Source of the DNA: Rhizobiaceae bacterium
GTDB lineage: Bacteria; Pseudomonadota; Alphaproteobacteria; Rhizobiales; Rhizobiaceae
Direction: 5' to 3'
Length of the DNA stretch: 64,000 bases
Assembly: GCA_029233925.1 (NCBI GenBank)
Contig: JARGOX010000009.1
Location: 186,001 to 250,000 of the forward strand
Each line of letters starts with the position of its first letter. The first letter of the stretch is position 1. The notes below the pieces were generated by a model. That model was not told the DNA's origin, ran no database searches, and saw only the letters and a list, made by a program, of their open reading frames with translations. Made by a program: the position numbers and the translations under genes. Shown one piece after another: positions 1-64,000 of this stretch.

Positions 1-2
1 AC

Positions 3-2327
3 AGACCCGCCGAGGAGCGGGCGCAGATCAACGGTACCCGGGCGATGCTGCTGGGCGTGCACAAATCGCTCAATGCTGACGCCCTGCGCGCGCTGGACTC
101 GGTCAAGGAGATGGTTGGGCAAGAAAATGCCAAACTGCCGCCGACGATACGCGTTGAAGTGGTGCAGGACGTGACCTCGATTATCCGGGATCGGTTGGCG
201 ATGCTGGTCAGCAACGGTGCCATCGGGCTGGTGCTGGTGATCCTGGTGATGAGCCTGTTCTTCCGTCCAGGCTACGCGATCTGGGTCGCCATGGGATTGC
301 CCGTGGCATTTCTCGGCGCTTTTGTCTGGATGGCGCTATCTGGGCTTTCGGTGAACATGATAACCTTGGTCGCCTTGCTGATGGCAATCGGCATTGTCAT
401 GGATGATTCCATTGTGATTTCCGATTCCATTGCCACCGCAGCCGCCGAGACTGGTAACAATCTCGATTCCGTTACAAGCGGTGTGATGGCGGTTACGCCG
501 GGCGTACTTTCATCCTTCCTGACAACGGTTGCTGTTTTTGCACCGCTCTCGTTCCTTTCCGGCGATCTTGGCAAAGTGCTTGAGGTTCTGCCGGTGGTGT
601 TGCTTGCTGCGCTGGCGGCCAGTCTGGTAGAGGCCTTCTTGATCTTGCCGCACCATCTCAAGCAGGGACTGTCCGGCAGTGCAAAGCCACCCTCGCGGTT
701 CCGCCTGAAATTTGATGCCGGATTCAATGTGCTCCGCGACCGATGGGTCGGGCGTATTGCCGATCAGGCGATAGGCTGGCGATATGTGGTGGTCGGGCTT
801 TCGATCGGTGCTCTGATACTGACAGCTGGCGCGATGGCCGGCGGTTTGGTCAAGCGAGAAGCAATGCCGGAGATCGATGGCGATGTGCTGGAAGCACGTA
901 TCATGCTCGCCCAGGGCACACCGCTGGCCCGGACAGAAGCCGTGGTGAAAAAGGTCGAAACGGCGTTGGCGCGGGTCAGTGAACGATTCTCGCCGGATCA
1001 GCCGGACGGCCAGGCACTTGTTCAGCGCACGATTTCCCGGTTCAATTACAATGTCTCGGCGTCCGAAAGCGGAGCACATCTGGCCACAGTTTCAGCCGAC
1101 CTGCTGAATGCAGAGATTAGAAACACGACATTGGACGAGATTATTTCAGCCTGGCGCGAAGAGGCTGAACCGCTGCCCGGCGTGATATCGTTGATCGTGG
1201 CCGAACCCGGCATCGGTCCGCAGGGGATCGCCGTCGAATTGCGCTTGTCGCATCCGGATCTGGATGTGTTGCTGGCGGTAGGTGCAATCACGCGGAACGA
1301 GCTGGAAAGCTATGAGGGTGTGCGCAATACAATGGTTGATATGCGCCCCGGAAAGACCGAACTGCGGTTTCAATTGGCACCGGGGGCACGCCCTTTGGGA
1401 TTGACCTCCGCAGATGTCGCCGGTCAGATCAGCGCGGCTTATCTGGGCACTCGGCTTGTCGACGTGCGGCAGGGCGATATCACCCGAGAAATCGAGGTCA
1501 TTCTGTCACAGGAAGACCGTGACAGCCGGACCGATCTGGAAAATTTTACCATTACCTTGCCGGATGGCACGGGAGTCCCATTGGCCACGGTTGCCGATTG
1601 GAAGGAAGCTCGCGGCTGGGGCAGCATCACCCAGGTGGATGGCTTACGCACCGTCACCGTGCAGGCCGATGTCGATGGTCGCTATGGCAATGCCGATGCG
1701 ATCACAGCGCATTTGGTCAAGGGTTTTCTGCCGGATCTGATTGCGGTGACGCCGGGTTTGCGCTTCGAAATTCTCGGTCAGGCCGCCAATTCCGCAGAAA
1801 CCGTCAGTTCGATCATGGTCGGTTTTCTGATCGGCCTTGTCGGCATATATCTCGTTTTGTCGTTTCAGTTCCGCAGCTATGTCGAACCGGTGATTGTCAT
1901 GTTGACCATCCCGCTGGCATTTCTCGGGGTGATCTGGGGCCATGCGATCATGGGGTACAATATTTCGATGCCCTCGCTGGTGGGAGCGGCCTCGCTGGCC
2001 GGGATCGTCGTAAACAACGCCATTTTGCTGATTGAGGTGATCAAGGACAAAGTCGGTCCCAAGATAACCGTGACCGAGGCCGCGGGACTGGCCGTGCGGG
2101 CGCGATTCCGGCCAATCTTCGTGTCGGTCACGACCACGATCCTCGGTATGGCGCCGCTGTTGCTCGAAACCTCGACCCAGGCACAGACGCTCAAGCCGCT
2201 GGTAATATCGGTGGTATTCGGGCTCCTGACCTCGACCACGCTGGTGCTGCTGGTGCTTCCGGCGCTTTATGTAATTCTCGCCGAGTTGGGGTTTGCTCGT
2301 GCGGGTCGGGCGGCGTCTCAGACATGA
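3..2327 (+). CDS. RND-family efflux transporter permease (5' truncated by window edge)
   Basis: This is the inner-membrane proton-driven pump of a tripartite efflux system (AcrB/MexB superfamily). The reading frame is open back to the first bases, so the ATG at 45 is an internal Met and the true start lies upstream. About 775 residues remain of a family usually 1000-1050 long. The early transmembrane helices include the expected acidic residues (GIVMDDSIVISDSIA). A large periplasmic porter region follows, then a second helix bundle near the C-terminus with SLAGIVVNNAILLIEVIKD. No adaptor or outer-membrane partner is visible; they may lie to the left. The substrate cannot be inferred. Family is certain; subfamily (HAE or HME) was not resolved. 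Confidence 0.93.
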   Translation, partial: RPAEERAQINGTRAMLLGVHKSLNADALRALDSVKEMVGQENAKLPPTIRVEVVQDVTSIIRDRLAMLVSNGAIGLVLVILVMSLFFRPGYAIWVAMGLPVAFLGAFVWMALSGLSVNMITLVALLMAIGIVMDDSIVISDSIATAAAETGNNLDSVTSGVMAVTPGVLSSFLTTVAVFAPLSFLSGDLGKVLEVLPVVLLAALAASLVEAFLILPHHLKQGLSGSAKPPSRFRLKFDAGFNVLRDRWVGRIADQAIGWRYVVVGLSIGALILTAGAMAGGLVKREAMPEIDGDVLEARIMLAQGTPLARTEAVVKKVETALARVSERFSPDQPDGQALVQRTISRFNYNVSASESGAHLATVSADLLNAEIRNTTLDEIISAWREEAEPLPGVISLIVAEPGIGPQGIAVELRLSHPDLDVLLAVGAITRNELESYEGVRNTMVDMRPGKTELRFQLAPGARPLGLTSADVAGQISAAYLGTRLVDVRQGDITREIEVILSQEDRDSRTDLENFTITLPDGTGVPLATVADWKEARGWGSITQVDGLRTVTVQADVDGRYGNADAITAHLVKGFLPDLIAVTPGLRFEILGQAANSAETVSSIMVGFLIGLVGIYLVLSFQFRSYVEPVIVMLTIPLAFLGVIWGHAIMGYNISMPSLVGAASLAGIVVNNAILLIEVIKDKVGPKITVTEAAGLAVRARFRPIFVSVTTTILGMAPLLLETSTQAQTLKPLVISVVFGLLTSTTLVLLVLPALYVILAELGFARAGRAASQT

Positions 2328-2550
2328 AACGCGCCGCTGTCGGGCAGGCGACTGGTGCAGATTATCCTTGCGTCTCTTCTAAAGAATCCAGCACTTCGAC
2401 ACGACGTCAACTGTGTCGCGATAAATGGGCTTTGTTGCCTGTAGCGAACGCATTATTGTTTTTATTGGCGAAAAACCAATTACCACCGCACAGGCATGAG
2501 GTTTTTGAATGAGTTTGTTCTTTGCGCAACCAAAAGACAGGAAGATCTCT

Positions 2551-3735
2551 ATGAGTGGGTCTTCGCGTGTCGATCTGTTCATACTCATCCTATTGGTTTT
2601 CATGAATGGATGCGCGACACTGCCCCGTACGGCGGTTGCAGAAGCGGATCAGAGTGCCGTTGAGATTCAGGGCTTTACCGGTATCAGATTTTGGGGTGAC
2701 GGTCCTTCAAACAAGCTTGGTCCGCGTAAATCCATGCCCATACTGCCAGTGAAAGCTGGCCAGATCAGTTATCTGGTGCTTTCGGGGGGTGGTTCTGGGG
2801 GCGCTTTTGGCGCCGGGATTCTGACCGGGTGGACAATGGCAGGAACCAGGCCAATATTCGATATTGTGAGCGGTGTAAGTACCGGAGCGCTCATTGCGCC
2901 ATTCGCATTTCTCGGATCTTCCTACGATCCTGCTCTTGCCGAATTGTACACGAGCGGGATTGCCGAAACGCTTTTCAGGCCGCGACCGATCCTTGCGCTT
3001 ATGGGGTCAGCCCTTTCTGATCCCCTACCATTGCGGAGTCTAGTGGAACGCTATGCTACCCACGAAATGCTCCAGCAAATCACGGTAGAACATGCAAAGG
3101 GGCGTCGCTTTTTTGTTGCCACAACAAATCTGGATGCACAACGAACCGTCATATGGGATATGGGTGCAATCGCGGCAAGCGGCCACCCGCAGGCACTGGC
3201 TCTATTTCGCAAGGTACTCATAGCCTCCGCAAGCATCCCGGCATTATTCCCGCCAGTGATGATTGACGTGACAGTGAATGGAAAACGGTTTGAGGAGATG
3301 CATTCCGACGGTGGCGTTACCACACAATTGTTCACGGCCCCCGAATCCCTTCTGGCTTCGAACCAGGGGAAACCACCGGTCAGGGCAAAAAATGTTGATC
3401 TCTACATCATTCTCAATAGCATGCTGGAACCGGAGTTCGAGACAGTGAGACCAACGACGATGGCGATCGCCGGCAGGGCCTATTCAACATTGGTCAAGAC
3501 TCATGCACGGGCTACCGTCAATGCGACATATACTTTGACGCAGCGATTGGGAGTCAATTTCAACCTTACTTACCTCGATGAGGTTGTTCCTTACGACCTC
3601 AAGGATCCGTTCAACACTGAATATATGCGTCGCCTATTCGCGATCGGCCACGAAAAGGCGTTGTCGGCAAATATCTGGAGGAAAAGCCCTCCGGCGGCCA
3701 GCGATGAGAATGCTGGTGTGAAAATCGACAACTGA
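2551..3735 (+). CDS. Patatin-like phospholipase, predicted lipoprotein
   Basis: A serine lipid hydrolase of the patatin family, using a Ser-Asp dyad. The oxyanion-hole glycine loop LSGGGSGGAFGAG is followed by the nucleophile elbow GVSTG (Ser about 110) and the catalytic Asp in SDGGV (about 253). I prefer the ATG at 2551 because GGAAG lies six bases upstream and the product then opens with a short n-region, a hydrophobic stretch and a lipobox-like FMNGC with Cys21. An in-frame ATG at 2509 would add 14 residues ahead of the signal. The lipobox -3 residue (Met) is not ideal, so lipidation is inferred. Substrate unknown. It stands alone, 223 bases after the RND gene. Confidence 0.88.
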   Translation: MSGSSRVDLFILILLVFMNGCATLPRTAVAEADQSAVEIQGFTGIRFWGDGPSNKLGPRKSMPILPVKAGQISYLVLSGGGSGGAFGAGILTGWTMAGTRPIFDIVSGVSTGALIAPFAFLGSSYDPALAELYTSGIAETLFRPRPILALMGSALSDPLPLRSLVERYATHEMLQQITVEHAKGRRFFVATTNLDAQRTVIWDMGAIAASGHPQALALFRKVLIASASIPALFPPVMIDVTVNGKRFEEMHSDGGVTTQLFTAPESLLASNQGKPPVRAKNVDLYIILNSMLEPEFETVRPTTMAIAGRAYSTLVKTHARATVNATYTLTQRLGVNFNLTYLDEVVPYDLKDPFNTEYMRRLFAIGHEKALSANIWRKSPPAASDENAGVKIDN

Positions 3736-3820
3736 AGTGACCGGATGATCTGGTCGTTGGTAGAAGTACACACTCATTGGTTCTCGCTGCTTAGGTTTGG
3801 TCAGGATTAATTTATCTTGC

Positions 3821-4378
3821 AATGCGCGTACCCGTCGGTGCAAGCAATCGGAACGACGCAGATGACGCAGATAATGACGAAAAACGACCGGCTGTGCCGA
3901 TTGATGACGCGATCAACAACTGATGGTGCCCTTGTCATTTGGTATCGATGGCGTCGCGCGGATCAAACAGTCATCCCGGCAGTGCTGTGTTCACGCAGGC
4001 AGGTTACTGATCTGGCTACGGCTTTTGGTGTGACGCCGCTGGCTAGGAAACCTCAACCTGTCTGTTCCATATTTCGCTTGGAGCGTCCGGGTCGGCGAGG
4101 GTGGCAGACGCAATCCCCGTCAGGCCAAGAAATGGCTCAACAGGGCCCGAAAATCCGGTCATCCGGGTGCTGCAGCGCTGTTTGGTGACACGATTTTTCA
4201 GGAAGGCCACACAGTGCGTGGTCTTGCCTATATGACGGTGGCTCTGGAACGCTCCAGATCCGGTGATCGCGACTGGATCAGGTCAATCCAGGAAGAAGCG
4301 TTTTCAATTGCCGACGAGGCTGATCGGCGCACCGCCATGGCGCTGGCGGAAAATATGCTGACCAAAGGCGGCAACTGA
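3821..4378 (+). pseudogene. Remnant of a Sel1-repeat / ExoR-like protein
   Basis: No intact gene spans this stretch, but pieces of coding sequence in different frames resemble a rhizobial Sel1-repeat protein. From 3821 one frame gives an acidic leader ending PAVPIDDAINN and a stop. Another frame continues with DGALVIWYRWRRADQ, like the GDY-ATAL-WRPLAEQGDA opening of these proteins. From about 4034 a third frame reads into KKWLNRARKSGHPGAAALFG, then a C-terminal part with RGLAYMTVALERS and ADRRTAMALAENML, ending in TGA at 4376-4378. That tail matches the usual end of ExoR-type proteins (ARGLMWLTLA..., ERAMAL-ML). At least two frameshifts and internal stops are present. The assignment is by eye. 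Confidence 0.6.
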
Positions 4379-4396
4379 CCACATCCCGCAGGGCGT

Positions 4397-5335
4397 TCAG
4401 TCCAGAACGGATTTGGGAAAATAGAACGAAACCACCCAATTGGGCATATCGACGATTTCCGAGATGCGAAGATCACCGGCTACACTTGTCAGCATATAGG
4501 CGTCGACCGCTGATACCTTGCTTGTGGCGCATATCCAATCGATCATCTGTCGCACAGCATCACGGGCGGCTTGCATGAGATCGGGGCCAATGCCTGTGGT
4601 AACGCGATAGCCTTTGCCATCGATATGATTGGTGACAGGTCCGTCCGTTTCCAGACGCGGAAATGCAAAATTGGCATTCTTGATCAGGTCGATCCTGATT
4701 TCCACGTCCATCGGACTTTCAATGGCTGTGCCGCAGACTTCACCGTCTCCCTGGGCCGCATGGGTATCGCCCAGTGAAAGCAGTCCACCCGCCACCTCGA
4801 CCGGTAGATAGAGCGTAGACCCCCTGCAATTGTCGCGAATGTCCAGATTGCCGCCGACTCGACGGGGCGGAACCACACTATGCAGGCCGGTTTCAGCCAG
4901 TGCCAAACCAATGGTTCCGACAAAGGGTTTGAGCGCAACCTGACCCATGGGTGAAAAGGCGGCCGGCCGCATCAGGTTCTTTTCATAGTTCCAGATATGC
5001 AATGCCGGATCCGGGAAGTCATCCGCCAGCAGGCCAAACCCCGGAATGTTCGCCGTCCAGCCCCAACCAGACGGGTGGAAATCGAGAAAGGTGATGGCCA
5101 CTGCATCACCGGGCTCTGCACCGTCAATATGAATTGGGCCGGTCACGGGGTTGACCTGCTCGAATTTCAGCGCGCGCAGATCATCGAGTGTTGAGCCTGC
5201 GTGAAGTTGGCCGCCAGATGCATCGATCGTTTCGATGGCTATGGTCTGGCCCGGCGTGACACTGAGTGCGGGTGCAAGAGAATTGTCCCAGCCAAAGTGA
5301 TGGTGGTGCTTGTGTATCGTATGATTGCAGACCAT
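4397..5335 (-). CDS. Acetamidase/formamidase family protein
   Basis: A member of the FmdA/AmdA hydrolase family, which releases ammonia from formamide or acetamide. The 312-residue product has the family's His-rich start (HKHHHHFGWDNSLAP), the GPIHIDGAEPGDAVAITFLD core and the GDTHAAQGDGEVCGTAIESP metal-site region. It is the last gene of a minus-strand operon, 16 bases after a LivM-type permease, so the imported substrate is probably an amide. Length is normal. Whether the substrate is formamide, acetamide or a larger carboxamide cannot be read from sequence. It ends just beyond the convergent pseudogene. Confidence 0.9.
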   Translation of the reverse strand: MVCNHTIHKHHHHFGWDNSLAPALSVTPGQTIAIETIDASGGQLHAGSTLDDLRALKFEQVNPVTGPIHIDGAEPGDAVAITFLDFHPSGWGWTANIPGFGLLADDFPDPALHIWNYEKNLMRPAAFSPMGQVALKPFVGTIGLALAETGLHSVVPPRRVGGNLDIRDNCRGSTLYLPVEVAGGLLSLGDTHAAQGDGEVCGTAIESPMDVEIRIDLIKNANFAFPRLETDGPVTNHIDGKGYRVTTGIGPDLMQAARDAVRQMIDWICATSKVSAVDAYMLTSVAGDLRISEIVDMPNWVVSFYFPKSVLD

Positions 5336-5351
5336 GGCCGTTTACTCCATT

Positions 5352-6383
5352 TCATGTTTTTCGTTTGAGGACCTCTTCGATTTCGCTATTCCCCATGATT
5401 CCATTTGGTAGAAACGCCATGACGGCGACGATGACCACCCCCAGGAGCAGACCTGACAAGCCAAGCATCTGGGGAAGTTTTATCGACAGCAGCGTCGGGC
5501 CCGTTTCAAGCCAGCGCACAATTTCCAGGCCGATCGTGATCAACAATGTGCCAAACACGGCACCGGTCACACTGCGCAATCCGCCCAGGATCAGCATGGC
5601 GACGGTCAGGAATACGAAGTTGAAATAGAATGGCCGTGCCGAAATCGTGCCGAGGAAAAAGGCGTAGGCTATGCCTGCTGTGGCAAAAAACAATGTGCCC
5701 ACCACCCAGGCAATGAGCCTGATGCGATAAACGTTGACACCCATGGCCCTTGCACCAACTTCATCATCGGCGCAGGCACGCAGTTGCACGCCGAGTGCGC
5801 TCTCGCGAAACAGCCGCGCCACGAATATGGCGACGATAACCAGGATGGTGATATGCGGCAGATCAAAGATCTTGGGGATTCCGAAAAAGGCCTGATTGCC
5901 TTTGAAAATGTCTGTCCTGTGCAGAAAAATCGAATGCACGATAACGAGAATGGCGATGCTGACGATGGTGACACCGACACCGGTCAGGCGCGCTATGAAC
6001 AGGCCGGTAAGAAGGCCCAGAACACCTGTGATGCCGAGAGCGAGAAGCGCGGAGACGATGGGGGATAATTCAAATGCATTCAGCCCCCAGGGGGCAAGGG
6101 GCAATGAAATTGCTTTCATCGCAGCCGGAGTGACGCAGATGGCGGCGACATAGGCCGCAATGCCCATGAAGGCCGAGTGGGAGAAACTGGTGATATTGGC
6201 GTTGCCCATGAAGACCTGCAAACCGACGACCACGAGGAGGTTGACGAATGTGGCATAGAGAATGCGCGCCTGGTAACTCTCACCCCAGATGTAATAGGCA
6301 CCGACAAGCGCCAGTATGATGAGGCTGAGAACGGCACTGCCGATCAAGCCGTCCCGCTGACTTTTGTTGAGGGACCAGTTCAT
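5352..6383 (-). CDS. Branched-chain amino acid/amide-type ABC transporter permease, LivM family
   Basis: One of two inner-membrane permease subunits of a HAAT-type importer. The 343-residue protein has about nine hydrophobic segments and the LivM hallmark loop near LRACADDEVGARAMGVNVYR, the EAA-like cytoplasmic loop that contacts the ATPase. Its start codon overlaps the stop of the preceding livH-type gene at 6383, indicating translational coupling. The cassette is complete (G, binding protein, F, H, M), but the flanking amide enzymes suggest an amide or urea-like solute instead of leucine. Confidence 0.92.
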   Translation of the reverse strand: MNWSLNKSQRDGLIGSAVLSLIILALVGAYYIWGESYQARILYATFVNLLVVVGLQVFMGNANITSFSHSAFMGIAAYVAAICVTPAAMKAISLPLAPWGLNAFELSPIVSALLALGITGVLGLLTGLFIARLTGVGVTIVSIAILVIVHSIFLHRTDIFKGNQAFFGIPKIFDLPHITILVIVAIFVARLFRESALGVQLRACADDEVGARAMGVNVYRIRLIAWVVGTLFFATAGIAYAFFLGTISARPFYFNFVFLTVAMLILGGLRSVTGAVFGTLLITIGLEIVRWLETGPTLLSIKLPQMLGLSGLLLGVVIVAVMAFLPNGIMGNSEIEEVLKRKT

Positions 6384-7279
6384 CAGATCTTGTCTCCTTT
6401 ATCCAAAGCGGGCGACAGGATGCCATCCGGTCTCCAGATGAGGATAAGTGCAACGAGTGTAAAGACGGCAGCCTGTGCCATCCCGCCATAGCTTTGGGGC
6501 AGAAGAACCAGGACGGCGACTTCGGTAATGCCCAGCAGAAACCCACCAAGGACTGCGCCCGGCAGACTGCCAAATCCGCCAATCACGCAGGCGACAAAGG
6601 CTGTAAGAACCGGGTCGAAACCCATATGCGGCGCTACGCTGCCGCGCCTTGCCATGATGAAGATGCAGGCCAGTCCTGCCAGCAAGCCGGAGATGGCGAA
6701 GGCACCGGCGATAACCCGGTTGGCGCGAATACCGCACAGACGCACCATTTCAAAATCCAGAGCCGCTGCACGCATGGCGACACCAAGCGTTGTCTTGCGC
6801 AGAAAAAGCATCAGCAAACCAATTGCTATAATGGTTGCGCCCGTTTCATAGATTTGCAGTGACGATACACGGATGTTGCCTAATGTCAGAGTCTGGTCAA
6901 GAAAGATGAACTGGGTCGCGGCCATCGGGCGCGGGGAGCCAAGCAGCAAAAACAGGTTCTGCAAGACAATGCTGACGCCGAATGCGGTCAAAAGCCCGGT
7001 GGTCAAATCGGCGCGGCGTACCGTTCGGAACGCAACGCGCTCCAGAACGACAGAGGCCAAAACGCAGAAGGCAAGGACACCAATCATCAATACCCACGGA
7101 TTTGCCGTCAAAAGGGTTGCGACAATGATCATGGAGTAGCCGCCAAATGCGATAACCTCACCATGGGCGAAATTGACCAGCCCCATGATGGAAAAGACAA
7201 TCGCCAGACCCAATGCGATCAAGGCATATTCCGCACCAAAACTCAGCGCATTAAGGACTTGCTGGATGACATAATCCAT
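6383..7279 (-). CDS. Branched-chain amino acid/amide-type ABC transporter permease, LivH family
   Basis: The second permease of the importer, 298 residues, mostly hydrophobic. It begins QQVLNALSFGAEYALIALGL and carries the GLVNFAHGE motif typical of LivH/UrtB proteins, plus the ATPase-contact loop around MRAAALDFEMVRLCGIR. It overlaps its neighbours on both sides by a base or so (7279 and 6383), consistent with one polycistronic message. Substrate is inferred only from the surrounding amide-hydrolysing enzymes. Confidence 0.92.
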   Translation of the reverse strand: MDYVIQQVLNALSFGAEYALIALGLAIVFSIMGLVNFAHGEVIAFGGYSMIIVATLLTANPWVLMIGVLAFCVLASVVLERVAFRTVRRADLTTGLLTAFGVSIVLQNLFLLLGSPRPMAATQFIFLDQTLTLGNIRVSSLQIYETGATIIAIGLLMLFLRKTTLGVAMRAAALDFEMVRLCGIRANRVIAGAFAISGLLAGLACIFIMARRGSVAPHMGFDPVLTAFVACVIGGFGSLPGAVLGGFLLGITEVAVLVLLPQSYGGMAQAAVFTLVALILIWRPDGILSPALDKGDKI

Positions 7280-7995
7280 CAGCGGTGCACTCCTGTCAGC
7301 TCATCAACCAGTTTTGTGCCGTCGCCAAATTTGCTGGCGTCGCCGTGACTGGAGATTGTTCCGGTGTTCAGCACATACACATAGTCCGAAACCTCGATGG
7401 CCGCGCTGGCGTTTTGTTCGACCAGCAAAATTGTCATGCCAAGTGTTTTCAGGTCCCGTATGATTTCAAATATTTTTGCAGTGATCTGCGGTGCAAGGCC
7501 AAGAGAGGGCTCATCCAGCAACAGAATTCGGGGATTTGATACAAGCGCGCGGGCGATTGCCAGCATCTGCTGTTCTCCACCTGACAATGTTCCGGCCCGT
7601 TGGCTGCTTCTTTCGCCAAGCACCGGAAATTGGACGAACCATGCGGCGATATCGGCGGTCAGCTGTTTCTTGTCGCGCCGGGTGGCGCCACCCATGATCA
7701 AATTGTCATAAACGGTCAGATTGGCGAAGATGCGTCGTCCTTCCGGAGAAAGGGCGATACCCAGTTTGCAACGCTCTTCGATCGAGAGCCGTGAAATATC
7801 CTCGCCGTCAAGGCGGATCGTGCCAGTCGCGCGGGCTGTGCCGGTGATCGACGACAGTGTCGACGTCTTCCCAGCTCCATTTGTCCCCAGAAGGGTCACG
7901 CATTTGCCCTCGGGGACATTGATGTCGATTCCGTGCACGGCCTCAATGGGGCCATGGAATACCTTCAACGATTCGATCTGCAGCATGGTTTCCAT
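7279..7995 (-). CDS. ABC transporter ATP-binding protein, LivF family
   Basis: One of two ATPases driving the importer. Walker A is GTNGAGKTSTL, the signature is LSGGEQQMLAIARAL and Walker B is ILLLDEPSLGL, followed by the LivF-typical QNASAAIEVSDYVYVLNTG. The 238-residue length fits LivF. It lies 55 bases after the binding-protein gene; that gap contains a CCCGGGGGATGATCCCGGGG-like hairpin (about 8011-8032) that could stabilise the upstream binding-protein message, a common arrangement in ABC operons. Confidence 0.93.
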   Translation of the reverse strand: METMLQIESLKVFHGPIEAVHGIDINVPEGKCVTLLGTNGAGKTSTLSSITGTARATGTIRLDGEDISRLSIEERCKLGIALSPEGRRIFANLTVYDNLIMGGATRRDKKQLTADIAAWFVQFPVLGERSSQRAGTLSGGEQQMLAIARALVSNPRILLLDEPSLGLAPQITAKIFEIIRDLKTLGMTILLVEQNASAAIEVSDYVYVLNTGTISSHGDASKFGDGTKLVDELTGVHR

Positions 7996-8050
7996 TCCGA
8001 AGGTGGTTTCCCCCGGGGGATGATCCCGGGGGAGGTGTTGTCATTGCGCC

Positions 8051-9223
8051 TTATGGCCAGGTTGGCACATTGGCCGGAATTTCCTGGCTTAGAACAACGC
8101 GTTTGCCATCCTTGAATCCGATAACCGGAATCTCACGCAGCGCGTAGCTGTTTGTGCCGTCAAAGGTGATGGTTTCCACCGACATGACCGGGATTTCCTT
8201 GGCGCTACGGATGGCTTCACGAATAGCCACCGGATCAATGGAGCCGGAGGCTTTGACGCCATAGGCAACGATCTTGATCATGTCAGCACCAAGCGAGGGA
8301 AAGAGACCGCTTACCTTCATGTCTATCTCGGCGCATTGCTTCTGGAATTCGTCGATGCGGCTGCCGGGCACGGCAGGTGCCAAAGTGCCGAAGAACACCT
8401 TGTCCAGAACGGTCGGGTCATCACCTGCCAGGGCGTCCAATGACGGATCGTCGAAGCCGTCGGAACCGACAACCCAGGCATCAAGGCCGGCAGAGCGCAT
8501 CTGCCGGATCAAAATACCGATATCCGGCATTGCCCAGGAAATATAAACGGCGTCCGGTGCGGGATCGAGCGCCTTGAGTTCAGCGATCTGCGGGCTCCAG
8601 TCCGTGGTGCCGGAACTGTAGTTCAAGGTGGTCTGTAGCGTGCCGCCATTTGCCTCGATCACTTCGGCAAACCATTGCGGAGTCCTTGCTGACCATGAAC
8701 CGCCTTCATCAGAGGTAAAGATAGCGACATTCTTGACGCCCTGTGAAAGCGCGTAATTCGCGGCTGCGGCTGCTGTGTAGGGATCGGGCGCGACATTGGT
8801 GAGAAAATTGTCAACCACACCGCTATGCATTTCAACCTGTGTGCTTTGCGATTGGATAACCGAAACGCCCTGTGCGCCGGCGATTTGCGCCACAGGAATC
8901 ATGGTGTCGGAAAAAGGAATGGTGCCCAGGGCAACAATGCCTTCGCCGAGGAATTTCTCGGTCAGGGAAATCGCGGTCTGCGTATCGGAGCCCGTATCCT
9001 GAATGAGCAGCTCGAACTTCTTGCCATCGACACCGCCTTCACGGTTGATCATCTCGGCCATGCAGCGCGCGCCGTCCACTTCATTATAGGCTGCAAAATC
9101 ACCGGTCAAAGGCACCGGCAATCCGATTTTGATCACGTCTTCAGCCAGCGCTCCCGCTGTCATGAAGCCCATCGACATTGCTGTGGAAAGCATGAGTGTT
9201 TTTATAATGTGTCGTTTTTTCAT
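8051..9223 (-). CDS. Periplasmic substrate-binding protein of the Liv/amide ABC importer
   Basis: The periplasmic receptor of the importer (peripla_BP_6 type). The frame extends upstream without meaning; the true start is the ATG at 9223, preceded by AGGAGCGGAACA and giving a clean Sec signal peptide MKKRHIIKTLMLSTAMSMGF with probable cleavage after AGALA. The mature protein opens VIKIGLPVPLTGDFAAYNEVDGARCMAEM..., the usual start of this family. The start codon overlaps the livG stop (ATGA), so the two are coupled. Product is 390 residues. The ligand is unknown. Confidence 0.93.
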   Translation of the reverse strand: MKKRHIIKTLMLSTAMSMGFMTAGALAEDVIKIGLPVPLTGDFAAYNEVDGARCMAEMINREGGVDGKKFELLIQDTGSDTQTAISLTEKFLGEGIVALGTIPFSDTMIPVAQIAGAQGVSVIQSQSTQVEMHSGVVDNFLTNVAPDPYTAAAAANYALSQGVKNVAIFTSDEGGSWSARTPQWFAEVIEANGGTLQTTLNYSSGTTDWSPQIAELKALDPAPDAVYISWAMPDIGILIRQMRSAGLDAWVVGSDGFDDPSLDALAGDDPTVLDKVFFGTLAPAVPGSRIDEFQKQCAEIDMKVSGLFPSLGADMIKIVAYGVKASGSIDPVAIREAIRSAKEIPVMSVETITFDGTNSYALREIPVIGFKDGKRVVLSQEIPANVPTWP

Positions 9224-9957
9224 TTGTTCCGCTCCTGTTGGTCTTTGTTGCCTTGCCCTAGATAGGCATTGATGACCTCCTGATTTTTCGTGACATCTTG
9301 CGGCAACCCGGAGGCCAGCAGGCTGCCCATATTCATGACTGTCAGCTTCTCGCAAGCAGACATGATGAATGTCAGATCGTGTTCAATAAGGACAATGGCG
9401 CACGGATGTCTTTCGCGCAGCCAGGTCAGGTTTTCAAAAAGTGCACCGGTTTCTTCAGAGTTCATGCCAGCCGCCGGTTCGTCCAGCATCAACACCTTGG
9501 GACGCAGGGCCAGAGCACGTACGATCTCCAGTCGTCGCATCTGTCCGTAGGGTAAACTGCCCGGTGCCTCTTCAAGAGAACTGCGCAGGCCGAAGCGATC
9601 AATGGCATCTTCGATCAGGGCAGGGTCGCTTGCACCCTTGTCTCGTGCATGGATCTCGGCGACCTCGATATTCCTTCTGACCGAAAGATTGCGGAACAGG
9701 CGCAAATTCTGAAAGGTCCGCGCTATGCCCAGCCGTGCGCGGGCCTCTGCGGCCATCTTGTGGATTGGCACATCATCGATGATGATTTCACCGCTGCTGA
9801 CGGACAGGAGCCCGGAGATAAGATTGATCATCGTCGTCTTGCCTGCCCCGTTCGGACCTATCAGACCGTGGATTTCATTGTTTTCCACCGTGAAGGTCAC
9901 GTCATCAACAGCTCTGACCCCTTCAAAATTCTTCGAGACGTTCTGGATCTGCAGCAT
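9220..9957 (-). CDS. ABC transporter ATP-binding protein, LivG family
   Basis: The second ATPase of the importer. The longer open frame overlaps the upstream synthetase gene; the start MLQIQNVSKNFEGVRAVDDV at 9957 fits the family and lies one base past the synthetase stop. Walker A is GPNGAGKTTMI, the signature YGQMRRLEIVRAL is slightly divergent (LPYG in place of LSGG), and Walker B is VLMLDEPAAGM. The product is 245 residues. Order here is livG, binding protein, livF, livH, livM, all closely packed. Confidence 0.92.
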   Translation of the reverse strand: MLQIQNVSKNFEGVRAVDDVTFTVENNEIHGLIGPNGAGKTTMINLISGLLSVSSGEIIIDDVPIHKMAAEARARLGIARTFQNLRLFRNLSVRRNIEVAEIHARDKGASDPALIEDAIDRFGLRSSLEEAPGSLPYGQMRRLEIVRALALRPKVLMLDEPAAGMNSEETGALFENLTWLRERHPCAIVLIEHDLTFIMSACEKLTVMNMGSLLASGLPQDVTKNQEVINAYLGQGNKDQQERNK

Positions 9958-9958
9958 T

Positions 9959-11275
9959 TCAATAGACGCCTTTGTAGCGGTCGCACTTTTCAGACCATTC
10001 GAGACCTTCAAGTTGTGCGAGTTCTCCGCGCTTGTGCGCCACATAAACATCAACAAATTCATCGGTGAACCAGTTGCGGGCGACATCGGAGGCACTAAAA
10101 AGGTCGAGGGCCTCGCTCAGGCTTTGTGGCAATCGCTTGAAGCCCATATCGGCCAGCTCTTGCGAACTTTTTAAAGACAGATCCTGCTGCGTCGGCTCTG
10201 GTGGTTCGATCTTGTCTTTGATGCCTTGCGTGCCGGCAAAAAGCAGAGCTGCAAAGGCAAGATGCGGACTGCAGGCGGCGTCGACGGCCCGTATTTCAAA
10301 ATTGTACTGACCTGCCCGGGTCTTCTCATCCCTGGCAGAGACCGGGCAAATCCTGACCGAGGCTTCTCGGTCACGGTATCCCAGATTGTTGAAAGCTGCG
10401 CTCCAGCGATGCGGAGTCAGGCGCAGATAGCTGATCTCCGAGGGCGCAAGGATGGCCAATATCTGATCGAGATATTTCAACAAGCCACCAATGAAGTGTC
10501 TCGTCAGCGTACTCATGCCGTAGGGGTTCTCGGCATCATAGGTCAGCGGCGCACCTTCAGCGTCGAGAAAGCTGAAATGGATGTGAACGCCATTGCCGAC
10601 ACCCTCCGGGTTCAAAATGGGCGAAAAGCTTGGCGTCACACCAAACCCGCGGATAATGTCATCAGCAAGAACCCGCAGGATAACTGCATTGTCAGCCGCG
10701 GTTATTCCAGATGATGGCTTGTTGGTCAGTTCATATTGAGCAGGGCCGTATTCCTTCATGAAGGTGTCGGGTGCGCAATCGGTTTCGCGCAGAGCTGCCA
10801 ACAATGGTTCGGCCCAGCTCTGGGCGTCGCGAAACCCCTTCAGACCAAAGGCATCGCCCGGTCGCGGTGACAGGCCCTTGATCTGGAATTCATGTTCAAA
10901 TGCAGCCAGAACATGTGCCTGTGTCGTGTGATGAAATTCCTCCAGAGCACGCTGGGCCAGTGATCGTGTGCAGAAGGTCCAGGGCTTGCCTTCCAGGCTG
11001 CAAATATTCCCGAGGGAAAAATCCAGAGGGCGATTGGCAATGTCAACCTGAATGCGGGTTTGAGGATCCGGGATCAAAGCCAGATCGCCCAAGGCTCCAA
11101 ACGGGCTTTCCGAAATACTATCGAAACAGGTGATTTGAACATTTGTCGGCGTCCATCCGACGCCGTTGGTACATCTTTTCTTCCACTCTGATTTCGGAAA
11201 GGATTTGCCACGCACGATTCCCGCCAGATCTGACGTGCCAACAAAAACCAGCGTGTCTTCATCACCTGTTTTCAT
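9959..11275 (-). CDS. Glutamine-synthetase-family ligase (gamma-glutamyl-amide/polyamine type)
   Basis: A glutamine-synthetase fold protein of 438 residues that should ligate glutamate to an amine using ATP. Visible are the N-terminal beta-grasp region (FVGTSDLAGIVRGKSFP), a metal-binding FEHEFQIKG, the GNGVHIHFSF ATP-site segment and the TPHRWSAAF...YRDREASVRICP glutamate-site region. These resemble GlnA-like enzymes such as gamma-glutamylpolyamine or gamma-glutamylmethylamide synthetases more than the assimilatory GlnA. Its ATG overlaps the regulator's stop codon (ATGA) and livG begins one base after it. Being in an amide operon, it may capture an amine released during catabolism. The exact substrate is unknown. 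Confidence 0.85.
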   Translation of the reverse strand: MKTGDEDTLVFVGTSDLAGIVRGKSFPKSEWKKRCTNGVGWTPTNVQITCFDSISESPFGALGDLALIPDPQTRIQVDIANRPLDFSLGNICSLEGKPWTFCTRSLAQRALEEFHHTTQAHVLAAFEHEFQIKGLSPRPGDAFGLKGFRDAQSWAEPLLAALRETDCAPDTFMKEYGPAQYELTNKPSSGITAADNAVILRVLADDIIRGFGVTPSFSPILNPEGVGNGVHIHFSFLDAEGAPLTYDAENPYGMSTLTRHFIGGLLKYLDQILAILAPSEISYLRLTPHRWSAAFNNLGYRDREASVRICPVSARDEKTRAGQYNFEIRAVDAACSPHLAFAALLFAGTQGIKDKIEPPEPTQQDLSLKSSQELADMGFKRLPQSLSEALDLFSASDVARNWFTDEFVDVYVAHKRGELAQLEGLEWSEKCDRYKGVY

Positions 11276-12132
11276 TCGATCGATCCAATCAGCGAGCCGG
11301 CGTGGTCCTTACCGCGCAATGCGTCCCAATCCGCAATCCTGTTTTTTGTCGTTTCCCAATCACGCTCGGCCAAGGGAACGAGGAAAGCCTCGACAAGCGT
11401 AAATGCCGAGACATAACTGTCCCAGAGTGTGCCTGAATCTATGGGGATTGAAACGAGTTCATGTGCGCCCTTTGCGGCAGGCGTAATCCACTTGTCGGTT
11501 ATGATGATTGTATGGGCTTTGCGAGATCGCGCCCGTTCCGACAATTGCGTGAGACTTGATTGGTAGCGTCTGAAATCGATGATCAGCACAATATCCGACG
11601 GGCGCATACGCAACAGATAATCCGGCCATTGTTCCATGTCTGACGAGATGTGGAAAACATCTCTGCGGATCTGACTTAGATGTTTGGCGAAAAAAGACGC
11701 GATACTGTCGCTCATCCGACCACCGATCATGAATATGCGGCGCTTTGGATCACCCAGCACGTTGCAGATCCGGTCGAACTGGGCTGGTGTAACACTCTCG
11801 ATCAATTCCGTATTGAGCGTTTGAACCCTGCTTATGTAAGAGGCCAGTGTGGCACCATCATCAATTGCGCTGCCCTGGCGCAGATCGATTGGCGATTGCT
11901 GGCCTTGCTTGAGTTCACGGACAAGTTTTTGCTGAAATTCCTGAAATCCTGCAAAACCCAATTTGCTGACAAAACGCGAAATGGAGGGCGCGGAAATATG
12001 GGCGCGTTGCGACAGGTCGTGGATGGGCTCAAGTCCCGCAAAGGGATAGTCTGCCAACAGGACAGAGGTCAATTTGCGTTCCGCAGGGGTAAGGTGAGCA
12101 TCAAGTTCTTCAATTCGTTGCCTGATTTGCAT
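11272..12132 (-). CDS. RpiR-family transcriptional regulator (HTH + SIS domains)
   Basis: The likely regulator of the amide cluster. The N-terminal HTH_6 domain reads MQIRQRIEELDAHLTPAERK and SQRAHISAPSISRFVSKLGF, and the C-terminal SIS domain (about residues 125-265) would bind an effector; RpiR regulators usually sense sugar phosphates. The frame is open well upstream, but that extension overlaps the divergent gene and has no family resemblance, so the ATG at 12132 is chosen. It is the first gene of the minus-strand operon and is coupled to the synthetase by an ATGA overlap. It probably acts at the inverted repeat at 12181-12228. Confidence 0.88.
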   Translation of the reverse strand: MQIRQRIEELDAHLTPAERKLTSVLLADYPFAGLEPIHDLSQRAHISAPSISRFVSKLGFAGFQEFQQKLVRELKQGQQSPIDLRQGSAIDDGATLASYISRVQTLNTELIESVTPAQFDRICNVLGDPKRRIFMIGGRMSDSIASFFAKHLSQIRRDVFHISSDMEQWPDYLLRMRPSDIVLIIDFRRYQSSLTQLSERARSRKAHTIIITDKWITPAAKGAHELVSIPIDSGTLWDSYVSAFTLVEAFLVPLAERDWETTKNRIADWDALRGKDHAGSLIGSIE

Positions 12133-12162
12133 CGTATGGATCTCGGCTTTCCCTGCATCTTC

Positions 12163-12249
12163 TGAGCATAGGGGCAATGTAATTATTGTGTCAATAGAGG
12201 CAATATATGTGATGTTGACAATATAATTTCCCTTCCTATACACAATTGT
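12163..12249. promoter_or_regulatory. Divergent promoter region with inverted-repeat operator candidate
   Basis: The 143-base gap between the RpiR gene and the divergent amidohydrolase holds two 14-base arms, 12181-12194 and 12215-12228, which are inverted copies matching at 12 of 14 positions, centre spacing 20. Each arm contains a perfect TTGACA -35 box, one per strand. On the plus strand it is followed after 16 bases by TATACA (12237-12242). On the minus strand it is followed after 18 bases by TATGCT. A regulator bound to the arms would cover both -35 boxes. RpiR binding is inference. Confidence 0.6.
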
Positions 12250-12275
12250 ATGCTGGATTTTGATCGGAGTTTGTC

Positions 12276-13073
12276 TTGGAGAAAACGGTTGAGCATTCGA
12301 GTGAGGCTGAATTGCCGGGGCAGGGTATCGATCCGGAACCAATCGAATTGATGAATGAAGGTTCCTCCAGCCCCCTTTTGCTGGTTTGTGAACATGCGGG
12401 GCAGGCGATACCACATGAACTCGGAGACCTGGGCCTGTCGGAAGATCAGCGTCGCCTGCACATAGCCTATGATATTGGTGCAGCAACGGTGGCACGGGAC
12501 CTGGCCGGTCGATTTGGCTGTGCATTGATATTGCAGCGCTACAGCAGGTTGGTGATCGACTGCAATCGCCCTGTAGGTACGCCACAATCGATACCGGAAA
12601 TCAGCGATAGCATCCGGATACCCGGTAACGCCGGTCTGTCTGACCGGGCTCGAGAACAGCGAGAAAACGCCATTTTCGATCCCTATGCTGCACTTTGTGC
12701 GGCGCAGATTGCGCAGGGGCATATTGAATTCACCTATTCAATCCACAGCTTCACACCGCAAATGGATGGCCTGTACCGGCCTTGGGATGTCGCCTTCCTC
12801 TATCGGGACAATTGCAGCCAGGGTGAGGAGCTTGCCGCGCTGTGTCATGAAATGTTTCCACAATTGAAGATTGGACATAACGAGCCCTATAGCATCGAGG
12901 ATCCGACAGACTGGTATATTCCGGTCTGTGCAGAACCACGCAAAATTCCCCATTGCCTGATAGAGATCCGCAACGATCACATTGATACAAACGAAGGCTG
13001 TGCGGTCTGGGCAGAACGCCTTTATCGGCTCATTTCCTGTTTCATGGAGCAACACAATGCAACTGACGCGTAA
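12276..13073 (+). CDS. N-formylglutamate amidohydrolase-family protein
   Basis: A zinc hydrolase of the FGase (HutG/N-formylglutamate deformylase) family, 265 residues. It shows PLLLVCEHAGQAIP near the start, SRLVIDCNRP, and IHSFTPQMDG, the family's recognisable blocks. It starts with TTG at 12276, supported by GGAG six bases upstream; the next in-frame ATG (12351) has no ribosome-binding site and would shorten the N-terminus. It heads the plus-strand arm of the amide cluster and overlaps the following hydrolase gene by 17 bases. Actual substrate may be a formyl- or acyl-amino acid; not determinable here. Confidence 0.87.
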   Translation: MEKTVEHSSEAELPGQGIDPEPIELMNEGSSSPLLLVCEHAGQAIPHELGDLGLSEDQRRLHIAYDIGAATVARDLAGRFGCALILQRYSRLVIDCNRPVGTPQSIPEISDSIRIPGNAGLSDRAREQRENAIFDPYAALCAAQIAQGHIEFTYSIHSFTPQMDGLYRPWDVAFLYRDNCSQGEELAALCHEMFPQLKIGHNEPYSIEDPTDWYIPVCAEPRKIPHCLIEIRNDHIDTNEGCAVWAERLYRLISCFMEQHNATDA

Positions 13074-13695
13074 TCAGCCACTGGAGCCGGCCCAGTCCGC
13101 TTTGCTCTACATTGATGTGCAGAATTTCTGTGCGCGGCGTGATGGGGGGGAATTCAAGGATATTTCAAAGGCCGAGCTGGAAGACAAATATGGTTGGTTT
13201 TTCAACAGGTTGGAAGCCGAGACTTTACCCAATATGCAGAAGCTTCAATCGGCCTGCAGGGATGCTGGTGTCGAGGTGATGTATACGACCATTGAAAGCC
13301 TGACAAAGGATGGTCGTGACAGAAGTCTGGATTACAAGATTACCGGCTTCAATGTTGCCAAGGGATCGTGGGACGGGAAAGTGCTTGATGCAATCGCGCC
13401 AGGCGATGACGAAATCGTCCTTTCAAAAACGTCTTCATCCGTCTTCATTTCGACCCATATCGACTACATCTTGCGCAACCTTGGCGTCAGGCAACTGGTG
13501 ATCTCAGGCCTTATCACGGATCAATGTGTAGAGGGCGCGGTGCGCGATGCCTGTGACCTGGGATATCTCGTCACATTGGTGAGTGATGCCTGTCTGACCT
13601 ACAGTCAGGAACGACAGGACCATTCCCTCGCGACAATTCGCGGCTATTGCCGTCAGGTGACAACCGAAGAACTTGTTGCCGAACTGGCCGGATAG
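13057..13695 (+). CDS. Isochorismatase-family cysteine hydrolase
   Basis: A cysteine amidohydrolase of the isochorismatase superfamily, which includes nicotinamidases, N-carbamoylsarcosine and ureidoacrylate amidohydrolases. The D-K-C triad is visible: Asp20 in LLYIDVQNF, Lys124 in LSKTSSSVF and Cys157 in ITDQCVEGAVRDA. The ATG at 13057 is preceded by GGAG at seven bases and lies inside the end of the amidohydrolase gene; an upstream in-frame start is ignored. With that gene it probably completes hydrolysis of the compound taken up by the divergent importer. The product is 212 residues. Confidence 0.88.
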   Translation: MQLTRNQPLEPAQSALLYIDVQNFCARRDGGEFKDISKAELEDKYGWFFNRLEAETLPNMQKLQSACRDAGVEVMYTTIESLTKDGRDRSLDYKITGFNVAKGSWDGKVLDAIAPGDDEIVLSKTSSSVFISTHIDYILRNLGVRQLVISGLITDQCVEGAVRDACDLGYLVTLVSDACLTYSQERQDHSLATIRGYCRQVTTEELVAELAG

Positions 13696-13782
13696 GCGTT
13701 TGCGCCTGTCGGTTGTTTCAGAAAAACGAAATGATTGCATCGAACATGGCAGACTCTATGCAGCCGATGCCGGTTGTTGTTC

Positions 13783-14586
13783 TCAAGCGGCTTCGAAATC
13801 AAGCTGTGCAATCACTGGAACATGATCGGACGGTTTTTCCCAGCCGCGCACATGTTTTTCAATATCGGCAGATTGCAACCGGTTTGCTGCCTCCGGTGAC
13901 AGCATCAGGTGGTCTATGCGAATGCCGTTGTTCTTTGGCCAGGCGCCCGCCTGATAATCCCAGAATGAATAGACCTTGGCTTCGTCCGTGGTGTTTCTAA
14001 TGGTTTCGGTGAAGCCGAGATTTTCCAGACGCCGCAGGGCCGAGCGGCTTTTTTCATGGTACAGCGCGTCACCTTCCCACTGGGCCGGATCCCGGCAATC
14101 ATAGGGTTCGGGAATGACATTGTAATCGCCAGCCAGAACCAGCGGTTCTTCCAGAGCCAGACGGTCTTCTGCCCAATGATGCAGGCGTTCCATCCATTCG
14201 ATTTTATAGGGAAACTTTTCCGTATCTACCGGATTGCCATTGGGCAGGTAGAGTGAAACCACCCGGATCACCCCTGACTTGACCGAATAGACGCCTTCGA
14301 TGAAACGCGCCTGTTCATCTTCTATCTGGCTGCCGGGCAGCATGGGCAGGCCGCGATTGACCTCGTCGGGCCGCATTTTTGAAAGCAGGGCGACACCGTT
14401 AAACCCCTTCTGACCGTGTGTCTCGACATGGTAGCCGAGTGCTTCGATCTGTTCGCGCGGAAAGTTCTCGTCGACCGACTTGACCTCCTGAAGACAGGCG
14501 ATGTCCGGCTGGCTTTCCGCTAGCCAGTTCAAAAGATTGTCAAGGCGCGCCTTGATCCCGTTAATATTCCAACTGGCTATTTTCAT
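13783..14586 (-). CDS. xthA: Exodeoxyribonuclease III
   Basis: An AP endonuclease/3'-5' exonuclease of base-excision repair. The 267-residue protein starts MKIASWNINGIKARLDNLL, includes the catalytic Glu in ACLQEVKS, the Tyr segment VVSLYLPNG, the LAGDYNVIP loop and the C-terminal RIDHLMLSP and SDHVPVIAQL His motif, in the usual order for the ExoIII/EndoIV-like fold. It is convergent with the isochorismatase gene and sits 11 bases downstream of erpA on the same strand, so the two are probably cotranscribed. Confidence 0.95.
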   Translation of the reverse strand: MKIASWNINGIKARLDNLLNWLAESQPDIACLQEVKSVDENFPREQIEALGYHVETHGQKGFNGVALLSKMRPDEVNRGLPMLPGSQIEDEQARFIEGVYSVKSGVIRVVSLYLPNGNPVDTEKFPYKIEWMERLHHWAEDRLALEEPLVLAGDYNVIPEPYDCRDPAQWEGDALYHEKSRSALRRLENLGFTETIRNTTDEAKVYSFWDYQAGAWPKNNGIRIDHLMLSPEAANRLQSADIEKHVRGWEKPSDHVPVIAQLDFEAA

Positions 14587-14597
14587 TAAACCGACCG

Positions 14598-14948
14598 TTA
14601 AACCGTGAAGCTGGTTCCACAGCCACAGGACGCTATTGCGTTGGGATTGTTTATCTGAAAGGACTGCCCCAGCAGATTGTCGACGAAATCTATTTCGGAT
14701 CCGCCCATGTAGACCAGCGACAGCGAATCGATCAGGACGCGGGCTTTGCCCTTTTCCAGGACCAGGTCATCATCACCCGGATCATTGGCCAGATCGAATT
14801 TGTAGGAAAAGCCGGAGCATCCTCCGCCCTCCACTGACACACGAAGGGCAGATTTACCGCTCTCCGATGCAAGGATATCAGCAATCCGGCTGGCAGCAGC
14901 GTCGGATAGGGTCACTTCATTCATGGGCTTTGTACTTGTCTGTGTCAT
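14598..14948 (-). CDS. erpA: Iron-sulfur cluster insertion protein ErpA (A-type carrier)
   Basis: An A-type Fe-S carrier delivering clusters to apoproteins. The 116-residue product has the three conserved cysteines: GGCSGFSY and SCGCGTSFTV at the C-terminus, with the LSDAAASRIADILA opening of the HesB/IscA domain. The frame is open upstream, but the ATG at 14948 has an AGGAGG site immediately before it. The gene is divergent from dgt, with about 104 bases between. A small TGTTGT...ACAACA inverted repeat (14998-15022) around a CCTATAGG core lies in that gap and may be an operator. Confidence 0.93.
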   Translation of the reverse strand: MTQTSTKPMNEVTLSDAAASRIADILASESGKSALRVSVEGGGCSGFSYKFDLANDPGDDDLVLEKGKARVLIDSLSLVYMGGSEIDFVDNLLGQSFQINNPNAIASCGCGTSFTV

Positions 14949-15052
14949 GCAAACCTCCTGACCGGGAAATGAGCCCGGAGATAAAACGATTGAACATTGT
15001 TGTCCTATAGGTATGAACAACAACAGGCCGCGTCAACGGGGAAGGCGGAACA

Positions 15053-16267
15053 ATGACAGTTGATCAGAGTGCATTGGGCTTCGGGATGGGGGAGCGTGCC
15101 GTGTGGGCAAGCAATCCATTGCTCAGCAGGGGCAGGCTCTACCCGGAAAATTCAAGCCTCACACGATCTGAATTTCAGCGTGACAGGGATCGCATCATTC
15201 ATACAACGGCATTTCGTCGTTTGAAGCACAAGACCCAGGTTTTTGTCGCCCATGAGGGTGATCATTACCGCACCAGACTGACCCATACGATTGAAGTTGC
15301 CCAGATTGCCCGTGCCTTGGCCCGCGCACTGAAGCTTGATGAGGATCTTGCAGAGGGTGTGGCGCTGGTCCATGATTTTGGCCATACGCCCTTTGGTCAT
15401 ACCGGAGAGGATGCCCTCAATGCCTTGATGAGGGATTATGGCGGGTTCGACCATAATGCACAGTCCTTGCGTATCGTCACGCAACTGGAGCGTCGCTATG
15501 CGATGTTTGACGGGTTGAATCTGACCTGGGAAAGCCTTGAGGGGCTGGCCAAACACAACGGCCCCTTGACGGATGGTGAGGGGAAAGGTCTGAAATCGGC
15601 AGTGCCGCAACCGATCCTTGACTATTGCAAGTTGCAGGATCTGGAGCTTGCAACATTTGCCAGCCTGGAAGCACAGGTGGCGGCCATTGCTGATGACATT
15701 GCCTATAATACGCATGACATCGATGACGGATTGCGCAGTGGATTGCTGACTTTTGAAATGCTCGAGAACGTGCCTTTTCTGCATGATTTACTGACGACGG
15801 TCCGCGATCTTTACCCTGAACTTGAAGACAGTCGAACAACCCATGAAATCATGCGGAGGCAGATAACGATCATGGTTGAGGATGTCATTTCAACGGCACA
15901 GAAAAACCTGTCTCGAATCAATCCGAAAAGTGCGGATGACATCAGACATGCCGGCATGGCTGTGGCGCAGTTCTCCGAAGCTATGCAGATTGCCGATCGG
16001 AGCATAAAATCATTTCTCCATGAGAACATGTATCGGCATGCCGATGTGATGCGGGTTCGCGAGCAGGCTTCAACCATTGTGAATGATATTTTCAATGCTT
16101 ATATGGAGGATCCGCGATTAATGGGCGGGCACTGGGCTGATGATGTGGATAAACTTGACCGTGGTGAGGTTGCTCGGCGTGTTGCCGATTATCTGGCGGG
16201 AATGACGGATACATTCGCCGTCACACAGCATCGGGCAATGTTTGACCACACACCGGAATTGCGTTAG
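15053..16267 (+). CDS. dgt: Deoxyguanosinetriphosphate triphosphohydrolase-like protein
   Basis: An HD-domain phosphohydrolase of the type 2 dGTPase-like family, which cleaves dNTPs to nucleoside and tripyrophosphate. [20 protein letters not shown] precedes the HD region [17 protein letters not shown] and [13 protein letters not shown] (metal-binding His and Asp residues). Length of 404 residues fits the alphaproteobacterial form. It is directly followed by argS, an order common in this group. The nucleotide preference is not predictable. Confidence 0.92.
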
Positions 16268-16334
16268 TCACCGCAAAACCTTGCCGGATACGAAGGGGTA
16301 CACTCCCGCGTACGGCGTTTCCCGGATGGAACTT

Positions 16335-18095
16335 ATGAATCTTTTCAAAGACTTTGAAAAGCGCGTTGTCGATGCGCTTCAAGCCCTGGATCAGATCCAG
16401 AACCATGATGGCCCCATCAGCTTTGAGCGTGTGGCAATCGAGCCGCCTCGCGATCCCAGTCATGGTGATGTCGCTACAAATGCCGCCATGGTGCTGGCCA
16501 AATTGCTTGGTACAACGCCGCGCGCCCTTGCGGAAGATATATCGCGCATTCTGGAGAGGGACGCTGATATCGAGTCGGTGTCTGTTGCCGGGCCGGGGTT
16601 CATCAATATGAAACTGTCTGCGGTCTTCTGGCAGCGCACGTTATCGCAGATGATTGCAGCCGGCGACAGCTTCGGCCGCAGCACGATGGGTGAAGGTCGC
16701 AAAATCAATGTTGAATATGTTTCAGCCAATCCCACTGGTCCGATGCATGTCGGCCATTGTCGCGGAGCCGTCGTCGGGGACACGCTTGCCAATCTTCTGA
16801 CATTCAGCGGTTATGACGTTACCAAGGAATATTATATCAATGATGCCGGTTCGCAAATTGATGTGCTGGCCCGTTCCGTATTTCTTCGTTACAGGGAAGC
16901 GCTGGGCGAAAAAATATCCGAGATTCCTGCCGGTCTCTATCCGGGAGATTATCTGGTCCCTGTCGGCAAGCTGCTGGCTGAACGGTTTGGCATCAAATTG
17001 CGTTCCATGGCGGAAGCGGACTGGATGCCGATCGTCAAGGATGCGGCCATTGATGCGATGATGGATATGATCCGCGCCGACCTGGCATCACTCCACGTTG
17101 TGCATGATGTGTTTTTCTCCGAACGGACGCTGCATGACAATGGCGCAAAGGCGATCCGCGAGGCGATCAATGACCTGACGTTCAAGGGACATGTCTACAA
17201 GGGCACGCTGCCACCGCCAAAGGGACAATTGCCAACGGATTGGGAAGACCGCGAGCAAACCCTTTTCAAGTCCACCGATGTGGGTGATGATATTGACCGG
17301 CCGCTGATCAAGTCCGATGGTTCCTATACCTATTTTGCTGCAGACGTGGCCTATTTCCACGACAAGTTCGAGCGCGGGTTCGAGGAAATGATCTATGTGC
17401 TCGGCGCGGATCACGGTGGTTATGTCAAACGGCTGGAGGCGGTTGCCAAGGCTGTTTCGGCTGGTCAATCCAGGCTCACCGTCCTGCTATGTCAATTGGT
17501 CAGGCTTTACCGCGAGGGTGAACCGGTTCGCATGTCAAAACGTTCCGGTGATTTTGTTACCCTGCGTGAAGTTGTTGATGAAGTCGGAAGCGATTCTGTT
17601 CGTTTCATGATGCTTTATCGCAAAAGTTCCGAGCCGCTTGATTTTGATTTTGCCAAGGTGACGGAACAATCCAAGGACAATCCTGTGTTCTATGTGCAAT
17701 ATGCCCATGCGCGCTGTCATTCCGTATTTCGACAGGCGGCACAGGCATTTCCCGATGTTGATATTGATTCGGTCGATTTTTCAAAGGCCATCGCTGATCA
17801 CATTCGTGATGCAAGTGAAATGCAACTGGTTGGCAAACTCGCCGAATTCCCCAGAATTGTGGAAAGTGCTGCGGCGGTGCATGAGCCGCACAAGATTGCA
17901 TTTTACCTCTATGATCTGGCGAGTGCCTTCCACGCTCATTGGAATAAGGGTAAAGATTCAAAAGAGTTGCGGTTTATTAACGATAATAATTTACACTTGA
18001 GTTTGGCCAGACTTGGGTTGGTAAAGGCGGTTGCCACCGTATTAAAATCGGGCTTGTCGATTACGGGAACAAATGCGCCGGCGGAGATGCGTTGA
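16335..18095 (+). CDS. argS: Arginine--tRNA ligase
   Basis: Class I aminoacyl-tRNA synthetase charging tRNA-Arg. The HIGH-type motif is in [17 protein letters not shown] and the KMSKS-type loop is [12 protein letters not shown]. The N-terminal additional domain starts [20 protein letters not shown], and the C-terminal anticodon-binding DALR domain ends the 586-residue protein. Upstream in-frame codons from 16242 overlap the end of dgt and do not resemble the family, so I use ATG 16335; ATG 16326 is the alternative. Confidence 0.95.
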
Positions 18096-18158
18096 GTGTC
18101 ACCTTTTGCCCACATTGTGCTGGCATGTAAAATTGCTCTATGCATGTGAGTATACAGT

Positions 18159-20813
18159 ATGACCGATAGTAACGATCCCGAGAAATATCAGAAGACGGCG
18201 GGCGGCCGAAAAAATGATGATCCGTTTTCTGAGCTTGCACGTATCGTTGGGTTTGATGATGACAAAGACAATTCGATCGACAGTGAGGCAGAGGTCATGA
18301 ATTCCGATGGGGAGTTTGACCTTGAGGCGGAACTGATGCGCGAGCTTGAAATTGATGGCGATGACGCTCCCGGTTTCAATCTGGATGAGGCAGCATCGGA
18401 ACTGCCGGAAGTTGATGTGAATACAACTGGTCACGATGGTCGGGCAACAACGCCCGGCAGCACGACTGTTTCCAGCCAGACAGTCAAAAGTGTCCGTTCG
18501 GATGCATCTGAAGCATGGCCGCATGCGTCTGCCCAACCTGCGCGAAACGTAACAAGTCTTGAAGCGGAGTTGCAGGCAGCGTTTTCTGCATTGGAAGGCA
18601 AGGGCCGTGCGGAACCACCAGCGCCGGCGACAAAATCGCCTGCACCAGTTTCGCCGCCGCCTGTCTCTGAAACGCCAATTTCTGCAGCATCGGTTTCGCC
18701 ACCTCCGGTTTATCGAGCGCCCAGTTCCGCGGCAGCGGTTTCGCCTGCGCCCGTTACTCAGGCTTCAGATACTCAGTCGATGGTTCCTCCTGCTCCGGTT
18801 TCACCAGCGCCTGTTTATCAAGCGCCTGTTCGCCAGGCACCTAGTCCCCAGGCACCTAGTCCCCAGGCACCTAGTCCCGAGGCACCAACGCCCGAAACAC
18901 CAGCGCCCGAAACACCGGTGCGACAAGCGCCTTCTGCTCCTGCGCCGACACAGGCAATGCCGGTTGCTGATGACGTGCCATCTGCCGCTTCCAAGCCGGC
19001 GGTCCCCCTGATGGAGAGCGAGGATCTTGCTGGAGCTTTTGACAGGCTTCAGCAGGATATTGACGCTGCAAAACCACGCTCAACCGCTCCGGCTCAAGGC
19101 GATATTACCGCGGCTCTTCTCGCGGGCCTCTATGAGAGTGAAAAGCAGCCTGTGGAAACGGCACCGGTCGAGGAGGAGATTCCCTTTGACCCATCGGATA
19201 TATCTGAGTCTGATGTCTTGCCGGAAGCGATGGCTGAACTTGAGCTGACAGATTTTCAGGATGAAGAAGATTTTGACAGTGCGCTGCAAAGCGACGAGTT
19301 CAATCTTCTTCTGGAAGACGAACTGGCGGATATCTCAGAGCCGCAATATGCAGTCGATAGCGGTCCGCAATACGAAGTGGGTGATGAGCCTGAGCCTGTT
19401 TCCAATGATGATCTTGATATGGATCTGGACAGGGAAATGCTGCCAGAAGAGGCCGATGATGCCGGTTTTGGCGCGCAAATCGCGGCCATGGGTGTGTCAA
19501 CTGCCGTTGAAGATCGCGACACAGGGGAGACCCTGTCGACAGATTACGATCTGGACGATGGCGACGAAAATTATGGAAATGAATACGACGAGGAAAATTT
19601 CCTCGACGAGGGCGAATTCCAAGATGATGATCTTTCACCGCCTGACTACGATTCATTTGATGATTTTGATAATGATAATTCAGGACGCCGTGGTTTGATC
19701 GCTGCTTCCATTGTACTGGGTATTGCTCTTGTCGGTGGTGGCGGTTTCTATCTGTGGAACAGCAGTCTTGGCAGTGATGGCGCAGCAGATGGTCCGCGGG
19801 TCATCGTCGCCGACAGCGATCCGGTGAAGGTAAAGCCGGAAAATCCGGGTGGAAAAACAGTGCCCAACCAGGATCTGGCCGTCTATGACAAGGTCTCGGG
19901 AAACGATACCTCAGCTTCGCAGGATCAAAATCTGATCACCACAACCGAAGAGCCGGTTGATGTCGTGCAGAGAACCCTTGATCCCGATACGCTGCCGCTT
20001 GAGGGCAGGGGTGTGGACGTTGTGCCATTGAGCAAGTCCGAAGATCGGCTAAGAGCGACAGCGGACACGGAGCCGGCTGCGGCAGAAGTTGCCGCCAACA
20101 GCGTTGCGCCGCGCAAAGTGCGCACATTGATCGTCAAGCCGGACGGTACAATCGTTGCGCGTGAGGATCCTACGCCTGCTGAGACGCAGGACGGTGCCAG
20201 CCAGCAAGCAGGCGGGTTGGAAAGTCAAGCAGTTGGCACCGATGGCGCTTTGTCGAGCAACTTGAGTTCTTCCTTGGTAGGGACTTCCGATTCCGGTGCA
20301 GCCCAAGAGACTGCACTGCCTGCAATCGAGGACAATTTGCAGGATTCGGGCAGTTTGCCTTTGCCGAACGTCAAGCCTGCGACAGGAGCAGACGAAAACG
20401 GTGATGCTGGATCTGAGGTCGCGGCTGTCGTAGGCGGCAACGGGTCGGATTTGCGCACCACAATGGTTGCGCCGGTCCCGTCTTCGCGACCAGCGGATCA
20501 ACCGGTCAATATTGTAGAAGCTGTGACCGAGCGCGGCAATCTGGCAGGAAGCGAAACGACGTCCAATGCCGGTGGTTATGTGATGCAGATTTCGTCACAG
20601 CCGTCTGAAGAAGATGCGCGAAAATCCTATGAGAATCTGTCGCGGCGATACGCTTCAATCATTGGTGACAAGGGCGTGGATATTCAACGCGCTGTCATTC
20701 CCGACCGCGGTATTTTCTACCGTGTTCGGATTTTGGCCGGTTCGAAAGCTGAAGCCAGTGATCTGTGCGCACGGTATAAATCGGCGGGTGGCAGCTGCTT
20801 TATCGCCCGTTAG
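18159..20813 (+). CDS. SPOR-domain protein with long disordered N-terminal region
   Basis: An envelope protein likely to bind denuded septal peptidoglycan through a C-terminal SPOR domain (about residues 805-884, from GGYVMQISSQPSEEDARKSY to SCFIAR). A single transmembrane helix at about 515-535 (LIAASIVLGIALVGGGGFYL) separates a roughly 510-residue acidic, Pro/Ala/Ser-rich cytoplasmic part from the periplasmic part. The cytoplasmic part carries short tandem repeats (QAPSP). The position between argS and nagZ is the standard rhizobial one, where this gene is usually listed as a SPOR-domain or hypothetical protein. A cell-division role is inferred from the domain. Confidence 0.85.
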   Translation: MTDSNDPEKYQKTAGGRKNDDPFSELARIVGFDDDKDNSIDSEAEVMNSDGEFDLEAELMRELEIDGDDAPGFNLDEAASELPEVDVNTTGHDGRATTPGSTTVSSQTVKSVRSDASEAWPHASAQPARNVTSLEAELQAAFSALEGKGRAEPPAPATKSPAPVSPPPVSETPISAASVSPPPVYRAPSSAAAVSPAPVTQASDTQSMVPPAPVSPAPVYQAPVRQAPSPQAPSPQAPSPEAPTPETPAPETPVRQAPSAPAPTQAMPVADDVPSAASKPAVPLMESEDLAGAFDRLQQDIDAAKPRSTAPAQGDITAALLAGLYESEKQPVETAPVEEEIPFDPSDISESDVLPEAMAELELTDFQDEEDFDSALQSDEFNLLLEDELADISEPQYAVDSGPQYEVGDEPEPVSNDDLDMDLDREMLPEEADDAGFGAQIAAMGVSTAVEDRDTGETLSTDYDLDDGDENYGNEYDEENFLDEGEFQDDDLSPPDYDSFDDFDNDNSGRRGLIAASIVLGIALVGGGGFYLWNSSLGSDGAADGPRVIVADSDPVKVKPENPGGKTVPNQDLAVYDKVSGNDTSASQDQNLITTTEEPVDVVQRTLDPDTLPLEGRGVDVVPLSKSEDRLRATADTEPAAAEVAANSVAPRKVRTLIVKPDGTIVAREDPTPAETQDGASQQAGGLESQAVGTDGALSSNLSSSLVGTSDSGAAQETALPAIEDNLQDSGSLPLPNVKPATGADENGDAGSEVAAVVGGNGSDLRTTMVAPVPSSRPADQPVNIVEAVTERGNLAGSETTSNAGGYVMQISSQPSEEDARKSYENLSRRYASIIGDKGVDIQRAVIPDRGIFYRVRILAGSKAEASDLCARYKSAGGSCFIAR
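18833..18877 (+). repeat. 15-bp tandem repeat, three perfect copies, in the SPOR gene
   Basis: Three identical 15-base units (CCAGGCACCTAGTCC) lie head to tail and encode a repeated Gln-Ala-Pro-Ser-Pro. A fourth, diverged copy follows, then two copies of a related GCCCGAAACACC unit. Because the unit is a multiple of three, copy-number change would lengthen or shorten the proline-rich cytoplasmic linker without breaking the frame. Confidence 0.85.
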
Positions 20814-20941
20814 ATCGGCAACGAGACTTTGCTGTGTTGCTCATGAAAAACGCCTGTTGAAAGAGCGGCTTCTTTCGCAACCTTCCCTTGGGAGAGCCGG
20901 TCTCACCTTTGGTATAGCTTAATGACGGTGTATGATTCTGC

Positions 20942-21973
20942 ATGACCGAATCAAAAGCAATGATCCTTGGATGCAGCGGATTGAAGCTCACGGAAAGTGA
21001 GCAAGCCTTCTATCGTGCTGAACGACCGTGGGGTTTCATACTCTTCGCACGCAACATTTCCGAAAGAAACCAAGTCACTGATCTCATTTGTGAATTGCGC
21101 GAATGTGTCGGCCGACCTGACGCGCCGGTTCTGATTGATCAGGAGGGTGGTCGGGTTCAACGCATCAAACCGCCGCTTGTGCAGAATTATCCGCCCGCCG
21201 CGAAGATTGGTGCCCTGCATGTGAAGGATCGGGAACTGGGATTGCGTGCGGCATGGATCATGGCACGCCTGCATGCTTTCGACCTTTCGCGCTTTGGCAT
21301 ATCAGTCAATTGCACGCCGGTGCTTGATGTTCCTGACAGGGACGGGCATCAAGCCATTGGGAACAGAGCCTATTGCAAGAATCCGACTGCCGTTGCCGAA
21401 CTTGGAAGGCAGACCATGGATGGCCTGATGGCCGGTGGCGTCATGCCCGTGATCAAGCACATACCTGGTCATGGTCGGGCAACGGTTGATTCCCACTTTG
21501 ATCTGCCTGTTGTGAATGCCTCATTGGAAGAATTGACTGCGTGCGATTTCGTTCCCTTTCGCGCCCTGCGGGATGCGCCCATGGCGATGACAGCCCATAT
21601 CGTTTACGCCATGCTGGATCCGACAGCCCCGGCAACATCGTCAGCTTTGATTATTGAGCAAATCATTCGCCAACAGATCGGTTTTAGCGGACTGCTGATG
21701 TCGGATGATGTTTCAATGAAAGCACTTTCTGGGGATTTCGCAACAAAGGCTGGTGCAATCTTTGGCGCGGGGTGCGATGTCATTTTGCATTGCAACGGTG
21801 AAATGTCGGAAATGACGGCGATCTGCGGCCATACGCCTTTCCTCACCGGTGTTCCTGCGGACAGGGCTGACAGGGTCATAAAGCTTACTGGCAGGGTTGA
21901 CGATGCGGATGAGCATGCTCTGCGTGGTGAATTTGCCGAGCTTCTTGCGGAACATGTGCCTCTCGTTGGATGA
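20942..21973 (+). CDS. nagZ: Beta-N-acetylhexosaminidase (peptidoglycan recycling)
   Basis: Cytoplasmic GH3 enzyme that removes GlcNAc from GlcNAc-1,6-anhydroMurNAc peptides during cell-wall recycling. IDQEGGRVQRIKPP, the KHIPGHGRATVDSHFDLP segment carrying the mobile-loop His-Asp, and the nucleophile region LLMSDDVSMKALSG are all present. 343 residues is normal. It sits between the SPOR gene and scpA, 18 bases from the latter, likely one transcript. Confidence 0.94.
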   Translation: MTESKAMILGCSGLKLTESEQAFYRAERPWGFILFARNISERNQVTDLICELRECVGRPDAPVLIDQEGGRVQRIKPPLVQNYPPAAKIGALHVKDRELGLRAAWIMARLHAFDLSRFGISVNCTPVLDVPDRDGHQAIGNRAYCKNPTAVAELGRQTMDGLMAGGVMPVIKHIPGHGRATVDSHFDLPVVNASLEELTACDFVPFRALRDAPMAMTAHIVYAMLDPTAPATSSALIIEQIIRQQIGFSGLLMSDDVSMKALSGDFATKAGAIFGAGCDVILHCNGEMSEMTAICGHTPFLTGVPADRADRVIKLTGRVDDADEHALRGEFAELLAEHVPLVG

Positions 21974-21991
21974 CCGGAAAGGTCGAATTAT

Positions 21992-22873
21992 ATGGTGAAC
22001 GCGTTGAAAAAACAGTCGGTACCGGTCGGTGCGAAAGCACCGATGGATCGACTGTGGGAAGACGCAGATTCCGTTGATCGCGGCCTGAGTGAACCGGCAC
22101 TGGTTATCGACATTGACGGCTTTGAGGGGCCACTTGACCTTCTGCTGCATCTGGCCAGAAACCAGAAGGTTGACCTTGCGCGTATTTCGGTTCTGGCATT
22201 GGTCGAGCAATATCTTGTTTTTGTCGATCGTGCCCGGCGGGTGCGTCTGGAGCTGGCCGCTGATTACCTGGTCATGGCGGCGTGGCTGGCTTTCTTGAAG
22301 TCCAAACTCCTGATCCCGCAAAAAGCTGACAGTGACGAGCCCAGCGGTGAGGAAATGGCGGAGCAACTGGCTTTCCGTCTCAAGCGGCTTGAAGCCATGA
22401 GAGATGCCGCAACCCGGTTGGTCAACAGGAACAGGCTGGGACGGGATGTTTTTGCACGGGGCAATCCCGAACTGGTTGTTGTTGAAAAGAAGTCCAAGTT
22501 TGACGCGACCCTTTATGATTTGCTCAATACCTATTCTGGAATGCGCCAGCGCCAGTCGGTCTCGCAGGTCACCATTTCCCGACGCCGCGTCTGGTCTTTG
22601 AGTGACGCGCGGGTCATTTTGCAGCGCCTGATTGGAGAGTTGCATGAATGGACTGCGCTTGAACATTTTCTCATTCGTTATTTGAGCGATCCTGAAGAAC
22701 GGGCGACAGCAATTGCCAGTTCCTTTGCCGCGACGTTGGAGATGGTGAGGGAAGGGCATCTGGAAATTCGTCAGGAACTGGCTTTCGCACCGATCTATTT
22801 GCGACGGGGAAAGCCTCAGGAAGGCTCCGTATCCGGGGACAATATTGCTCAAGAGGTAAAGCAGAATGTCTGA
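21992..22873 (+). CDS. scpA: Segregation and condensation protein A
   Basis: Kleisin subunit of the Smc-ScpAB condensin, bridging Smc heads. The 293-residue protein has the FEGPLDLLLHLARNQKVDL N-terminal motif and LVMAAWLAFLKSKLLIP, both diagnostic for ScpA, and a winged-helix C-terminus (about residues 215-265). It overlaps scpB by eight bases, as expected for partners made in fixed ratio. The first 40 residues before the kleisin motif are basic and poorly conserved. Confidence 0.93.
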   Translation: MVNALKKQSVPVGAKAPMDRLWEDADSVDRGLSEPALVIDIDGFEGPLDLLLHLARNQKVDLARISVLALVEQYLVFVDRARRVRLELAADYLVMAAWLAFLKSKLLIPQKADSDEPSGEEMAEQLAFRLKRLEAMRDAATRLVNRNRLGRDVFARGNPELVVVEKKSKFDATLYDLLNTYSGMRQRQSVSQVTISRRRVWSLSDARVILQRLIGELHEWTALEHFLIRYLSDPEERATAIASSFAATLEMVREGHLEIRQELAFAPIYLRRGKPQEGSVSGDNIAQEVKQNV

Positions 22874-23606
22874 AGGCACACAGGCGCAAATAGTGCCGTT
22901 CGACGATGAATCAGGTGACTCCGATGCTGCGGATAGAAGTGAAGCGGCCATCAGAGCCATGCATGAAGCCGAGCGTATTGCCGAAGCAATGGTGTTTGCA
23001 TCAGCCGAACCGGTTTCCGAACGCCTGATTGCTGAAAAGCTGCCGGAAGGCACCAATATCCGAATGGTGATGAAGCGGCTTTCGGGTTTTTACGGGCTTC
23101 GAGGGGTCAATCTGCTTCGGGTTGGCGGCAATTGGGCATTCCGAACGGCCGCAGATCTGTCTTTTCTTATTCATCGTGATCAGATGGATGTTCGCAAATT
23201 GTCCAGGGCTGCACTCGAGGTTCTGTCGATTACCGCCTATCATCAACCCGTCACCAGAGCGGAAATAGAGGAAATCCGGGGAGTTGCGACCTCACGGGGG
23301 ACATTGGATGTCCTGTTGGAATCGGGCTGGATCAGGATGCGGGGACGTCGTCGCACCCCCGGTCGTCCGGTGACCTATGGCACGACACTGGAGTTTCTGG
23401 ATCATTTTGGTCTGGAAGAGCTGCGCGATCTGCCGGGGATGGATGAGCTGAAGGGGGCTGGTTTGCTTTCCGCGCGCATACCGTCAAACTTCCGGGTGCC
23501 CGTGCCACCTGCAGACGACGAACTGACAGATGACGAGGATCCCATTACCCAGATGGATCTGGAAGAGCTGGGGCTCTTGACACCGATGGGTGAAGAAGAC
23601 GACTAG
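22866..23606 (+). CDS. scpB: Segregation and condensation protein B
   Basis: Winged-helix dimer that binds ScpA in the Smc complex. AERIAEAMVFASAEPVSERL and the second winged helix VLSITAYHQPVTRAEIEEIR with GRPVTYGTTLEFLDHFGLEE are the family signatures. The 246-residue product has an acidic, probably flexible C-terminal tail after about residue 205. It is followed by a 100-base gap in which I see no gene. Confidence 0.93.
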   Translation: MSEGTQAQIVPFDDESGDSDAADRSEAAIRAMHEAERIAEAMVFASAEPVSERLIAEKLPEGTNIRMVMKRLSGFYGLRGVNLLRVGGNWAFRTAADLSFLIHRDQMDVRKLSRAALEVLSITAYHQPVTRAEIEEIRGVATSRGTLDVLLESGWIRMRGRRRTPGRPVTYGTTLEFLDHFGLEELRDLPGMDELKGAGLLSARIPSNFRVPVPPADDELTDDEDPITQMDLEELGLLTPMGEEDD

Positions 23607-23707
23607 TGTCTGCATTCTGAAGCGCCTGCATTGTGCAGCACAATGAGGTAAACATGGAATGCATCGAACCGGTGTCTTCTGCATCGGCCCCAGGTAGAGA
23701 GTGACAG

Positions 23708-24805
23708 GTGACTGCAGCCTCCGTGAAACATCATCCACAACCGAGTGCCGGTGTTGCATTCGCCTCCGAGCTTGCCTTTGAGAATATCGAGCATGACTAT
23801 CAGGGGCAGCAGACACTACGTGGTGTGTCGCTGATTGCGGCTCCCGGTGAGCTTTTGTGCCTTTTGGGGCCGTCCGGGTCGGGAAAGACCACCTTGCTGC
23901 GTCTTGCCGCCGGTCTGGAGGAGCCCAGACAGGGGCGAATCTTGTTGAACAAGCGGGAGATATCGGGCCCGGATGTTTTTGTTCCACCGGAGCAACGCGG
24001 TGTCGGGCTGATGTTTCAGGACTTCGCACTTTTCCCGCATATGAGTGTGTTTGAGAATGTCCGGTTCGGTTTGAATGCCCTTTCTCAAGCTGAGTCAAAA
24101 AAGCAGGCGCTTGTCGCATTACAGCGCGTCGGTCTGTCTGACCTGGCTGACCAGTTCCCGCATGCGCTGTCGGGTGGTGAACAACAGCGGGTCGCGCTTG
24201 CACGAGCGCTATCTCCACGTCCCTCCGTTCTTTTGATGGACGAACCTTTTTCCGGGCTTGATTCGCGCTTGAAAGATACGGTACGCGACGAAACATTGGC
24301 AATCTTGCGCGAAACCCGAGCAACAGCGCTCATGGTCACACATGATGCGGAAGAAGCGATGCGCATGGCAGATCGCATTGCACTGCTTAACGATGGACAG
24401 TTGGTTCAGGTCGGCACTGCGGAAGATCTCTATTATCGTCCGGTCAATCTGTTTACCGCAGCCTTCTTTTCAGAACTCAATGCTTTTGAATGCACAGTGC
24501 TATCGGGTCGAGTCGATACACCCCTGGGAATTTTTGACGCGCCGTCCTTCCGGGAAGGTCAGTCGGTGTCAGTGGCCATCAGGCTGCCCAGTGTGGAAAT
24601 AGAAGTGGAAGGCGGCAACATACCGGCACGCATTATTTTCAGGCGTTTTCTGGGTGTCGTGGAGCATATCGGGCTTGCCGTTCCGGGCACCGAGCAGGTT
24701 ATTCAAGCCCGAATTCGTGCGGGTCAACTGAAGTCTGGATTGCGTGACGTGACGCTTTGCGTTAACGAGCATGACATAATGATGTTTGAAAGTGGGTTTA
24801 AATAA
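23708..24805 (+). CDS. ABC transporter ATP-binding protein, FbpC/PotA-like
   Basis: An importer ATPase of 365 residues. Walker A is GPSGSGKTTLL, Q-loop FQDFALFPHMSV, signature LSGGEQQRVALARAL and Walker B VLLMDEPFSGL, followed by a C-terminal regulatory (TOBE-like) domain. The Q-loop wording is typical of ferric-iron (FbpC) ATPases. The start is GTG at 23708. No permease or binding protein is nearby, so it must work with subunits encoded elsewhere. It interrupts the usual scpB-tatA adjacency. Iron as substrate is a family-based guess. Confidence 0.85.
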   Translation: MTAASVKHHPQPSAGVAFASELAFENIEHDYQGQQTLRGVSLIAAPGELLCLLGPSGSGKTTLLRLAAGLEEPRQGRILLNKREISGPDVFVPPEQRGVGLMFQDFALFPHMSVFENVRFGLNALSQAESKKQALVALQRVGLSDLADQFPHALSGGEQQRVALARALSPRPSVLLMDEPFSGLDSRLKDTVRDETLAILRETRATALMVTHDAEEAMRMADRIALLNDGQLVQVGTAEDLYYRPVNLFTAAFFSELNAFECTVLSGRVDTPLGIFDAPSFREGQSVSVAIRLPSVEIEVEGGNIPARIIFRRFLGVVEHIGLAVPGTEQVIQARIRAGQLKSGLRDVTLCVNEHDIMMFESGFK

Positions 24806-24844
24806 CCTACATCAGTGAAAAGAAATCCTCAGGGAGACGTGAGT

Positions 24845-25048
24845 ATGGGTAGTTTCAGCATTTGGCACTGGTTGATCGTTCTGGTCGTGGTGCTCTTGCT
24901 CTTCGGTCGCGGCAAGATACCCGAACTAATGGGTGATGTTGCCAAGGGCATTAAAAGCTTCCGCAAGGGAATGGGCGACGAGGAGAGTGACGATTCTTCC
25001 AAGACGGTTGAGCACAAGGTCGATGAAAAAACAGGTGAGAAGAGCTGA
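24845..25048 (+). CDS. tatA: Sec-independent translocase subunit TatA
   Basis: Pore-forming subunit of the twin-arginine export system. The 67-residue product starts [20 protein letters not shown] with one membrane helix, then [20 protein letters not shown] as the amphipathic helix and a charged tail. ATG 24845 is preceded by GGGAGA. It opens a tatA-tatB-tatC operon. Confidence 0.95.
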
Positions 25049-25122
25049 TCAGGCCGCTATGGTCGTCATTGTTCTTTTTTAATGCCTGTTGGTCGCAGTG
25101 AACGCTGCGCGGAGTTGCATCT

Positions 25123-25838
25123 ATGTTTGATCTAGGCTGGCCGGAACTTCTGGTCGTGGCGCTGGTTTTGATAATTGTCGTTGGTCCGAAAGACCTGCCA
25201 GCAATGCTGCGCACATTCGGGAAAACCACCCGTAAGCTCAGATCAATGGCAGGTGATTTTCGAAGCCAGTTTGATGATGCTCTGAAGGAAGCCGAGCTGG
25301 GCGATGTGAGTAAAATAATCTCCGACTCCCAGCAACTCAACCCGAAGAACCTTCTCAAGGATGTGATTGATCCACTTCGTGATGCCGGCAAAAGCATAAA
25401 GTCCGATCTCGACAAGGCAATGAAAGAACCGGATGCCAAGCCCGCTGAGACGATAGCGAAAGCGCCTGAAACACCGGCTCCAGCGGCTCAAACCAAACCA
25501 AAACCGGTTTCTGCTGCGGCACAAAAAGCAGCTGGTGACGGGGCCAAGCCAAAAGTGGCAAAACCGGCCGCTGCCAAGCAGCCCGTTGCAAAGGCAAAGC
25601 CGGCAACGCCCAAGAGGGCCACCGCTAAAACGCCCGTCGCCAAAAAGCCTGCCACCAGTGCAGCGCCAGCCGGCAAGGCTGCGACGACGGCCGCTGCGGC
25701 CAGGAAAACGGCAACGGCAAAGAAAACCGGGACGGCTAAAAAGCCAGCGGTCGCAAACAAGACGACGAGCGCCAGGACAGCCAAGGCCGTCTCAGCCGCC
25801 AAGCCCGCCAGATCGGCTAAAACCGGTGGAGACAAGCC

Positions 25839-25842
<4 letters not shown>
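25123..25842 (+). CDS. tatB: Sec-independent translocase subunit TatB
   Basis: Receptor-complex subunit of the Tat system. It begins MFDLGWPELLVVALVLIIVV, with the conserved Glu in the helix and the GPKDLPAMLR hinge. The 239-residue length exceeds the roughly 170 of E. coli because of a long C-terminal tail (from about residue 110) made almost only of Ala, Lys, Pro and Thr, resembling a histone-H1 tail. The tail is predicted disordered and basic. It overlaps tatC by four bases. Confidence 0.93.
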
Positions 25843-26714
<872 letters not shown>

Positions 26715-26792
26715 CGCAATCTCACAGCAGTCAACCATTGTCTTGAACAACAAATTCCATTGAGGGCTGACTGCTTAAAATAGGCCAGAATC

Positions 26793-28076
26793 ATGCTTGA
26801 TATAAAATGGATACGGGACAATGCCGCTGCGTTTGATGCAGGGCTTGCAAAGCGCGGTGTTGAACCTCTTTCAGCCATGCTTGTCACACTCGATGAGGAA
26901 CGCCGTTCCCGTGTACAGCAATTGCAGGAACTGCAATCCAGCCGCAATGCCGCATCCAGGGAAATTGGTGCTGCGATGGGCCGAAAGGACAGCGAGACCG
27001 CCGCAAAGTTGAAAGCAGAAGTCGCGCTGTTGAAGGGCTCGATGCAGGCCTGTGAGGATGATGTCAAATCGCTGGATCTCCAGCTTCATGAGGCGCTTTC
27101 AGCCATTCCGAATCTTCCCATGGACGACGTGCCGGTCGGGAGCGATGAAGATGATAATGTCGAAACCAGACTGGTTGGCACAAAACCTGGCTGGAACCAC
27201 GCGCCGCAGGAACATTTTTCCATTGGTGAGGCGCTTGGTCTTATGGATTTTGATGCGGCGTCGCGGATGTCCGGTGCGCGTTTTGTCGTTCTGCGGGGGC
27301 AGTTGGCGCGGCTTGAGCGGGCGCTTGGACAGTTCATGCTTGACCTGCACACCAGTGAACACGGGTATACGGAAGTGCTGCCACCGCTGCTGGTTCGCGA
27401 TGATGCATTGTTTGGTACCGGTCAATTGCCGAAATTTGCAGAAGACCTGTTTCGCACAACCGATGGTCGCTGGATGATCCCGACCGCAGAAGTGCCACTG
27501 ACCAATCTGGTTCGGGAAGATATTCTGGAAAAGGAAAAGCTGCCGCTGCGTTTTACCGCACTGACGCCCTGTTTCCGTTCTGAGGCCGGATCTGCCGGTC
27601 GTGATACACGCGGCATGTTGCGACAACACCAATTCAACAAGGTTGAATTGGTGTCGATTACCGATCCGGAAAGTTCGACCAGTGAGCACGAGCGCATGAC
27701 GGCCTGTGCTGAAGAGGTGTTGAAACGGTTGGGCCTGCATTACCGTGTCATGACATTGTGTACCGGCGATATGGGATTTGGTGCGCGCAAGACCTATGAT
27801 CTGGAAGTCTGGTTGCCAGGTCAAAAGACCTACCGTGAAGTCTCCTCCTGTTCCGTTTGCGGGGATTTTCAGGCACGCCGTATGAATACGCGCTTCCGCA
27901 GTGCCGGGGAAAAGGGCGCTCAGTTTGTGCATACATTGAACGGATCGGGCGTTGCGGTTGGCCGAGCGCTGATTGCTGTTATGGAAAACTATCTCAATGA
28001 AGACGGTTCCATTACGATTCCCGATGTTCTGCTGCCCTATATGGGTGGTTTGACCCGCATCGAAAAGGCCAGTTGA
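26793..28076 (+). CDS. serS: Serine--tRNA ligase
   Basis: Class II synthetase charging tRNA-Ser and tRNA-Sec. The N-terminal coiled-coil arm (about residues 1-110) is followed by motif 2, [20 protein letters not shown], and motif 3, [18 protein letters not shown]. 427 residues, normal length. It follows tatC after 78 bases and lies directly before surE. Confidence 0.96.
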
Positions 28077-28093
28077 GAAGAGTGAAATTGCCA

Positions 28094-28849
28094 ATGCGCA
28101 TTTTGTTGACCAATGATGATGGAATCCATGCGGAAGGGTTGGCCGTGTTGGAACGGGTTGCCCGGACGATCTCCGATGACATCTGGGTCGTTGCTCCGGA
28201 GACGGACCAGAGCGGTCTTGCCCATTCTCTGACCTTGTCTGAACCTCTCAGATTGCGTGAAGTGTCGGATCGGCATTTTGCCTTGCGCGGGACGCCGACA
28301 GATTGTGTGATCATGGCTGTGCGCGATGTTCTGGACACACCGCCGGATCTGATTTTGTCCGGCGTGAATTCCGGGGTGAACGTCGCCGACGGTGTCACCT
28401 ATTCAGGAACGGTTGCCGGGGCCATTGAAGGCACGCTGCTGGGCATTCGCTCGATCGCACTCAGTCAGGCCTATGGCTGGGCTGACGGTCGTGTCGTCCC
28501 TTGGGAGACGACAGAAACGCTTGCGCCGGAATTGCTGAAGAAACTCATTGATATTGATCTGCCGGCCGGAACATTCCTAAACGTGAATTTCCCAAGTTGC
28601 GCTCCGAAGGCGGTGACCGATACGGTGGTGGCCACTCAGGGCAAACTTGTTCATTCCATCAATATTGAACGCCGCGAGGACGGACGCGGTTTTCCCTATT
28701 ACTGGTTGCGCTTTGCGCAGAAAGCCCAGGAGTTCGAAGCTGGAACAGATCTGGCCGCAATATCGAACAAGAGCATTTCCGTGACTCCGCTGAAGCTGGA
28801 TATGACAGATCATGACCTGCTGCAGCAGGTGGCGGAGGCCCTTGCTTGA
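28094..28849 (+). CDS. surE: 5'/3'-nucleotidase SurE
   Basis: Metal-dependent nucleotidase and exopolyphosphatase with stress and stationary-phase roles. It starts [16 protein letters not shown], which holds the metal-binding Asp-Asp pair, with [14 protein letters not shown] and [19 protein letters not shown] further on. ATG 28094 fits the family; a TTG at 28073 would add seven residues. 251 residues. It overlaps pcm by four bases, the classic surE-pcm pairing. Confidence 0.95.
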
Positions 28850-29499
28850 ATAACAATCTGTCTGAACGGGAAGGGTTTGCCTCGCTGGTTCTGCGCTCGC
28901 GATCCGAGGGTATCACCAGCAAGCAATTGATGATGGCGCTGGAGAAAACGCCACGCAGCCAATTCACGCCGCCGGCATTCAAGGACGCTGCCTATTCGGC
29001 ACGCACCATACCGATTGATTGCGGGGAGTATATGGAAGGCGTCGATCTGAGTGTGAAGATGATCAATCTGCTGGGTCTTCAGCCAGGTCAGCGGGTGCTT
29101 GAAATCGGCACGGGTTCGGGTTTTACCGCTGCCGTGATGTCACGCATTGTCGAGCGTGTGGTGACGATGGATCGCTATCGCACACTGAGCGAACAGGCGA
29201 CACAACGGTTCACCCGCATGGGGCTTTCAAATATTGTTACGGTGACTGCGGACGGAGTTGGCCCGACATCCGGCGAATCGACTTTTGATCGCATCCTGGT
29301 GACGGCCGCTTTCCAGGAAATGCCGCGCATGTTTGCCGACCGACTCGTATCGGGTGGGAAAATGATTACTGCGATTGGCGAGGCGGATCAACCGCAGATA
29401 TTGGTCCGGTTGACCAAAATCGGCAGCCGTTTTGAAAGAGAAGATTTATTTCCTGTGCGGTTTCAACCGCTCCTGAAGGGCTGCGCTGCGGTACTTTAG
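28846..29499 (+). CDS. pcm: Protein-L-isoaspartate O-methyltransferase
   Basis: SAM-dependent repair methyltransferase for isoaspartyl residues. The SAM motif is [15 protein letters not shown], preceded by the family's [16 protein letters not shown] substrate region. The frame begins with TTG at 28846, overlapping the surE stop and preceded by GGAGG eight bases upstream, and this gives the usual N-terminal helix; the next ATG (28932) would remove it. 217 residues. Confidence 0.93.
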
Positions 29500-29625
29500 G
29501 CGCATTCTGACCACCTGTGTGGTCTGGTCCTGAAGAACTTATCTCAATTAAAAACTCTCGTTTAACGCACCAGTAACCTTAACGCGTTTAAATGGTCTCA
29601 TGTTGTTTTGCGTATGTGAGTCCAA

Positions 29626-31485
29626 ATGATGCGTATCAAGCTTTCTGCCATATCTTCAAGAAATGCCGCCCGTTTGGCTGGCGCCGTCTGCCTGACGAGT
29701 CTGGCAGCAGGTTGCAGTTCAGATATGTCGCGCTTTCAGGACGGCTTGTTTACCGGAACTGTTCCAAATTCCATCGGTGCCAGTCAGGCTTCGGCAAGGC
29801 CTGCGCCACAACGGGTCAATGCACCCGTATACGCCGCGCCAACCGCCGCGCAGCCCTATCCAGGCGATGTCACGCCTGGCGGCTATGATCGGACTTATAC
29901 CGGCTCGATACCACGAACAGATGTGCGATCTGCACCTGCCTATCCGCCAGCGCCACAGCAGGTGACTTATCAGCCGCAGCCGTCGGTTTATCAGCCTGCA
30001 GTTGTGCGCCAACCCCTGCGCCAGCCGATGCCTGTACAGTCCACCAGACCGGATGTGCAATTGGTGCCTGTGCCCAATGTCGTTGGTTATCCCAAATCCA
30101 ACACCCAAAGCGACAATCAACCTGCGCCCGTAACCAGAACGGTTGGCGTGCCGGTTCACAGTATTCCAACGCCACAATCGGCCAATCGACGTTCCGTCGT
30201 TGCACGCACCCGTGCTGCTGCGCTCCAGCCTTATCCTGCGCAACAGCCTTACCCTGCTCAGCAGCCAGATCCGGTGGTCACCGGAACGACACCCGCGAAT
30301 GCGCCGGTTCAGGCCCCGGATAACGGACAGACATTTAACGGACAGACATTTAACGGACAGGCATCGACGGCCAGCGGCTGGTCAGCTGCCGGAGGAACCC
30401 GCGTGCAGGTCGGTCCGGGTGAAACGCTCTACAATCTGTCGCGTCGTTACGGCGTGCCGGCCAAAGAGATCATGAAGGCGAACAATATTTCGGATCCGTC
30501 GCGTGTCTATGCAGGGCAGGTCGTCGTTATCCCGACCTATGTCTACTCGAACAAAGCACCGGTTTCAGCGCCTGACAACAACCCGACGACACGTGCGTCA
30601 CGTGCCAGCACGGGCTTTGAGGGGCAGGCACAGGCGGGCAATGTTCCCGTGCCAACACCGGCACCTGCAAGGCAGAGAGCGCTTGCTTCGAACACAGTGG
30701 CAAACAGACAGCCGGTTCTGCTACGCAAACCTGCCGCGAATTCGCAGTCATCTGCTGCCGCGGCGCAGGATTCGCGTCCAGCGAACATTCAGGCGGCACC
30801 CGTTCAAGCGGTCCATGTCGGATCTCATTACACCGTGCAGTCAGGCGATTCACTCAGCAAGATTGCGTCACGCACCGGCATATCTGTTGACTCGTTGAAG
30901 AATGCGAACGGACTTGACCAGTCAACAATCCGCATTGGCCAGAAATTACGCATTCCACAGGCTGACGGCAATATCGATACTGTTCGCACCGCCAGTGTTC
31001 CTGTTCAAAAGGGAACGGCATCGAAACCCAGCGCAACTCTTGTGTCAACACCAAGTGGCACAGTGGCCGAACAGTCTGCGGTCAAGGGCAATGCGCCCAA
31101 GGCAACGGGCATTGGCAAACTCAGATGGCCGGCCCATGGTCAGGTCATGAACCAATTCGGTGCCGTCAATGATGGCGCGCGCAATGACGGGATTGATATC
31201 TCACTGCCGCAGGGAACGCCGGTCAAAGCCGCTGAAAACGGTGTTGTTATCTATGCCGGTAGTGGTTTGAAGGAATATGGCAACACGGTGCTGGTGCGTC
31301 ACGATAATGGATTGGTTAGTGTTTATGGCCATGCCAGTGAACTGATCGTCCAGCGCGGTGACAATGTCACCAGAGGTCAGGTTGTGGCCCTGTCTGGCAT
31401 GAGCGGCCAGGCCAGTCGGCCAAAGCTGCATTTCGAAATCCGCAAGGATGCCAAGCCGGTCAATCCGATCACCTATCTCGAATAG
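29626..31485 (+). CDS. LysM/LytM (M23) lipoprotein, DipM/NlpD-like, probably catalytically inactive
   Basis: A 619-residue outer-envelope protein. A signal with lipobox LAAGC is followed by a long Pro/Gln-rich stretch, two LysM peptidoglycan-binding domains (about residues 260-304 and 400-445) and a C-terminal LytM/M23 domain (about 500-619). Of the usual M23 zinc and catalytic residues, Asp524, His569 (VYGHA) and His602 (LHFEIR) remain, but the first metal His is Asn520 (NDGID) and the first His of the HxH pair is Lys600. This loss matches non-enzymatic amidase activators (NlpD, EnvC, Caulobacter DipM). The location after surE-pcm is conserved in Rhizobiales. Short repeats occur at 30226-30264 and 30331-30360. 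Confidence 0.85.
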   Translation: MMRIKLSAISSRNAARLAGAVCLTSLAAGCSSDMSRFQDGLFTGTVPNSIGASQASARPAPQRVNAPVYAAPTAAQPYPGDVTPGGYDRTYTGSIPRTDVRSAPAYPPAPQQVTYQPQPSVYQPAVVRQPLRQPMPVQSTRPDVQLVPVPNVVGYPKSNTQSDNQPAPVTRTVGVPVHSIPTPQSANRRSVVARTRAAALQPYPAQQPYPAQQPDPVVTGTTPANAPVQAPDNGQTFNGQTFNGQASTASGWSAAGGTRVQVGPGETLYNLSRRYGVPAKEIMKANNISDPSRVYAGQVVVIPTYVYSNKAPVSAPDNNPTTRASRASTGFEGQAQAGNVPVPTPAPARQRALASNTVANRQPVLLRKPAANSQSSAAAAQDSRPANIQAAPVQAVHVGSHYTVQSGDSLSKIASRTGISVDSLKNANGLDQSTIRIGQKLRIPQADGNIDTVRTASVPVQKGTASKPSATLVSTPSGTVAEQSAVKGNAPKATGIGKLRWPAHGQVMNQFGAVNDGARNDGIDISLPQGTPVKAAENGVVIYAGSGLKEYGNTVLVRHDNGLVSVYGHASELIVQRGDNVTRGQVVALSGMSGQASRPKLHFEIRKDAKPVNPITYLE

Positions 31486-31508
31486 AGACACTCCAGTCTC
31501 CAGGAGAA

Positions 31509-31548
31509 AAACCGGGTCGGCGCGTTCCCTGCAGACCCGGTTTTTTTT
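31509..31548 (+). terminator. Rho-independent terminator after the LysM/LytM gene
   Basis: A GC-rich stem (ACCGGGTC at 31511-31518 pairing with GACCCGGT at 31534-31541) runs straight into eight T residues, 23 bases after the stop codon. It closes the long plus-strand run ending with the LytM gene and also separates it from the convergent ATPase gene. Confidence 0.9.
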
Positions 31549-31640
31549 CGTCTGGCGTTTGGTGGATGCAATTCGATTATGAGGGCAAACTGGTGGAAGC
31601 CCACAGAGATGGTTTTGCCTCATGCAGGCGGTCGTCTTGT

Positions 31641-32519
31641 CTATGATGGGAAATGTATGCCCAGTCGTCCACCCAGGTCCTGAATGAATTGCCAGGCGAC
31701 ACGACCTGAGCGCGCACCTCTGGTGGTTGACCATTCCAGGGCTTGCGCGCGCAATTCATCCTTGTCGATATCAATGGCAAAATGTTGCGCATAGCCGCTG
31801 ACCATATCAAGATATTCATCCTGACTGCATTTGTGAAACCCCAGCCAGAGGCCAAAACGGTCGGATAGAGAGACTTTTTCCTCGACAGCTTCTGATGGGT
31901 TGATTGCCGTGGAACGTTCATTTTCCATCATGTCGCGCGGCAGCAGGTGACGCCGGTTTGATGTCGCATAGAATACGACATTCTCCGCCCGGCCTTCCAG
32001 ACCGCCCTCAAGTGCAGCTTTCAGCGACTTGTAGGTCGTGTCGTCATTGTCAAATGACAAATCGTCACAAAACAGAATGAACCGCTCCTGACGATTCCTC
32101 AGCAGAGCCATCAGCTGCGGCAGGCTGTCGATGTCCTCGCGATGTATCTCTATGAGCTTCAAGGGATGCGCGGCATCGGGTTCGGACTGAACAATGTCTG
32201 CATGGGTTGCCTTGACCAGTGAAGACTTACCCATGCCACGCGCGCCCCAGAGCAGAACGTTGTTGGCCGGCAGGCGATCAGCGAAGCGTTTGGTGTTCTC
32301 ATGCAATATGTCGCGGACCCGATCGACGCCACGAATGAGGCTGATCGCAACGCGATTGGGATGGGAAACCGGCTGGAGAAAAGCGCTACCGGGTTCCCAG
32401 ACAAAACAGTCTGCGGCGGCGAAGTCGTTGTCGATCGGATTGGGACCGGAAAGGCGCTCGACCGCCGTCGTCAGCCGTTTGATCTCTTCAAGCAAATTTT
32501 GTAGTAAAGCTTCGTTCAC
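31641..32519 (-). CDS. AAA-type ATP-binding protein, DUF815 family
   Basis: A 292-residue P-loop ATPase of unknown role. Walker A is LLWGARGMGKSSLVKA and Walker B FILFCDDLSF, with a sensor-like FYATSNRRHLLP and a C-terminal helical lid. The start is taken as GTG at 32519 (NEALLQNLLEEIKR...), with GAGGA seven bases upstream; the open frame upstream has no family resemblance. It is convergent to the LytM gene and divergent from yajC, the usual rhizobial arrangement. Function is not established. Confidence 0.88.
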   Translation of the reverse strand: MNEALLQNLLEEIKRLTTAVERLSGPNPIDNDFAAADCFVWEPGSAFLQPVSHPNRVAISLIRGVDRVRDILHENTKRFADRLPANNVLLWGARGMGKSSLVKATHADIVQSEPDAAHPLKLIEIHREDIDSLPQLMALLRNRQERFILFCDDLSFDNDDTTYKSLKAALEGGLEGRAENVVFYATSNRRHLLPRDMMENERSTAINPSEAVEEKVSLSDRFGLWLGFHKCSQDEYLDMVSGYAQHFAIDIDKDELRAQALEWSTTRGARSGRVAWQFIQDLGGRLGIHFPS

Positions 32520-32699
32520 GTCTGTTTCCTCTTGGTCGCGTGTCGCGGGTGCGGTAGCACGATGGCACAGGCACGAAAAGGGGGCGAGGAAATACGTCGG
32601 TTGTTGCATTACCAGCCGCGACACTATATCTGCCTGAGCAAATGGTGGTTTTATCCCCGTGAATTCAACGAGTCGAATAATTCTCTTAAGGAGCTACGC

Positions 32700-33041
32700 A
32701 TGTTTGTAACACCGGCATATGCCCAGGGTTTTGGCGGAGGCGGCAGCGAAATGCTGATGTCTATCATGCCGTTCATTCTGATTTTTGTGGTTATGTATTT
32801 TCTCATTATCCGCCCGCAGAGAACGCAGGCCAAGAAACGCCAGGAAATGCTCAATAATGTGCGTCGTGGCGACCAGGTTATCACCGGCGGCGGGATTTCC
32901 GGCAAGGTGACCAAGGTTATTGATGAGAGCGAAGTCGAAGTCGAGATTGCCGACGGTGTGCGAGTCAAGGTTCTGCGGGCAATGCTTGCCGAAGTCAGGG
33001 TCAAGGGCGAGCCGGTCAAGGAACCTGTACAGAAAAAATAA
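32700..33041 (+). CDS. yajC: Preprotein translocase subunit YajC
   Basis: Small accessory protein of the Sec holotranslocon. The product (113 residues) has one membrane helix (MPFILIFVVMYFLIIRPQ) directly followed by RTQAKKRQEML and the GDQVITGGGISGKVTKV beta domain. ATG at 32700 with AAGGAG eight bases upstream is preferred over the longer frame. It lies just upstream of secDF. Confidence 0.95.
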   Translation: MFVTPAYAQGFGGGGSEMLMSIMPFILIFVVMYFLIIRPQRTQAKKRQEMLNNVRRGDQVITGGGISGKVTKVIDESEVEVEIADGVRVKVLRAMLAEVRVKGEPVKEPVQKK

Positions 33042-33135
33042 TGCGTGAATTTGTGGCAGACATGGATCTGCCACGATATTTGCTATGAATGCCCCGTTGC
33101 GCAAAATGCGCCTTGCCTGATGAACTGAGAACCAA

Positions 33136-35703
33136 ATGCTGTATTTTTCCCGCTGGAAAACCACCCTGATCTGGTTTGCAATCTTTGCAAGCGTTGTGTT
33201 TGCGCTGCCCAATCTGCTTTCCCAGCAACAATTGTCCAGTTTTCCGGACTGGATGCCGAAAAAGCAGTTGACTCTTGGTCTCGACCTGCAAGGTGGCTCG
33301 CATATTTTGTTGCGTGTCGAGCGTGATGACATCGTCAAGGAACGCCTTGAGGCGACAGTTGATGACATGCGGCGGTTGTTGCGTGACGCGAGCATTGGAT
33401 ATACCGGCCTGTCAGGCAAAGGCATGGTCGCTCAGGTCAGAATTCGCGATGCGGAGGATATCGAGCAGGCCAAGGAAGTGCTTGCTGAACTCAGCCAATT
33501 GGTCAACGCCGGTTTGCTGAGTGGCGGAACCATCCGGGAAACTGTTCTGGATGAACCGCAGCCTGGACTTATCCAGGTGACCATGACCGAGGAAGGGATC
33601 GATCACCGCATATCCTCCGCTGTGTCGCAGTCCATCGAGGTTGTTCGCCGCAGGATCGACGAATTGGGCACGACCGAACCGGTTATCCAGCGTCAGGGCG
33701 ATGATCGCATTCTGGTTCAGGTGCCCGGGTTCAATGATCCGGAGCGTTTGAAAGACCTGATCAACCAGACGGCAAAATTGTCCTTTCGGCTCGTCGACCG
33801 GTCCATGTCCGTGGAAGAAGCTCTGAATGGACGCCCTCCGGCGACTTCAGAGATTTTTTATTCCAATGATGACCCGCCCATTCCCTATCTCATCCAGAAG
33901 CGGGTGCTTGTCTCCGGTGAAAGTCTGGTTGATGCTCAGGCGGGCTTTGACCAGCGCAACAATGAGCCGGTGGTCACATTCCGCTTCGACACCAATGGTG
34001 CGCAGCGTTTCGGCCAGGTGACGCAGCAGAATGTCGGCTATCCCTTCGCCATCATTCTCGATGATGCGGTTATTTCGGCTCCGGTCATCAACGAGCCGAT
34101 TCTCGGTGGCAGCGGACAGATCTCCGGAAGCTTCTCAGTTGAAACAGCCAATGACCTCGCCATCCTGTTGAGGGCAGGTGCCTTGCCTGCCACGCTGACA
34201 GTGATTGAAGAACGTTCGGTTGGTCCTGGCCTAGGTGCCGATTCCATTGCCGCCGGTGAGACGGCAGGCATTATTGGCGCCATTCTGGTGGTCGGCTTCA
34301 TTTTTCTGGCCTATGGATTCCTTGGTCTGATTGCCAATCTGGCGCTGATTTTCAATGTTGTCATGATCATTGCCCTTTTGACAATTATCGGGGCGACGCT
34401 GACCTTGCCGGGTATTGCCGGTATCGTGCTGACCGTTGGTATGGCGGTGGACTCGAATGTGCTGATCTATGAGCGCATCAAGGAAGAACGGCGCGGTGGC
34501 CGATCGCTGATACAGTCGATTGATGCTGGCTTCAAACGGGCTTTTGGGACGATCCTGGATGCAAACGTCACGACGTTCATCGCCGCTGTCATCCTGTTCT
34601 ATCTGGGATCGGGTCCGGTGCGTGGATTTGCCGTCACCCTTGCCATCGGTATTGTGACGACTGTGTTCACGGCCTTCACCGTTACCCGCTGGATGATTGC
34701 TGAATGGGTGCGCCGGCGTCGGCCAAAAGCATTGCCGAAGGGTGTGCTGACCGACCTGTTCACGGATGCCCATTTCAAGTTCATGTGGCTGCGTCGTACA
34801 ACATTCATCTTTTCCGCAGTTGCAGCTCTTTCCTCGCTGGTGTTGTTCGGCACCTTTGGGATGAACTACGGCATCGACTTCATGGGCGGCTCGATCATCG
34901 AGGTTCAGTCAAAGGACGGTCCGGCGGACGTCGCTGACATTCGTGACCGCCTGTCGAATCTCAATCTTGGTGACATTCAGGTTCAGCAATTTGGTTCGCC
35001 CGAAGAAGTACTGATCCGTGTACAGGCACAGGGTGCCGGTGAAAATGCCGAACAATCCGTCATCATCAAGGTGCGCTCAGATCTTGAGAGCGATTATGAT
35101 ATACGCAGGGTTGAAGCGGTCGGTCCCACAGTTTCGGGTGAGCTGGCACGCGCCGGCAGTATTGCGGTTCTGGCCTCTCTTTTCGCTATTCTGATCTATA
35201 TCTGGTTCCGTTTTGAATGGCAGTTTGCGCTGGGTGCCATCATTGCGACCCTGAATGATGTGGTGCTGACGATCGGCATGTTCGTGATTTCGGGGGTGGA
35301 ATTCAACCTTTCCAGTATTGCGGCGGTTCTGACCATTGTCGGCTATTCGCTCAATGATACGGTGGTGGTCTATGACCGTGTGCGGGAGAATTTGCGACGA
35401 TACAAAAAAATGCCGCTTCCCGAATTGCTTGATCTTTCAATCAACCAGATGCTTTCGCGCACTATCTTGACCTCCGTGACCACTTTGCTTGCGCTGGTTG
35501 CACTCTATGCCTTTGGCGGAGAAGTGATCAGGTCCTTTACATTCGCCATGATCTTTGGCGTTGTTGTGGGCACCTATTCATCCATCTTCATTGCTGCGCC
35601 GGTGCTTATTATCTTCAAATTGCGTGGGGCCAGCTTTCAAGTCGGCATGAAAAAGGGCGAGAAATCTGACGCCGAAGAGGATTCCGCGCCGGAAGTGGCT
35701 TGA
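33136..35703 (+). CDS. secDF: Fused protein translocase SecDF
   Basis: A single 855-residue polypeptide combining SecD and SecF, which use the proton gradient to help pull proteins through SecYEG. The SecD part has the P1 head (LTLGLDLQGGSHILLRVE), the GQISGSF segment and six helices with GMAVDSNVLIYERIKEE. The SecF part starts near residue 545 and has NYGIDFMGGSIIEVQ and GYSLNDTVVVYDRVREN. The fusion is known in several alphaproteobacteria and some Gram-positives. It is followed four bases later by the Mth938-domain gene. Confidence 0.96.
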   Translation: MLYFSRWKTTLIWFAIFASVVFALPNLLSQQQLSSFPDWMPKKQLTLGLDLQGGSHILLRVERDDIVKERLEATVDDMRRLLRDASIGYTGLSGKGMVAQVRIRDAEDIEQAKEVLAELSQLVNAGLLSGGTIRETVLDEPQPGLIQVTMTEEGIDHRISSAVSQSIEVVRRRIDELGTTEPVIQRQGDDRILVQVPGFNDPERLKDLINQTAKLSFRLVDRSMSVEEALNGRPPATSEIFYSNDDPPIPYLIQKRVLVSGESLVDAQAGFDQRNNEPVVTFRFDTNGAQRFGQVTQQNVGYPFAIILDDAVISAPVINEPILGGSGQISGSFSVETANDLAILLRAGALPATLTVIEERSVGPGLGADSIAAGETAGIIGAILVVGFIFLAYGFLGLIANLALIFNVVMIIALLTIIGATLTLPGIAGIVLTVGMAVDSNVLIYERIKEERRGGRSLIQSIDAGFKRAFGTILDANVTTFIAAVILFYLGSGPVRGFAVTLAIGIVTTVFTAFTVTRWMIAEWVRRRRPKALPKGVLTDLFTDAHFKFMWLRRTTFIFSAVAALSSLVLFGTFGMNYGIDFMGGSIIEVQSKDGPADVADIRDRLSNLNLGDIQVQQFGSPEEVLIRVQAQGAGENAEQSVIIKVRSDLESDYDIRRVEAVGPTVSGELARAGSIAVLASLFAILIYIWFRFEWQFALGAIIATLNDVVLTIGMFVISGVEFNLSSIAAVLTIVGYSLNDTVVVYDRVRENLRRYKKMPLPELLDLSINQMLSRTILTSVTTLLALVALYAFGGEVIRSFTFAMIFGVVVGTYSSIFIAAPVLIIFKLRGASFQVGMKKGEKSDAEEDSAPEVA

Positions 35704-35706
35704 GCA

Positions 35707-36096
35707 ATGAGTAAGGGAATCCAGATACGTGACGCCCATTTTCCGGGCAGGGCACCCATTGACGCTTATGGTGACGGTGGTTTCCGCTTTGCCGATATGT
35801 CACACATTGGGTCGCTGCTTTGTTTGCCGTCCGGGATTCATGGATGGCATGCAACATCGGACAGCGAACTGGATGTTGCGCTGTTTGAGCGGGTCTTTGA
35901 TGAGGCAAATGATATCGAAGTGCTGCTCGTGGGAACCGGTGTTGATCTGAGGCGATTGCCTCAGGTGCTGAAAATCAGGCTGCGTGATGCGAAAATCATT
36001 TCGGATCCAATGAATACGGGTGCGGCGGTCAGAACGTATAATGTCATGCTGGCCGAGCAGCGTGCCGTTGCCGCTGCCCTTATCGCGGTCGAATAG
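35707..36096 (+). CDS. Mth938-like domain protein (NDUFAF3 homologue)
   Basis: A 129-residue protein of the Mth938/DUF498 fold, the family of the mitochondrial complex I assembly factor NDUFAF3. Recognisable parts are DAYGDGGFRFADMSHIGSLL near the start and the LLVGTGVDLRRLP loop, then TGAAVRTYNVMLAEQR. It starts four bases after secDF, a linkage also described for NDUFAF3 relatives. A role in assembling a membrane enzyme is inferred from the family and neighbourhood. Confidence 0.85.
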   Translation: MSKGIQIRDAHFPGRAPIDAYGDGGFRFADMSHIGSLLCLPSGIHGWHATSDSELDVALFERVFDEANDIEVLLVGTGVDLRRLPQVLKIRLRDAKIISDPMNTGAAVRTYNVMLAEQRAVAAALIAVE

Positions 36097-36131
36097 TTCA
36101 ATTTGTTGAAACACACGCCAGGATTCAAGCG

Positions 36132-36989
36132 TTGGCTGATTCACCGATTTCATCGCATGATTTCTGTCTTGCAGCACTGCGCGATGGTGACAGGGACCGT
36201 TACCTCTGCGCGCTGCTGACCCCTGAGCCCAGCCGGGCGGCTGTATCTGCGATTTATGCTTTCAATCTCGAATTGGCACGTGTGCGCGACAATATCTCCG
36301 AGCCAATGATGGGTGAGGTGCGTCTGCAATGGTGGCGAGACCTGCTCGGCGGCAATCCGCATGGTGATATTCAGGCCAACCCGATAGCCGCGGCCCTCCT
36401 GTCAACAATCGAAAAACACCAATTGGCTGCAGCACCCTTTCTCAACATGATAGAGGCACGGCAATTTGATCTGTATGATGATCCGATGCCCGATCGCAAC
36501 GCCTTCGAGGGCTATGCAGGCGAGACTGCATCCGCCGTCATCCAACTGACAGCACAGGTTCTTTCGCCGCAAGGTTCCCGGCAGGTTTCAGAGGCTGCCG
36601 GTCATGCCGGTGTGGCTCAGTTGATTGCCGGCTCACTGCTGCTTATGCCATTGCACAGGGCCCGTGGGCAGATCTATTTGCCGGCAGACATCCTCAGGGC
36701 CAGCGGTCTTGATCGGGACAGTTTTCTGGCGGGTGGGGAAACAAGTGCCATCGCCCAGTCCATATCCGGGTTCGTGGCTCTGGGACGTGAACATCTGGAT
36801 CTGGCGCGCAAAGAAATGGCAGGAATGGATAGGGATTGCTTCTCGGCCTTTCTGCCTGTGTCCAGCGCCCAATTGATCTTTGACAAAGTTGATAAAAACG
36901 GCACCGGCCAATTGTCGAAACCAGTCACAGTGCCCCAATGGCGCAGGCAACTGCGTTTCTGGCGCTCTGCACGCCTGGGGCAAATCTGA
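36132..36989 (+). CDS. Phytoene/squalene-synthase-like protein (NDUFAF6-type)
   Basis: A 285-residue isoprenoid-synthase-fold protein. AIYAFNLELARVRDNISEPM and RLQWWRDLLGG correspond to the region where true synthases carry DxxxD, and here the aspartates are not preserved in the canonical form, so prenyl-transfer activity is doubtful. It resembles NDUFAF6-type proteins. The start is TTG at 36132 with AGGA nine bases upstream. Adjacent to the NDUFAF3-like gene, it may share its function. No carotenoid genes are present. Confidence 0.75.
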   Translation: MADSPISSHDFCLAALRDGDRDRYLCALLTPEPSRAAVSAIYAFNLELARVRDNISEPMMGEVRLQWWRDLLGGNPHGDIQANPIAAALLSTIEKHQLAAAPFLNMIEARQFDLYDDPMPDRNAFEGYAGETASAVIQLTAQVLSPQGSRQVSEAAGHAGVAQLIAGSLLLMPLHRARGQIYLPADILRASGLDRDSFLAGGETSAIAQSISGFVALGREHLDLARKEMAGMDRDCFSAFLPVSSAQLIFDKVDKNGTGQLSKPVTVPQWRRQLRFWRSARLGQI

Positions 36990-37201
36990 AACCATGGCAT
37001 CAGAACTAACTGCAACTGAGGTGTCTTGTCTCGGCAGATGAAATTGAACGTCATGGGCTGTCGTTGGTTGGTTTCAAATTCAATGGTTGATGGCAGTGTA
37101 AATCAGGCGCATTAATTCGATGGGCCTTGAGTGAAAATGAAACAGCGCAAAGTCCCTCAAATTCACACTGACCTGCTTTGGTGAATAGGGAATGCACGGC
37201 C

Positions 37202-38593
37202 ATGAAAAAGCCGCCAATGGAAAATTCGGCACTTGCCAGCGCTTACAATTACGCGGCTGGATATCGCCAGCGCCCTCATACGCTTGATGCAACAGAGGAT
37301 GCCATAGAGCTGCGGCGCAAATTCTGCATTCCTACACCCCAGACCGGCCGTAATGGTAGTGACGTCATTCTCGACCTGATCGCGGCGGCGGAGCCGGGTC
37401 TCGTGGGCAATACGGATCCGAATTTTTTTGCCTGGGTGATGGGTGGTTCGCACACGACAGGCGTGGCAGCCGACTGGCTTACATCGATTTGGGGGCAGAA
37501 CGCAGCAATCTTTCAGACGTCACCGGCGGCGGCCATTGCTGAAGAAGCGGTCGGTGCCTGGGTTCTGGACCTGCTGGACCTGCCTCGAGACAGTTCCGTC
37601 GGGTTGGTTACGGGGGCAACCATGGCCGGTTTTGTCAGTCTGGCAGCCGCTCGGGGTGATGTCCTCGCTCGTGCAGGATACGACATAGAAGAGTGCGGCT
37701 TGCAGGGCGCACCGCTGATCCATATTTATCTGAGCGAAGATGCACATGCATCCAATCTGGCGGCTTTGAGATACCTTGGTTTTGGTGAAGCCAATTTCGT
37801 GTATATCGCTGCCGATACGCAAGGGCTCATGGACAACCAAGCCCTGCAAATTGCCATGAAAAAACAGATTGGGCCAAAAATCGTCATCGCTACAGCCGGG
37901 CACATCAATTCGGGCGGTTTCGATGATATGGACGCGATCGCCAGGGTCTGCAAGGCGCAGAATGCATGGCTTCATGTGGATGGTGCCTTTGGTCTATGGG
38001 CACGCCTGCTGCCGGAAAAATCGCATCTGACAAAATCTATCGACATGGCCGACAGTTGGTCTGTCGATGGGCATAAATGGTTGCAGATTCCCTATGATTG
38101 CGGCTTTGCAATTGTCAGGAATGCACAGGCGCATCGCAAGGCGATGGACATCTCGGCCAATTATCTCAATCGCGGTCCCCATGATGGACGTAACCCGACC
38201 GAGTACAATCCCGAACTATCGCGACGTGCACGCGGGTTTGCGGCCTGGGCAACAATCAACGCCTTGGGTCGCGAGGGCATTGTCACGCTCATTGAGCGCC
38301 ATTGTGCCTGTGCGACGCTCCTGCAGAAACGACTTGCTGGTGTGTCAGCAATCCAGATTCGCAATCATGTGGAACTCAATCAGATCGTCTTGCGCGTGGA
38401 TGATTGTGACGAATCGACTAGAATGCTGGCAAAACGGCTCAATATAAAATGCGGGACATTTGTGCGTACAACGGTTTGGCGCGGAGAAACAGTCTTGCGC
38501 ATTTCAATCATTGAAAACAATACCGACATTGCGACGATCATAAAACTGGCGGACAATATCGAGCGGCTGATCAAAGCAGATCAATGCGAATGA
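37202..38593 (+). CDS. PLP-dependent group II amino acid decarboxylase family protein
   Basis: A fold-type I decarboxylase related to aromatic-L-amino-acid and glutamate decarboxylases. AWVMGGSHTTGVAADWLTS is the substrate-side loop, HVDGAFGLWARL holds the PLP-binding Asp, and SVDGHKWLQIPYDCG holds the Schiff-base Lys (about 292). The ATG at 37202 gives 463 residues; in-frame TTG 37178 is a weaker choice. It stands alone, with a 212-base gap upstream. The substrate is unknown. Confidence 0.85.
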   Translation: MKKPPMENSALASAYNYAAGYRQRPHTLDATEDAIELRRKFCIPTPQTGRNGSDVILDLIAAAEPGLVGNTDPNFFAWVMGGSHTTGVAADWLTSIWGQNAAIFQTSPAAAIAEEAVGAWVLDLLDLPRDSSVGLVTGATMAGFVSLAAARGDVLARAGYDIEECGLQGAPLIHIYLSEDAHASNLAALRYLGFGEANFVYIAADTQGLMDNQALQIAMKKQIGPKIVIATAGHINSGGFDDMDAIARVCKAQNAWLHVDGAFGLWARLLPEKSHLTKSIDMADSWSVDGHKWLQIPYDCGFAIVRNAQAHRKAMDISANYLNRGPHDGRNPTEYNPELSRRARGFAAWATINALGREGIVTLIERHCACATLLQKRLAGVSAIQIRNHVELNQIVLRVDDCDESTRMLAKRLNIKCGTFVRTTVWRGETVLRISIIENNTDIATIIKLADNIERLIKADQCE

Positions 38594-38634
38594 TCCTACC
38601 TTGAATTCTCATGGCCCTTAGCGCATGTCTGGCT

Positions 38635-39480
38635 TTAGATCGAGAGCGAATCATCCGGCAGCAGATCCGGAAAAGTCGCCTGTTTTTTTGCCATCGACGC
38701 CTGGACTGCTTTCATCAGGTCCTCTGCGCGCAACATGCCTGCGTTCCAGGTGGCCATGTAATCGAGACCATCAGCGACGCCATGATCGCGACTATAGGCC
38801 AGATTGCGCTTGATACCGGCAATGGCGAGCGGTGATTTGGTCGCGATTTGCTCCGCAAGTGCCAATGCGTCGGTCATCAATTGCTCACGTGATGGTGAAA
38901 CGCGGCTCAACAGGCCGAAGGTCAGGGCTTCGTCTGCGCTAAAGCGGCGACCGGTATAGGCAAGTTCGGCGACAACGGAGGGTGCAATCAATTTGGGCAA
39001 CCGCTGTAACGTGCCGACATCGGCCGTCATGCCGATATTGATCTCCTCAATGGAAAAAAAGGCGTCGCTGCTGGCCATACGCAGGTCGCAGGCCGTGATC
39101 ATGTCTATTCCACCGCCGATGCAAGCACCGTGGATCGCAGCAATGACCGGGAAGCGGACACGCTCTATGGCCGTGAAGGCCTCCTGAAGCTGCAGAATCT
39201 TGTTACGCAGGGCGTAGGCGGCTCGGGCCGGTTCTGCTTCAAACAAAGATGCAATGGCGGCAAAGGCTGCCAGATCCATGCCGCCGGTGAAATGTTTGCC
39301 TTCGCCGGTCAAAAGAACAGCGCGTACGGTTTCATCTGCTTCCAGCGCGCGCAAGATGCGCGGCAATTCGGTCCAGAACTCCGGTGTCATGCCATTGGCC
39401 TTGTCCGGTCTGTTCATGGCAATCTGTGCGACAGCACCATGGTGATGGACGAGAAAGAAGCTGGATTCCAGATTAATCAC
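38635..39480 (-). CDS. Enoyl-CoA hydratase/isomerase (crotonase) family protein
   Basis: A crotonase-fold acyl-CoA enzyme of 281 residues. The oxyanion-hole segments KHFTGGMDLAAF and IHGACIGGGIDMITACDLR are clear, and FSIEEINIGMTADVGTLQRLP is like dienoyl-CoA isomerases, the Asp in TADVG corresponding to a catalytic position there. The start is read as GTG at 39480, with AGGAG seven bases upstream, just after trmFO ends at 39485, so the two minus-strand genes are probably cotranscribed. Precise reaction unassigned. Confidence 0.85.
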   Translation of the reverse strand: MINLESSFFLVHHHGAVAQIAMNRPDKANGMTPEFWTELPRILRALEADETVRAVLLTGEGKHFTGGMDLAAFAAIASLFEAEPARAAYALRNKILQLQEAFTAIERVRFPVIAAIHGACIGGGIDMITACDLRMASSDAFFSIEEINIGMTADVGTLQRLPKLIAPSVVAELAYTGRRFSADEALTFGLLSRVSPSREQLMTDALALAEQIATKSPLAIAGIKRNLAYSRDHGVADGLDYMATWNAGMLRAEDLMKAVQASMAKKQATFPDLLPDDSLSI

Positions 39481-39484
39481 CACT

Positions 39485-40909
39485 TTACTCCTGTTGTGCC
39501 ACAACGCTCTGATCTTCAACGCCAAGCCAGGCGCTGCAATCGGTCAGGGCACGCGCCGCAATGGTTCGCTTTTTGACCAAAGTCTTGTCTTTTCCACGGA
39601 AGCGCTTGAGGCCTTCGGGTCTGATGATCTCGACCGGTGGGAAAAGGCCGAAATTGACATTCATCGGCTGAAAAGAGCGTTTTCCAGGTTCATCGTTCCA
39701 GGAAAGATGACCGCCTGTAATATGTCCGAGAAGCGCACCAAAGGCCGTCGTCTGTGGTGGCGGGGAGATCGGGTTCCCCAGCAGTTCCGCAGCCGCAAAA
39801 CGACCGGCCAAAAGGCCCATGGCTGCTGATTCCACATAGCCTTCGCAACCGGTGATCTGACCGGCAAAACGCAGGCCCGGACGAGACTTGAGCTGCAAGG
39901 ATCCGTCCAGTAAATCCGGTGAATTGATATAGGTGTTTCTATGCAGCCCCCCGAGGCGGGCAAATTCCGCATTTTGCAATCCGGGAATCAACTGAAAAAT
40001 GTCTTTTTGCGCGCCATATTTCAGTTTTGTCTGAAACCCCACCATATTGAACAGTGTGCCCAGCGCATTGTCCTGCCGCAATTGCACCACGGCGTAGGCC
40101 TTGACGTCCGGATTATGGCAGTTGGTCAGTCCCATCGGCTTCATCGGGCCATGGCGCAGAGTTTCGCGACCACGCTCGGCCATCACTTCGATCGGCAGGC
40201 AGCCGTCAAAATAAGGCGTTCCTTCCCAGTCCTTGAATTGGGTTTTTTCACCCGCAATCAAGGCATCGATAAAGGCGCCGTACTGGTCTTCATCCATCGG
40301 ACAATTGATATAGTCCTTGCCCGTTCCGCCTGGCCCGACCTTGTCGTAGCGCGATTGGAACCAGCAGATATCCATATCGATACTGTCAAAATGCACGATG
40401 GGTGCTATGGCATCAAAAAAGGCGAGGGCATCGGAGCCGGTTTGCTGCTTGATCGATTCGGCCAGTGCGGGGGCTGTCAGAGGACCGGTCGCAATGATTG
40501 TCTGGGGCCAGTCAGCGGGCGGCAACCCTGTCACTTCCTCACGGCTGACGGTAATGAGAGGATGGGCTTCAATTGCTGCGGTGACTGCATCGGAGAACCC
40601 GTCGCGATCCACGGCCAGAGCACTTCCGGCCGGCACCTGATGTTTGTCGGCGCAGGCAATGATGATCGAATCGGCAATCCGCATTTCCTGATGCAGGACA
40701 CCCACGGCATTGGTCTGGGAATCATCTGATCGGAAGGAATTGGAACATACCAGTTCGGCCAATCCGTCGGTCTTGTGTGCCTCGGTGCCACGCACCGGGC
40801 GCATCTCATGCAGAATCACCGGTACGCCGGCATTGGCAGCTTGCCAGGCAGCTTCTGTGCCTGCCATGCCGCCGCCGACAATATGGAGTATTTTTTGTGA
40901 ATTGTTCAT
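39485..40909 (-). CDS. trmFO: Methylenetetrahydrofolate--tRNA-(uracil-5-)-methyltransferase TrmFO
   Basis: Flavin- and folate-dependent enzyme that makes ribothymidine 54 in tRNA. The FAD-binding [20 protein letters not shown] is followed by [18 protein letters not shown] and later [14 protein letters not shown], all TrmFO blocks. The start at 40909 matches the family; 12 upstream residues possible from a TTG at 40945. 474 residues. It is the upstream gene of a pair with the crotonase. Confidence 0.94.
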
Positions 40910-41110
40910 AGCGGCGCTTTTAGCATCTCGCACGGCTGCGTCCAATCAATTGAGGTGCCCTGTGCAACTCAATTATGCGCAACTCAAATATGCTTTCGCA
41001 GATGACGTGGGTTCAAGAGCAGCGCGCAGTAACCAGCGCCGCACCGGCTCTGCCTTGCAGGGGCCGGATTGAAACCTGTTCGTCGCCATGATGACAGTCA
41101 CGCGTTGCGT

Positions 41111-41257
41111 TCAGATGTCATGGATCTGACGGTGATGCCTGCCGATTTCCCGGCGATTGACGCCAATATCATTGAGGATATGGTCCGGCATACCACGCAA
41201 CATTCTGGTGGTGCGACGGTATTTTCGCCAGTTCCGGTAAACGTTCAGGATACCCAT
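41111..41257 (-). CDS. DUF1127 small protein (copy 1)
   Basis: A 48-residue basic protein of the DUF1127/YjiS-like family. It has NVYRNWRKYRRTTRMLRGMP followed by the typical ILNDIGVNRREI turn. Small DUF1127 proteins in alphaproteobacteria are RNA-binding or regulatory; one in Rhodobacter (CcaF1) influences maturation of CcsR small RNAs. This copy lies downstream, on the same strand, of the hairpin triplet at 41412-41521 and lacks the promoter-like block seen upstream of copies 2 and 3, so it may depend on read-through. Confidence 0.82.
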   Translation of the reverse strand: MGILNVYRNWRKYRRTTRMLRGMPDHILNDIGVNRREIGRHHRQIHDI

Positions 41258-41411
41258 GTTCTTGCTCTTAAAAAGGTTGTTCGAAACGGCTGTGTTCTGC
41301 GTCAATCATGGCAAATGTGAGACGTTTTGAAGAGGCTGAGCGCTTTGCGGATGTGCCCGGCGCAGATAATGTTTGGCGCCTTGCTGTTGACTACCAATTG
41401 GATAAACGACA

Positions 41412-41521
41412 ACGCCCACCGGGGGAGGATCCGATGGGCGTCATATCAACGGCTGACGATTTGGGAGGAGGTAAATGCGTCAACCTATTCCCGGACCATG
41501 GGAGGAGGTATGGTCAGGGAA
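41412..41521 (-). ncRNA. CcsR/cuckoo-like hairpin triplet, unit 7
   Basis: Three stem-loops immediately downstream of DUF1127 copy 2, 29 bases after its stop. Stems are GACCAT/ATGGTC with outer TTCCC/GGGAA (41488-41521), TGACG/CGTCA with flanking pairs (41451-41485) and ACGCCCA/TGGGCGT (41412-41441). Loops on the minus strand read ACCTCCTCCC, ACCTCCTCCC and ATCCTCCCCC. No T tract follows the last stem. The stem sequences differ from those of the tandem array, while the loops are kept, which argues that the loop is what matters. Confidence 0.7.
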
Positions 41522-41550
41522 ATCTCGGTGTCTTGGCACGTGGCGTGTTG

Positions 41551-41703
41551 CTAAACGGCACGGCGTGCAACAAAGGGTATGTCTGAACGGGCAATGCCGA
41601 TATCGCTGAGTTCGCGGTCCGACATGCGGCTAAGCTCGCTGCATGTGCTGCGATATCTGCGCCAGTTCTGAAATGACTGCTTCATAGATACCATTTTCTT
41701 CAT
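41551..41703 (-). CDS. DUF1127 small protein (copy 2)
   Basis: A 50-residue DUF1127 protein: SFQNWRRYRSTCSELSRMSD then RELSDIGIARSDIPF. The ATG at 41703 is used; Met codons at 41694 and 41685 are also possible. The promoter-like block at 41752-41787 lies about 50 bases upstream, and hairpin unit 7 follows. The gene sits between the decayed end of the array (unit 6) and unit 7. Confidence 0.85.
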   Translation of the reverse strand: MKKMVSMKQSFQNWRRYRSTCSELSRMSDRELSDIGIARSDIPFVARRAV

Positions 41704-41751
41704 CCTTCGGTGTCTTGCGATCTTGTTCCAACCGCTCTTGATCTCTGAACC

Positions 41752-41787
41752 CAATATAGGTGCAATGGATTGTATTGTGCAGTGCAA
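41752..41787 (-). promoter_or_regulatory. Shared promoter-like block upstream of DUF1127 copy 2
   Basis: Read on the minus strand: TTGCACTGCACAA, sixteen bases, then TATATTG. The same two elements with identical spacing precede DUF1127 copy 3 and units 2, 3 and 4. Conservation of both the motifs and the spacing while the middle varies is what a promoter would show. Confidence 0.65.
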
Positions 41788-41843
41788 TATTCGCAGGTGC
41801 GTCATGCATTAATGCACGGCTTGATGACTGATGGTTGAACGGA

Positions 41844-41961
41844 ATATCGCCCGCTGGGTTGAGGGAATCCAGCGAGCGATATCTATTTGCCGGGCGGTCG
41901 GGGGGGTGACGGCCGGGCAATTGGCTGGGACGATGGGGGGGGGGGGGGAAGATCATGTCCC
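41844..41961 (-). ncRNA. Degenerate hairpin triplet, unit 6
   Basis: The three stems still form: a 14-base stem with one mismatch (41844-41857 with 41869-41882), TTGCC/GGCAA (41887-41920) and GGGAC/GTCCC (41927-41961). The loops have lost CCTCCTCCC: one has only GAGGGA on the plus strand, one is G-rich and one contains a run of 14 G (41935-41948). This is a decaying copy of the array unit, or carries a sequencing uncertainty in the homopolymer. Confidence 0.55.
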
Positions 41962-42071
41962 GCTTCAATCAAACGCATAAAAGGGAAAAAGGTTCCAAGT
42001 CCTTGCGGATTTTTTTGCAATGTGCTCATTGCGTGCTCAGGCAGGCATGTGTTTGTGAAAATTGCAATTTT

Positions 42072-42170
42072 TCGCTCGCTGGGGGAGGAGATCCAGCGAG
42101 CGATATAAATTTGCCTGGCTGTTGGGGAAGAGCCGGCAAAGGCGGAACAAAGGGAGGAGAATTATGTCCC
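42072..42170 (-). ncRNA. Partly degenerate hairpin triplet, unit 5
   Basis: The terminator-proximal hairpin (42072-42103, an 11-base stem) keeps its CTCCTCCC-type loop, the middle one (42111-42139) keeps stem pairing but not the loop motif, and the first (42144-42170) keeps a CTCCTCCC loop on a weakened stem. No promoter-like block precedes it and no long T tract follows it. It is intermediate between the intact units 1-4 and unit 6. Confidence 0.6.
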
Positions 42171-42275
42171 GTGGTCAAACAACGTCGATCAGCGGAAATG
42201 GTTCCATGCTTTCATGCCGAAACGCGAAAAAAACAGCACGGATCGGAGTCGCAAGTTTGGGGGATTGAAAGAAAT

Positions 42276-42387
42276 AGCGCTCGCTGGGGGAGGAGATCCA
42301 GCGAGCGCTATCTATATGCGACCGACAGTTGGGAGGAGGATAACTGCCGGTCAAATCGCAGGGACGTTGGGAGGAGGATAACGTCCC
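42276..42387 (-). ncRNA. CcsR/cuckoo-like hairpin triplet, unit 4
   Basis: Minus-strand order: GGGACGTT/AACGTCCC stem (42361-42387), GACCGGCAGTT-type 11-base stem with one mismatch (42320-42352) and a 12-base AGCGCTCGCTGG/CCAGCGAGCGCT stem (42276-42309). The first two loops read ATCCTCCTCCC, the last ATCTCCTCCC. An own promoter-like block lies at 42404-42439. The T tract after the last stem is interrupted (TTTCTTT). Confidence 0.75.
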
Positions 42388-42403
42388 GCGAAACTGATAA
42401 TCA

Positions 42404-42439
42404 CAATATAGGTTAAGATGCTGAATTTGTGCAGCGCAA
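42404..42439 (-). promoter_or_regulatory. Shared promoter-like block upstream of unit 4
   Basis: TTGCGCTGCACAA, sixteen bases, TATATTG on the minus strand. One base differs in the first element from the block of units 2 and 3, and the bases between are the most diverged of the array copies. Confidence 0.6.
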
Positions 42440-42500
42440 TATTTGCATGTGTGCCATGCAGCAATGCATAGCTTGAAATATGCATCAGGCAAAAAAATAA

Positions 42501-42610
42501 CGCTCGCTGGGGGAGGAGATCCAGCGAGCGCTATCTATATGCGACCGACAGTTGGGAGGAGGATAACTGCCGGTCAAATCGCAGGGACGTTGGGAGGAGG
42601 ATAACGTCCC
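42501..42610 (-). ncRNA. CcsR/cuckoo-like hairpin triplet, unit 3
   Basis: Hairpins at 42584-42610, 42543-42575 and 42501-42530 repeat unit 4 almost exactly. The last stem is followed on the minus strand by a seven-T tract (42491-42497), so it should act as an intrinsic terminator. Loops carry CCTCCTCCC twice and CTCCTCCCC once. Confidence 0.78.
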
Positions 42611-42626
42611 GCGAAACTGATAATGA

Positions 42627-42662
42627 CAATATAGATTATGATGCTGAATTTGTGCAGTGCAA
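42627..42662 (-). promoter_or_regulatory. Shared promoter-like block upstream of unit 3
   Basis: TTGCACTGCACAA, sixteen bases, TATATTG on the minus strand, identical to the block of unit 2. An alternative sigma70 reading is TTGCAC, 16 bases, CATAAT within the same stretch. Confidence 0.65.
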
Positions 42663-42718
42663 TATTTGCATGTTTGCCATGCAGCAATGCATAGCTAAAA
42701 AGCTGGAGGCAAAAAAAT

Positions 42719-42830
42719 AGCGCTCGCTGGGGGAGGGGATCCAGCGAGCGCTATCTATATGCGACCGACAGTTGGGAGGAGGGTAACTGCTGGTCAAATC
42801 GCAGGGACGTTGGGAGGAGGATAACGTCCC
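42719..42830 (-). ncRNA. CcsR/cuckoo-like hairpin triplet, unit 2
   Basis: Hairpins at 42804-42830, 42763-42795 and 42719-42752. The middle stem has a mismatch compensated by none, the last loop is CCCCTCCC-like (one change). The last stem is followed by a seven-T tract (42711-42717) on the minus strand. Predicted RNA from the promoter block would be roughly 130 bases. Confidence 0.78.
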
Positions 42831-42846
42831 GCGAAACTGATAATGA

Positions 42847-42882
42847 CAATATAGATTATGATGCTGAATTTGTGCAGTGCAA
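42847..42882 (-). promoter_or_regulatory. Shared promoter-like block upstream of unit 2
   Basis: TTGCACTGCACAA (42870-42882), sixteen bases, TATATTG (42847-42853) on the minus strand. It lies about 17 bases before the first stem of unit 2, so a transcript would start at or just before the hairpins. Confidence 0.65.
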
Positions 42883-42942
42883 TATTTGCATGTGTGCCAT
42901 GCAGCAATGCATAGCTTGAAATAAGCATCAGGCAAAAAAATA

Positions 42943-43056
42943 GCGCTCGCTGGGGGAGGAGATCCAGCGAGCGCCATTATATGCGACTGACAGTTGGGAG
43001 GAGGATAACTGTCAGTCAAATCGCGAGAACATTGGGAGGAGGAGAATGTCCCGCGA
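42943..43056 (-). ncRNA. CcsR/cuckoo-like hairpin triplet, unit 1 (3' of DUF1127 copy 3)
   Basis: Starts 17 bases after the stop of DUF1127 copy 3, so it is likely the 3' UTR of that message, released by processing. Hairpins: 43021-43056 (TCGCG/CGCGA outer, ACATT/AATGT inner), 42985-43017 (perfect 11-base stem GACTGACAGTT/AACTGTCAGTC) and 42943-42974 (perfect 11-base stem GCGCTCGCTGG). Relative to other units the middle stem has changed on both sides so pairing is kept. A seven-T tract (42934-42940) follows on the minus strand. Confidence 0.8.
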
Positions 43057-43073
43057 AACTTGTTGTTTCTTTT

Positions 43074-43214
43074 TTAAAACGACTTGCGTGCGACAGTATC
43101 AATGTCGCTTCGTTTGATTCCAAGGTCAATAAGATCACGATCACCCAGGCGATTCAAGGCATCGCGTGTTTTGGTGTAATTGCGCCATTTCTGGTATGTG
43201 AGCATCATGTTCAT
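43074..43214 (-). CDS. DUF1127 small protein (copy 3)
   Basis: A 46-residue DUF1127 protein: NMMLTYQKWRNYTKTRDALN then DRDLIDLGIKRSDIDTVARKSF. The ATG at 43214 has GAAG upstream. It heads the whole minus-strand array: promoter-like block at 43269-43303, gene, then unit 1. This gene-then-hairpins order is that of the Rhodobacter DUF1127-CcsR operon. Confidence 0.86.
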   Translation of the reverse strand: MNMMLTYQKWRNYTKTRDALNRLGDRDLIDLGIKRSDIDTVARKSF

Positions 43215-43268
43215 TGTCTTCAACCGTTCGTGTGTTGGCTTTGCCAAGTGCGTCATCAACTTGAACTG

Positions 43269-43303
43269 CATATAGTGAATGGGTTTGGAGTTGTGCAGCG
43301 CAG
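43269..43303 (-). promoter_or_regulatory. Shared promoter-like block upstream of DUF1127 copy 3
   Basis: CTGCGCTGCACAA, sixteen bases, TATATG on the minus strand, with the same spacing as the array blocks although the sixteen bases between are unrelated. It would give a 5' leader of about 50 bases. Confidence 0.62.
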
Positions 43304-43397
43304 TATAGGCATAGGTGGCATGAGCTTTTTGCATGGCTGCAAAAGCAGACTGCCGGCAAGGAATCCGTTGGAGCAGGGGATTGTCATGAAATTTCCT

Positions 43398-43425
43398 TTG
43401 ACCTGTATTTTACCGGTGATATAGA
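43398..43425 (+). promoter_or_regulatory. Sigma70-like promoter for tRNA-Leu
   Basis: TTGACC (43398-43403), sixteen bases, TATAGA (43420-43425), followed 60 bases later by the tRNA. It starts from the region upstream of the DUF1127 copy 3 promoter block, on the opposite strand. Confidence 0.5.
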
Positions 43426-43484
43426 GACGCGCTCCAACCGGTGTTTTAAGCGTGTTCTATGCTGATCAAACCGTTGGGTTATGT

Positions 43485-43569
43485 GCGGGTGTGGCGGAAT
43501 TGGTAGACGCACCTGGTTTAGGTCCAGACGCCGAGAGGCGTGGGGGTTCGAGTCCCTCCACCCGCACCA
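43485..43569 (+). tRNA. tRNA-Leu (anticodon TAG)
   Basis: An 85-base class II tRNA. The acceptor stem GCGGGTG pairs with CACCCGC, the anticodon loop TTTAGGT gives TAG, the variable arm is a long GACGCCGAGAGGCGTGG-type stem, and GGTTCGAGTCC forms the T arm. The CCA end is encoded. Its position before tig is conserved in Rhizobiales. Confidence 0.97.
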
Positions 43570-44491
43570 AAACAGAATCTCGTCATTTCTACTGATATTG
43601 TGAATGGAAGCCCCATTTTCATTATTTGAAAAGGTTCACGCGCTCCACGTTCACTTTTGCGATGACGTCTCGCAGCGCGATGTGATGCATCGGGCAAAGA
43701 CTCAGCCGCCCCGAAGTGCCGTTTTTCCGATCTGGAGGATGTCTTGCTTTCATTGAACCACTGTGTTCGTGATCCAGTGAGTCGATCCGCCAAGAAGGCG
43801 GTAAAGAGCGATGCTTTCGCATCGGTCGAGACGCCAGACAAAACGGGTGACGCAGCGGGCGGCCACTGGTCACGAACCCTTCGGGTCAGCTGTCTTTTGC
43901 CACTATCTACGTCGTTTCGCTTGCCGGTGCCTTAAAGGTACGCGCTTCGCGAACCAACTTGATCCTGACCAAAAAACAACTGGCAGAGTGAATCAATGAA
44001 AGCCAGACATGCTCTATTGCCATTGGATATGCGTTGCCTGGGCTACTCATTTCGGGGTCGGAATGTTTCCGACCACCAGTCGTACTGTCACCATGGCTGT
44101 CAGACTGAGGATGTCATACTTTTGCATTTGGAAAAACATATCGAAAGTCCCATTGGAACCAGAAGCGCAGGATTTGGGTTCTTCGCTGACACCTGAGCAA
44201 TATTGAAAAATGGGCCGGAATCACCGCGAATAGCGGATTTGCATTGCAGCTTTGCGACCAATTTGCTATTGCGCGGCGAACGCCCGTTGGCGGCAACCGA
44301 TTTTCGCTCGCATGAGGATAGTATATCGGACTGCGCGATACGGAAAAAGTCAATAATTACAACGGTTCAGTGCCCAAGTTGCTACGGTAGGGGTGCTGCA
44401 GCTGATCGTTGCCAAGCTTGGCAGGCAGTAGAACATCACTTTGACCAGCCTTTCGGCAGGTGGTGATTGATACGAGATTGAAGGTTTGAAT
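43570..44491 (+). other. 920-bp intergenic region with several short hairpins
   Basis: No convincing gene lies between the tRNA and tig. The stretch 43787-43955 contains four short-loop hairpins: CCGCC-AAGAA-GGCGG (43787-43801), CGATGC-TTTC-GCATCG (43809-43824), ACCC-TTC-GGGT (43876-43886) and GGT-A-CGCG-CTT-CGCG-A-ACC (43937-43955). They may be part of an unrecognised RNA or chance. The tig promoter should lie near the right end but is not clear. Confidence 0.4.
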
Positions 44492-45916
44492 ATGCAGGTT
44501 ACAGAAACGCTGTCCGAGGGTCTGAAGCGCGAGATCAAGATTGTCATTCCCGCACAGGACATGGAAACAACGCTGAACGAGCGCCTCGTGGACGCCAAGA
44601 ACAAGGTCCGTCTCAACGGATTTCGTCCGGGCAAAGTGCCAATGGCTCATATGCGCAAAATGTACGGCAAGTCGATCATGGCTGAATTGGTCAATGAAAT
44701 GATCAACCAGAAGCCTACGGAAATCCTTGCCGAACGCGGCGAGAAGTCAGCGACCCGGCCACAGGTCACGATGACCGAAGATGAGGCCGAGGCAAACCAG
44801 ATTCTCGATGCCAAGGCTGATTTCGAATTCTCTATTTCCTATGAGGTCATTCCCAAAATCGAACTCAAGGATATCAGCAAGCTGAAGCTGAACCGGATGA
44901 TCGTTGATATTGAAGATTCGGAAGTTGACGAGCAGGTCCAGCGTGTTGCTGACAGTGCGCGCACCTATGAGAGCAAAAAAGGCAAGTCTGTCGATGGCGA
45001 TCGTGTCACGATGGATTACCTCGGCAAGATTGATGGCGAGCCATTTGATGGCGGCGCAGACAATGATGCCAATCTCGTCCTTGGTTCAGGCAATTTCATT
45101 CCTGGCTTCGAAGAGCAATTGCTCGGCGTCAAGGCAGGCGACGAAAAGACTATCAACGTCAAATTCCCGGACGATTATCAGGCAGCGCATCTGGCAGGCA
45201 AGGACGCCACCTTTGATGTGACCGTCAAGGATGTCGCCACACCGGGCGAACTTGTGATTGATGATGAACTGGCAAAGACGCTAGGTCTGGAATCGGCTGA
45301 TCGCCTTCGCGAAGTCATCCGCGAACAGATTGAAAGCCAGTACGGCCAATACACCCGCCAGAAGATCAAACGTCAGATTCTGGATGCGCTGGACGAAGAC
45401 TACAAGATCGAGACTCCTGAATCCTTGCTTGAGGTCGAATTCAACAATATCTGGGGTCAGGTCACGGGTGATCTGGAACAGTCAGGCAAAACATTCGAAG
45501 ACGAAGAAACGACAGAAGAGGCAGCCCGCGAAGACTACCGCAAACTTGCCGAGCGTCGCGTCCGTCTTGGTCTGGTGCTTTCCCAGATTGGTGAAAAGGC
45601 CGAGATCACGATTACCGAAGATGAAATGCAGCGTGCTCTTTATGATCAGGTTCGTCAGTATCCTGGTCAGGAACAGCAGATCATGGATTATTTCAAGCAG
45701 ACACCTGATGCTGTTGCCCAGTTGCGTGCGCCAATCTTCGAAGAGAAAGTCATCGACCACATCATCAGCCTGGCTGATGTGACGGATCAGACTGTCAGCA
45801 AGGAAGTGCTGATGGCCGATGACGAAGAGGAAGAAGCAGAAAAGAAACCTGCTAAAAAGGCCAAGGCAGCGCCAAAGAAGAAGGCTGCTGCCAAGAAGAA
45901 AGCCGACGCTGAATAA
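44492..45916 (+). CDS. tig: Trigger factor (ribosome-associated chaperone)
   Basis: Ribosome-docking chaperone with peptidyl-prolyl isomerase. The ribosome-binding signature [17 protein letters not shown] lies near residue 45, the FKBP domain (about 150-245) has [20 protein letters not shown] and [15 protein letters not shown], and the helical C-terminus ends in a Lys/Ala-rich tail unlike E. coli. ATG 44492 with GAAGG upstream is chosen. 474 residues, normal for the group. Confidence 0.96.
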
Positions 45917-45935
45917 TCGGTTTTTCTGACAGATT

Positions 45936-45967
45936 AAAAAGGCCGCACTTGTTGCGGCCTTTTTTTT
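45936..45967 (+). terminator. Rho-independent terminator after tig
   Basis: AAAAAGGCCGCA...TGCGGCC followed by eight T. The matching A tract on the other side makes it symmetrical, so it can also end the convergent radC message, whose stop is 42 bases away. Confidence 0.92.
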
Positions 45968-46008
45968 GTTCGGGTTTTGTCGACTGCAAAAGCGATTCAA
46001 CGTTTTCG

Positions 46009-46689
46009 TCAGATCAGCGAAAGGCCTTTCAGGCTGCTGTGGCCATCTCTGCCAATGATGATGTGATCATGGATGGCAATGCCCAGTGGCGTGCACGCAT
46101 CGACAATTTTGCGGGTCATGTCGATATCAGCACGCGACGGCGTGGGGTCACCGGATGGGTGGTTATGCAAGAGAATGATCGCCGTTGCAGACAGTTCCAG
46201 CGCGCGTTTGACAACTTCGCGGGGGTAGACGGGCGTATGATCAACCGTGCCTCTTTGTTGAACCTCGTCGGCAATCAGCACATTTTTCTTGTCGAGAAAG
46301 AGGATGCGGAACTGCTCGCTTCGTTCATAGGCCATGGCCGTGCGGCAATATTCCATCACGGACGACCAGGACGTCAGGATGGGGCGATTGACCAATTGGC
46401 CCTTCAGCATGCGTTGATTGAGCGCGGCAAGAATTTTCAGGTCTCCGGCGACCGCCGCACCGATTCCCGGGACCTCGCACAACAGATTGGCTGGGGCTCC
46501 CAGAACCTCTGCCAGCGAGCCAAATTTCTCCAGCAGGGCCTTGGCCATGGGTTTGGTGTCTTTTTGCGGTATGGCGCGGAAAAGAACCAGTTCCAGCAGT
46601 TCATAATCTGCCAGTGCCTCCTGTCCGGCTGTCTGGAAGCGTAGCCTTAGCCGGTCTCTATGCCCCTTGTGATCTGAACGTTCTGGCAG
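46009..46689 (-). CDS. radC: RadC/UPF0758 JAB-domain protein, apparently with a CTG start
   Basis: A UPF0758 protein with an N-terminal helix-hairpin-helix region ([13 protein letters not shown]) and a JAB/MPN metal-binding motif [19 protein letters not shown]. The first in-frame ATG (46548) would delete the conserved N-terminal part, which is present upstream: [20 protein letters not shown] and YELLELVLF. Between that part and the upstream in-frame stop there is no ATG, GTG or TTG; CTG at 46689 is six bases after a perfect AGGAG that overlaps the map stop. The result is 226 residues. Role in DNA metabolism is unproven for the family. Confidence 0.85.
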
Positions 46690-46698
46690 GGAAATCTC

Positions 46699-47535
46699 CT
46701 ACCTCTCAGACGTGCCAAGCCCAGGCGTAAACAGACCCGCTGGCGAAAGGGTGAAAATCTCGCAACCATTCGCGGTGACCCCGATGGAATGCTCATATTG
46801 CGCTGTCAATGAACGGTCACGGGTGACCGCAGTCCAGCCATCGGCCAGAACTTTAACGTGGGGTTTTCCCAGATTGATCATTGGCTCAATCGTGAAAATC
46901 ATGCCTTCACGCAGTTCCACGCCTTCATGGGCACGACCGTAATGCAGAATATTGGGCACATCATGAAACAATTTGCCAAGACCATGCCCGCAAAAATCGC
47001 GCACCACCGAGCAGCGTTCCGCTTCCGCGTATCGCTGTATGGCCTCGCCGATGGCACCGGTTCTGGCGCCGGGTTTGACAACATCCAGTGCCAGCAACAG
47101 AGATTTATGTGTGACTTCCATCAGCCGGTGTGCTGCCCGTTTGATTTCTCCGACGGGATACATGCGGCTTGAGTCTCCATGCCAGCCATCCAGCACATAG
47201 GTGACGTCAATATTGACGATGTCGCCTTCGCGTAACGGCTTGTCGGAGGGAATGCCGTGACACACGACATGGTTGAGCGACGTGCAACAGGAATTTGTAT
47301 AGCCACGATAATTCAATGTGGCTGGAACTGCGCCATGATCCATGCCGAATTCAAAGACAAACCGGTCAATGGCCTGGGTTGTCAGACCCGGTTCAATCAG
47401 CGGAACCAGTTCGTCAAGGCAGCGCGCGGTCAAATGTCCGGCCTTGCGCATGCCGGCAAAGCCTTCCGGACCGTGGAGCTTTATGTGACCATTGTTCTTG
47501 TTTGGCGCTGCAATGGCGTCGATGTAATTAATCAA
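46699..47535 (-). CDS. map: Methionine aminopeptidase, type I
   Basis: Removes N-terminal Met from nascent proteins. The metal ligands appear in order: GDIVNIDVTYVLDGWHGDSS, CGHGLGKLFHDVPNI, FTIEPMINLG and TAQYEHSIGV. The start is TTG at 47535, with GAGGA six bases upstream overlapping the end of sfsA. 278 residues. sfsA, map and radC are closely packed on the minus strand, nine to ten bases apart. Confidence 0.95.
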   Translation of the reverse strand: MINYIDAIAAPNKNNGHIKLHGPEGFAGMRKAGHLTARCLDELVPLIEPGLTTQAIDRFVFEFGMDHGAVPATLNYRGYTNSCCTSLNHVVCHGIPSDKPLREGDIVNIDVTYVLDGWHGDSSRMYPVGEIKRAAHRLMEVTHKSLLLALDVVKPGARTGAIGEAIQRYAEAERCSVVRDFCGHGLGKLFHDVPNILHYGRAHEGVELREGMIFTIEPMINLGKPHVKVLADGWTAVTRDRSLTAQYEHSIGVTANGCEIFTLSPAGLFTPGLGTSER

Positions 47536-47544
47536 TTGTTTTCC

Positions 47545-48255
47545 TCACAGACCTGGTTCGTCGACAGGGATCATGCTGTCAAAGCAAATTTCCTGCGGGC
47601 TTATGTGGCACCGAACAGCCACGGCTTCAACGCCGCGGGAAATTGCCCGGTCAAATGCTTCTGCATAATTGCTATCGAGATCGCGGCAGATTTTCAACCG
47701 GTCGCAATCGGATCGCTGGACAAGATAAACCATAATACCACGATTGCCAGCTTCTACCATATCTCCCAGTTCCTCGAGATGTTTGGCGCCGCGGCGGGTT
47801 TCACTGTCGGGAAACTCTGCCAGATTTTCCTGCCTGATAAAATGGACATTCTTCACCTCGACATAGGCTGGCGCGCGTTCCGGGTCTGTGAGCATCAGGT
47901 CTATGCGTGAATTTTTGCCGTATTTCTGCTCTCGTTTGAGGTCCCCATAGCCTTTGAGCGTTTCCAGCCTTCCGGCAAGAATTGCTTCCTCGACGATCCT
48001 GTTGGGCAGACCGGTATTGATGCCGACAGTGGTGCCGTCCGCCTCGACCAGTTCAAGTGCATGTTTGTATTTGCGGGTCGGGCTGTCATGGACTGACAGC
48101 CAAATGGGTGAACCGGGGGTTGTCAATCCACGCATCGATCCGGTGTTCGGGCAGGACCCGGTAATTGTCTGTCCATCAGCAAGCACGGCATCGAAGAGAA
48201 ACCGCTTGTAGCGTTTGATCAGAGTCGCAGGGACAAGGGGCGTCGGAAATTTCAA
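47545..48255 (-). CDS. sfsA: Sugar fermentation stimulation protein SfsA
   Basis: A nuclease-like fold protein first linked to maltose metabolism. Family blocks are [45 protein letters not shown] and [20 protein letters not shown], which holds the D-ExK-like residues. 236 residues, the usual length. It is the first gene of the sfsA-map-radC set. Confidence 0.93.
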
Positions 48256-48372
48256 GTGATACTCTCTGGCAACCGGGGCAATGTTAAAAAAGTCGTTTTG
48301 TTTATGCGCAAGCAGATGCCTGTCGGCATGCGATCTCTCACGCGGACCGCAGCCCGTTATTTGCGCAAGCGC

Positions 48373-50313
48373 CTATACCCGTATCTTGACGAAACTGCCC
48401 GGGGCATCTTCAATTGCGTTGAGTTTCCCGCCACCGGGAATACGGGCTTCGACCATTTTCTTGTCCTGTTTTTTTATCCATTCATGCCAGTGAGGCCACC
48501 AGGAACCTGGGTGTTCCTTGGCTTTTGACACCCAGGCGGCAAAATCTCCCTGAGGCTTCGTGCCGGTCCAGTACTGATATTTTTTCTTGTCCGGCGGGTT
48601 GACGACTCCGGCAATGTGACCGGAACCGGACATGACATAGGTCACTTTTCCGCCAAAGAATCGACATCCTTCAAAAACCGATTGTGCAGGTGCTATATGA
48701 TCTTCGCGGGCTGCCAGATTATAGATCGGAATCTTGACGTCCTTGAGCGACAAGGTTTTGCCATCCAGAACCATTCGGCCATTGGAAAGGTTGTTTTCCA
48801 TATAGCAGTTGCGCAGGTAAAATGAGTGGTTTGCAGCTGGCATACGGGTTGCATCCGAGTTCCAGTACAGCAGATCGAAGGGCATCGGCTCCTTGCCCTT
48901 GAGGTAGTTGTTGACGACATAGGGCCAGATCAGTTCCGAAGAACGCAGCATATTGAAGGCGGTTGCCATTTTTGAACCGTCAAGATAGCCGCGGCCCTTC
49001 ATGTTTTCCTCGATGGAATCGATGTTCTCCGCATCCGCAAAAACCATCAGGTCACCGGCATGAACGAAATCGACCTGGGTTGTAAACAGGGTGGCAGAGG
49101 CTATGCGGTTGTCACCCTCCTGCGCAAACAGAGCCAGTGCGGCGGCAAGCAATGTACCGCCAACGCAGTAGCCGATGGCGTTGATTTCCTTTTCGCCGGT
49201 GGCTTTCTCAATGGTGTCGAGTGCAAACCCGATTCCCTCGCGGGCATAGGCCGACCAGCCCTTGTCCGCATGGCGTTCGTCGGGATTGATCCAGGAGATG
49301 ACGAAAACCGTATGCCCCTGATCAACAGCCCATTTGATGAAGGATTTTTGCGGATTGAGATCGAGAATATAGAACTTGTTGATCCACGGCGGGCAGATCA
49401 GCAACGGGCGCTTCAACACGGATTCGGTCGAAGCGTCATATTGGACCACCTGGCAGATGTCGCTTTGAGCGACGACCTTGCCGGGGGTAAGGGCCAGGTT
49501 CTTGCCCACCGCGAAAGTGCCTTTATCGGACTGTCTGATCCGCAGGTCGCCGCGGCCAGCCTCGATGTCCTCAGCCAGCATGCGCATGCCACGCACCAGG
49601 TTTTCACCGTTCTCGGCGACTGTTTCCTTGTAAACTTCGGGATTTGTCAGTATGAAATTTGCCGGCGACAGGGCACTCATCAATTGCTTGACGTAAAATT
49701 CAGCCTTGTGGCGCGTGTGTTCATCAAGCCCGTCTGCATCGGTAACCAGTTTGTCTGCCCAATCGGCGGTCACCCAATAGGCCTGGCGCATGAAGCTGAA
49801 AAATGCGTTGTCCTGCCAGTCTTCGTCCTTGAAGCGTTTGTCACTCAAATGGCCTGCCGCCGGATCCTCGACCTCTTCACCGGAGAACTTTCGAACCGAA
49901 TTTGACCAGATGTTGAAGTAACTGGAGAGCAGGTGCGTCTGTGCCTCGATCGCGCGTTTGGGGTCGGACAACCAATATTCGGATAGTTTCGAGAAGGTCT
50001 TGACCATATCGGTGGCGGGGCCCGAAAGACTGTCTTTCTTTTCTCCGGTTTCACGCGGTGTGACCCAGGCTGATGCGGCCTTGCCAAGGTGTTCCATCAC
50101 ATGGGCCATGTTGCGGGCCATGGCTTCAGGGTCCTTGATAACAAAGGGTTCTATCGCCGACATGTTTGCCAGATCTTCGAATTCATTCTTGCTCTTGCCG
50201 GGTGTTTTTTTGCCGCCAGATTTATCCGAAGGGTTGTTTTTTTCTTGCGGGCTTTTGCTGCCTCGAGCAGTCATGGCTTCGTCTTGACCAGTCGGGTCTT
50301 TTTTTTCCGCCAA
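48373..50313 (-). CDS. phaC: Class I poly(3-hydroxyalkanoate) synthase
   Basis: Polymerises hydroxyacyl-CoA into storage granules. The lipase-like box GYCVGGTLLA carries the nucleophile Cys (about 383); the Asp is in LAAREDHIAP and the His in GSGHIAGVVNPP. The first 50 residues are Lys/Ser/Pro-rich and probably disordered. The start is TTG at 50313, seven bases after a GGAGGT site; ATG 50274 is the fallback. At about 646 residues it is slightly long. No thiolase or reductase gene is near it. Confidence 0.93.
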   Translation of the reverse strand: MAEKKDPTGQDEAMTARGSKSPQEKNNPSDKSGGKKTPGKSKNEFEDLANMSAIEPFVIKDPEAMARNMAHVMEHLGKAASAWVTPRETGEKKDSLSGPATDMVKTFSKLSEYWLSDPKRAIEAQTHLLSSYFNIWSNSVRKFSGEEVEDPAAGHLSDKRFKDEDWQDNAFFSFMRQAYWVTADWADKLVTDADGLDEHTRHKAEFYVKQLMSALSPANFILTNPEVYKETVAENGENLVRGMRMLAEDIEAGRGDLRIRQSDKGTFAVGKNLALTPGKVVAQSDICQVVQYDASTESVLKRPLLICPPWINKFYILDLNPQKSFIKWAVDQGHTVFVISWINPDERHADKGWSAYAREGIGFALDTIEKATGEKEINAIGYCVGGTLLAAALALFAQEGDNRIASATLFTTQVDFVHAGDLMVFADAENIDSIEENMKGRGYLDGSKMATAFNMLRSSELIWPYVVNNYLKGKEPMPFDLLYWNSDATRMPAANHSFYLRNCYMENNLSNGRMVLDGKTLSLKDVKIPIYNLAAREDHIAPAQSVFEGCRFFGGKVTYVMSGSGHIAGVVNPPDKKKYQYWTGTKPQGDFAAWVSKAKEHPGSWWPHWHEWIKKQDKKMVEARIPGGGKLNAIEDAPGSFVKIRV

Positions 50314-50455
50314 TTTATGCACCTCCGCGCTGCGCAACCAATTTTCAATTCGTCCGTCTTTCGGTCACTTTATTATGCAACACTTATGGAAATAATGTAG
50401 GTATAAATTGCAGTTAAATCATTATCCTTTGGTGAAGACGTATGTGGTGGAAAAT

Positions 50456-50935
50456 ATGAGCGGAAGCTTGAAAAAATATCTGGGATCGGCGTCCACGGGA
50501 TTGTCCCTGTCAGCCCTTGTTTTATTGGCAGGGTGCGTTTCGGCTTCACTGGAAGATGCGGCCCCCAAACAAGTTCCGACACCCGAGAGCCCCAGACGAA
50601 CCGGTGATGACGCTGCAACCAATGCAGCGGCGGGCGGCAACCAGATCCAGCAGGCAGCATCGCCGAGTGACGCCAGTTCAGCGCGTGACAACAGCTTCGT
50701 GAGCCAGGGCGCTTTGAATAATGATGAGTTCCCGACATTTGCGCAAACGCCCAGAGCGGCAACTGTCCAACTCAGCGATGAAGACAAAAAGGCCATGCTT
50801 GAAGAGATGCGGGCGATTCGTGCCGCCAATCAGGCAACTGGAAACAGGGCAGTCGCCGCTTCCCGGCGTAGTGGCAGCCTTGATGATGTTGCGCGTACAC
50901 ATGCGACGGAAACGAAAGCCGAGATTGAGAACTGA
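50456..50935 (+). CDS. Small predicted lipoprotein of unknown function
   Basis: A 159-residue protein with a signal sequence and lipobox LLAGC (Cys27). The mature part is rich in Pro, Ala, Ser, Gln and Asp, with a charged helix SDEDKKAMLEEMRAIRAANQ near residue 110. I recognise no family. ATG 50456 has GGTGGA upstream. It is 143 bases ahead of the alaC-like gene on the same strand. Confidence 0.7.
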   Translation: MSGSLKKYLGSASTGLSLSALVLLAGCVSASLEDAAPKQVPTPESPRRTGDDAATNAAAGGNQIQQAASPSDASSARDNSFVSQGALNNDEFPTFAQTPRAATVQLSDEDKKAMLEEMRAIRAANQATGNRAVAASRRSGSLDDVARTHATETKAEIEN

Positions 50936-51078
50936 AGCACCCTTCGTCGGGATTGCCAGCTTCAATGCAACCATCTATTGGAACGCCCGACAGTCCTGCA
51001 ACAGGCAAAGATAACACAGCGGTGGTCGATAGATTGATCCATCGATCCACCGATACCGGGGACCAAACCGAGAGCATC

Positions 51079-52296
51079 ATGGAAGAATTTCACAAAGTCA
51101 GACGTCTGCCGCCTTATGTTTTTGAACAGGTAAACCGCCTGAAAGCCAGCGCGCGGGCGGCCGGCGCCGACATTATTGATCTTGGAATGGGCAATCCTGA
51201 TCTGCCCACGCCGCAGGCGATTGTCGACAAGCTGTGTGAAGTTGTACAGGATCCACGAACGCACCGCTATTCGACATCCAGAGGTATTCCCGGACTTAGA
51301 AAGGCGCAGGCACGCTATTACGAGCGCCGGTTTGGCGTCAAATTGAATCCCGAGACACAGGTTGTCGCAACCCTTGGATCAAAAGAGGGCTTTGCCAATA
51401 TGGCGCAAGCCATAACAGCGCCTGGCGACGTGATTTTATGCCCCAATCCGACCTATCCGATCCACGCTTTCGGTTTCATCATGTCGGGCGGTGTCATTCG
51501 GTCCATGACGGTCAAACCTGATGACAGTTTTTTCCACTCACTGGAACGTGCGGTTCGCCATTCCATACCAAAGCCGATTGCGCTGATTCTGAACTATCCG
51601 TCCAATCCGACAGCCCACACAGCGAGTCTTGATTTCTACAAGGATGTTGTGGCTTTTGCGAGAAAACACGAGATCATTATCCTGTCGGATCTGGCCTATG
51701 CGGAATTGTATTATGATGACATTCGGCCGCCGTCGGTTCTGCAAGTGCCAGGTGCGATCGATGTCGCGGTCGAATTCACATCCATGTCCAAGACATTTTC
51801 CATGCCCGGCTGGAGAATGGGATTTGCCGTTGGCAATGAACGGCTGATTGCCGCCTTGTCTCGGGTAAAGTCCTATCTGGATTATGGTGCGTTTACCCCG
51901 ATCCAGGTCGCTGCGAGCATGGCTCTCAACAGCGATGGCTCCGATATCGAAATCGTCCGCAATACCTATAAACGGCGCCGTGATGTGATGGTGGAATCCT
52001 TTACCAATGCCGGATGGGCAGTCCCATCACCCGAAGCAACCATGTTTGCCTGGGCACCGTTACCGGAGCGTTTTCGAGAAATCGGATCACTGGAATTTTC
52101 CAAGCTGCTTATCGAGCGTGCCGATGTTGCGGTCGCGCCGGGCGTCGGCTTTGGTGAATATGGTGATGAATTCGTGCGTATAGCTCTGGTGGAAAATGAG
52201 CATCGCATTCGACAGGCTGCACGAAATATCAAACGCTTTCTTGCCTCCAGCGACGAAAATATGCAAAACGTTGTTCAGCTGGACACCCGGCGATAG
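51079..52296 (+). CDS. alaC: Class I/II aminotransferase, AlaC-like
   Basis: PLP-dependent transaminase closely resembling E. coli AlaC (glutamate-pyruvate) and listed in rhizobia as aspartate or LL-diaminopimelate aminotransferase. YSTSRGIPGLRKAQARYYER, LNYPSNPTAHT, SDLAYAELYYDD and the Lys loop SMSKTFSMPGWRMGF fit. ATG 51079 gives MEEFHKVRRLPPYVFEQVNR, the conserved opening; the upstream extension is unrelated. 405 residues. It is followed by hom. Confidence 0.9.
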   Translation: MEEFHKVRRLPPYVFEQVNRLKASARAAGADIIDLGMGNPDLPTPQAIVDKLCEVVQDPRTHRYSTSRGIPGLRKAQARYYERRFGVKLNPETQVVATLGSKEGFANMAQAITAPGDVILCPNPTYPIHAFGFIMSGGVIRSMTVKPDDSFFHSLERAVRHSIPKPIALILNYPSNPTAHTASLDFYKDVVAFARKHEIIILSDLAYAELYYDDIRPPSVLQVPGAIDVAVEFTSMSKTFSMPGWRMGFAVGNERLIAALSRVKSYLDYGAFTPIQVAASMALNSDGSDIEIVRNTYKRRRDVMVESFTNAGWAVPSPEATMFAWAPLPERFREIGSLEFSKLLIERADVAVAPGVGFGEYGDEFVRIALVENEHRIRQAARNIKRFLASSDENMQNVVQLDTRR

Positions 52297-52375
52297 CCGT
52301 TCATCTTTCCACTGACTAAACGCCCGGCGTATCTGTTCATCGGGCGCAGCATCACAATGACTGGATTTTTCGAAA

Positions 52376-53704
52376 ATGGTAAATGCGTTGAAGATCGGCA
52401 TTGCGGGCCTTGGCACTGTCGGTGCATCGCTTGCCCGTATCCTGATCGATCGTCACGACAAGCTGGCTGACATTTGCGGCAGACCGATTGAAATCGTCGC
52501 TGTCAGCGCGCGCGATGAGAAAAAAGATCGTGGCGTTGACCTGTCGCATGTGCGTTTTTATGCCGATCCCGTTGAATTGGCGGCAGAGGCTGACATCGAC
52601 GTTTTTGTTGAATTGATGGGCGGTGAGGGGGATCCAGCTCTCAATGCGGTCCGCACAGCTTTGGCACGCGGCAAACATGCCGTGACGGCCAACAAGGCCT
52701 TGCTGGCCCGCCATGGTGTCGAACTGGCCGTGGTTGCGGAAGAAAGCGGCGTTCTGCTGAATTTCGAAGCCGCTGTCGCTGGTGGAATTCCGATCATCAA
52801 GGCGATGCGTGAATCACTGACGGGCAACAATATCTCCCGTGTTTTCGGCATATTGAACGGGACGTGCAACTATATTCTGACCGAAATGGAGCGTGGCGGC
52901 CTGTCCTTTAAGGACTGCCTGAAGGAAGCCCAAAGGCTTGGTTATGCGGAAGCCGATCCGACATTCGATATCGAAGGCAACGATACGGCCCACAAGCTGG
53001 CGATCCTGACCAGTCTTGCCTTCGGTACCCGGATTGCGCCCGATGACATCTATCTGGAAGGTATTTCCAACATATCGATCGAAGACATAAGGGCGGCCGA
53101 CGATCTGGGCTTTCGCATCAAATTGCTGGGTGTTGCTCAAAAAACCGATACAGGTATCGAACAGCGGGTTCACCCGACGATGGTGCCGAAGGAATCGGTT
53201 ATTGCGCAGGTTGATGGTGTCACCAATGCTGTGGCCATCGATGCCGACATATTGGGGGAATTGCTGCTTTCCGGGCCGGGAGCAGGCGGCGACGCAACAG
53301 CTTCTGCGGTGCTGGGCGATCTCGCTGATATCGCGAAATGCCAACCGGGCCACCAACACGGTCCCGTACTCGGACGGCCGGCAGTTCAGTTGCAGCCCTA
53401 CGTCAAGGCGCGCATGCGCAGCCATGAAGGTGGCTATTTCATCCGTTTGACAGTGGAAGATCGCACCGGCGTCTTTGCCAATCTGGCCAAACACATGTCT
53501 GACAATGGTATCTCGCTTGAATCGATTGTGCAGCGTCCTGGACGTTTCGGCAAAGGTGGAACCGGCGAGCACAAGACAGTGATCCTCGTCACCCATGCAA
53601 CCATGGAAGCATCGGTGCGCAAAGCCGTCCGGTCTATTTCATCAGATGGTTATCTGCAGGATAAGCCCCAGGTGATCAGAATAGAACGACCCGGGCATCA
53701 CTGA
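52376..53704 (+). CDS. hom: Homoserine dehydrogenase
   Basis: NAD(P)-dependent enzyme of threonine and methionine synthesis. The Rossmann motif GIAGLGTVGASLARIL, the catalytic-region AVAGGIPIIKAMRESL and GILNGTCNYILTEM, and a C-terminal ACT domain (about 355-440) for allosteric control are all visible. 442 residues. In Rhizobiales alaC-hom is usually followed by glpX and recJ; here an opposite-strand gene intervenes. Confidence 0.95.
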   Translation: MVNALKIGIAGLGTVGASLARILIDRHDKLADICGRPIEIVAVSARDEKKDRGVDLSHVRFYADPVELAAEADIDVFVELMGGEGDPALNAVRTALARGKHAVTANKALLARHGVELAVVAEESGVLLNFEAAVAGGIPIIKAMRESLTGNNISRVFGILNGTCNYILTEMERGGLSFKDCLKEAQRLGYAEADPTFDIEGNDTAHKLAILTSLAFGTRIAPDDIYLEGISNISIEDIRAADDLGFRIKLLGVAQKTDTGIEQRVHPTMVPKESVIAQVDGVTNAVAIDADILGELLLSGPGAGGDATASAVLGDLADIAKCQPGHQHGPVLGRPAVQLQPYVKARMRSHEGGYFIRLTVEDRTGVFANLAKHMSDNGISLESIVQRPGRFGKGGTGEHKTVILVTHATMEASVRKAVRSISSDGYLQDKPQVIRIERPGHH

Positions 53705-53731
53705 CGTCCTGTCGCTTCTGATCTGGATTAT

Positions 53732-53771
53732 GCTGAAATTAGTATTCAATTTCAGCAAGATAATCTTTTTT
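53732..53771 (+). terminator. Probable terminator after hom
   Basis: A perfect nine-base stem GCTGAAATT/AATTTCAGC (53732-53740 with 53748-53756), followed ten bases later by six T. The spacing to the T tract is longer than ideal. Confidence 0.45.
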
Positions 53772-53802
53772 CCTGAGGTTTTGAATCAGCATTGGGCGGA
53801 CG

Positions 53803-56800
53803 TTACCACATTTCCCGCGCGTTCAGCAGATGGCCGGAAATGGTTTTCAGCAGGTTGAGGGCGACATCCCGGTCATGCTCCACAACATCAAGAAACGCCT
53901 GTTTGCCAATTCGCAATCCAGTCAGGTCAGTGGTTGCAACCATGTCAAATTCACGATCCCGCTCCATGATGATGGCAAGGTCGCCGATGATGCGTCCCGG
54001 CTCTATTGTCGTAATCAGCAGCGCCTTGTGTTCATCCGTTTCGGGTAGCCATAATTCGGCTTTGCCTTTGGTGAATGTGTAGGCACCATCTGTCCGGTCG
54101 CCGGTTTTAAAGATCTTTTCGCCTTTCTCGTATTTCACCCATTGGGAGCCATAGGCAAGCAGGCGCAATTGTTTGCGGTCAAGATCTGCAAAGAGGGCGG
54201 TGCGCGCCAGTACGTGAAGCTTCTCTGCCAGTCCGGCAGCCGCCGGTGCAGAAGTCTCATCTGGCACCTTTTCGTTTGTCTCCACAGCATATCCGGTGGG
54301 GACAAGCTGTCCGCCGCGCAATTCGTAACAGGAATCGTATTGCTGCGGATTGCGAAATTTTGATTCAAGCACGATGATCGTCGCATTGGGCAACAACCTG
54401 CGGGCTTTTTGTTTCATCTCGCTGCGCTTGCTCTCCTCTTCGGAAGCAAAAATGCGATCCAGTATCAGGATATCCGGACGTCTGATGGCCGCACGAATGA
54501 AATCGATATGTTCCTGTGCTATCTGCGGAAAGTTGGCGCCATTGAATCCGGCTTCCGTATCCGCATAAAGAAGCATGATATCGGTTTTGATGTCTTCTTC
54601 CTGCAGTGCCTGTGAAATGATTTTCATCAGCGCCTTCGAGGTGCCAACCGTGTATTTGGAAACCCGTGCGAAGAGTATATTTTCCAGTATGCTGAGATTT
54701 GGGCAGTAGGTATGCCGATCCAGTGGTGCGTAAAATTCCCGCACCCGATGGTAGATCTGAAAACCGTAGTCACGGCGGGCCTGGGTAATTTTTTCTGTCA
54801 GTTCGTGCGGGAAAGCGTCTTCAAACTGTTCTGCCGTGATGCGAAACGGAAGGCTCATGACCAACATGGTTTCATCGTGAGACAGGGAGTGCCAACCCAT
54901 TTTTTGCTGCTTGCGATAAATGGATACGAGACTTTCAAAAAAGTCGGAGGTGAGCGTGGCAACGCGAAGGAACATGGGATGTTCCGCACCGACATTCGAA
55001 AATGTCTGCACCAGCACGGCCATGAGATCCATGGCCAGCTGTTTTATGTCATCTTCCAGTCCCAGTTCCCGCAAGGTTGACAGAAAAACCGGGTCATCAA
55101 CGATCTGATGATCGCTGGTGCCGTCATTGCGTATGGCAAAAAGAATATTCTCGCTGACGGTCAGGGCGGGATTAAAGTGCGCGCGGTCAAAAAAGTGTAC
55201 GAATTTGGCAAAATCACCAGACCTCAATTCGTCTCGCAAACGCGCCCGGATCGCAAGGATCTTGCTGGTTAGCTCAGGATAATTCTCCCGGTCGATTCTG
55301 GCCTCGAGTCCTCGCTGCATCAGCATGTCCTGAAGTCCGATGGCGTTGATGATCTCGAGCCACCATTCACGCAATTCAGCGGGTGTATGTGCACCCACCA
55401 ATTCCGGGTCAAGCCATTGATCCTGCAGGGAGTAGGGGCTGTTGCCGACGCGTGTGGATTCCTCGATTTCGGTGATTTGCGCATCGGTGAGCGTTTCAAC
55501 GCCGATGGGCGCCGGCATGAGCGGCATCTGTACATTTTGCCCCACCGAACCACTGAATATATGTGGTGTGCCGCCCGCTGAGCCGATGCGGCTTGATATT
55601 GTTTCCTGATAGAGTGAAGCCAGGTCGTGACCAGCGATCGTGATGCTTCCTGAGGCCGGTAGAACAGATCGGTTCAAAGCCTGGACAAAGGCCCGCCGGG
55701 CAAAGGCATTGTCGCTTTGAATGGCAATGAAGGACCCCTTTTTGAAATCAGCACTGATCCTGTTGAGTACGGGCATGCCGTATTGATCAAGGATTGTGAG
55801 ATCGCGGATCGAAATATCACCCGCAAGATGGGGAATTTTCTCCGGTCTTGAATAAAACAGATCCTCATCAATCATGCCCGGCTGCGTAAACTGTTCGGTT
55901 ATCGTGCGGTACCGCAGGCTGACATCCTGAATCTGGCTGTAATAGGCCAGCAATTCGCGCCAGGGGGACATCAGATCCTTGTGCGAAGCCAGCGCCGCTG
56001 CGAGCGCGCCGACTGTCAGTTCTCCCTGGATAACCAGATATCCGCCTATGGAAAGAAACAGAAAAGGTGTCAGCTGATTGATGAAATTGTTGAGAAATTT
56101 CATCAGAAATTTGAGATTGTAAATACTCAGACGAATTTTGAATATCTCACCGAACCGATTGGAGAAATCGGCAAGTGTATAACTCAGGCCATTGACCGTG
56201 CGCAGGGATTCAACGCCGGTAACGGTTTCTCCTATGCGATCCGACAGGGAGCGAACGACCAGGATACGTTCCTTGTTCAAGAGGTTTATCTGCCGTTGGA
56301 GCCTCGGAATGATATAGGCCTGAAGGGGGATCAGGATAATGGCAGCGACACCCAACCATACGTTCTGTACAAATAGAAAACCGGTGATCGTCAGCATCTG
56401 ACCAGCCGCAAACACCGGTCTTGAGATTGCATCGCCCATCATGGTGCACAATGCTTCCGCTTCAGCGGTAATCATTGAAATCAGCGCACCCTGGGATGTC
56501 CTGCGAAATTGCGGCAGAGGCAGTCGCAGCATTCTAGAAATGAGTTGATATCTGAAACGGCGCAGCAGACGCTCGGCGACCACGCCTTTATAGATATTCG
56601 TCTGCATCTTCAGCACGCCCGAGACAATGACGGTCAAAAGAAAAGCGATGCAAAGGGTCGCCAGATATTCAAACTGGCCCAGGGGAAAACCGTACAATGT
56701 AATGGGGAATGTTGTGGAACCAATTGCCTCGTTGATGATCTGTTTTGGCAATTCCAGAGACATGTAGAGAATCGGAAAGGAGATCACCGTCAGGATCAAC

Positions 56801-56859
56801 AGGATGACCTGCGACCGTGCGCTGTATTTCCAGATGAATGTAAGCAGGGATGTCGACAT
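53803..56859 (-). CDS. ABC-exporter-like protein with degenerate ATPase and cyclic-nucleotide-binding domain
   Basis: A 1018-residue membrane protein. Residues 1-325 form an ABC type-1 exporter membrane domain with about six helices. The nucleotide-binding domain begins near 348, but the Walker A place (about 379-391) reads AIQSDNAFARRAF, with no GxxGxGK[ST]. The signature equivalent (771-790, GFNGANFPQIAQEHIDFIRA) is also altered and the Walker B (ILILDRIF, 797-804) has Arg where Glu is expected. About 380 residues separate these parts, far more than usual, and three ENI-type loops (SGSVGQNVQ, TVSENILFA, SILENILFA) occur. Residues 880-1010 are a cNMP-binding fold. It lies on the strand opposite to hom and glpX. 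It is more likely a sensor or regulator than a pump. Confidence 0.8.
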   Translation of the reverse strand: MSTSLLTFIWKYSARSQVILLILTVISFPILYMSLELPKQIINEAIGSTTFPITLYGFPLGQFEYLATLCIAFLLTVIVSGVLKMQTNIYKGVVAERLLRRFRYQLISRMLRLPLPQFRRTSQGALISMITAEAEALCTMMGDAISRPVFAAGQMLTITGFLFVQNVWLGVAAIILIPLQAYIIPRLQRQINLLNKERILVVRSLSDRIGETVTGVESLRTVNGLSYTLADFSNRFGEIFKIRLSIYNLKFLMKFLNNFINQLTPFLFLSIGGYLVIQGELTVGALAAALASHKDLMSPWRELLAYYSQIQDVSLRYRTITEQFTQPGMIDEDLFYSRPEKIPHLAGDISIRDLTILDQYGMPVLNRISADFKKGSFIAIQSDNAFARRAFVQALNRSVLPASGSITIAGHDLASLYQETISSRIGSAGGTPHIFSGSVGQNVQMPLMPAPIGVETLTDAQITEIEESTRVGNSPYSLQDQWLDPELVGAHTPAELREWWLEIINAIGLQDMLMQRGLEARIDRENYPELTSKILAIRARLRDELRSGDFAKFVHFFDRAHFNPALTVSENILFAIRNDGTSDHQIVDDPVFLSTLRELGLEDDIKQLAMDLMAVLVQTFSNVGAEHPMFLRVATLTSDFFESLVSIYRKQQKMGWHSLSHDETMLVMSLPFRITAEQFEDAFPHELTEKITQARRDYGFQIYHRVREFYAPLDRHTYCPNLSILENILFARVSKYTVGTSKALMKIISQALQEEDIKTDIMLLYADTEAGFNGANFPQIAQEHIDFIRAAIRRPDILILDRIFASEEESKRSEMKQKARRLLPNATIIVLESKFRNPQQYDSCYELRGGQLVPTGYAVETNEKVPDETSAPAAAGLAEKLHVLARTALFADLDRKQLRLLAYGSQWVKYEKGEKIFKTGDRTDGAYTFTKGKAELWLPETDEHKALLITTIEPGRIIGDLAIIMERDREFDMVATTDLTGLRIGKQAFLDVVEHDRDVALNLLKTISGHLLNAREMW

Positions 56860-57179
56860 GTATCGCCGTGTTTGTGAATTCTACAGGCGTGGTGTTTAGG
56901 CTTTCAGGTCTATTTTATCAACTGATGTCGCGGCCTCCGGTATGGCGTTTCTCTGCTCCTAATCCGTTCGCAGGGATGTTGCCTGTCGAATCAGTTTTTT
57001 CTCCACCTGTTGTGCGCGTCAAAGGTGATCGAAGGAAACATGCTTTTACACTAATCGATTTAGTGGTGAGCAATTGAAAAGAACCAAGGAATTCCGGCAT
57101 TAATCGGCCCGATTGCCGTTGCCAATGATCCCGTCAACGGGCTATCAGGTCCAAAATCACAACAACAGGATCATCAGAA
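56860..57179. other. Divergent intergenic region (320 bp)
   Basis: The gap between the ABC-like gene and glpX. I see no gene, repeat or clear terminator; promoters for both genes must lie here but no good -35/-10 pair stands out. An AGGATC lies ten bases before the glpX ATG. Confidence 0.5.
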
Positions 57180-58166
57180 ATGGCGACCAAATCTCCCAGC
57201 GACAGCAGTCTCGACCGTTTACTGACACTTGAGATCGTGCGCGTTACCGAGCGGGCAGCCGTGGCGGCGTCCAGGTTGCGTGGACGCGGTGATGAAAAAG
57301 AGGCCGATCAGGTGGCTGTTGACGCCATGCGTCAGGAACTCAACAAGTTGCCGATCAATGGCCGCGTGGTCATCGGGGAGGGGGAACGCGACGAAGCCCC
57401 CATGCTCTATATCGGTGAGGAAGTTGGTACCGGATTGGGCCCGGATGTTGATATTGCTCTGGATCCGCTGGAAGGCACGACGATCTGTGCGAAGAACCTG
57501 CCAAATGCATTGGCTGTGATTGCCGTGGCGGAAAAAAACAGCCTGCTTTATGCGCCTGATGTCTATATGGACAAGATCGCCATCGGGCCGGGCTATCCGA
57601 AGGGCATCATTTCGATTGATGCCAGTCCGACAGAAAATCTGTCTGCTCTTGCCAAAGCCAAAGGTGTGCCGATCGCACAGATTACCGTGTGCATTCTGGA
57701 TCGTCCCCGTCATGCCCGTATGATTGAAGAAGTCCGGGCATCCGGTGCAGCCATCCGCCTGATCGGCGATGGTGATGTGGCCGGTATCATTCATACGACG
57801 GATCCCGACGAGACGGGCATTGATATCTACATGGGTATCGGCGGCGCGCCGGAAGGCGTTCTGGCTGCTGCGGCCCTTCGCTGCATTGGTGGTCAGATGC
57901 AGGGTCGCCTGCAGCTGAACACGGCGGAAAAGATTGCACGGGCCAAGACGATGGGCATCATGGATCCGCTTCGGGTCTACGAGATGGAAGACATGGCCAG
58001 TGGCGACGTTGTGTTTGCGGCAACCGGGGTGACCGATGGCAATATGCTCAGCGGTGTTCGTTTTGCCCGTGATGCCATCGTGACACACACAATCGTCATG
58101 CGTTCATCCTCGCGCACCGTGCGCGAGATCAAGGCCAGGCACCAGGATCTCGGAAAATTTGGATAA
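57180..58166 (+). CDS. glpX: Class II fructose-1,6-bisphosphatase
   Basis: Gluconeogenic phosphatase making fructose 6-phosphate. GEGERDEAPMLYIGEEVG, the metal-site DIALDPLEGTT and GIGGAPEGVLAAAALRCIGG are diagnostic for GlpX. 328 residues. It is followed by recJ after 78 bases. Confidence 0.96.
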   Translation: MATKSPSDSSLDRLLTLEIVRVTERAAVAASRLRGRGDEKEADQVAVDAMRQELNKLPINGRVVIGEGERDEAPMLYIGEEVGTGLGPDVDIALDPLEGTTICAKNLPNALAVIAVAEKNSLLYAPDVYMDKIAIGPGYPKGIISIDASPTENLSALAKAKGVPIAQITVCILDRPRHARMIEEVRASGAAIRLIGDGDVAGIIHTTDPDETGIDIYMGIGGAPEGVLAAAALRCIGGQMQGRLQLNTAEKIARAKTMGIMDPLRVYEMEDMASGDVVFAATGVTDGNMLSGVRFARDAIVTHTIVMRSSSRTVREIKARHQDLGKFG

Positions 58167-58244
58167 GATGATACTGCGCCTTGAACAGAGGCACTGTTGT
58201 CAAAGACCAATATGCAATAGCATCCGCACAATTGTTTTGGAGTC

Positions 58245-60050
58245 ATGTGGTTGGATGTGAAAACCGAAAGTCGCGGACAGACTTTTCTGGATGTCGAGAA
58301 ATCCCTTTCAGGGCAGCACTGGCTGCAGCGTCTCGATGCTGCAGGCCTTAACCGGGCGCTGGCGATCGCGCAGGTCGAGGGTATTTCAGACCTCGTGTCA
58401 CGCGTCCTTGCCGGACGCGGCGTGATCGCGCAGGATGCGACGTCATTTCTGGCGCCGACCTTGCGTGATCTGATGCCGGACCCGTCCTCCTTGCAGGATA
58501 TGGAAGTGGCAGCATCGCGGTTGTGTGATGCGATCGTCGCAAAACAGCGCGTAGCGATTTTCGGTGATTATGATGTTGATGGTGCCGCTTCTGCGGCCCT
58601 GGTTGCTCTCTTTCTCGAACATTTTGGCGTTGCAAGCGAGATCTACATTCCTGACCGGGTGTTTGAAGGCTATGGCCCCAACGTCAATGCCATGGACGAG
58701 CTGATTGATAATGGCGCCGGCCTGATCGTTACTGTCGATTGCGGTTCGGCCAGTCACGAAGCGCTCCAGCATGCCAAAAGCCGCAACGTCGATGTGGTCG
58801 TCATCGATCACCATCAATTGAGCGATGATCATCCGCCCTGCGTTGCACTGGTCAATCCCAACCGTGGTGATGATCTGTCAGGGCAGGGGCACCTTTGTGC
58901 TGCGGGTCTGGTGTTTCTGACGTTGGTGGCCACTGCGCGCACCTTGCGCAGCCGGGGAGACAAACGCGCCGGATCGCTGGATCTGCTGAAAATGCTTGAT
59001 CTGGTTGCATTGGCAACGGTTTGTGATGTCGTGCCTCTGACCGGCTTGAATCGGGCGTACGTGGTCAAGGGCCTGGTGGTGGCGCGGCAGATGGGCAATC
59101 CGGGTCTGGCAGCATTGATGAAGGTTGCCGGCGTGGATGGACCCCTGACGCCTTATCATCTGGGTTTTCTGGTCGGACCGCGGATCAATGCCGGTGGGCG
59201 GGTTGGTGATGCGGCTTTGGGCAGTCGTCTGTTGACCATATCCGATACCATCGAGGTGCAGACGATTGCGGAAACACTCAATCGGCTCAACCAGGAACGG
59301 CAGATGATCGAGCGCTCCATGCTGGAGGAAGCCGAAGCCGAAGCGCTGTCTGAAATTGGAGTGGGCGAGGGGCCGGCTGTCATTGTCACCGCCAGTGATG
59401 GCTGGCATCCGGGTATTGTCGGAATCGTTGCCGCGCGGCTGAAGGAAAAATTCCGACGCCCGGCCTTTGCCATTGCCTTCAACCCTTCGGGATCGGGTAC
59501 CGGTTCAGGCCGATCCATAGCCGGTTTTGATATTGGACGCATGGTGCGTGATGCTGTGACCAAGGGACTGGCAACGAAGGGTGGCGGCCACTCAATGGCT
59601 GCGGGACTAAGTCTCGAGCGCAGCCAGCTAGGGGCCTTGCGTGCCTTCTTTGAGGAAACTGCGGCAGAGAAGGTGCGGTCTCTGCGTTCAAACCAGACCT
59701 TGAAAATTGATGGAGCCATTGCTGCCAGTGGCGCAACCATTGACCTGCTGGATCAATTGGAAGGTGCCGGGCCGTTTGGCGCAGGCAACCCGCAGCCGGT
59801 TTTTGTTCTGCCCAACCACCAGCTTGTCGATGCGCGGATTGTCGGTGCCGATCATGTCAAGTTGCGGCTTGCCGATGCAACCGGCTCAAAGATTGAAGGT
59901 ATTGTCTTTCGCGCAAGCGAAACAGATGTCGGCAAGGCTTTGCTGAATGGACGGGGGAAGCGTTTTCATATTGCCGGTACCCTGTCCGTCAACCATTGGC
60001 AGGGCAGCCGCAGGGTACAGATTCGGGTGATTGACGCAGCCATGGCTTGA
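58245..60050 (+). CDS. recJ: Single-stranded-DNA-specific exonuclease RecJ
   Basis: 5'-3' exonuclease for recombination and mismatch repair. The DHH domain has IFGDYDVDGAASAALV and VDHHQLSDDHPPCVALVNPN; the DHHA1 domain has GGGHSMAAGLSLE; an OB fold closes the protein. 601 residues. GGAG is only two bases before ATG 58245, so a slightly later TTG start (58251) is conceivable. Confidence 0.95.
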   Translation: MWLDVKTESRGQTFLDVEKSLSGQHWLQRLDAAGLNRALAIAQVEGISDLVSRVLAGRGVIAQDATSFLAPTLRDLMPDPSSLQDMEVAASRLCDAIVAKQRVAIFGDYDVDGAASAALVALFLEHFGVASEIYIPDRVFEGYGPNVNAMDELIDNGAGLIVTVDCGSASHEALQHAKSRNVDVVVIDHHQLSDDHPPCVALVNPNRGDDLSGQGHLCAAGLVFLTLVATARTLRSRGDKRAGSLDLLKMLDLVALATVCDVVPLTGLNRAYVVKGLVVARQMGNPGLAALMKVAGVDGPLTPYHLGFLVGPRINAGGRVGDAALGSRLLTISDTIEVQTIAETLNRLNQERQMIERSMLEEAEAEALSEIGVGEGPAVIVTASDGWHPGIVGIVAARLKEKFRRPAFAIAFNPSGSGTGSGRSIAGFDIGRMVRDAVTKGLATKGGGHSMAAGLSLERSQLGALRAFFEETAAEKVRSLRSNQTLKIDGAIAASGATIDLLDQLEGAGPFGAGNPQPVFVLPNHQLVDARIVGADHVKLRLADATGSKIEGIVFRASETDVGKALLNGRGKRFHIAGTLSVNHWQGSRRVQIRVIDAAMA

Positions 60051-60083
60051 TTGCGAGTGCCGGGCGAACAGGGAGAGAGATCT

Positions 60084-60857
60084 ATGCGAGTTGCATTGAC
60101 GGGAGGGGCAAGCGGTATCGGCGCTGCCGTGGCGGCAAATCTGAAGCGGCTGGGTGCTGATATCGTTGCCTTTGACATCGTCGAACCAAGGGTCAATATC
60201 GATCAATGGATCAGGGTCGATCTGTCCGACCCGGCGTCAATACTTGAAGCGGAACGACAGGTTTCCGGTTCATTCGACGCGCTGATCAACAATGCCGGTC
60301 TGCCGCCACGTGAGGGTCTTGAAGAGAAGGTTCTGGCGGTCAATTATTTCGGGCTGGTCAACTTTACCAAACTTATGCTTCCCAAACTCAGGCAGGGTGG
60401 GGCAATCGTCAATACCGCGTCGAAAGCAGGCGCCAGATGGCGCGATAATATTCCGCAGATCAAGGCCTTGAGAGATCTGGCCGACGTGGATGCCTTGCCG
60501 GCCTTCATAGAATCTCAGGCCATCAGCCCGGTGCGGGCCTATGATCTTTCCAAGGAAGCGGTGATCGTGTGGACCATCACCCAGACTGAACGTCTTGCAG
60601 CGCTCGGGTTGCGCGCAAATACGGTGAGTCCGGCGGCCGTTTCGACTGATATTCTGGATGATTTTGTCTCAGCCTTTGGCGAAAGGGCGACAAAGGCAAT
60701 GGCCCGCATTGGAAGACCTGGTACGCCGGAGGAGGTCGCGGAAGTGATCTGCTTTCTGGCAAGTCCTCAAAGCAATTGGCTCAAGGGCATAGACATTCCC
60801 ATAGACGGCGGACTGGCGGCCATGAGCCTGTCGGACGGTCTGGACATGTCGATCTGA
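60084..60857 (+). CDS. Short-chain dehydrogenase/reductase
   Basis: A classical SDR of 257 residues: cofactor motif TGGASGIGAAV, the NNAG element INNAGLPP and the catalytic Tyr153-Lys157 in AYDLSKEAV. ATG 60084 follows GGGAGAG. A C-terminal GIDIPIDGG pattern ends the fold. The gene is 33 bases after recJ and convergent with an IclR regulator. Substrate unknown; a link to the nearby dehalogenase is possible only by position. Confidence 0.9.
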   Translation: MRVALTGGASGIGAAVAANLKRLGADIVAFDIVEPRVNIDQWIRVDLSDPASILEAERQVSGSFDALINNAGLPPREGLEEKVLAVNYFGLVNFTKLMLPKLRQGGAIVNTASKAGARWRDNIPQIKALRDLADVDALPAFIESQAISPVRAYDLSKEAVIVWTITQTERLAALGLRANTVSPAAVSTDILDDFVSAFGERATKAMARIGRPGTPEEVAEVICFLASPQSNWLKGIDIPIDGGLAAMSLSDGLDMSI

Positions 60858-60881
60858 GCGGATATTGGAGCCAGACAAGCT

Positions 60882-61676
60882 CTATGTGTAACGTTGCAGC
60901 TCGGCGTCAATACGGGAGGCCGCCTCGCGCAGAGATGAGAGAAACTCCGCAGCAAATTCCTCATGTTTTTTGAAAACCCTTGGCCAAAGCACCGTCATGC
61001 CGCCGAAGGGTTTGCCAGCCTTGTGCAGCGGGACTGCGATTGCCGCCAATCCGTCATCAAGGACGGTTTCGCCCAGGTATTGCGTATAGCGTACGCCATA
61101 TCCGCGTTTGCGGGTTGCTTCAATCTCCCGCAGATATTTGTCGAAGCTGAGATTGAATCGTGCAAGCCCCCAGATTTCATCACCTTCGCTTTGCCGGTGA
61201 AACTGGAGAATTTCTTCATCCTGCATGGCGGACAGGCAAACCATTCCGGTTGCTGATCCAAAAAGGCTGATCCGGCGATTGACGACGCCACGGTAGAGAT
61301 GAAACGGGCTCAGGGGTCTGGTCGACTCGACAATGCGCATCATGACATTGTCAACGATGTGAATATCTGAGGGCCAGGATATCTTTCGGGTCAATTCCAC
61401 CGCATGTGGCATGGCCACATCGATCAGCAATGCAAGGTTGGCTGGTATTGGTTCTCCGCTGCCTGCTGCCAGCGTGATATTGATGCGGTAGAGTTGATCA
61501 GCCAGCGACCGTCGCACCAGACGGCGGCGCATCAATGTTGCGAGCAGCCGCCGGATGGTTGATTTTGGCAATGCACATTCACGATGCAGATCCGCCAGAG
61601 AACTGGCTCCATTGCGCGCCAGCGTTTCCATGATGGTAATGCCGCGATCCAGTGAACGGTTTTCAAGTTTTTGCAT
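60882..61676 (-). CDS. IclR-family transcriptional regulator
   Basis: Winged-helix HTH (SLADLHRECALPKSTIRRLL, about residues 25-45) followed by the IclR effector domain (about 85-260). 264 residues from ATG 61676, which has AGGGA five bases upstream. It is divergent from the reductive dehalogenase gene across 345 bases, the classical layout for a regulator of a catabolic gene. Confidence 0.88.
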   Translation of the reverse strand: MQKLENRSLDRGITIMETLARNGASSLADLHRECALPKSTIRRLLATLMRRRLVRRSLADQLYRINITLAAGSGEPIPANLALLIDVAMPHAVELTRKISWPSDIHIVDNVMMRIVESTRPLSPFHLYRGVVNRRISLFGSATGMVCLSAMQDEEILQFHRQSEGDEIWGLARFNLSFDKYLREIEATRKRGYGVRYTQYLGETVLDDGLAAIAVPLHKAGKPFGGMTVLWPRVFKKHEEFAAEFLSSLREAASRIDAELQRYT

Positions 61677-62021
61677 GGGGTCCCTGCAAATGATCCGATG
61701 GCTGCGTGCCATTGAGCGGCACAACTGGAAATGATCAGTTGCCAGTTTTGAGGATTTGGATCAAGTATTTCATACATGTGTGGGAGGCATTGGTGGCAGG
61801 CAAGGTGATGGCGGCACCTGCGATGAGCGGTCTGGCACGTCGTCCGACTGAGGCGGAGGTGTTCATTCTTAACAGGCGTAAATGGCTCGTCCATGATGAA
61901 ATGACGCGACCGATCCTGTATGGAATGCGATGTTGCAAAGCTGTATCCATTGCCGGATCAAACCCGCACCATGGAATTGTCATCGATACACATTGAGTGA
62001 ACCTGAAACAGGGAAACAGGC
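61677..62021. promoter_or_regulatory. Divergent region between IclR gene and reductive dehalogenase gene
   Basis: No convincing gene. A small inverted repeat AACTGG/CCAGTT (61723-61728 with 61742-61747) near the IclR gene is a weak operator candidate. GGGAAACAGG just before 62022 may contain the ribosome-binding site. Confidence 0.35.
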
Positions 62022-64000
62022 ATGCGTTTTTTTTCAGACAAGAATCGATCCGTGGATATGGGGCCTTACCCTCTTGAATTGTTGTCACGCGCCGCGAGCC
62101 TGCCGGATCTGTCTGCTGTTCCCCTATTCAAACAACTCTCTTTCAACCGGCCTGATCAACCGCAAAGCATCGTCAATGCCGCCAGCCAGCACCAGGCCAT
62201 GCTGGATGCCATTCGGGACGGACTGGTCAATAGGGCCAGATCTGATTGTCCTGCGGACCCGGGTGAACGGGCCAAGCATCTCAAGGCTTTCGGGTATTTC
62301 AGTGATGCATCCATGGTCGGCATTTGTGCATTGCCGGATGATGCCTTGCTGAAAGAGCCCTTTCGCAATCCGGATATAGACCGGTTGGCCGAGGATTTGC
62401 GCACCAAGCAAACCAAGACCCTGGCATCGGGTATCGACATGATCATGGCTGATCTGAAGGAATCGATGCAGGCGCCGCCATCAACAATTGATGGCCACAC
62501 CCATGCAATTGTCTATCTCTATGAGTATCCGAGAGATCCGAAACCCGATGAGCCGGGCAGCGACTGGATTATGGATGCACAGGCCCACCGTGCATGCCTG
62601 CGGGCCTCGGAAACCGCCGTTGTCATTGCCAATTACATCCGGCTGCTGGGGTTTGATGCAAGGGCGCATACGGGGTCGACCAGCGATGTCGATCTCAACC
62701 GCCTATGCGTTGCAGCCGGCCTTGCGACGCTGGAAGAGGGCGCTCTGGTCAATCCCTATGTGGGTGACAGGTTCGGCGTTGCCATTGTCACAACGGCCTT
62801 TGCCGTGGCCACGGACGCGCCGCTGGTGCCGCTGGCCAAGCAACCAAGGTCAAAGACCCACGGCCTCGCCTGGAAACTCGGCAAGGGTTTTGCCAAGAAT
62901 GCTTTTAACCGGGAGCCTTTTGCAAAACGCCGCTATGTCGACGGCGCCCATCCTTTTGAAAAACTCAAGCGTGTCGATGATCCGACAACCTTCATCGACG
63001 AGCAGCGCGTGGCGCGGGTGCCAAAACGGGCGGACATGTTCGCCCGGGCGCAATTCGGCGATATGGGCAAGGCCAACCAGAAAGGCGCTACCAACGGCCA
63101 CTATGCACGCAAGGCCGCGCCGGCCATGGCGCAGCGTCGCGCATTGGGAGCCTTTGTTCTGTTGCAGGATGGTGCTGTCACCCAAGAGCCTTTGAGGCCG
63201 GATCCGCAGGTCGTCGCGCAGAATATCAAGGCGGCGTCCTATTTCCTGGGCGTCGATGCCGTTGGCATTTCACGCTGCCCGGACTGGACGTGGTATTCCC
63301 ATGATGCCGTGGGCGAGCCCATCGTTCCAACCCAGGATCAGGCGATCTCGATGATCATTGATCAGGGCTATGAGACCATGGAAGGGGCCTCCGGTGATGA
63401 CTGGATATCGGTCTCCCAGTCGATGCGGGCCTATCTGCGCTTTTCTTTGCTGGGCGGCGTTATTGCAAACCAGATCAGAAGCCTTGGCTATTCCGCCAAG
63501 GCCCATTCGGTAATGGATGGTGAGGTCCTGCAACCGCCATTGCTGCTGCTTTCCGGACTGGGTGAGGTGTCGCGCATCGGCGAAGTCATTCTCAATCCCT
63601 ATCTTGGACCGCGACTCAAATCCGGCGTGGTGACAACGGACCTGCCGATGGCCCACGACAAACCGATTGATTTCGGCCTGCAGAAATTCTGTGAAAGTTG
63701 CAACAAGTGCGCACGCGAATGTCCCTCTGGCGCCATTACAGCCGGTCCGAAACTGATGTTCAATGGCTATGAAATCTGGAAATCGGACAGTCAGAAATGT
63801 GCGACCTATCGCATAACCACACCGGGTGGCGCCATGTGTGGACGCTGCATGAAAACCTGCCCGTGGAACCTCGAAGGTCTGTTTGCGGAAAAACCCTTCC
63901 GCTGGGCCGCCATGAATATTCCGCAGGCAGCGCCTTTGCTGGCGAAGCTGGATGATGCCGTGGACAATGGCGGCCTCAACCCGGTGAAAAAATGGTGGTG
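62022..64000 (+). CDS. Reductive dehalogenase, catabolic (non-Tat) type; 3' truncated by window edge
   Basis: A corrinoid- and Fe-S-dependent reductive dehalogenase domain protein, 659 residues in the window with no stop. Two ferredoxin-like 4Fe-4S motifs are visible: Cys557, 560, 563 and 567 (CESCNKCARECP) and Cys593, 606, 609 and 613 (CGRCMKTCPW). The upstream 550 residues would form the cobalamin-binding core (LRASETAVVIANYIRLLGF, AHTGSTSDVDLNRLCVAAGL). The N-terminus (RFFSDKNRSVDMGPYP) has no twin-arginine or hydrophobic signal, unlike respiratory RdhA. This resembles the cytoplasmic catabolic type (Nitratireductor pacificus NpRdhA), which carries a fused C-terminal reductase; whether that is present lies beyond the edge. 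Confidence 0.82.
   Translation, partial: MRFFSDKNRSVDMGPYPLELLSRAASLPDLSAVPLFKQLSFNRPDQPQSIVNAASQHQAMLDAIRDGLVNRARSDCPADPGERAKHLKAFGYFSDASMVGICALPDDALLKEPFRNPDIDRLAEDLRTKQTKTLASGIDMIMADLKESMQAPPSTIDGHTHAIVYLYEYPRDPKPDEPGSDWIMDAQAHRACLRASETAVVIANYIRLLGFDARAHTGSTSDVDLNRLCVAAGLATLEEGALVNPYVGDRFGVAIVTTAFAVATDAPLVPLAKQPRSKTHGLAWKLGKGFAKNAFNREPFAKRRYVDGAHPFEKLKRVDDPTTFIDEQRVARVPKRADMFARAQFGDMGKANQKGATNGHYARKAAPAMAQRRALGAFVLLQDGAVTQEPLRPDPQVVAQNIKAASYFLGVDAVGISRCPDWTWYSHDAVGEPIVPTQDQAISMIIDQGYETMEGASGDDWISVSQSMRAYLRFSLLGGVIANQIRSLGYSAKAHSVMDGEVLQPPLLLLSGLGEVSRIGEVILNPYLGPRLKSGVVTTDLPMAHDKPIDFGLQKFCESCNKCARECPSGAITAGPKLMFNGYEIWKSDSQKCATYRITTPGGAMCGRCMKTCPWNLEGLFAEKPFRWAAMNIPQAAPLLAKLDDAVDNGGLNPVKKWW

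Follow-up and report, generated by a model that had tools for sequence, protein, structure and literature searches.

The minus strand between tRNA-Leu/tig and trmFO carries seven three-hairpin units, u1 to u7 (21 hairpins), interspersed with three DUF1127 genes (Table 1; coordinates refer to the window, the whole 64-kb stretch of Rhizobiaceae DNA analysed here). Unit mapping bears out the seven minus-strand triplets of the original prediction, and the predicted folds of the units range from -41.4 to -62.5 kcal/mol. All three DUF1127 genes pass the Pfam cut-off (PF06568), as had been proposed, but the third (41111-41305) lies outside the interval 41412-43303 assigned to the array and has no ar14 unit behind it; the start of DUF1127-1 is provisionally set at the ATG giving 46 aa because of the position of the promoter. 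Units u1 and u7 begin about 12 and 25 nt past the stop codons of their DUF1127 genes, and it is for these two, not for the other units, that the CcsR-like place behind a DUF1127 gene holds. Units u2-u4 share 97-99% mutual identity and are spaced by 220-223 bp. A hairpin followed by seven T closes u1-u3; the T run is weak or absent in u4-u7, with u5 and u6 having none. Minus-strand terminators were absent from the output of a generic scan that accepts loops of 3-8; the loops of the array are longer.

Table 1. Positions and scores of the units, genes and predicted promoter elements of the array
Feature	Coordinates	Strand	Score or detail
u1, ar14 unit, 3'UTR of DUF1127-1	42938..43061	-	Rfam 106.9 bits; hairpin + T7 end
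u2, ar14 unit	42715..42839	-	Rfam 98.5 bits
u3, ar14 unit	42495..42619	-	Rfam 106.3 bits
u4, ar14 unit	42272..42396	-	Rfam 107.9 bits
u5, divergent ar14 unit, loop 2 = UCUUCCCC	42067..42177	-	51.3 bits, below cut-off
u6, divergent ar14 unit, poly-C loops	41842..41970	-	Rfam 30.4 bits, E 0.0036; model R1 44.8 bits, E 8e-11
u7, ar14 unit, 3'UTR of DUF1127-2	41407..41525	-	Rfam 74.4 bits
DUF1127-1	43074..43214	-	PF06568 40.5 bits; 46 aa if start = ATG downstream of promoter; ORF list 86 aa
DUF1127-2	41551..41703	-	Pfam 58.5 bits; 50 aa if start downstream of promoter; ORF list 84 aa
DUF1127-3	41111..41257	-	Pfam 41.2 bits; 48 aa if start = 41257; ORF list 64 aa (41111-41305)
LsrB/VtlR-type box TGCAGCCATGCA + -10 CTATAT, DUF1127-1 putative promoter	43270..43341	-	pattern match; 54 nt apart
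LsrB/VtlR-type box + -10 of u2	42849..42911	-	pattern match; 45 nt apart
LsrB/VtlR-type box + -10 of u3	42629..42691	-	pattern match
LsrB/VtlR-type box + -10 of u4	42406..42468	-	pattern match
LsrB/VtlR-type box + -10 of DUF1127-2	41754..41816	-	pattern match; 45 nt apart
EcfG-type motif GGAAC-N16-CGTT of u5	42181..42205	-	exact match
EcfG-type motif GGAAC-N16-CGTT of u6	41972..41996	-	exact match

The array represents an amplified small-RNA locus of the cuckoo-type ar14/NfeR1 family. Measured against the curated Rfam cut-offs, 58.8 bits for ar14 (RF02344, the NfeR1 family) and 65.3 bits for CcsR1 (RF02791), u1, u2, u3, u4 and u7 score above the former with 74.4-107.9 bits, and u5 (51.3 bits) and u6 (30.4 bits) miss it; the latter two are classed as divergent ar14 derivatives because of their tandem position, their structure and their scores with model R1 (59.1 and 44.8 bits, respectively). 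The CcsR family, to which the array had originally been likened, is matched by five units with 30.3-44.3 bits, all under the CcsR1 cut-off and weaker than the ar14 match, and CcsR1 was therefore rejected as the precise family in favour of ar14. The broader proposal of a cuckoo-type anti-Shine-Dalgarno small-RNA array linked to DUF1127 is supported.

All ten exact copies of the loop motif CCTCCTCCC that had been reported were recovered; no others occur in the window, they lie on the minus strand at the array, 0.40 are expected, and none of 100 shuffles reaches ten. They occupy loops 1 and 2 of u1-u4 and u7, the third loop of which is shortened or shifted. Among the other 11 loops, described earlier as mostly close variants, CTCCTCCC is present in five (hairpin 3 of u1, u3, u4 and u5, and hairpin 1 of u5), TCCTCCC in hairpin 3 of u7 and CCTCCC in hairpin 3 of u2. 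The remaining four, hairpin 2 of u5 and all three of u6, are clearly altered, two of them to poly-C; u5 and u6 have retained their hairpins but only part of the motifs. The length of the poly-C tract in these EcfG-type copies differs between sister species. With up to three C-rich loops per RNA, the products would block translation by pairing to Shine-Dalgarno sequences rich in G, probably for the most part those of genes for uptake and catabolism, and the changed loops of u5 and u6 point to a probably shifted set of targets. Candidate targets were sought as GGGAGGAG-N4-12-ATG, which gave 23 matches versus one with the reversed control; three of the 23 are antisense within the array, two rows represent one site, and three further sites precede ORFs of 5-31 codons only. 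In a raw tally, the 16 candidate proteins scanned include four of ABC type (three solute-binding proteins and an ATPase) and three AMP-binding enzymes.

The pattern TGCA-N4-TGCA-N40-56-CTATAT has five exact matches in the 6.1 Mb genome, all at the array within about 1.6 kb, and its reversed control has none. The spacing of 54 nt at DUF1127-1 deviates from 45 nt. The box TGCAGCCATGCA is identical to the final 12 nt of the motif described for VtlR of Brucella (PMC12595884). The Agrobacterium form GCAT-N3-TG-N3-T (PMC7486931) has exact matches upstream of DUF1127-1, u2, u3, u4 and the ar15/AbcR homologue, within their promoter blocks, and is one off at DUF1127-2, the S. meliloti form TGCA-N6-GCAT is exact at u2, u3 and ar15 and one off at u4 and both DUF1127 promoters, and the ar15 promoter is two off from TGCA-N4-TGCA; since the published forms and their matches disagree, the exact form of the box is tentative. 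A LysR gene adjoining the ar15 homologue is lsrB-like by position alone, lsrB being located beside ar15 in S. meliloti (PMC7143759), and NfeR1 is known to be activated by LsrB (PMC10746234). A generic sigma-70 scan gave six sites against 3.1 expected (sd 1.7). Judged by these motifs, u2-u4 appear to share a promoter type with two DUF1127 genes, with LsrB as the putative activator. Bearing DUF1127-type promoters, u2-u4 should therefore yield separate RNAs, which would be about 125 nt each and made upon LsrB activity. The promoter-like blocks and terminators originally ascribed to some units find their counterparts in these predicted promoter blocks of u2-u4 and in the putative hairpin-T7 terminators of u1-u3.

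Another promoter type is predicted for the divergent units. Five matches to the EcfG consensus (PMC3892343) are present in the window against 0.93 expected; two lie immediately upstream of u5 and u6, the remaining three are without known role, and elsewhere in the same genome the motif is found 123 bp upstream of a NepR match. From these predicted promoters, u5 and u6 should be made under EcfG control in the general stress response. Matches with one mismatch precede three of 118 other ar14 units, which is near chance (0.009 per unit). EcfG-driven ar14 was also considered as unique to the genus, an idea dropped when exact EcfG motifs turned up immediately upstream of ar14 units in two further genomes (G016 and G119). 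The original prediction had overlooked the LsrB/VtlR-type boxes and, for u5 and u6, both the EcfG motifs and the changes in the loops.

In relatives, the same locus between tRNA-Leu/tig and trmFO is present in many genomes: one to six ar14 units occur at 54 of 80 trmFO loci, and 52 of these 54 also contain DUF1127, detected by an iterated HMM (a regular expression had failed to recognise two of the three at the array). The run of seven units is the longest among the loci examined, followed by six in an Aurantimonas (L072). Other large arrays exist at this locus, and uniqueness of a long array was dropped given the Aurantimonas array and another of four units (L078). Within the genus, seven other genomes were compared, and three of them (G001-G003) show the order DUF1127 - ar14 - DUF1127 - ar14 - DUF1127. 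Stems that drift without compensatory changes would have spoken against the prediction, and the opposite was found: among 30 members, both sides have changed in 33 of 40 pairs versus a shuffled mean of 24.1, with a covariation score of 0.452 versus 0.204 that is equalled in none of 500 shuffles. Similarly, none of 1000 fixed-register arm swaps reaches the observed pairing (hairpin 1, 0.553 versus a maximum of 0.487; hairpin 2, 0.682 versus a maximum of 0.542). Comparison with the sister species G006 covers u5-u7 and excludes u1-u4 because its assembly breaks there, contig C16 beginning at the end of u4 and contig C50, on the tRNA-Leu side, stopping at that point. Here u7 has changed at 0 of 119 positions, and u5 and u6 have diverged by 8.2% and 8.5% versus 33-44% for their spacers (38-44% beside u5), with stems that fold. 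Across the two EcfG motifs upstream of u5 and u6, 0 of 18 positions differ, versus 11 of 32 in the spacer.

In the reading that we regard as probable, an anti-Shine-Dalgarno small RNA of a DUF1127 3'UTR multiplied and, by capturing promoters, gained partial independence, which would place one array under two regulatory inputs. The likely ancestral state is the order seen in G001-G003, in which every small RNA directly follows a DUF1127 gene, and the first small RNA would have multiplied to six in the present genome. To a fuller version we give about even chances: that LsrB (redox/nutrient) and EcfG (general stress) converge at this 2-kb locus on an anti-Shine-Dalgarno RNA family, that the RNA left the DUF1127 3'UTR by capturing the DUF1127 promoter, and that the seed loops of the EcfG copies were altered, in part to homopolymer C tracts. 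A rather improbable alternative is a single long DUF1127-small RNA transcript processed by RNase E like ccaF1-CcsR1-4 of R. sphaeroides, the internal promoters being weak or decayed. Such a transcript would agree with that precedent (PMC10253847), with the places of u1 and u7, with the 54 of 119 surveyed units directly behind a DUF1127 ORF and with the Aurantimonas array, where one DUF1127 gene is followed by six units spaced 19-23 nt; it is at odds with an exact box and -10 at each of u2-u4, with a hairpin and T7 terminating u1-u3 and with spacers that drift while the EcfG motifs stay intact. Slightly less credible is a redundant, decaying duplication with functionless extra copies, u2-u4 being recent tandem copies and u5 and u6 relics. 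Northern blots in S. meliloti detected one of six copies (PMC7143759), so copies in the present array could be silent, and the identity among u2-u4 and the off-consensus loops of u5 and u6 point the same way, but the low divergence of u5 and u6 relative to their spacers, together with stems that still fold, argues against relics. That the array, instead of silencing specific mRNAs, is a sponge that titrates LsrB or sequesters messages or other regulators is very unlikely despite its five boxes and up to 21 C-rich loops, given that NfeR1 pairs ordinarily at ntrB with redundant loops (PMC10746234).

Amplification with promoter capture would bear on why near-identical regulators are retained among multi-copy anti-Shine-Dalgarno RNAs: the array suggests dosage by u2-u4, and distinct triggers and seeds by u5 and u6. 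It illustrates the multiplication and rewiring of one regulator, whose copies appear tied to different stress switches. A 3'UTR form, as in CcsR, and a stand-alone form, as in NfeR1, are adjacent in one locus with an apparently shared promoter type, and a route between them thereby becomes visible; if true, the locus would offer a direct view of a 3'UTR small RNA gaining independence and dividing its work. What is new is the predicted promoter wiring of the array, while the ar14-DUF1127 locus itself is widespread.

Among known systems, ar14/NfeR1 of Sinorhizobium meliloti resembles the present units in its three hairpins, CCUCCUCCC loops, length of about 120 nt, several copies per genome, LsrB-type box (here upstream of u2-u4) and ABC-type candidate targets; the present array differs by seven units in a single tandem run, by the changed loops of u5 and u6 and by a predicted mixture of 3'UTR, LsrB-type and EcfG-type control. 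CcsR1-4/ccaF1 of Rhodobacter sphaeroides, where one RpoHI/RpoHII promoter serves ccaF1 and four CcsR RNAs (PMC10253847), and the cuckoo 'CIN1 locus' likewise have anti-Shine-Dalgarno small RNAs behind DUF1127 genes. Unlike the CcsR/ccaF1 locus, the present one has three hairpins per unit (two in the CcsR1 Rfam model), contains three DUF1127 genes and bears promoter motifs inside the array. In the AbcR (ar15)/VtlR-LsrB regulon, Brucella VtlR increases AbcR2 along with three DUF1127 proteins (PMC12595884), and Agrobacterium VtlR activates abcR1 and atu1667, the latter an orthologue of two small genes that VtlR activates in B. abortus (PMC7486931); the present locus combines DUF1127 genes with ar14 copies of apparently the same promoter type. 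Finally, the EcfG/SigT-dependent GsrN of Caulobacter (PMC5869019) is comparable to u5 and u6 by its EcfG-type promoter motif and C-rich loops, the features on which the likeness rests, whereas u5 and u6 are ar14 derivatives inside a DUF1127 locus.

The minus strand of the interval between tRNA-Leu and trmFO carries three DUF1127 genes and seven three-hairpin units (u1-u7), arranged along the direction of transcription as DUF1127-1, u1, u2, u3, u4, u5, u6, DUF1127-2, u7 and DUF1127-3. Ten loops contain an exact CCTCCTCCC, as compared to 0.40 expected. Units u2-u4 are 97-99% identical to one another and 88-90% identical to u1, and u5, u6 and u7 share 54-70% identity with the remaining units. Unit starts are spaced by 207-223 bp from u1 to u6 and by 445 bp from u6 to u7, with DUF1127-2 in between. 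Since the copies differ from one another, they are not a single copy multiplied by assembly error, and their number could even be underestimated if the assembly is of short reads.

Features of the array and of related loci
Feature	Position	Strand	Remark
tRNA-Leu	43485-43569	+	one flank of array
trmFO	39485-40945	-	other flank of array
u1	42938-43061	-	first unit
u7	41407-41525	-	last unit
TGCA-N4-TGCA-N40-56-CTATAT sites		-	exact pattern match before DUF1127-1, u2, u3, u4, DUF1127-2
GGAAC-N16/17-CGTT	16981-17006		exact match outside array
GGAAC-N16/17-CGTT	22698-22723		exact match outside array
GGAAC-N16/17-CGTT	54961-54985	-	exact match outside array
u6 seed-loop C tracts	41842-41970		sister species: L152 331-454
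32-nt stretch	43666-43697	-	by tRNA-Leu gene
Second three-hairpin RNA	L007 1501-1630 = G000:C17:148152-148281	+	sister species: L025 1501-1630
Aurantimonas array, six units	L072 5094-5899		tandem ar14 units
Aurantimonas array, four units	L078 2193-2687		tandem ar14 units

Rfam assigns five units to ar14 (RF02344, the NfeR1 family) at 74.4-107.9 bits with a cut-off of 58.8, under which u5 (51.3 bits) and u6 (30.4 bits) fall. The original prediction had pointed to CcsR RNAs, and CcsR1 indeed matches five units, but at only 30.3-44.3 bits, all under its cut-off of 65.3, so that this family was rejected in favour of ar14. A model (R1) covering hairpins 2 and 3 only, built from an alignment of 30 ar14 members (three window units and 27 from relatives), assigns 44.8-126.5 bits to the seven units. 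When the three-hairpin structure derived from one member, u4, was applied to this alignment, 33 of 40 pairs were found to vary at both positions (24.1 on average in shuffles), with a covariation score of 0.452 versus 0.204 in shuffles, which none of 500 shuffles reached, and at most 0.147 with the structure slid; pairing cells amounted to 62%, 84% and 97% in hairpins 1, 2 and 3, respectively. These figures lean towards the u4 structure, as relatedness is lost in the shuffles and a single member supplied the structure; a fixed-register arm swap (67-68 distinct arm pairs) agrees with them. Thus, the earlier expectation of compensated stem changes is borne out, with the motif of the first two loops near invariant. 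Elsewhere in the genome, a second three-hairpin RNA with C-rich loops scores 38.6 bits to ar14 and is identical in the sister species (G006), with a different upstream region.

Comparison with G006 covers u5-u7, as its contigs break at u1-u4. No position of u7 is changed (0/119), and u5 has 9/110 and u6 10/118 changed positions, the latter with 7 additional gap columns, as compared to 3.5% in the 5' part of trmFO, 5.4% in DUF1127-2, 6.8% in DUF1127-3 and 9.7-44% in spacers. The odd loops of u6 are retained in G006. Its seed-loop C tracts measure 14 and 7 in the window and 9 and 9 in G006, possibly reflecting slippage tracts or sequencing error. The 32-nt stretch by the tRNA-Leu gene, present once in the window and at six places in G006 at 94% identity, is an interspersed repeat.

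Among 199 genomes sampled within the family Rhizobiaceae, 194 contain an ar14 match (over cut-off in 184), with up to 10 per genome among the matches listed under stricter filters; all eight genomes examined in the genus have matches as well (2-7 per genome). A survey of 80 trmFO loci on named contigs showed at least one unit in 54 (one unit in 23, two in 25, three in 4, four in 1 and six in 1), 52 of these 54 with a DUF1127 call; the counts retain 102 of 110 match rows (7 window, 95 trmFO loci), leaving out 8 at E 0.001-0.066. Among 119 units (these 102 and 17 of 19 non-window rows from genus genomes), 54 lie directly 3' of a DUF1127 ORF. The locus and its DUF1127 link are hence widespread, in agreement with the 'CIN1 locus' mentioned in PMC10253847. 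The longest runs with gaps of at most 350 nt in the loci examined are seven units in the window, and six and four in two Aurantimonas loci; longer runs may exist elsewhere, as the scan of the 199 genomes gives the matches listed under stricter filters. The Aurantimonas arrays lie behind one DUF1127 gene with 6-23 nt between units.

Two types of promoter signal are observed within the array. A search of the 6.1 Mb genome for TGCA-N4-TGCA-N40-56-CTATAT gave five exact matches, each inside the array (reversed control 0), with a box-to-CTATAT distance of 45 nt at four sites and 54 nt at DUF1127-1. The final 12 letters of the Brucella VtlR motif CAATGCAGCCATGCA cited in PMC12595884, TGCAGCCATGCA, recur in the DUF1127-1 box. 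The Agrobacterium form GCAT-N3-TG-N3-T (PMC7486931) is exact at DUF1127-1, u2, u3, u4 and the ar15/AbcR homologue and one off at DUF1127-2, and the S. meliloti form TGCA-N6-GCAT (PMC10746234) is exact at u2, u3 and ar15, with one mismatch in the other blocks; TGCA-N4-TGCA was not found in the promoter block of the ar15 homologue. From these matches, the blocks are LsrB/VtlR-like, with putative binding letters that differ between the published forms. In S. meliloti, NfeR1 requires LsrB, acting at -72 to -57 (PMC10746234), and lsrB lies beside ar15 (PMC7143759), the same neighbourhood as that of the LysR gene adjoining the ar15 homologue here. Across the genus stretches compared with the window, G006 alone has the exact TGCA-N4-TGCA core ahead of a DUF1127 gene. 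A longer block, ATATTGC[AG]CTGCACAA followed by CTATATT, occurs before several DUF1127 genes of the genus, suggesting that u2-u4 plausibly have a captured DUF1127 promoter.

Both u5 and u6 are preceded by GGAAC-N16-CGTT, which was described as the EcfG1 motif of R. etli (PMC3892343) and has five matches in the window versus 0.93 expected (0/100 shuffles reach five). Between the window and G006, 0/18 motif positions are changed at u5 and u6 versus 11/32 positions within them, and adjoining spacers are changed by 33-44%. The exact motif precedes four of 118 units with enough upstream sequence, namely u5 and u6, each in the window and in G006, as compared to 0.00025 per unit in mononucleotide shuffles. 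It also occurs 123 bp before the NepR match of this genome, where the opposite strand holds two more matches. A TGCA-N4-TGCA core lies shortly upstream of the u5 motif in G006, whereas the window has none at that place. In a wider scan, the motif followed by CTCCTCCC was found in 19 of 199 genomes (reversed control 6), with an ar14 match at 16 of 18 non-window loci, and it directly precedes an ar14 unit in G016 and G119; because of these loci, EcfG control of ar14 may recur beyond the window. In 13 of the 19 genomes, the motif overlaps an apparent coding-frame end. At L157-L162, L166-L170, L172 and L175, the frame upstream of an ar14 unit ends in GAACT..CGCCTGA; where CGTT follows at a fixed distance, the resulting EcfG-like motif spans the stop codon. 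The frame-end pattern without CGTT occurs in 20 of 199 genomes, 13 of which have CGTT at that distance, a result that is no more than suggestive because CGTT-bearing matches supplied the pattern.

Three other genomes (G001-G003) have the arrangement DUF1127 - ar14 - DUF1127 - ar14 - DUF1127. Units u1-u4 are nearer to their first unit (71-82%) than to their second (53-60%), and u7 is about equidistant from both (61-66%), but shares 84% identity with the second unit of another locus (L153) and is fully (100%) identical to the corresponding unit of G006. Therefore, the window corresponds to that arrangement, expanded by five additional copies that follow the first unit and precede the second gene; a shared source for u5 and u6 rests mainly on position and the third hairpin.

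Searches of the open-licence literature found no description of an ar14 array that combines LsrB-type with EcfG-type control; its family, loop motif, DUF1127 link and LsrB control are already known. In the case of NfeR1, redundant loops pair with the ntrB start region and thereby silence this gene (PMC10746234). In this genome, GGGAGGAG is located 4-12 nt before ATG in 23 matches versus 1 in the reversed control, corresponding to 19 sites after discounting three antisense matches inside the array and merging two that represent one site. Of the 16 proteins scanned (other sites having ORFs of 5-31 codons), four are ABC components (three solute-binding proteins and one ATPase) and three are AMP-binding enzymes; seven more have other Pfam matches and two have none. 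As a motif count without background, this set of candidate targets fits the ABC-transporter theme of NfeR1.
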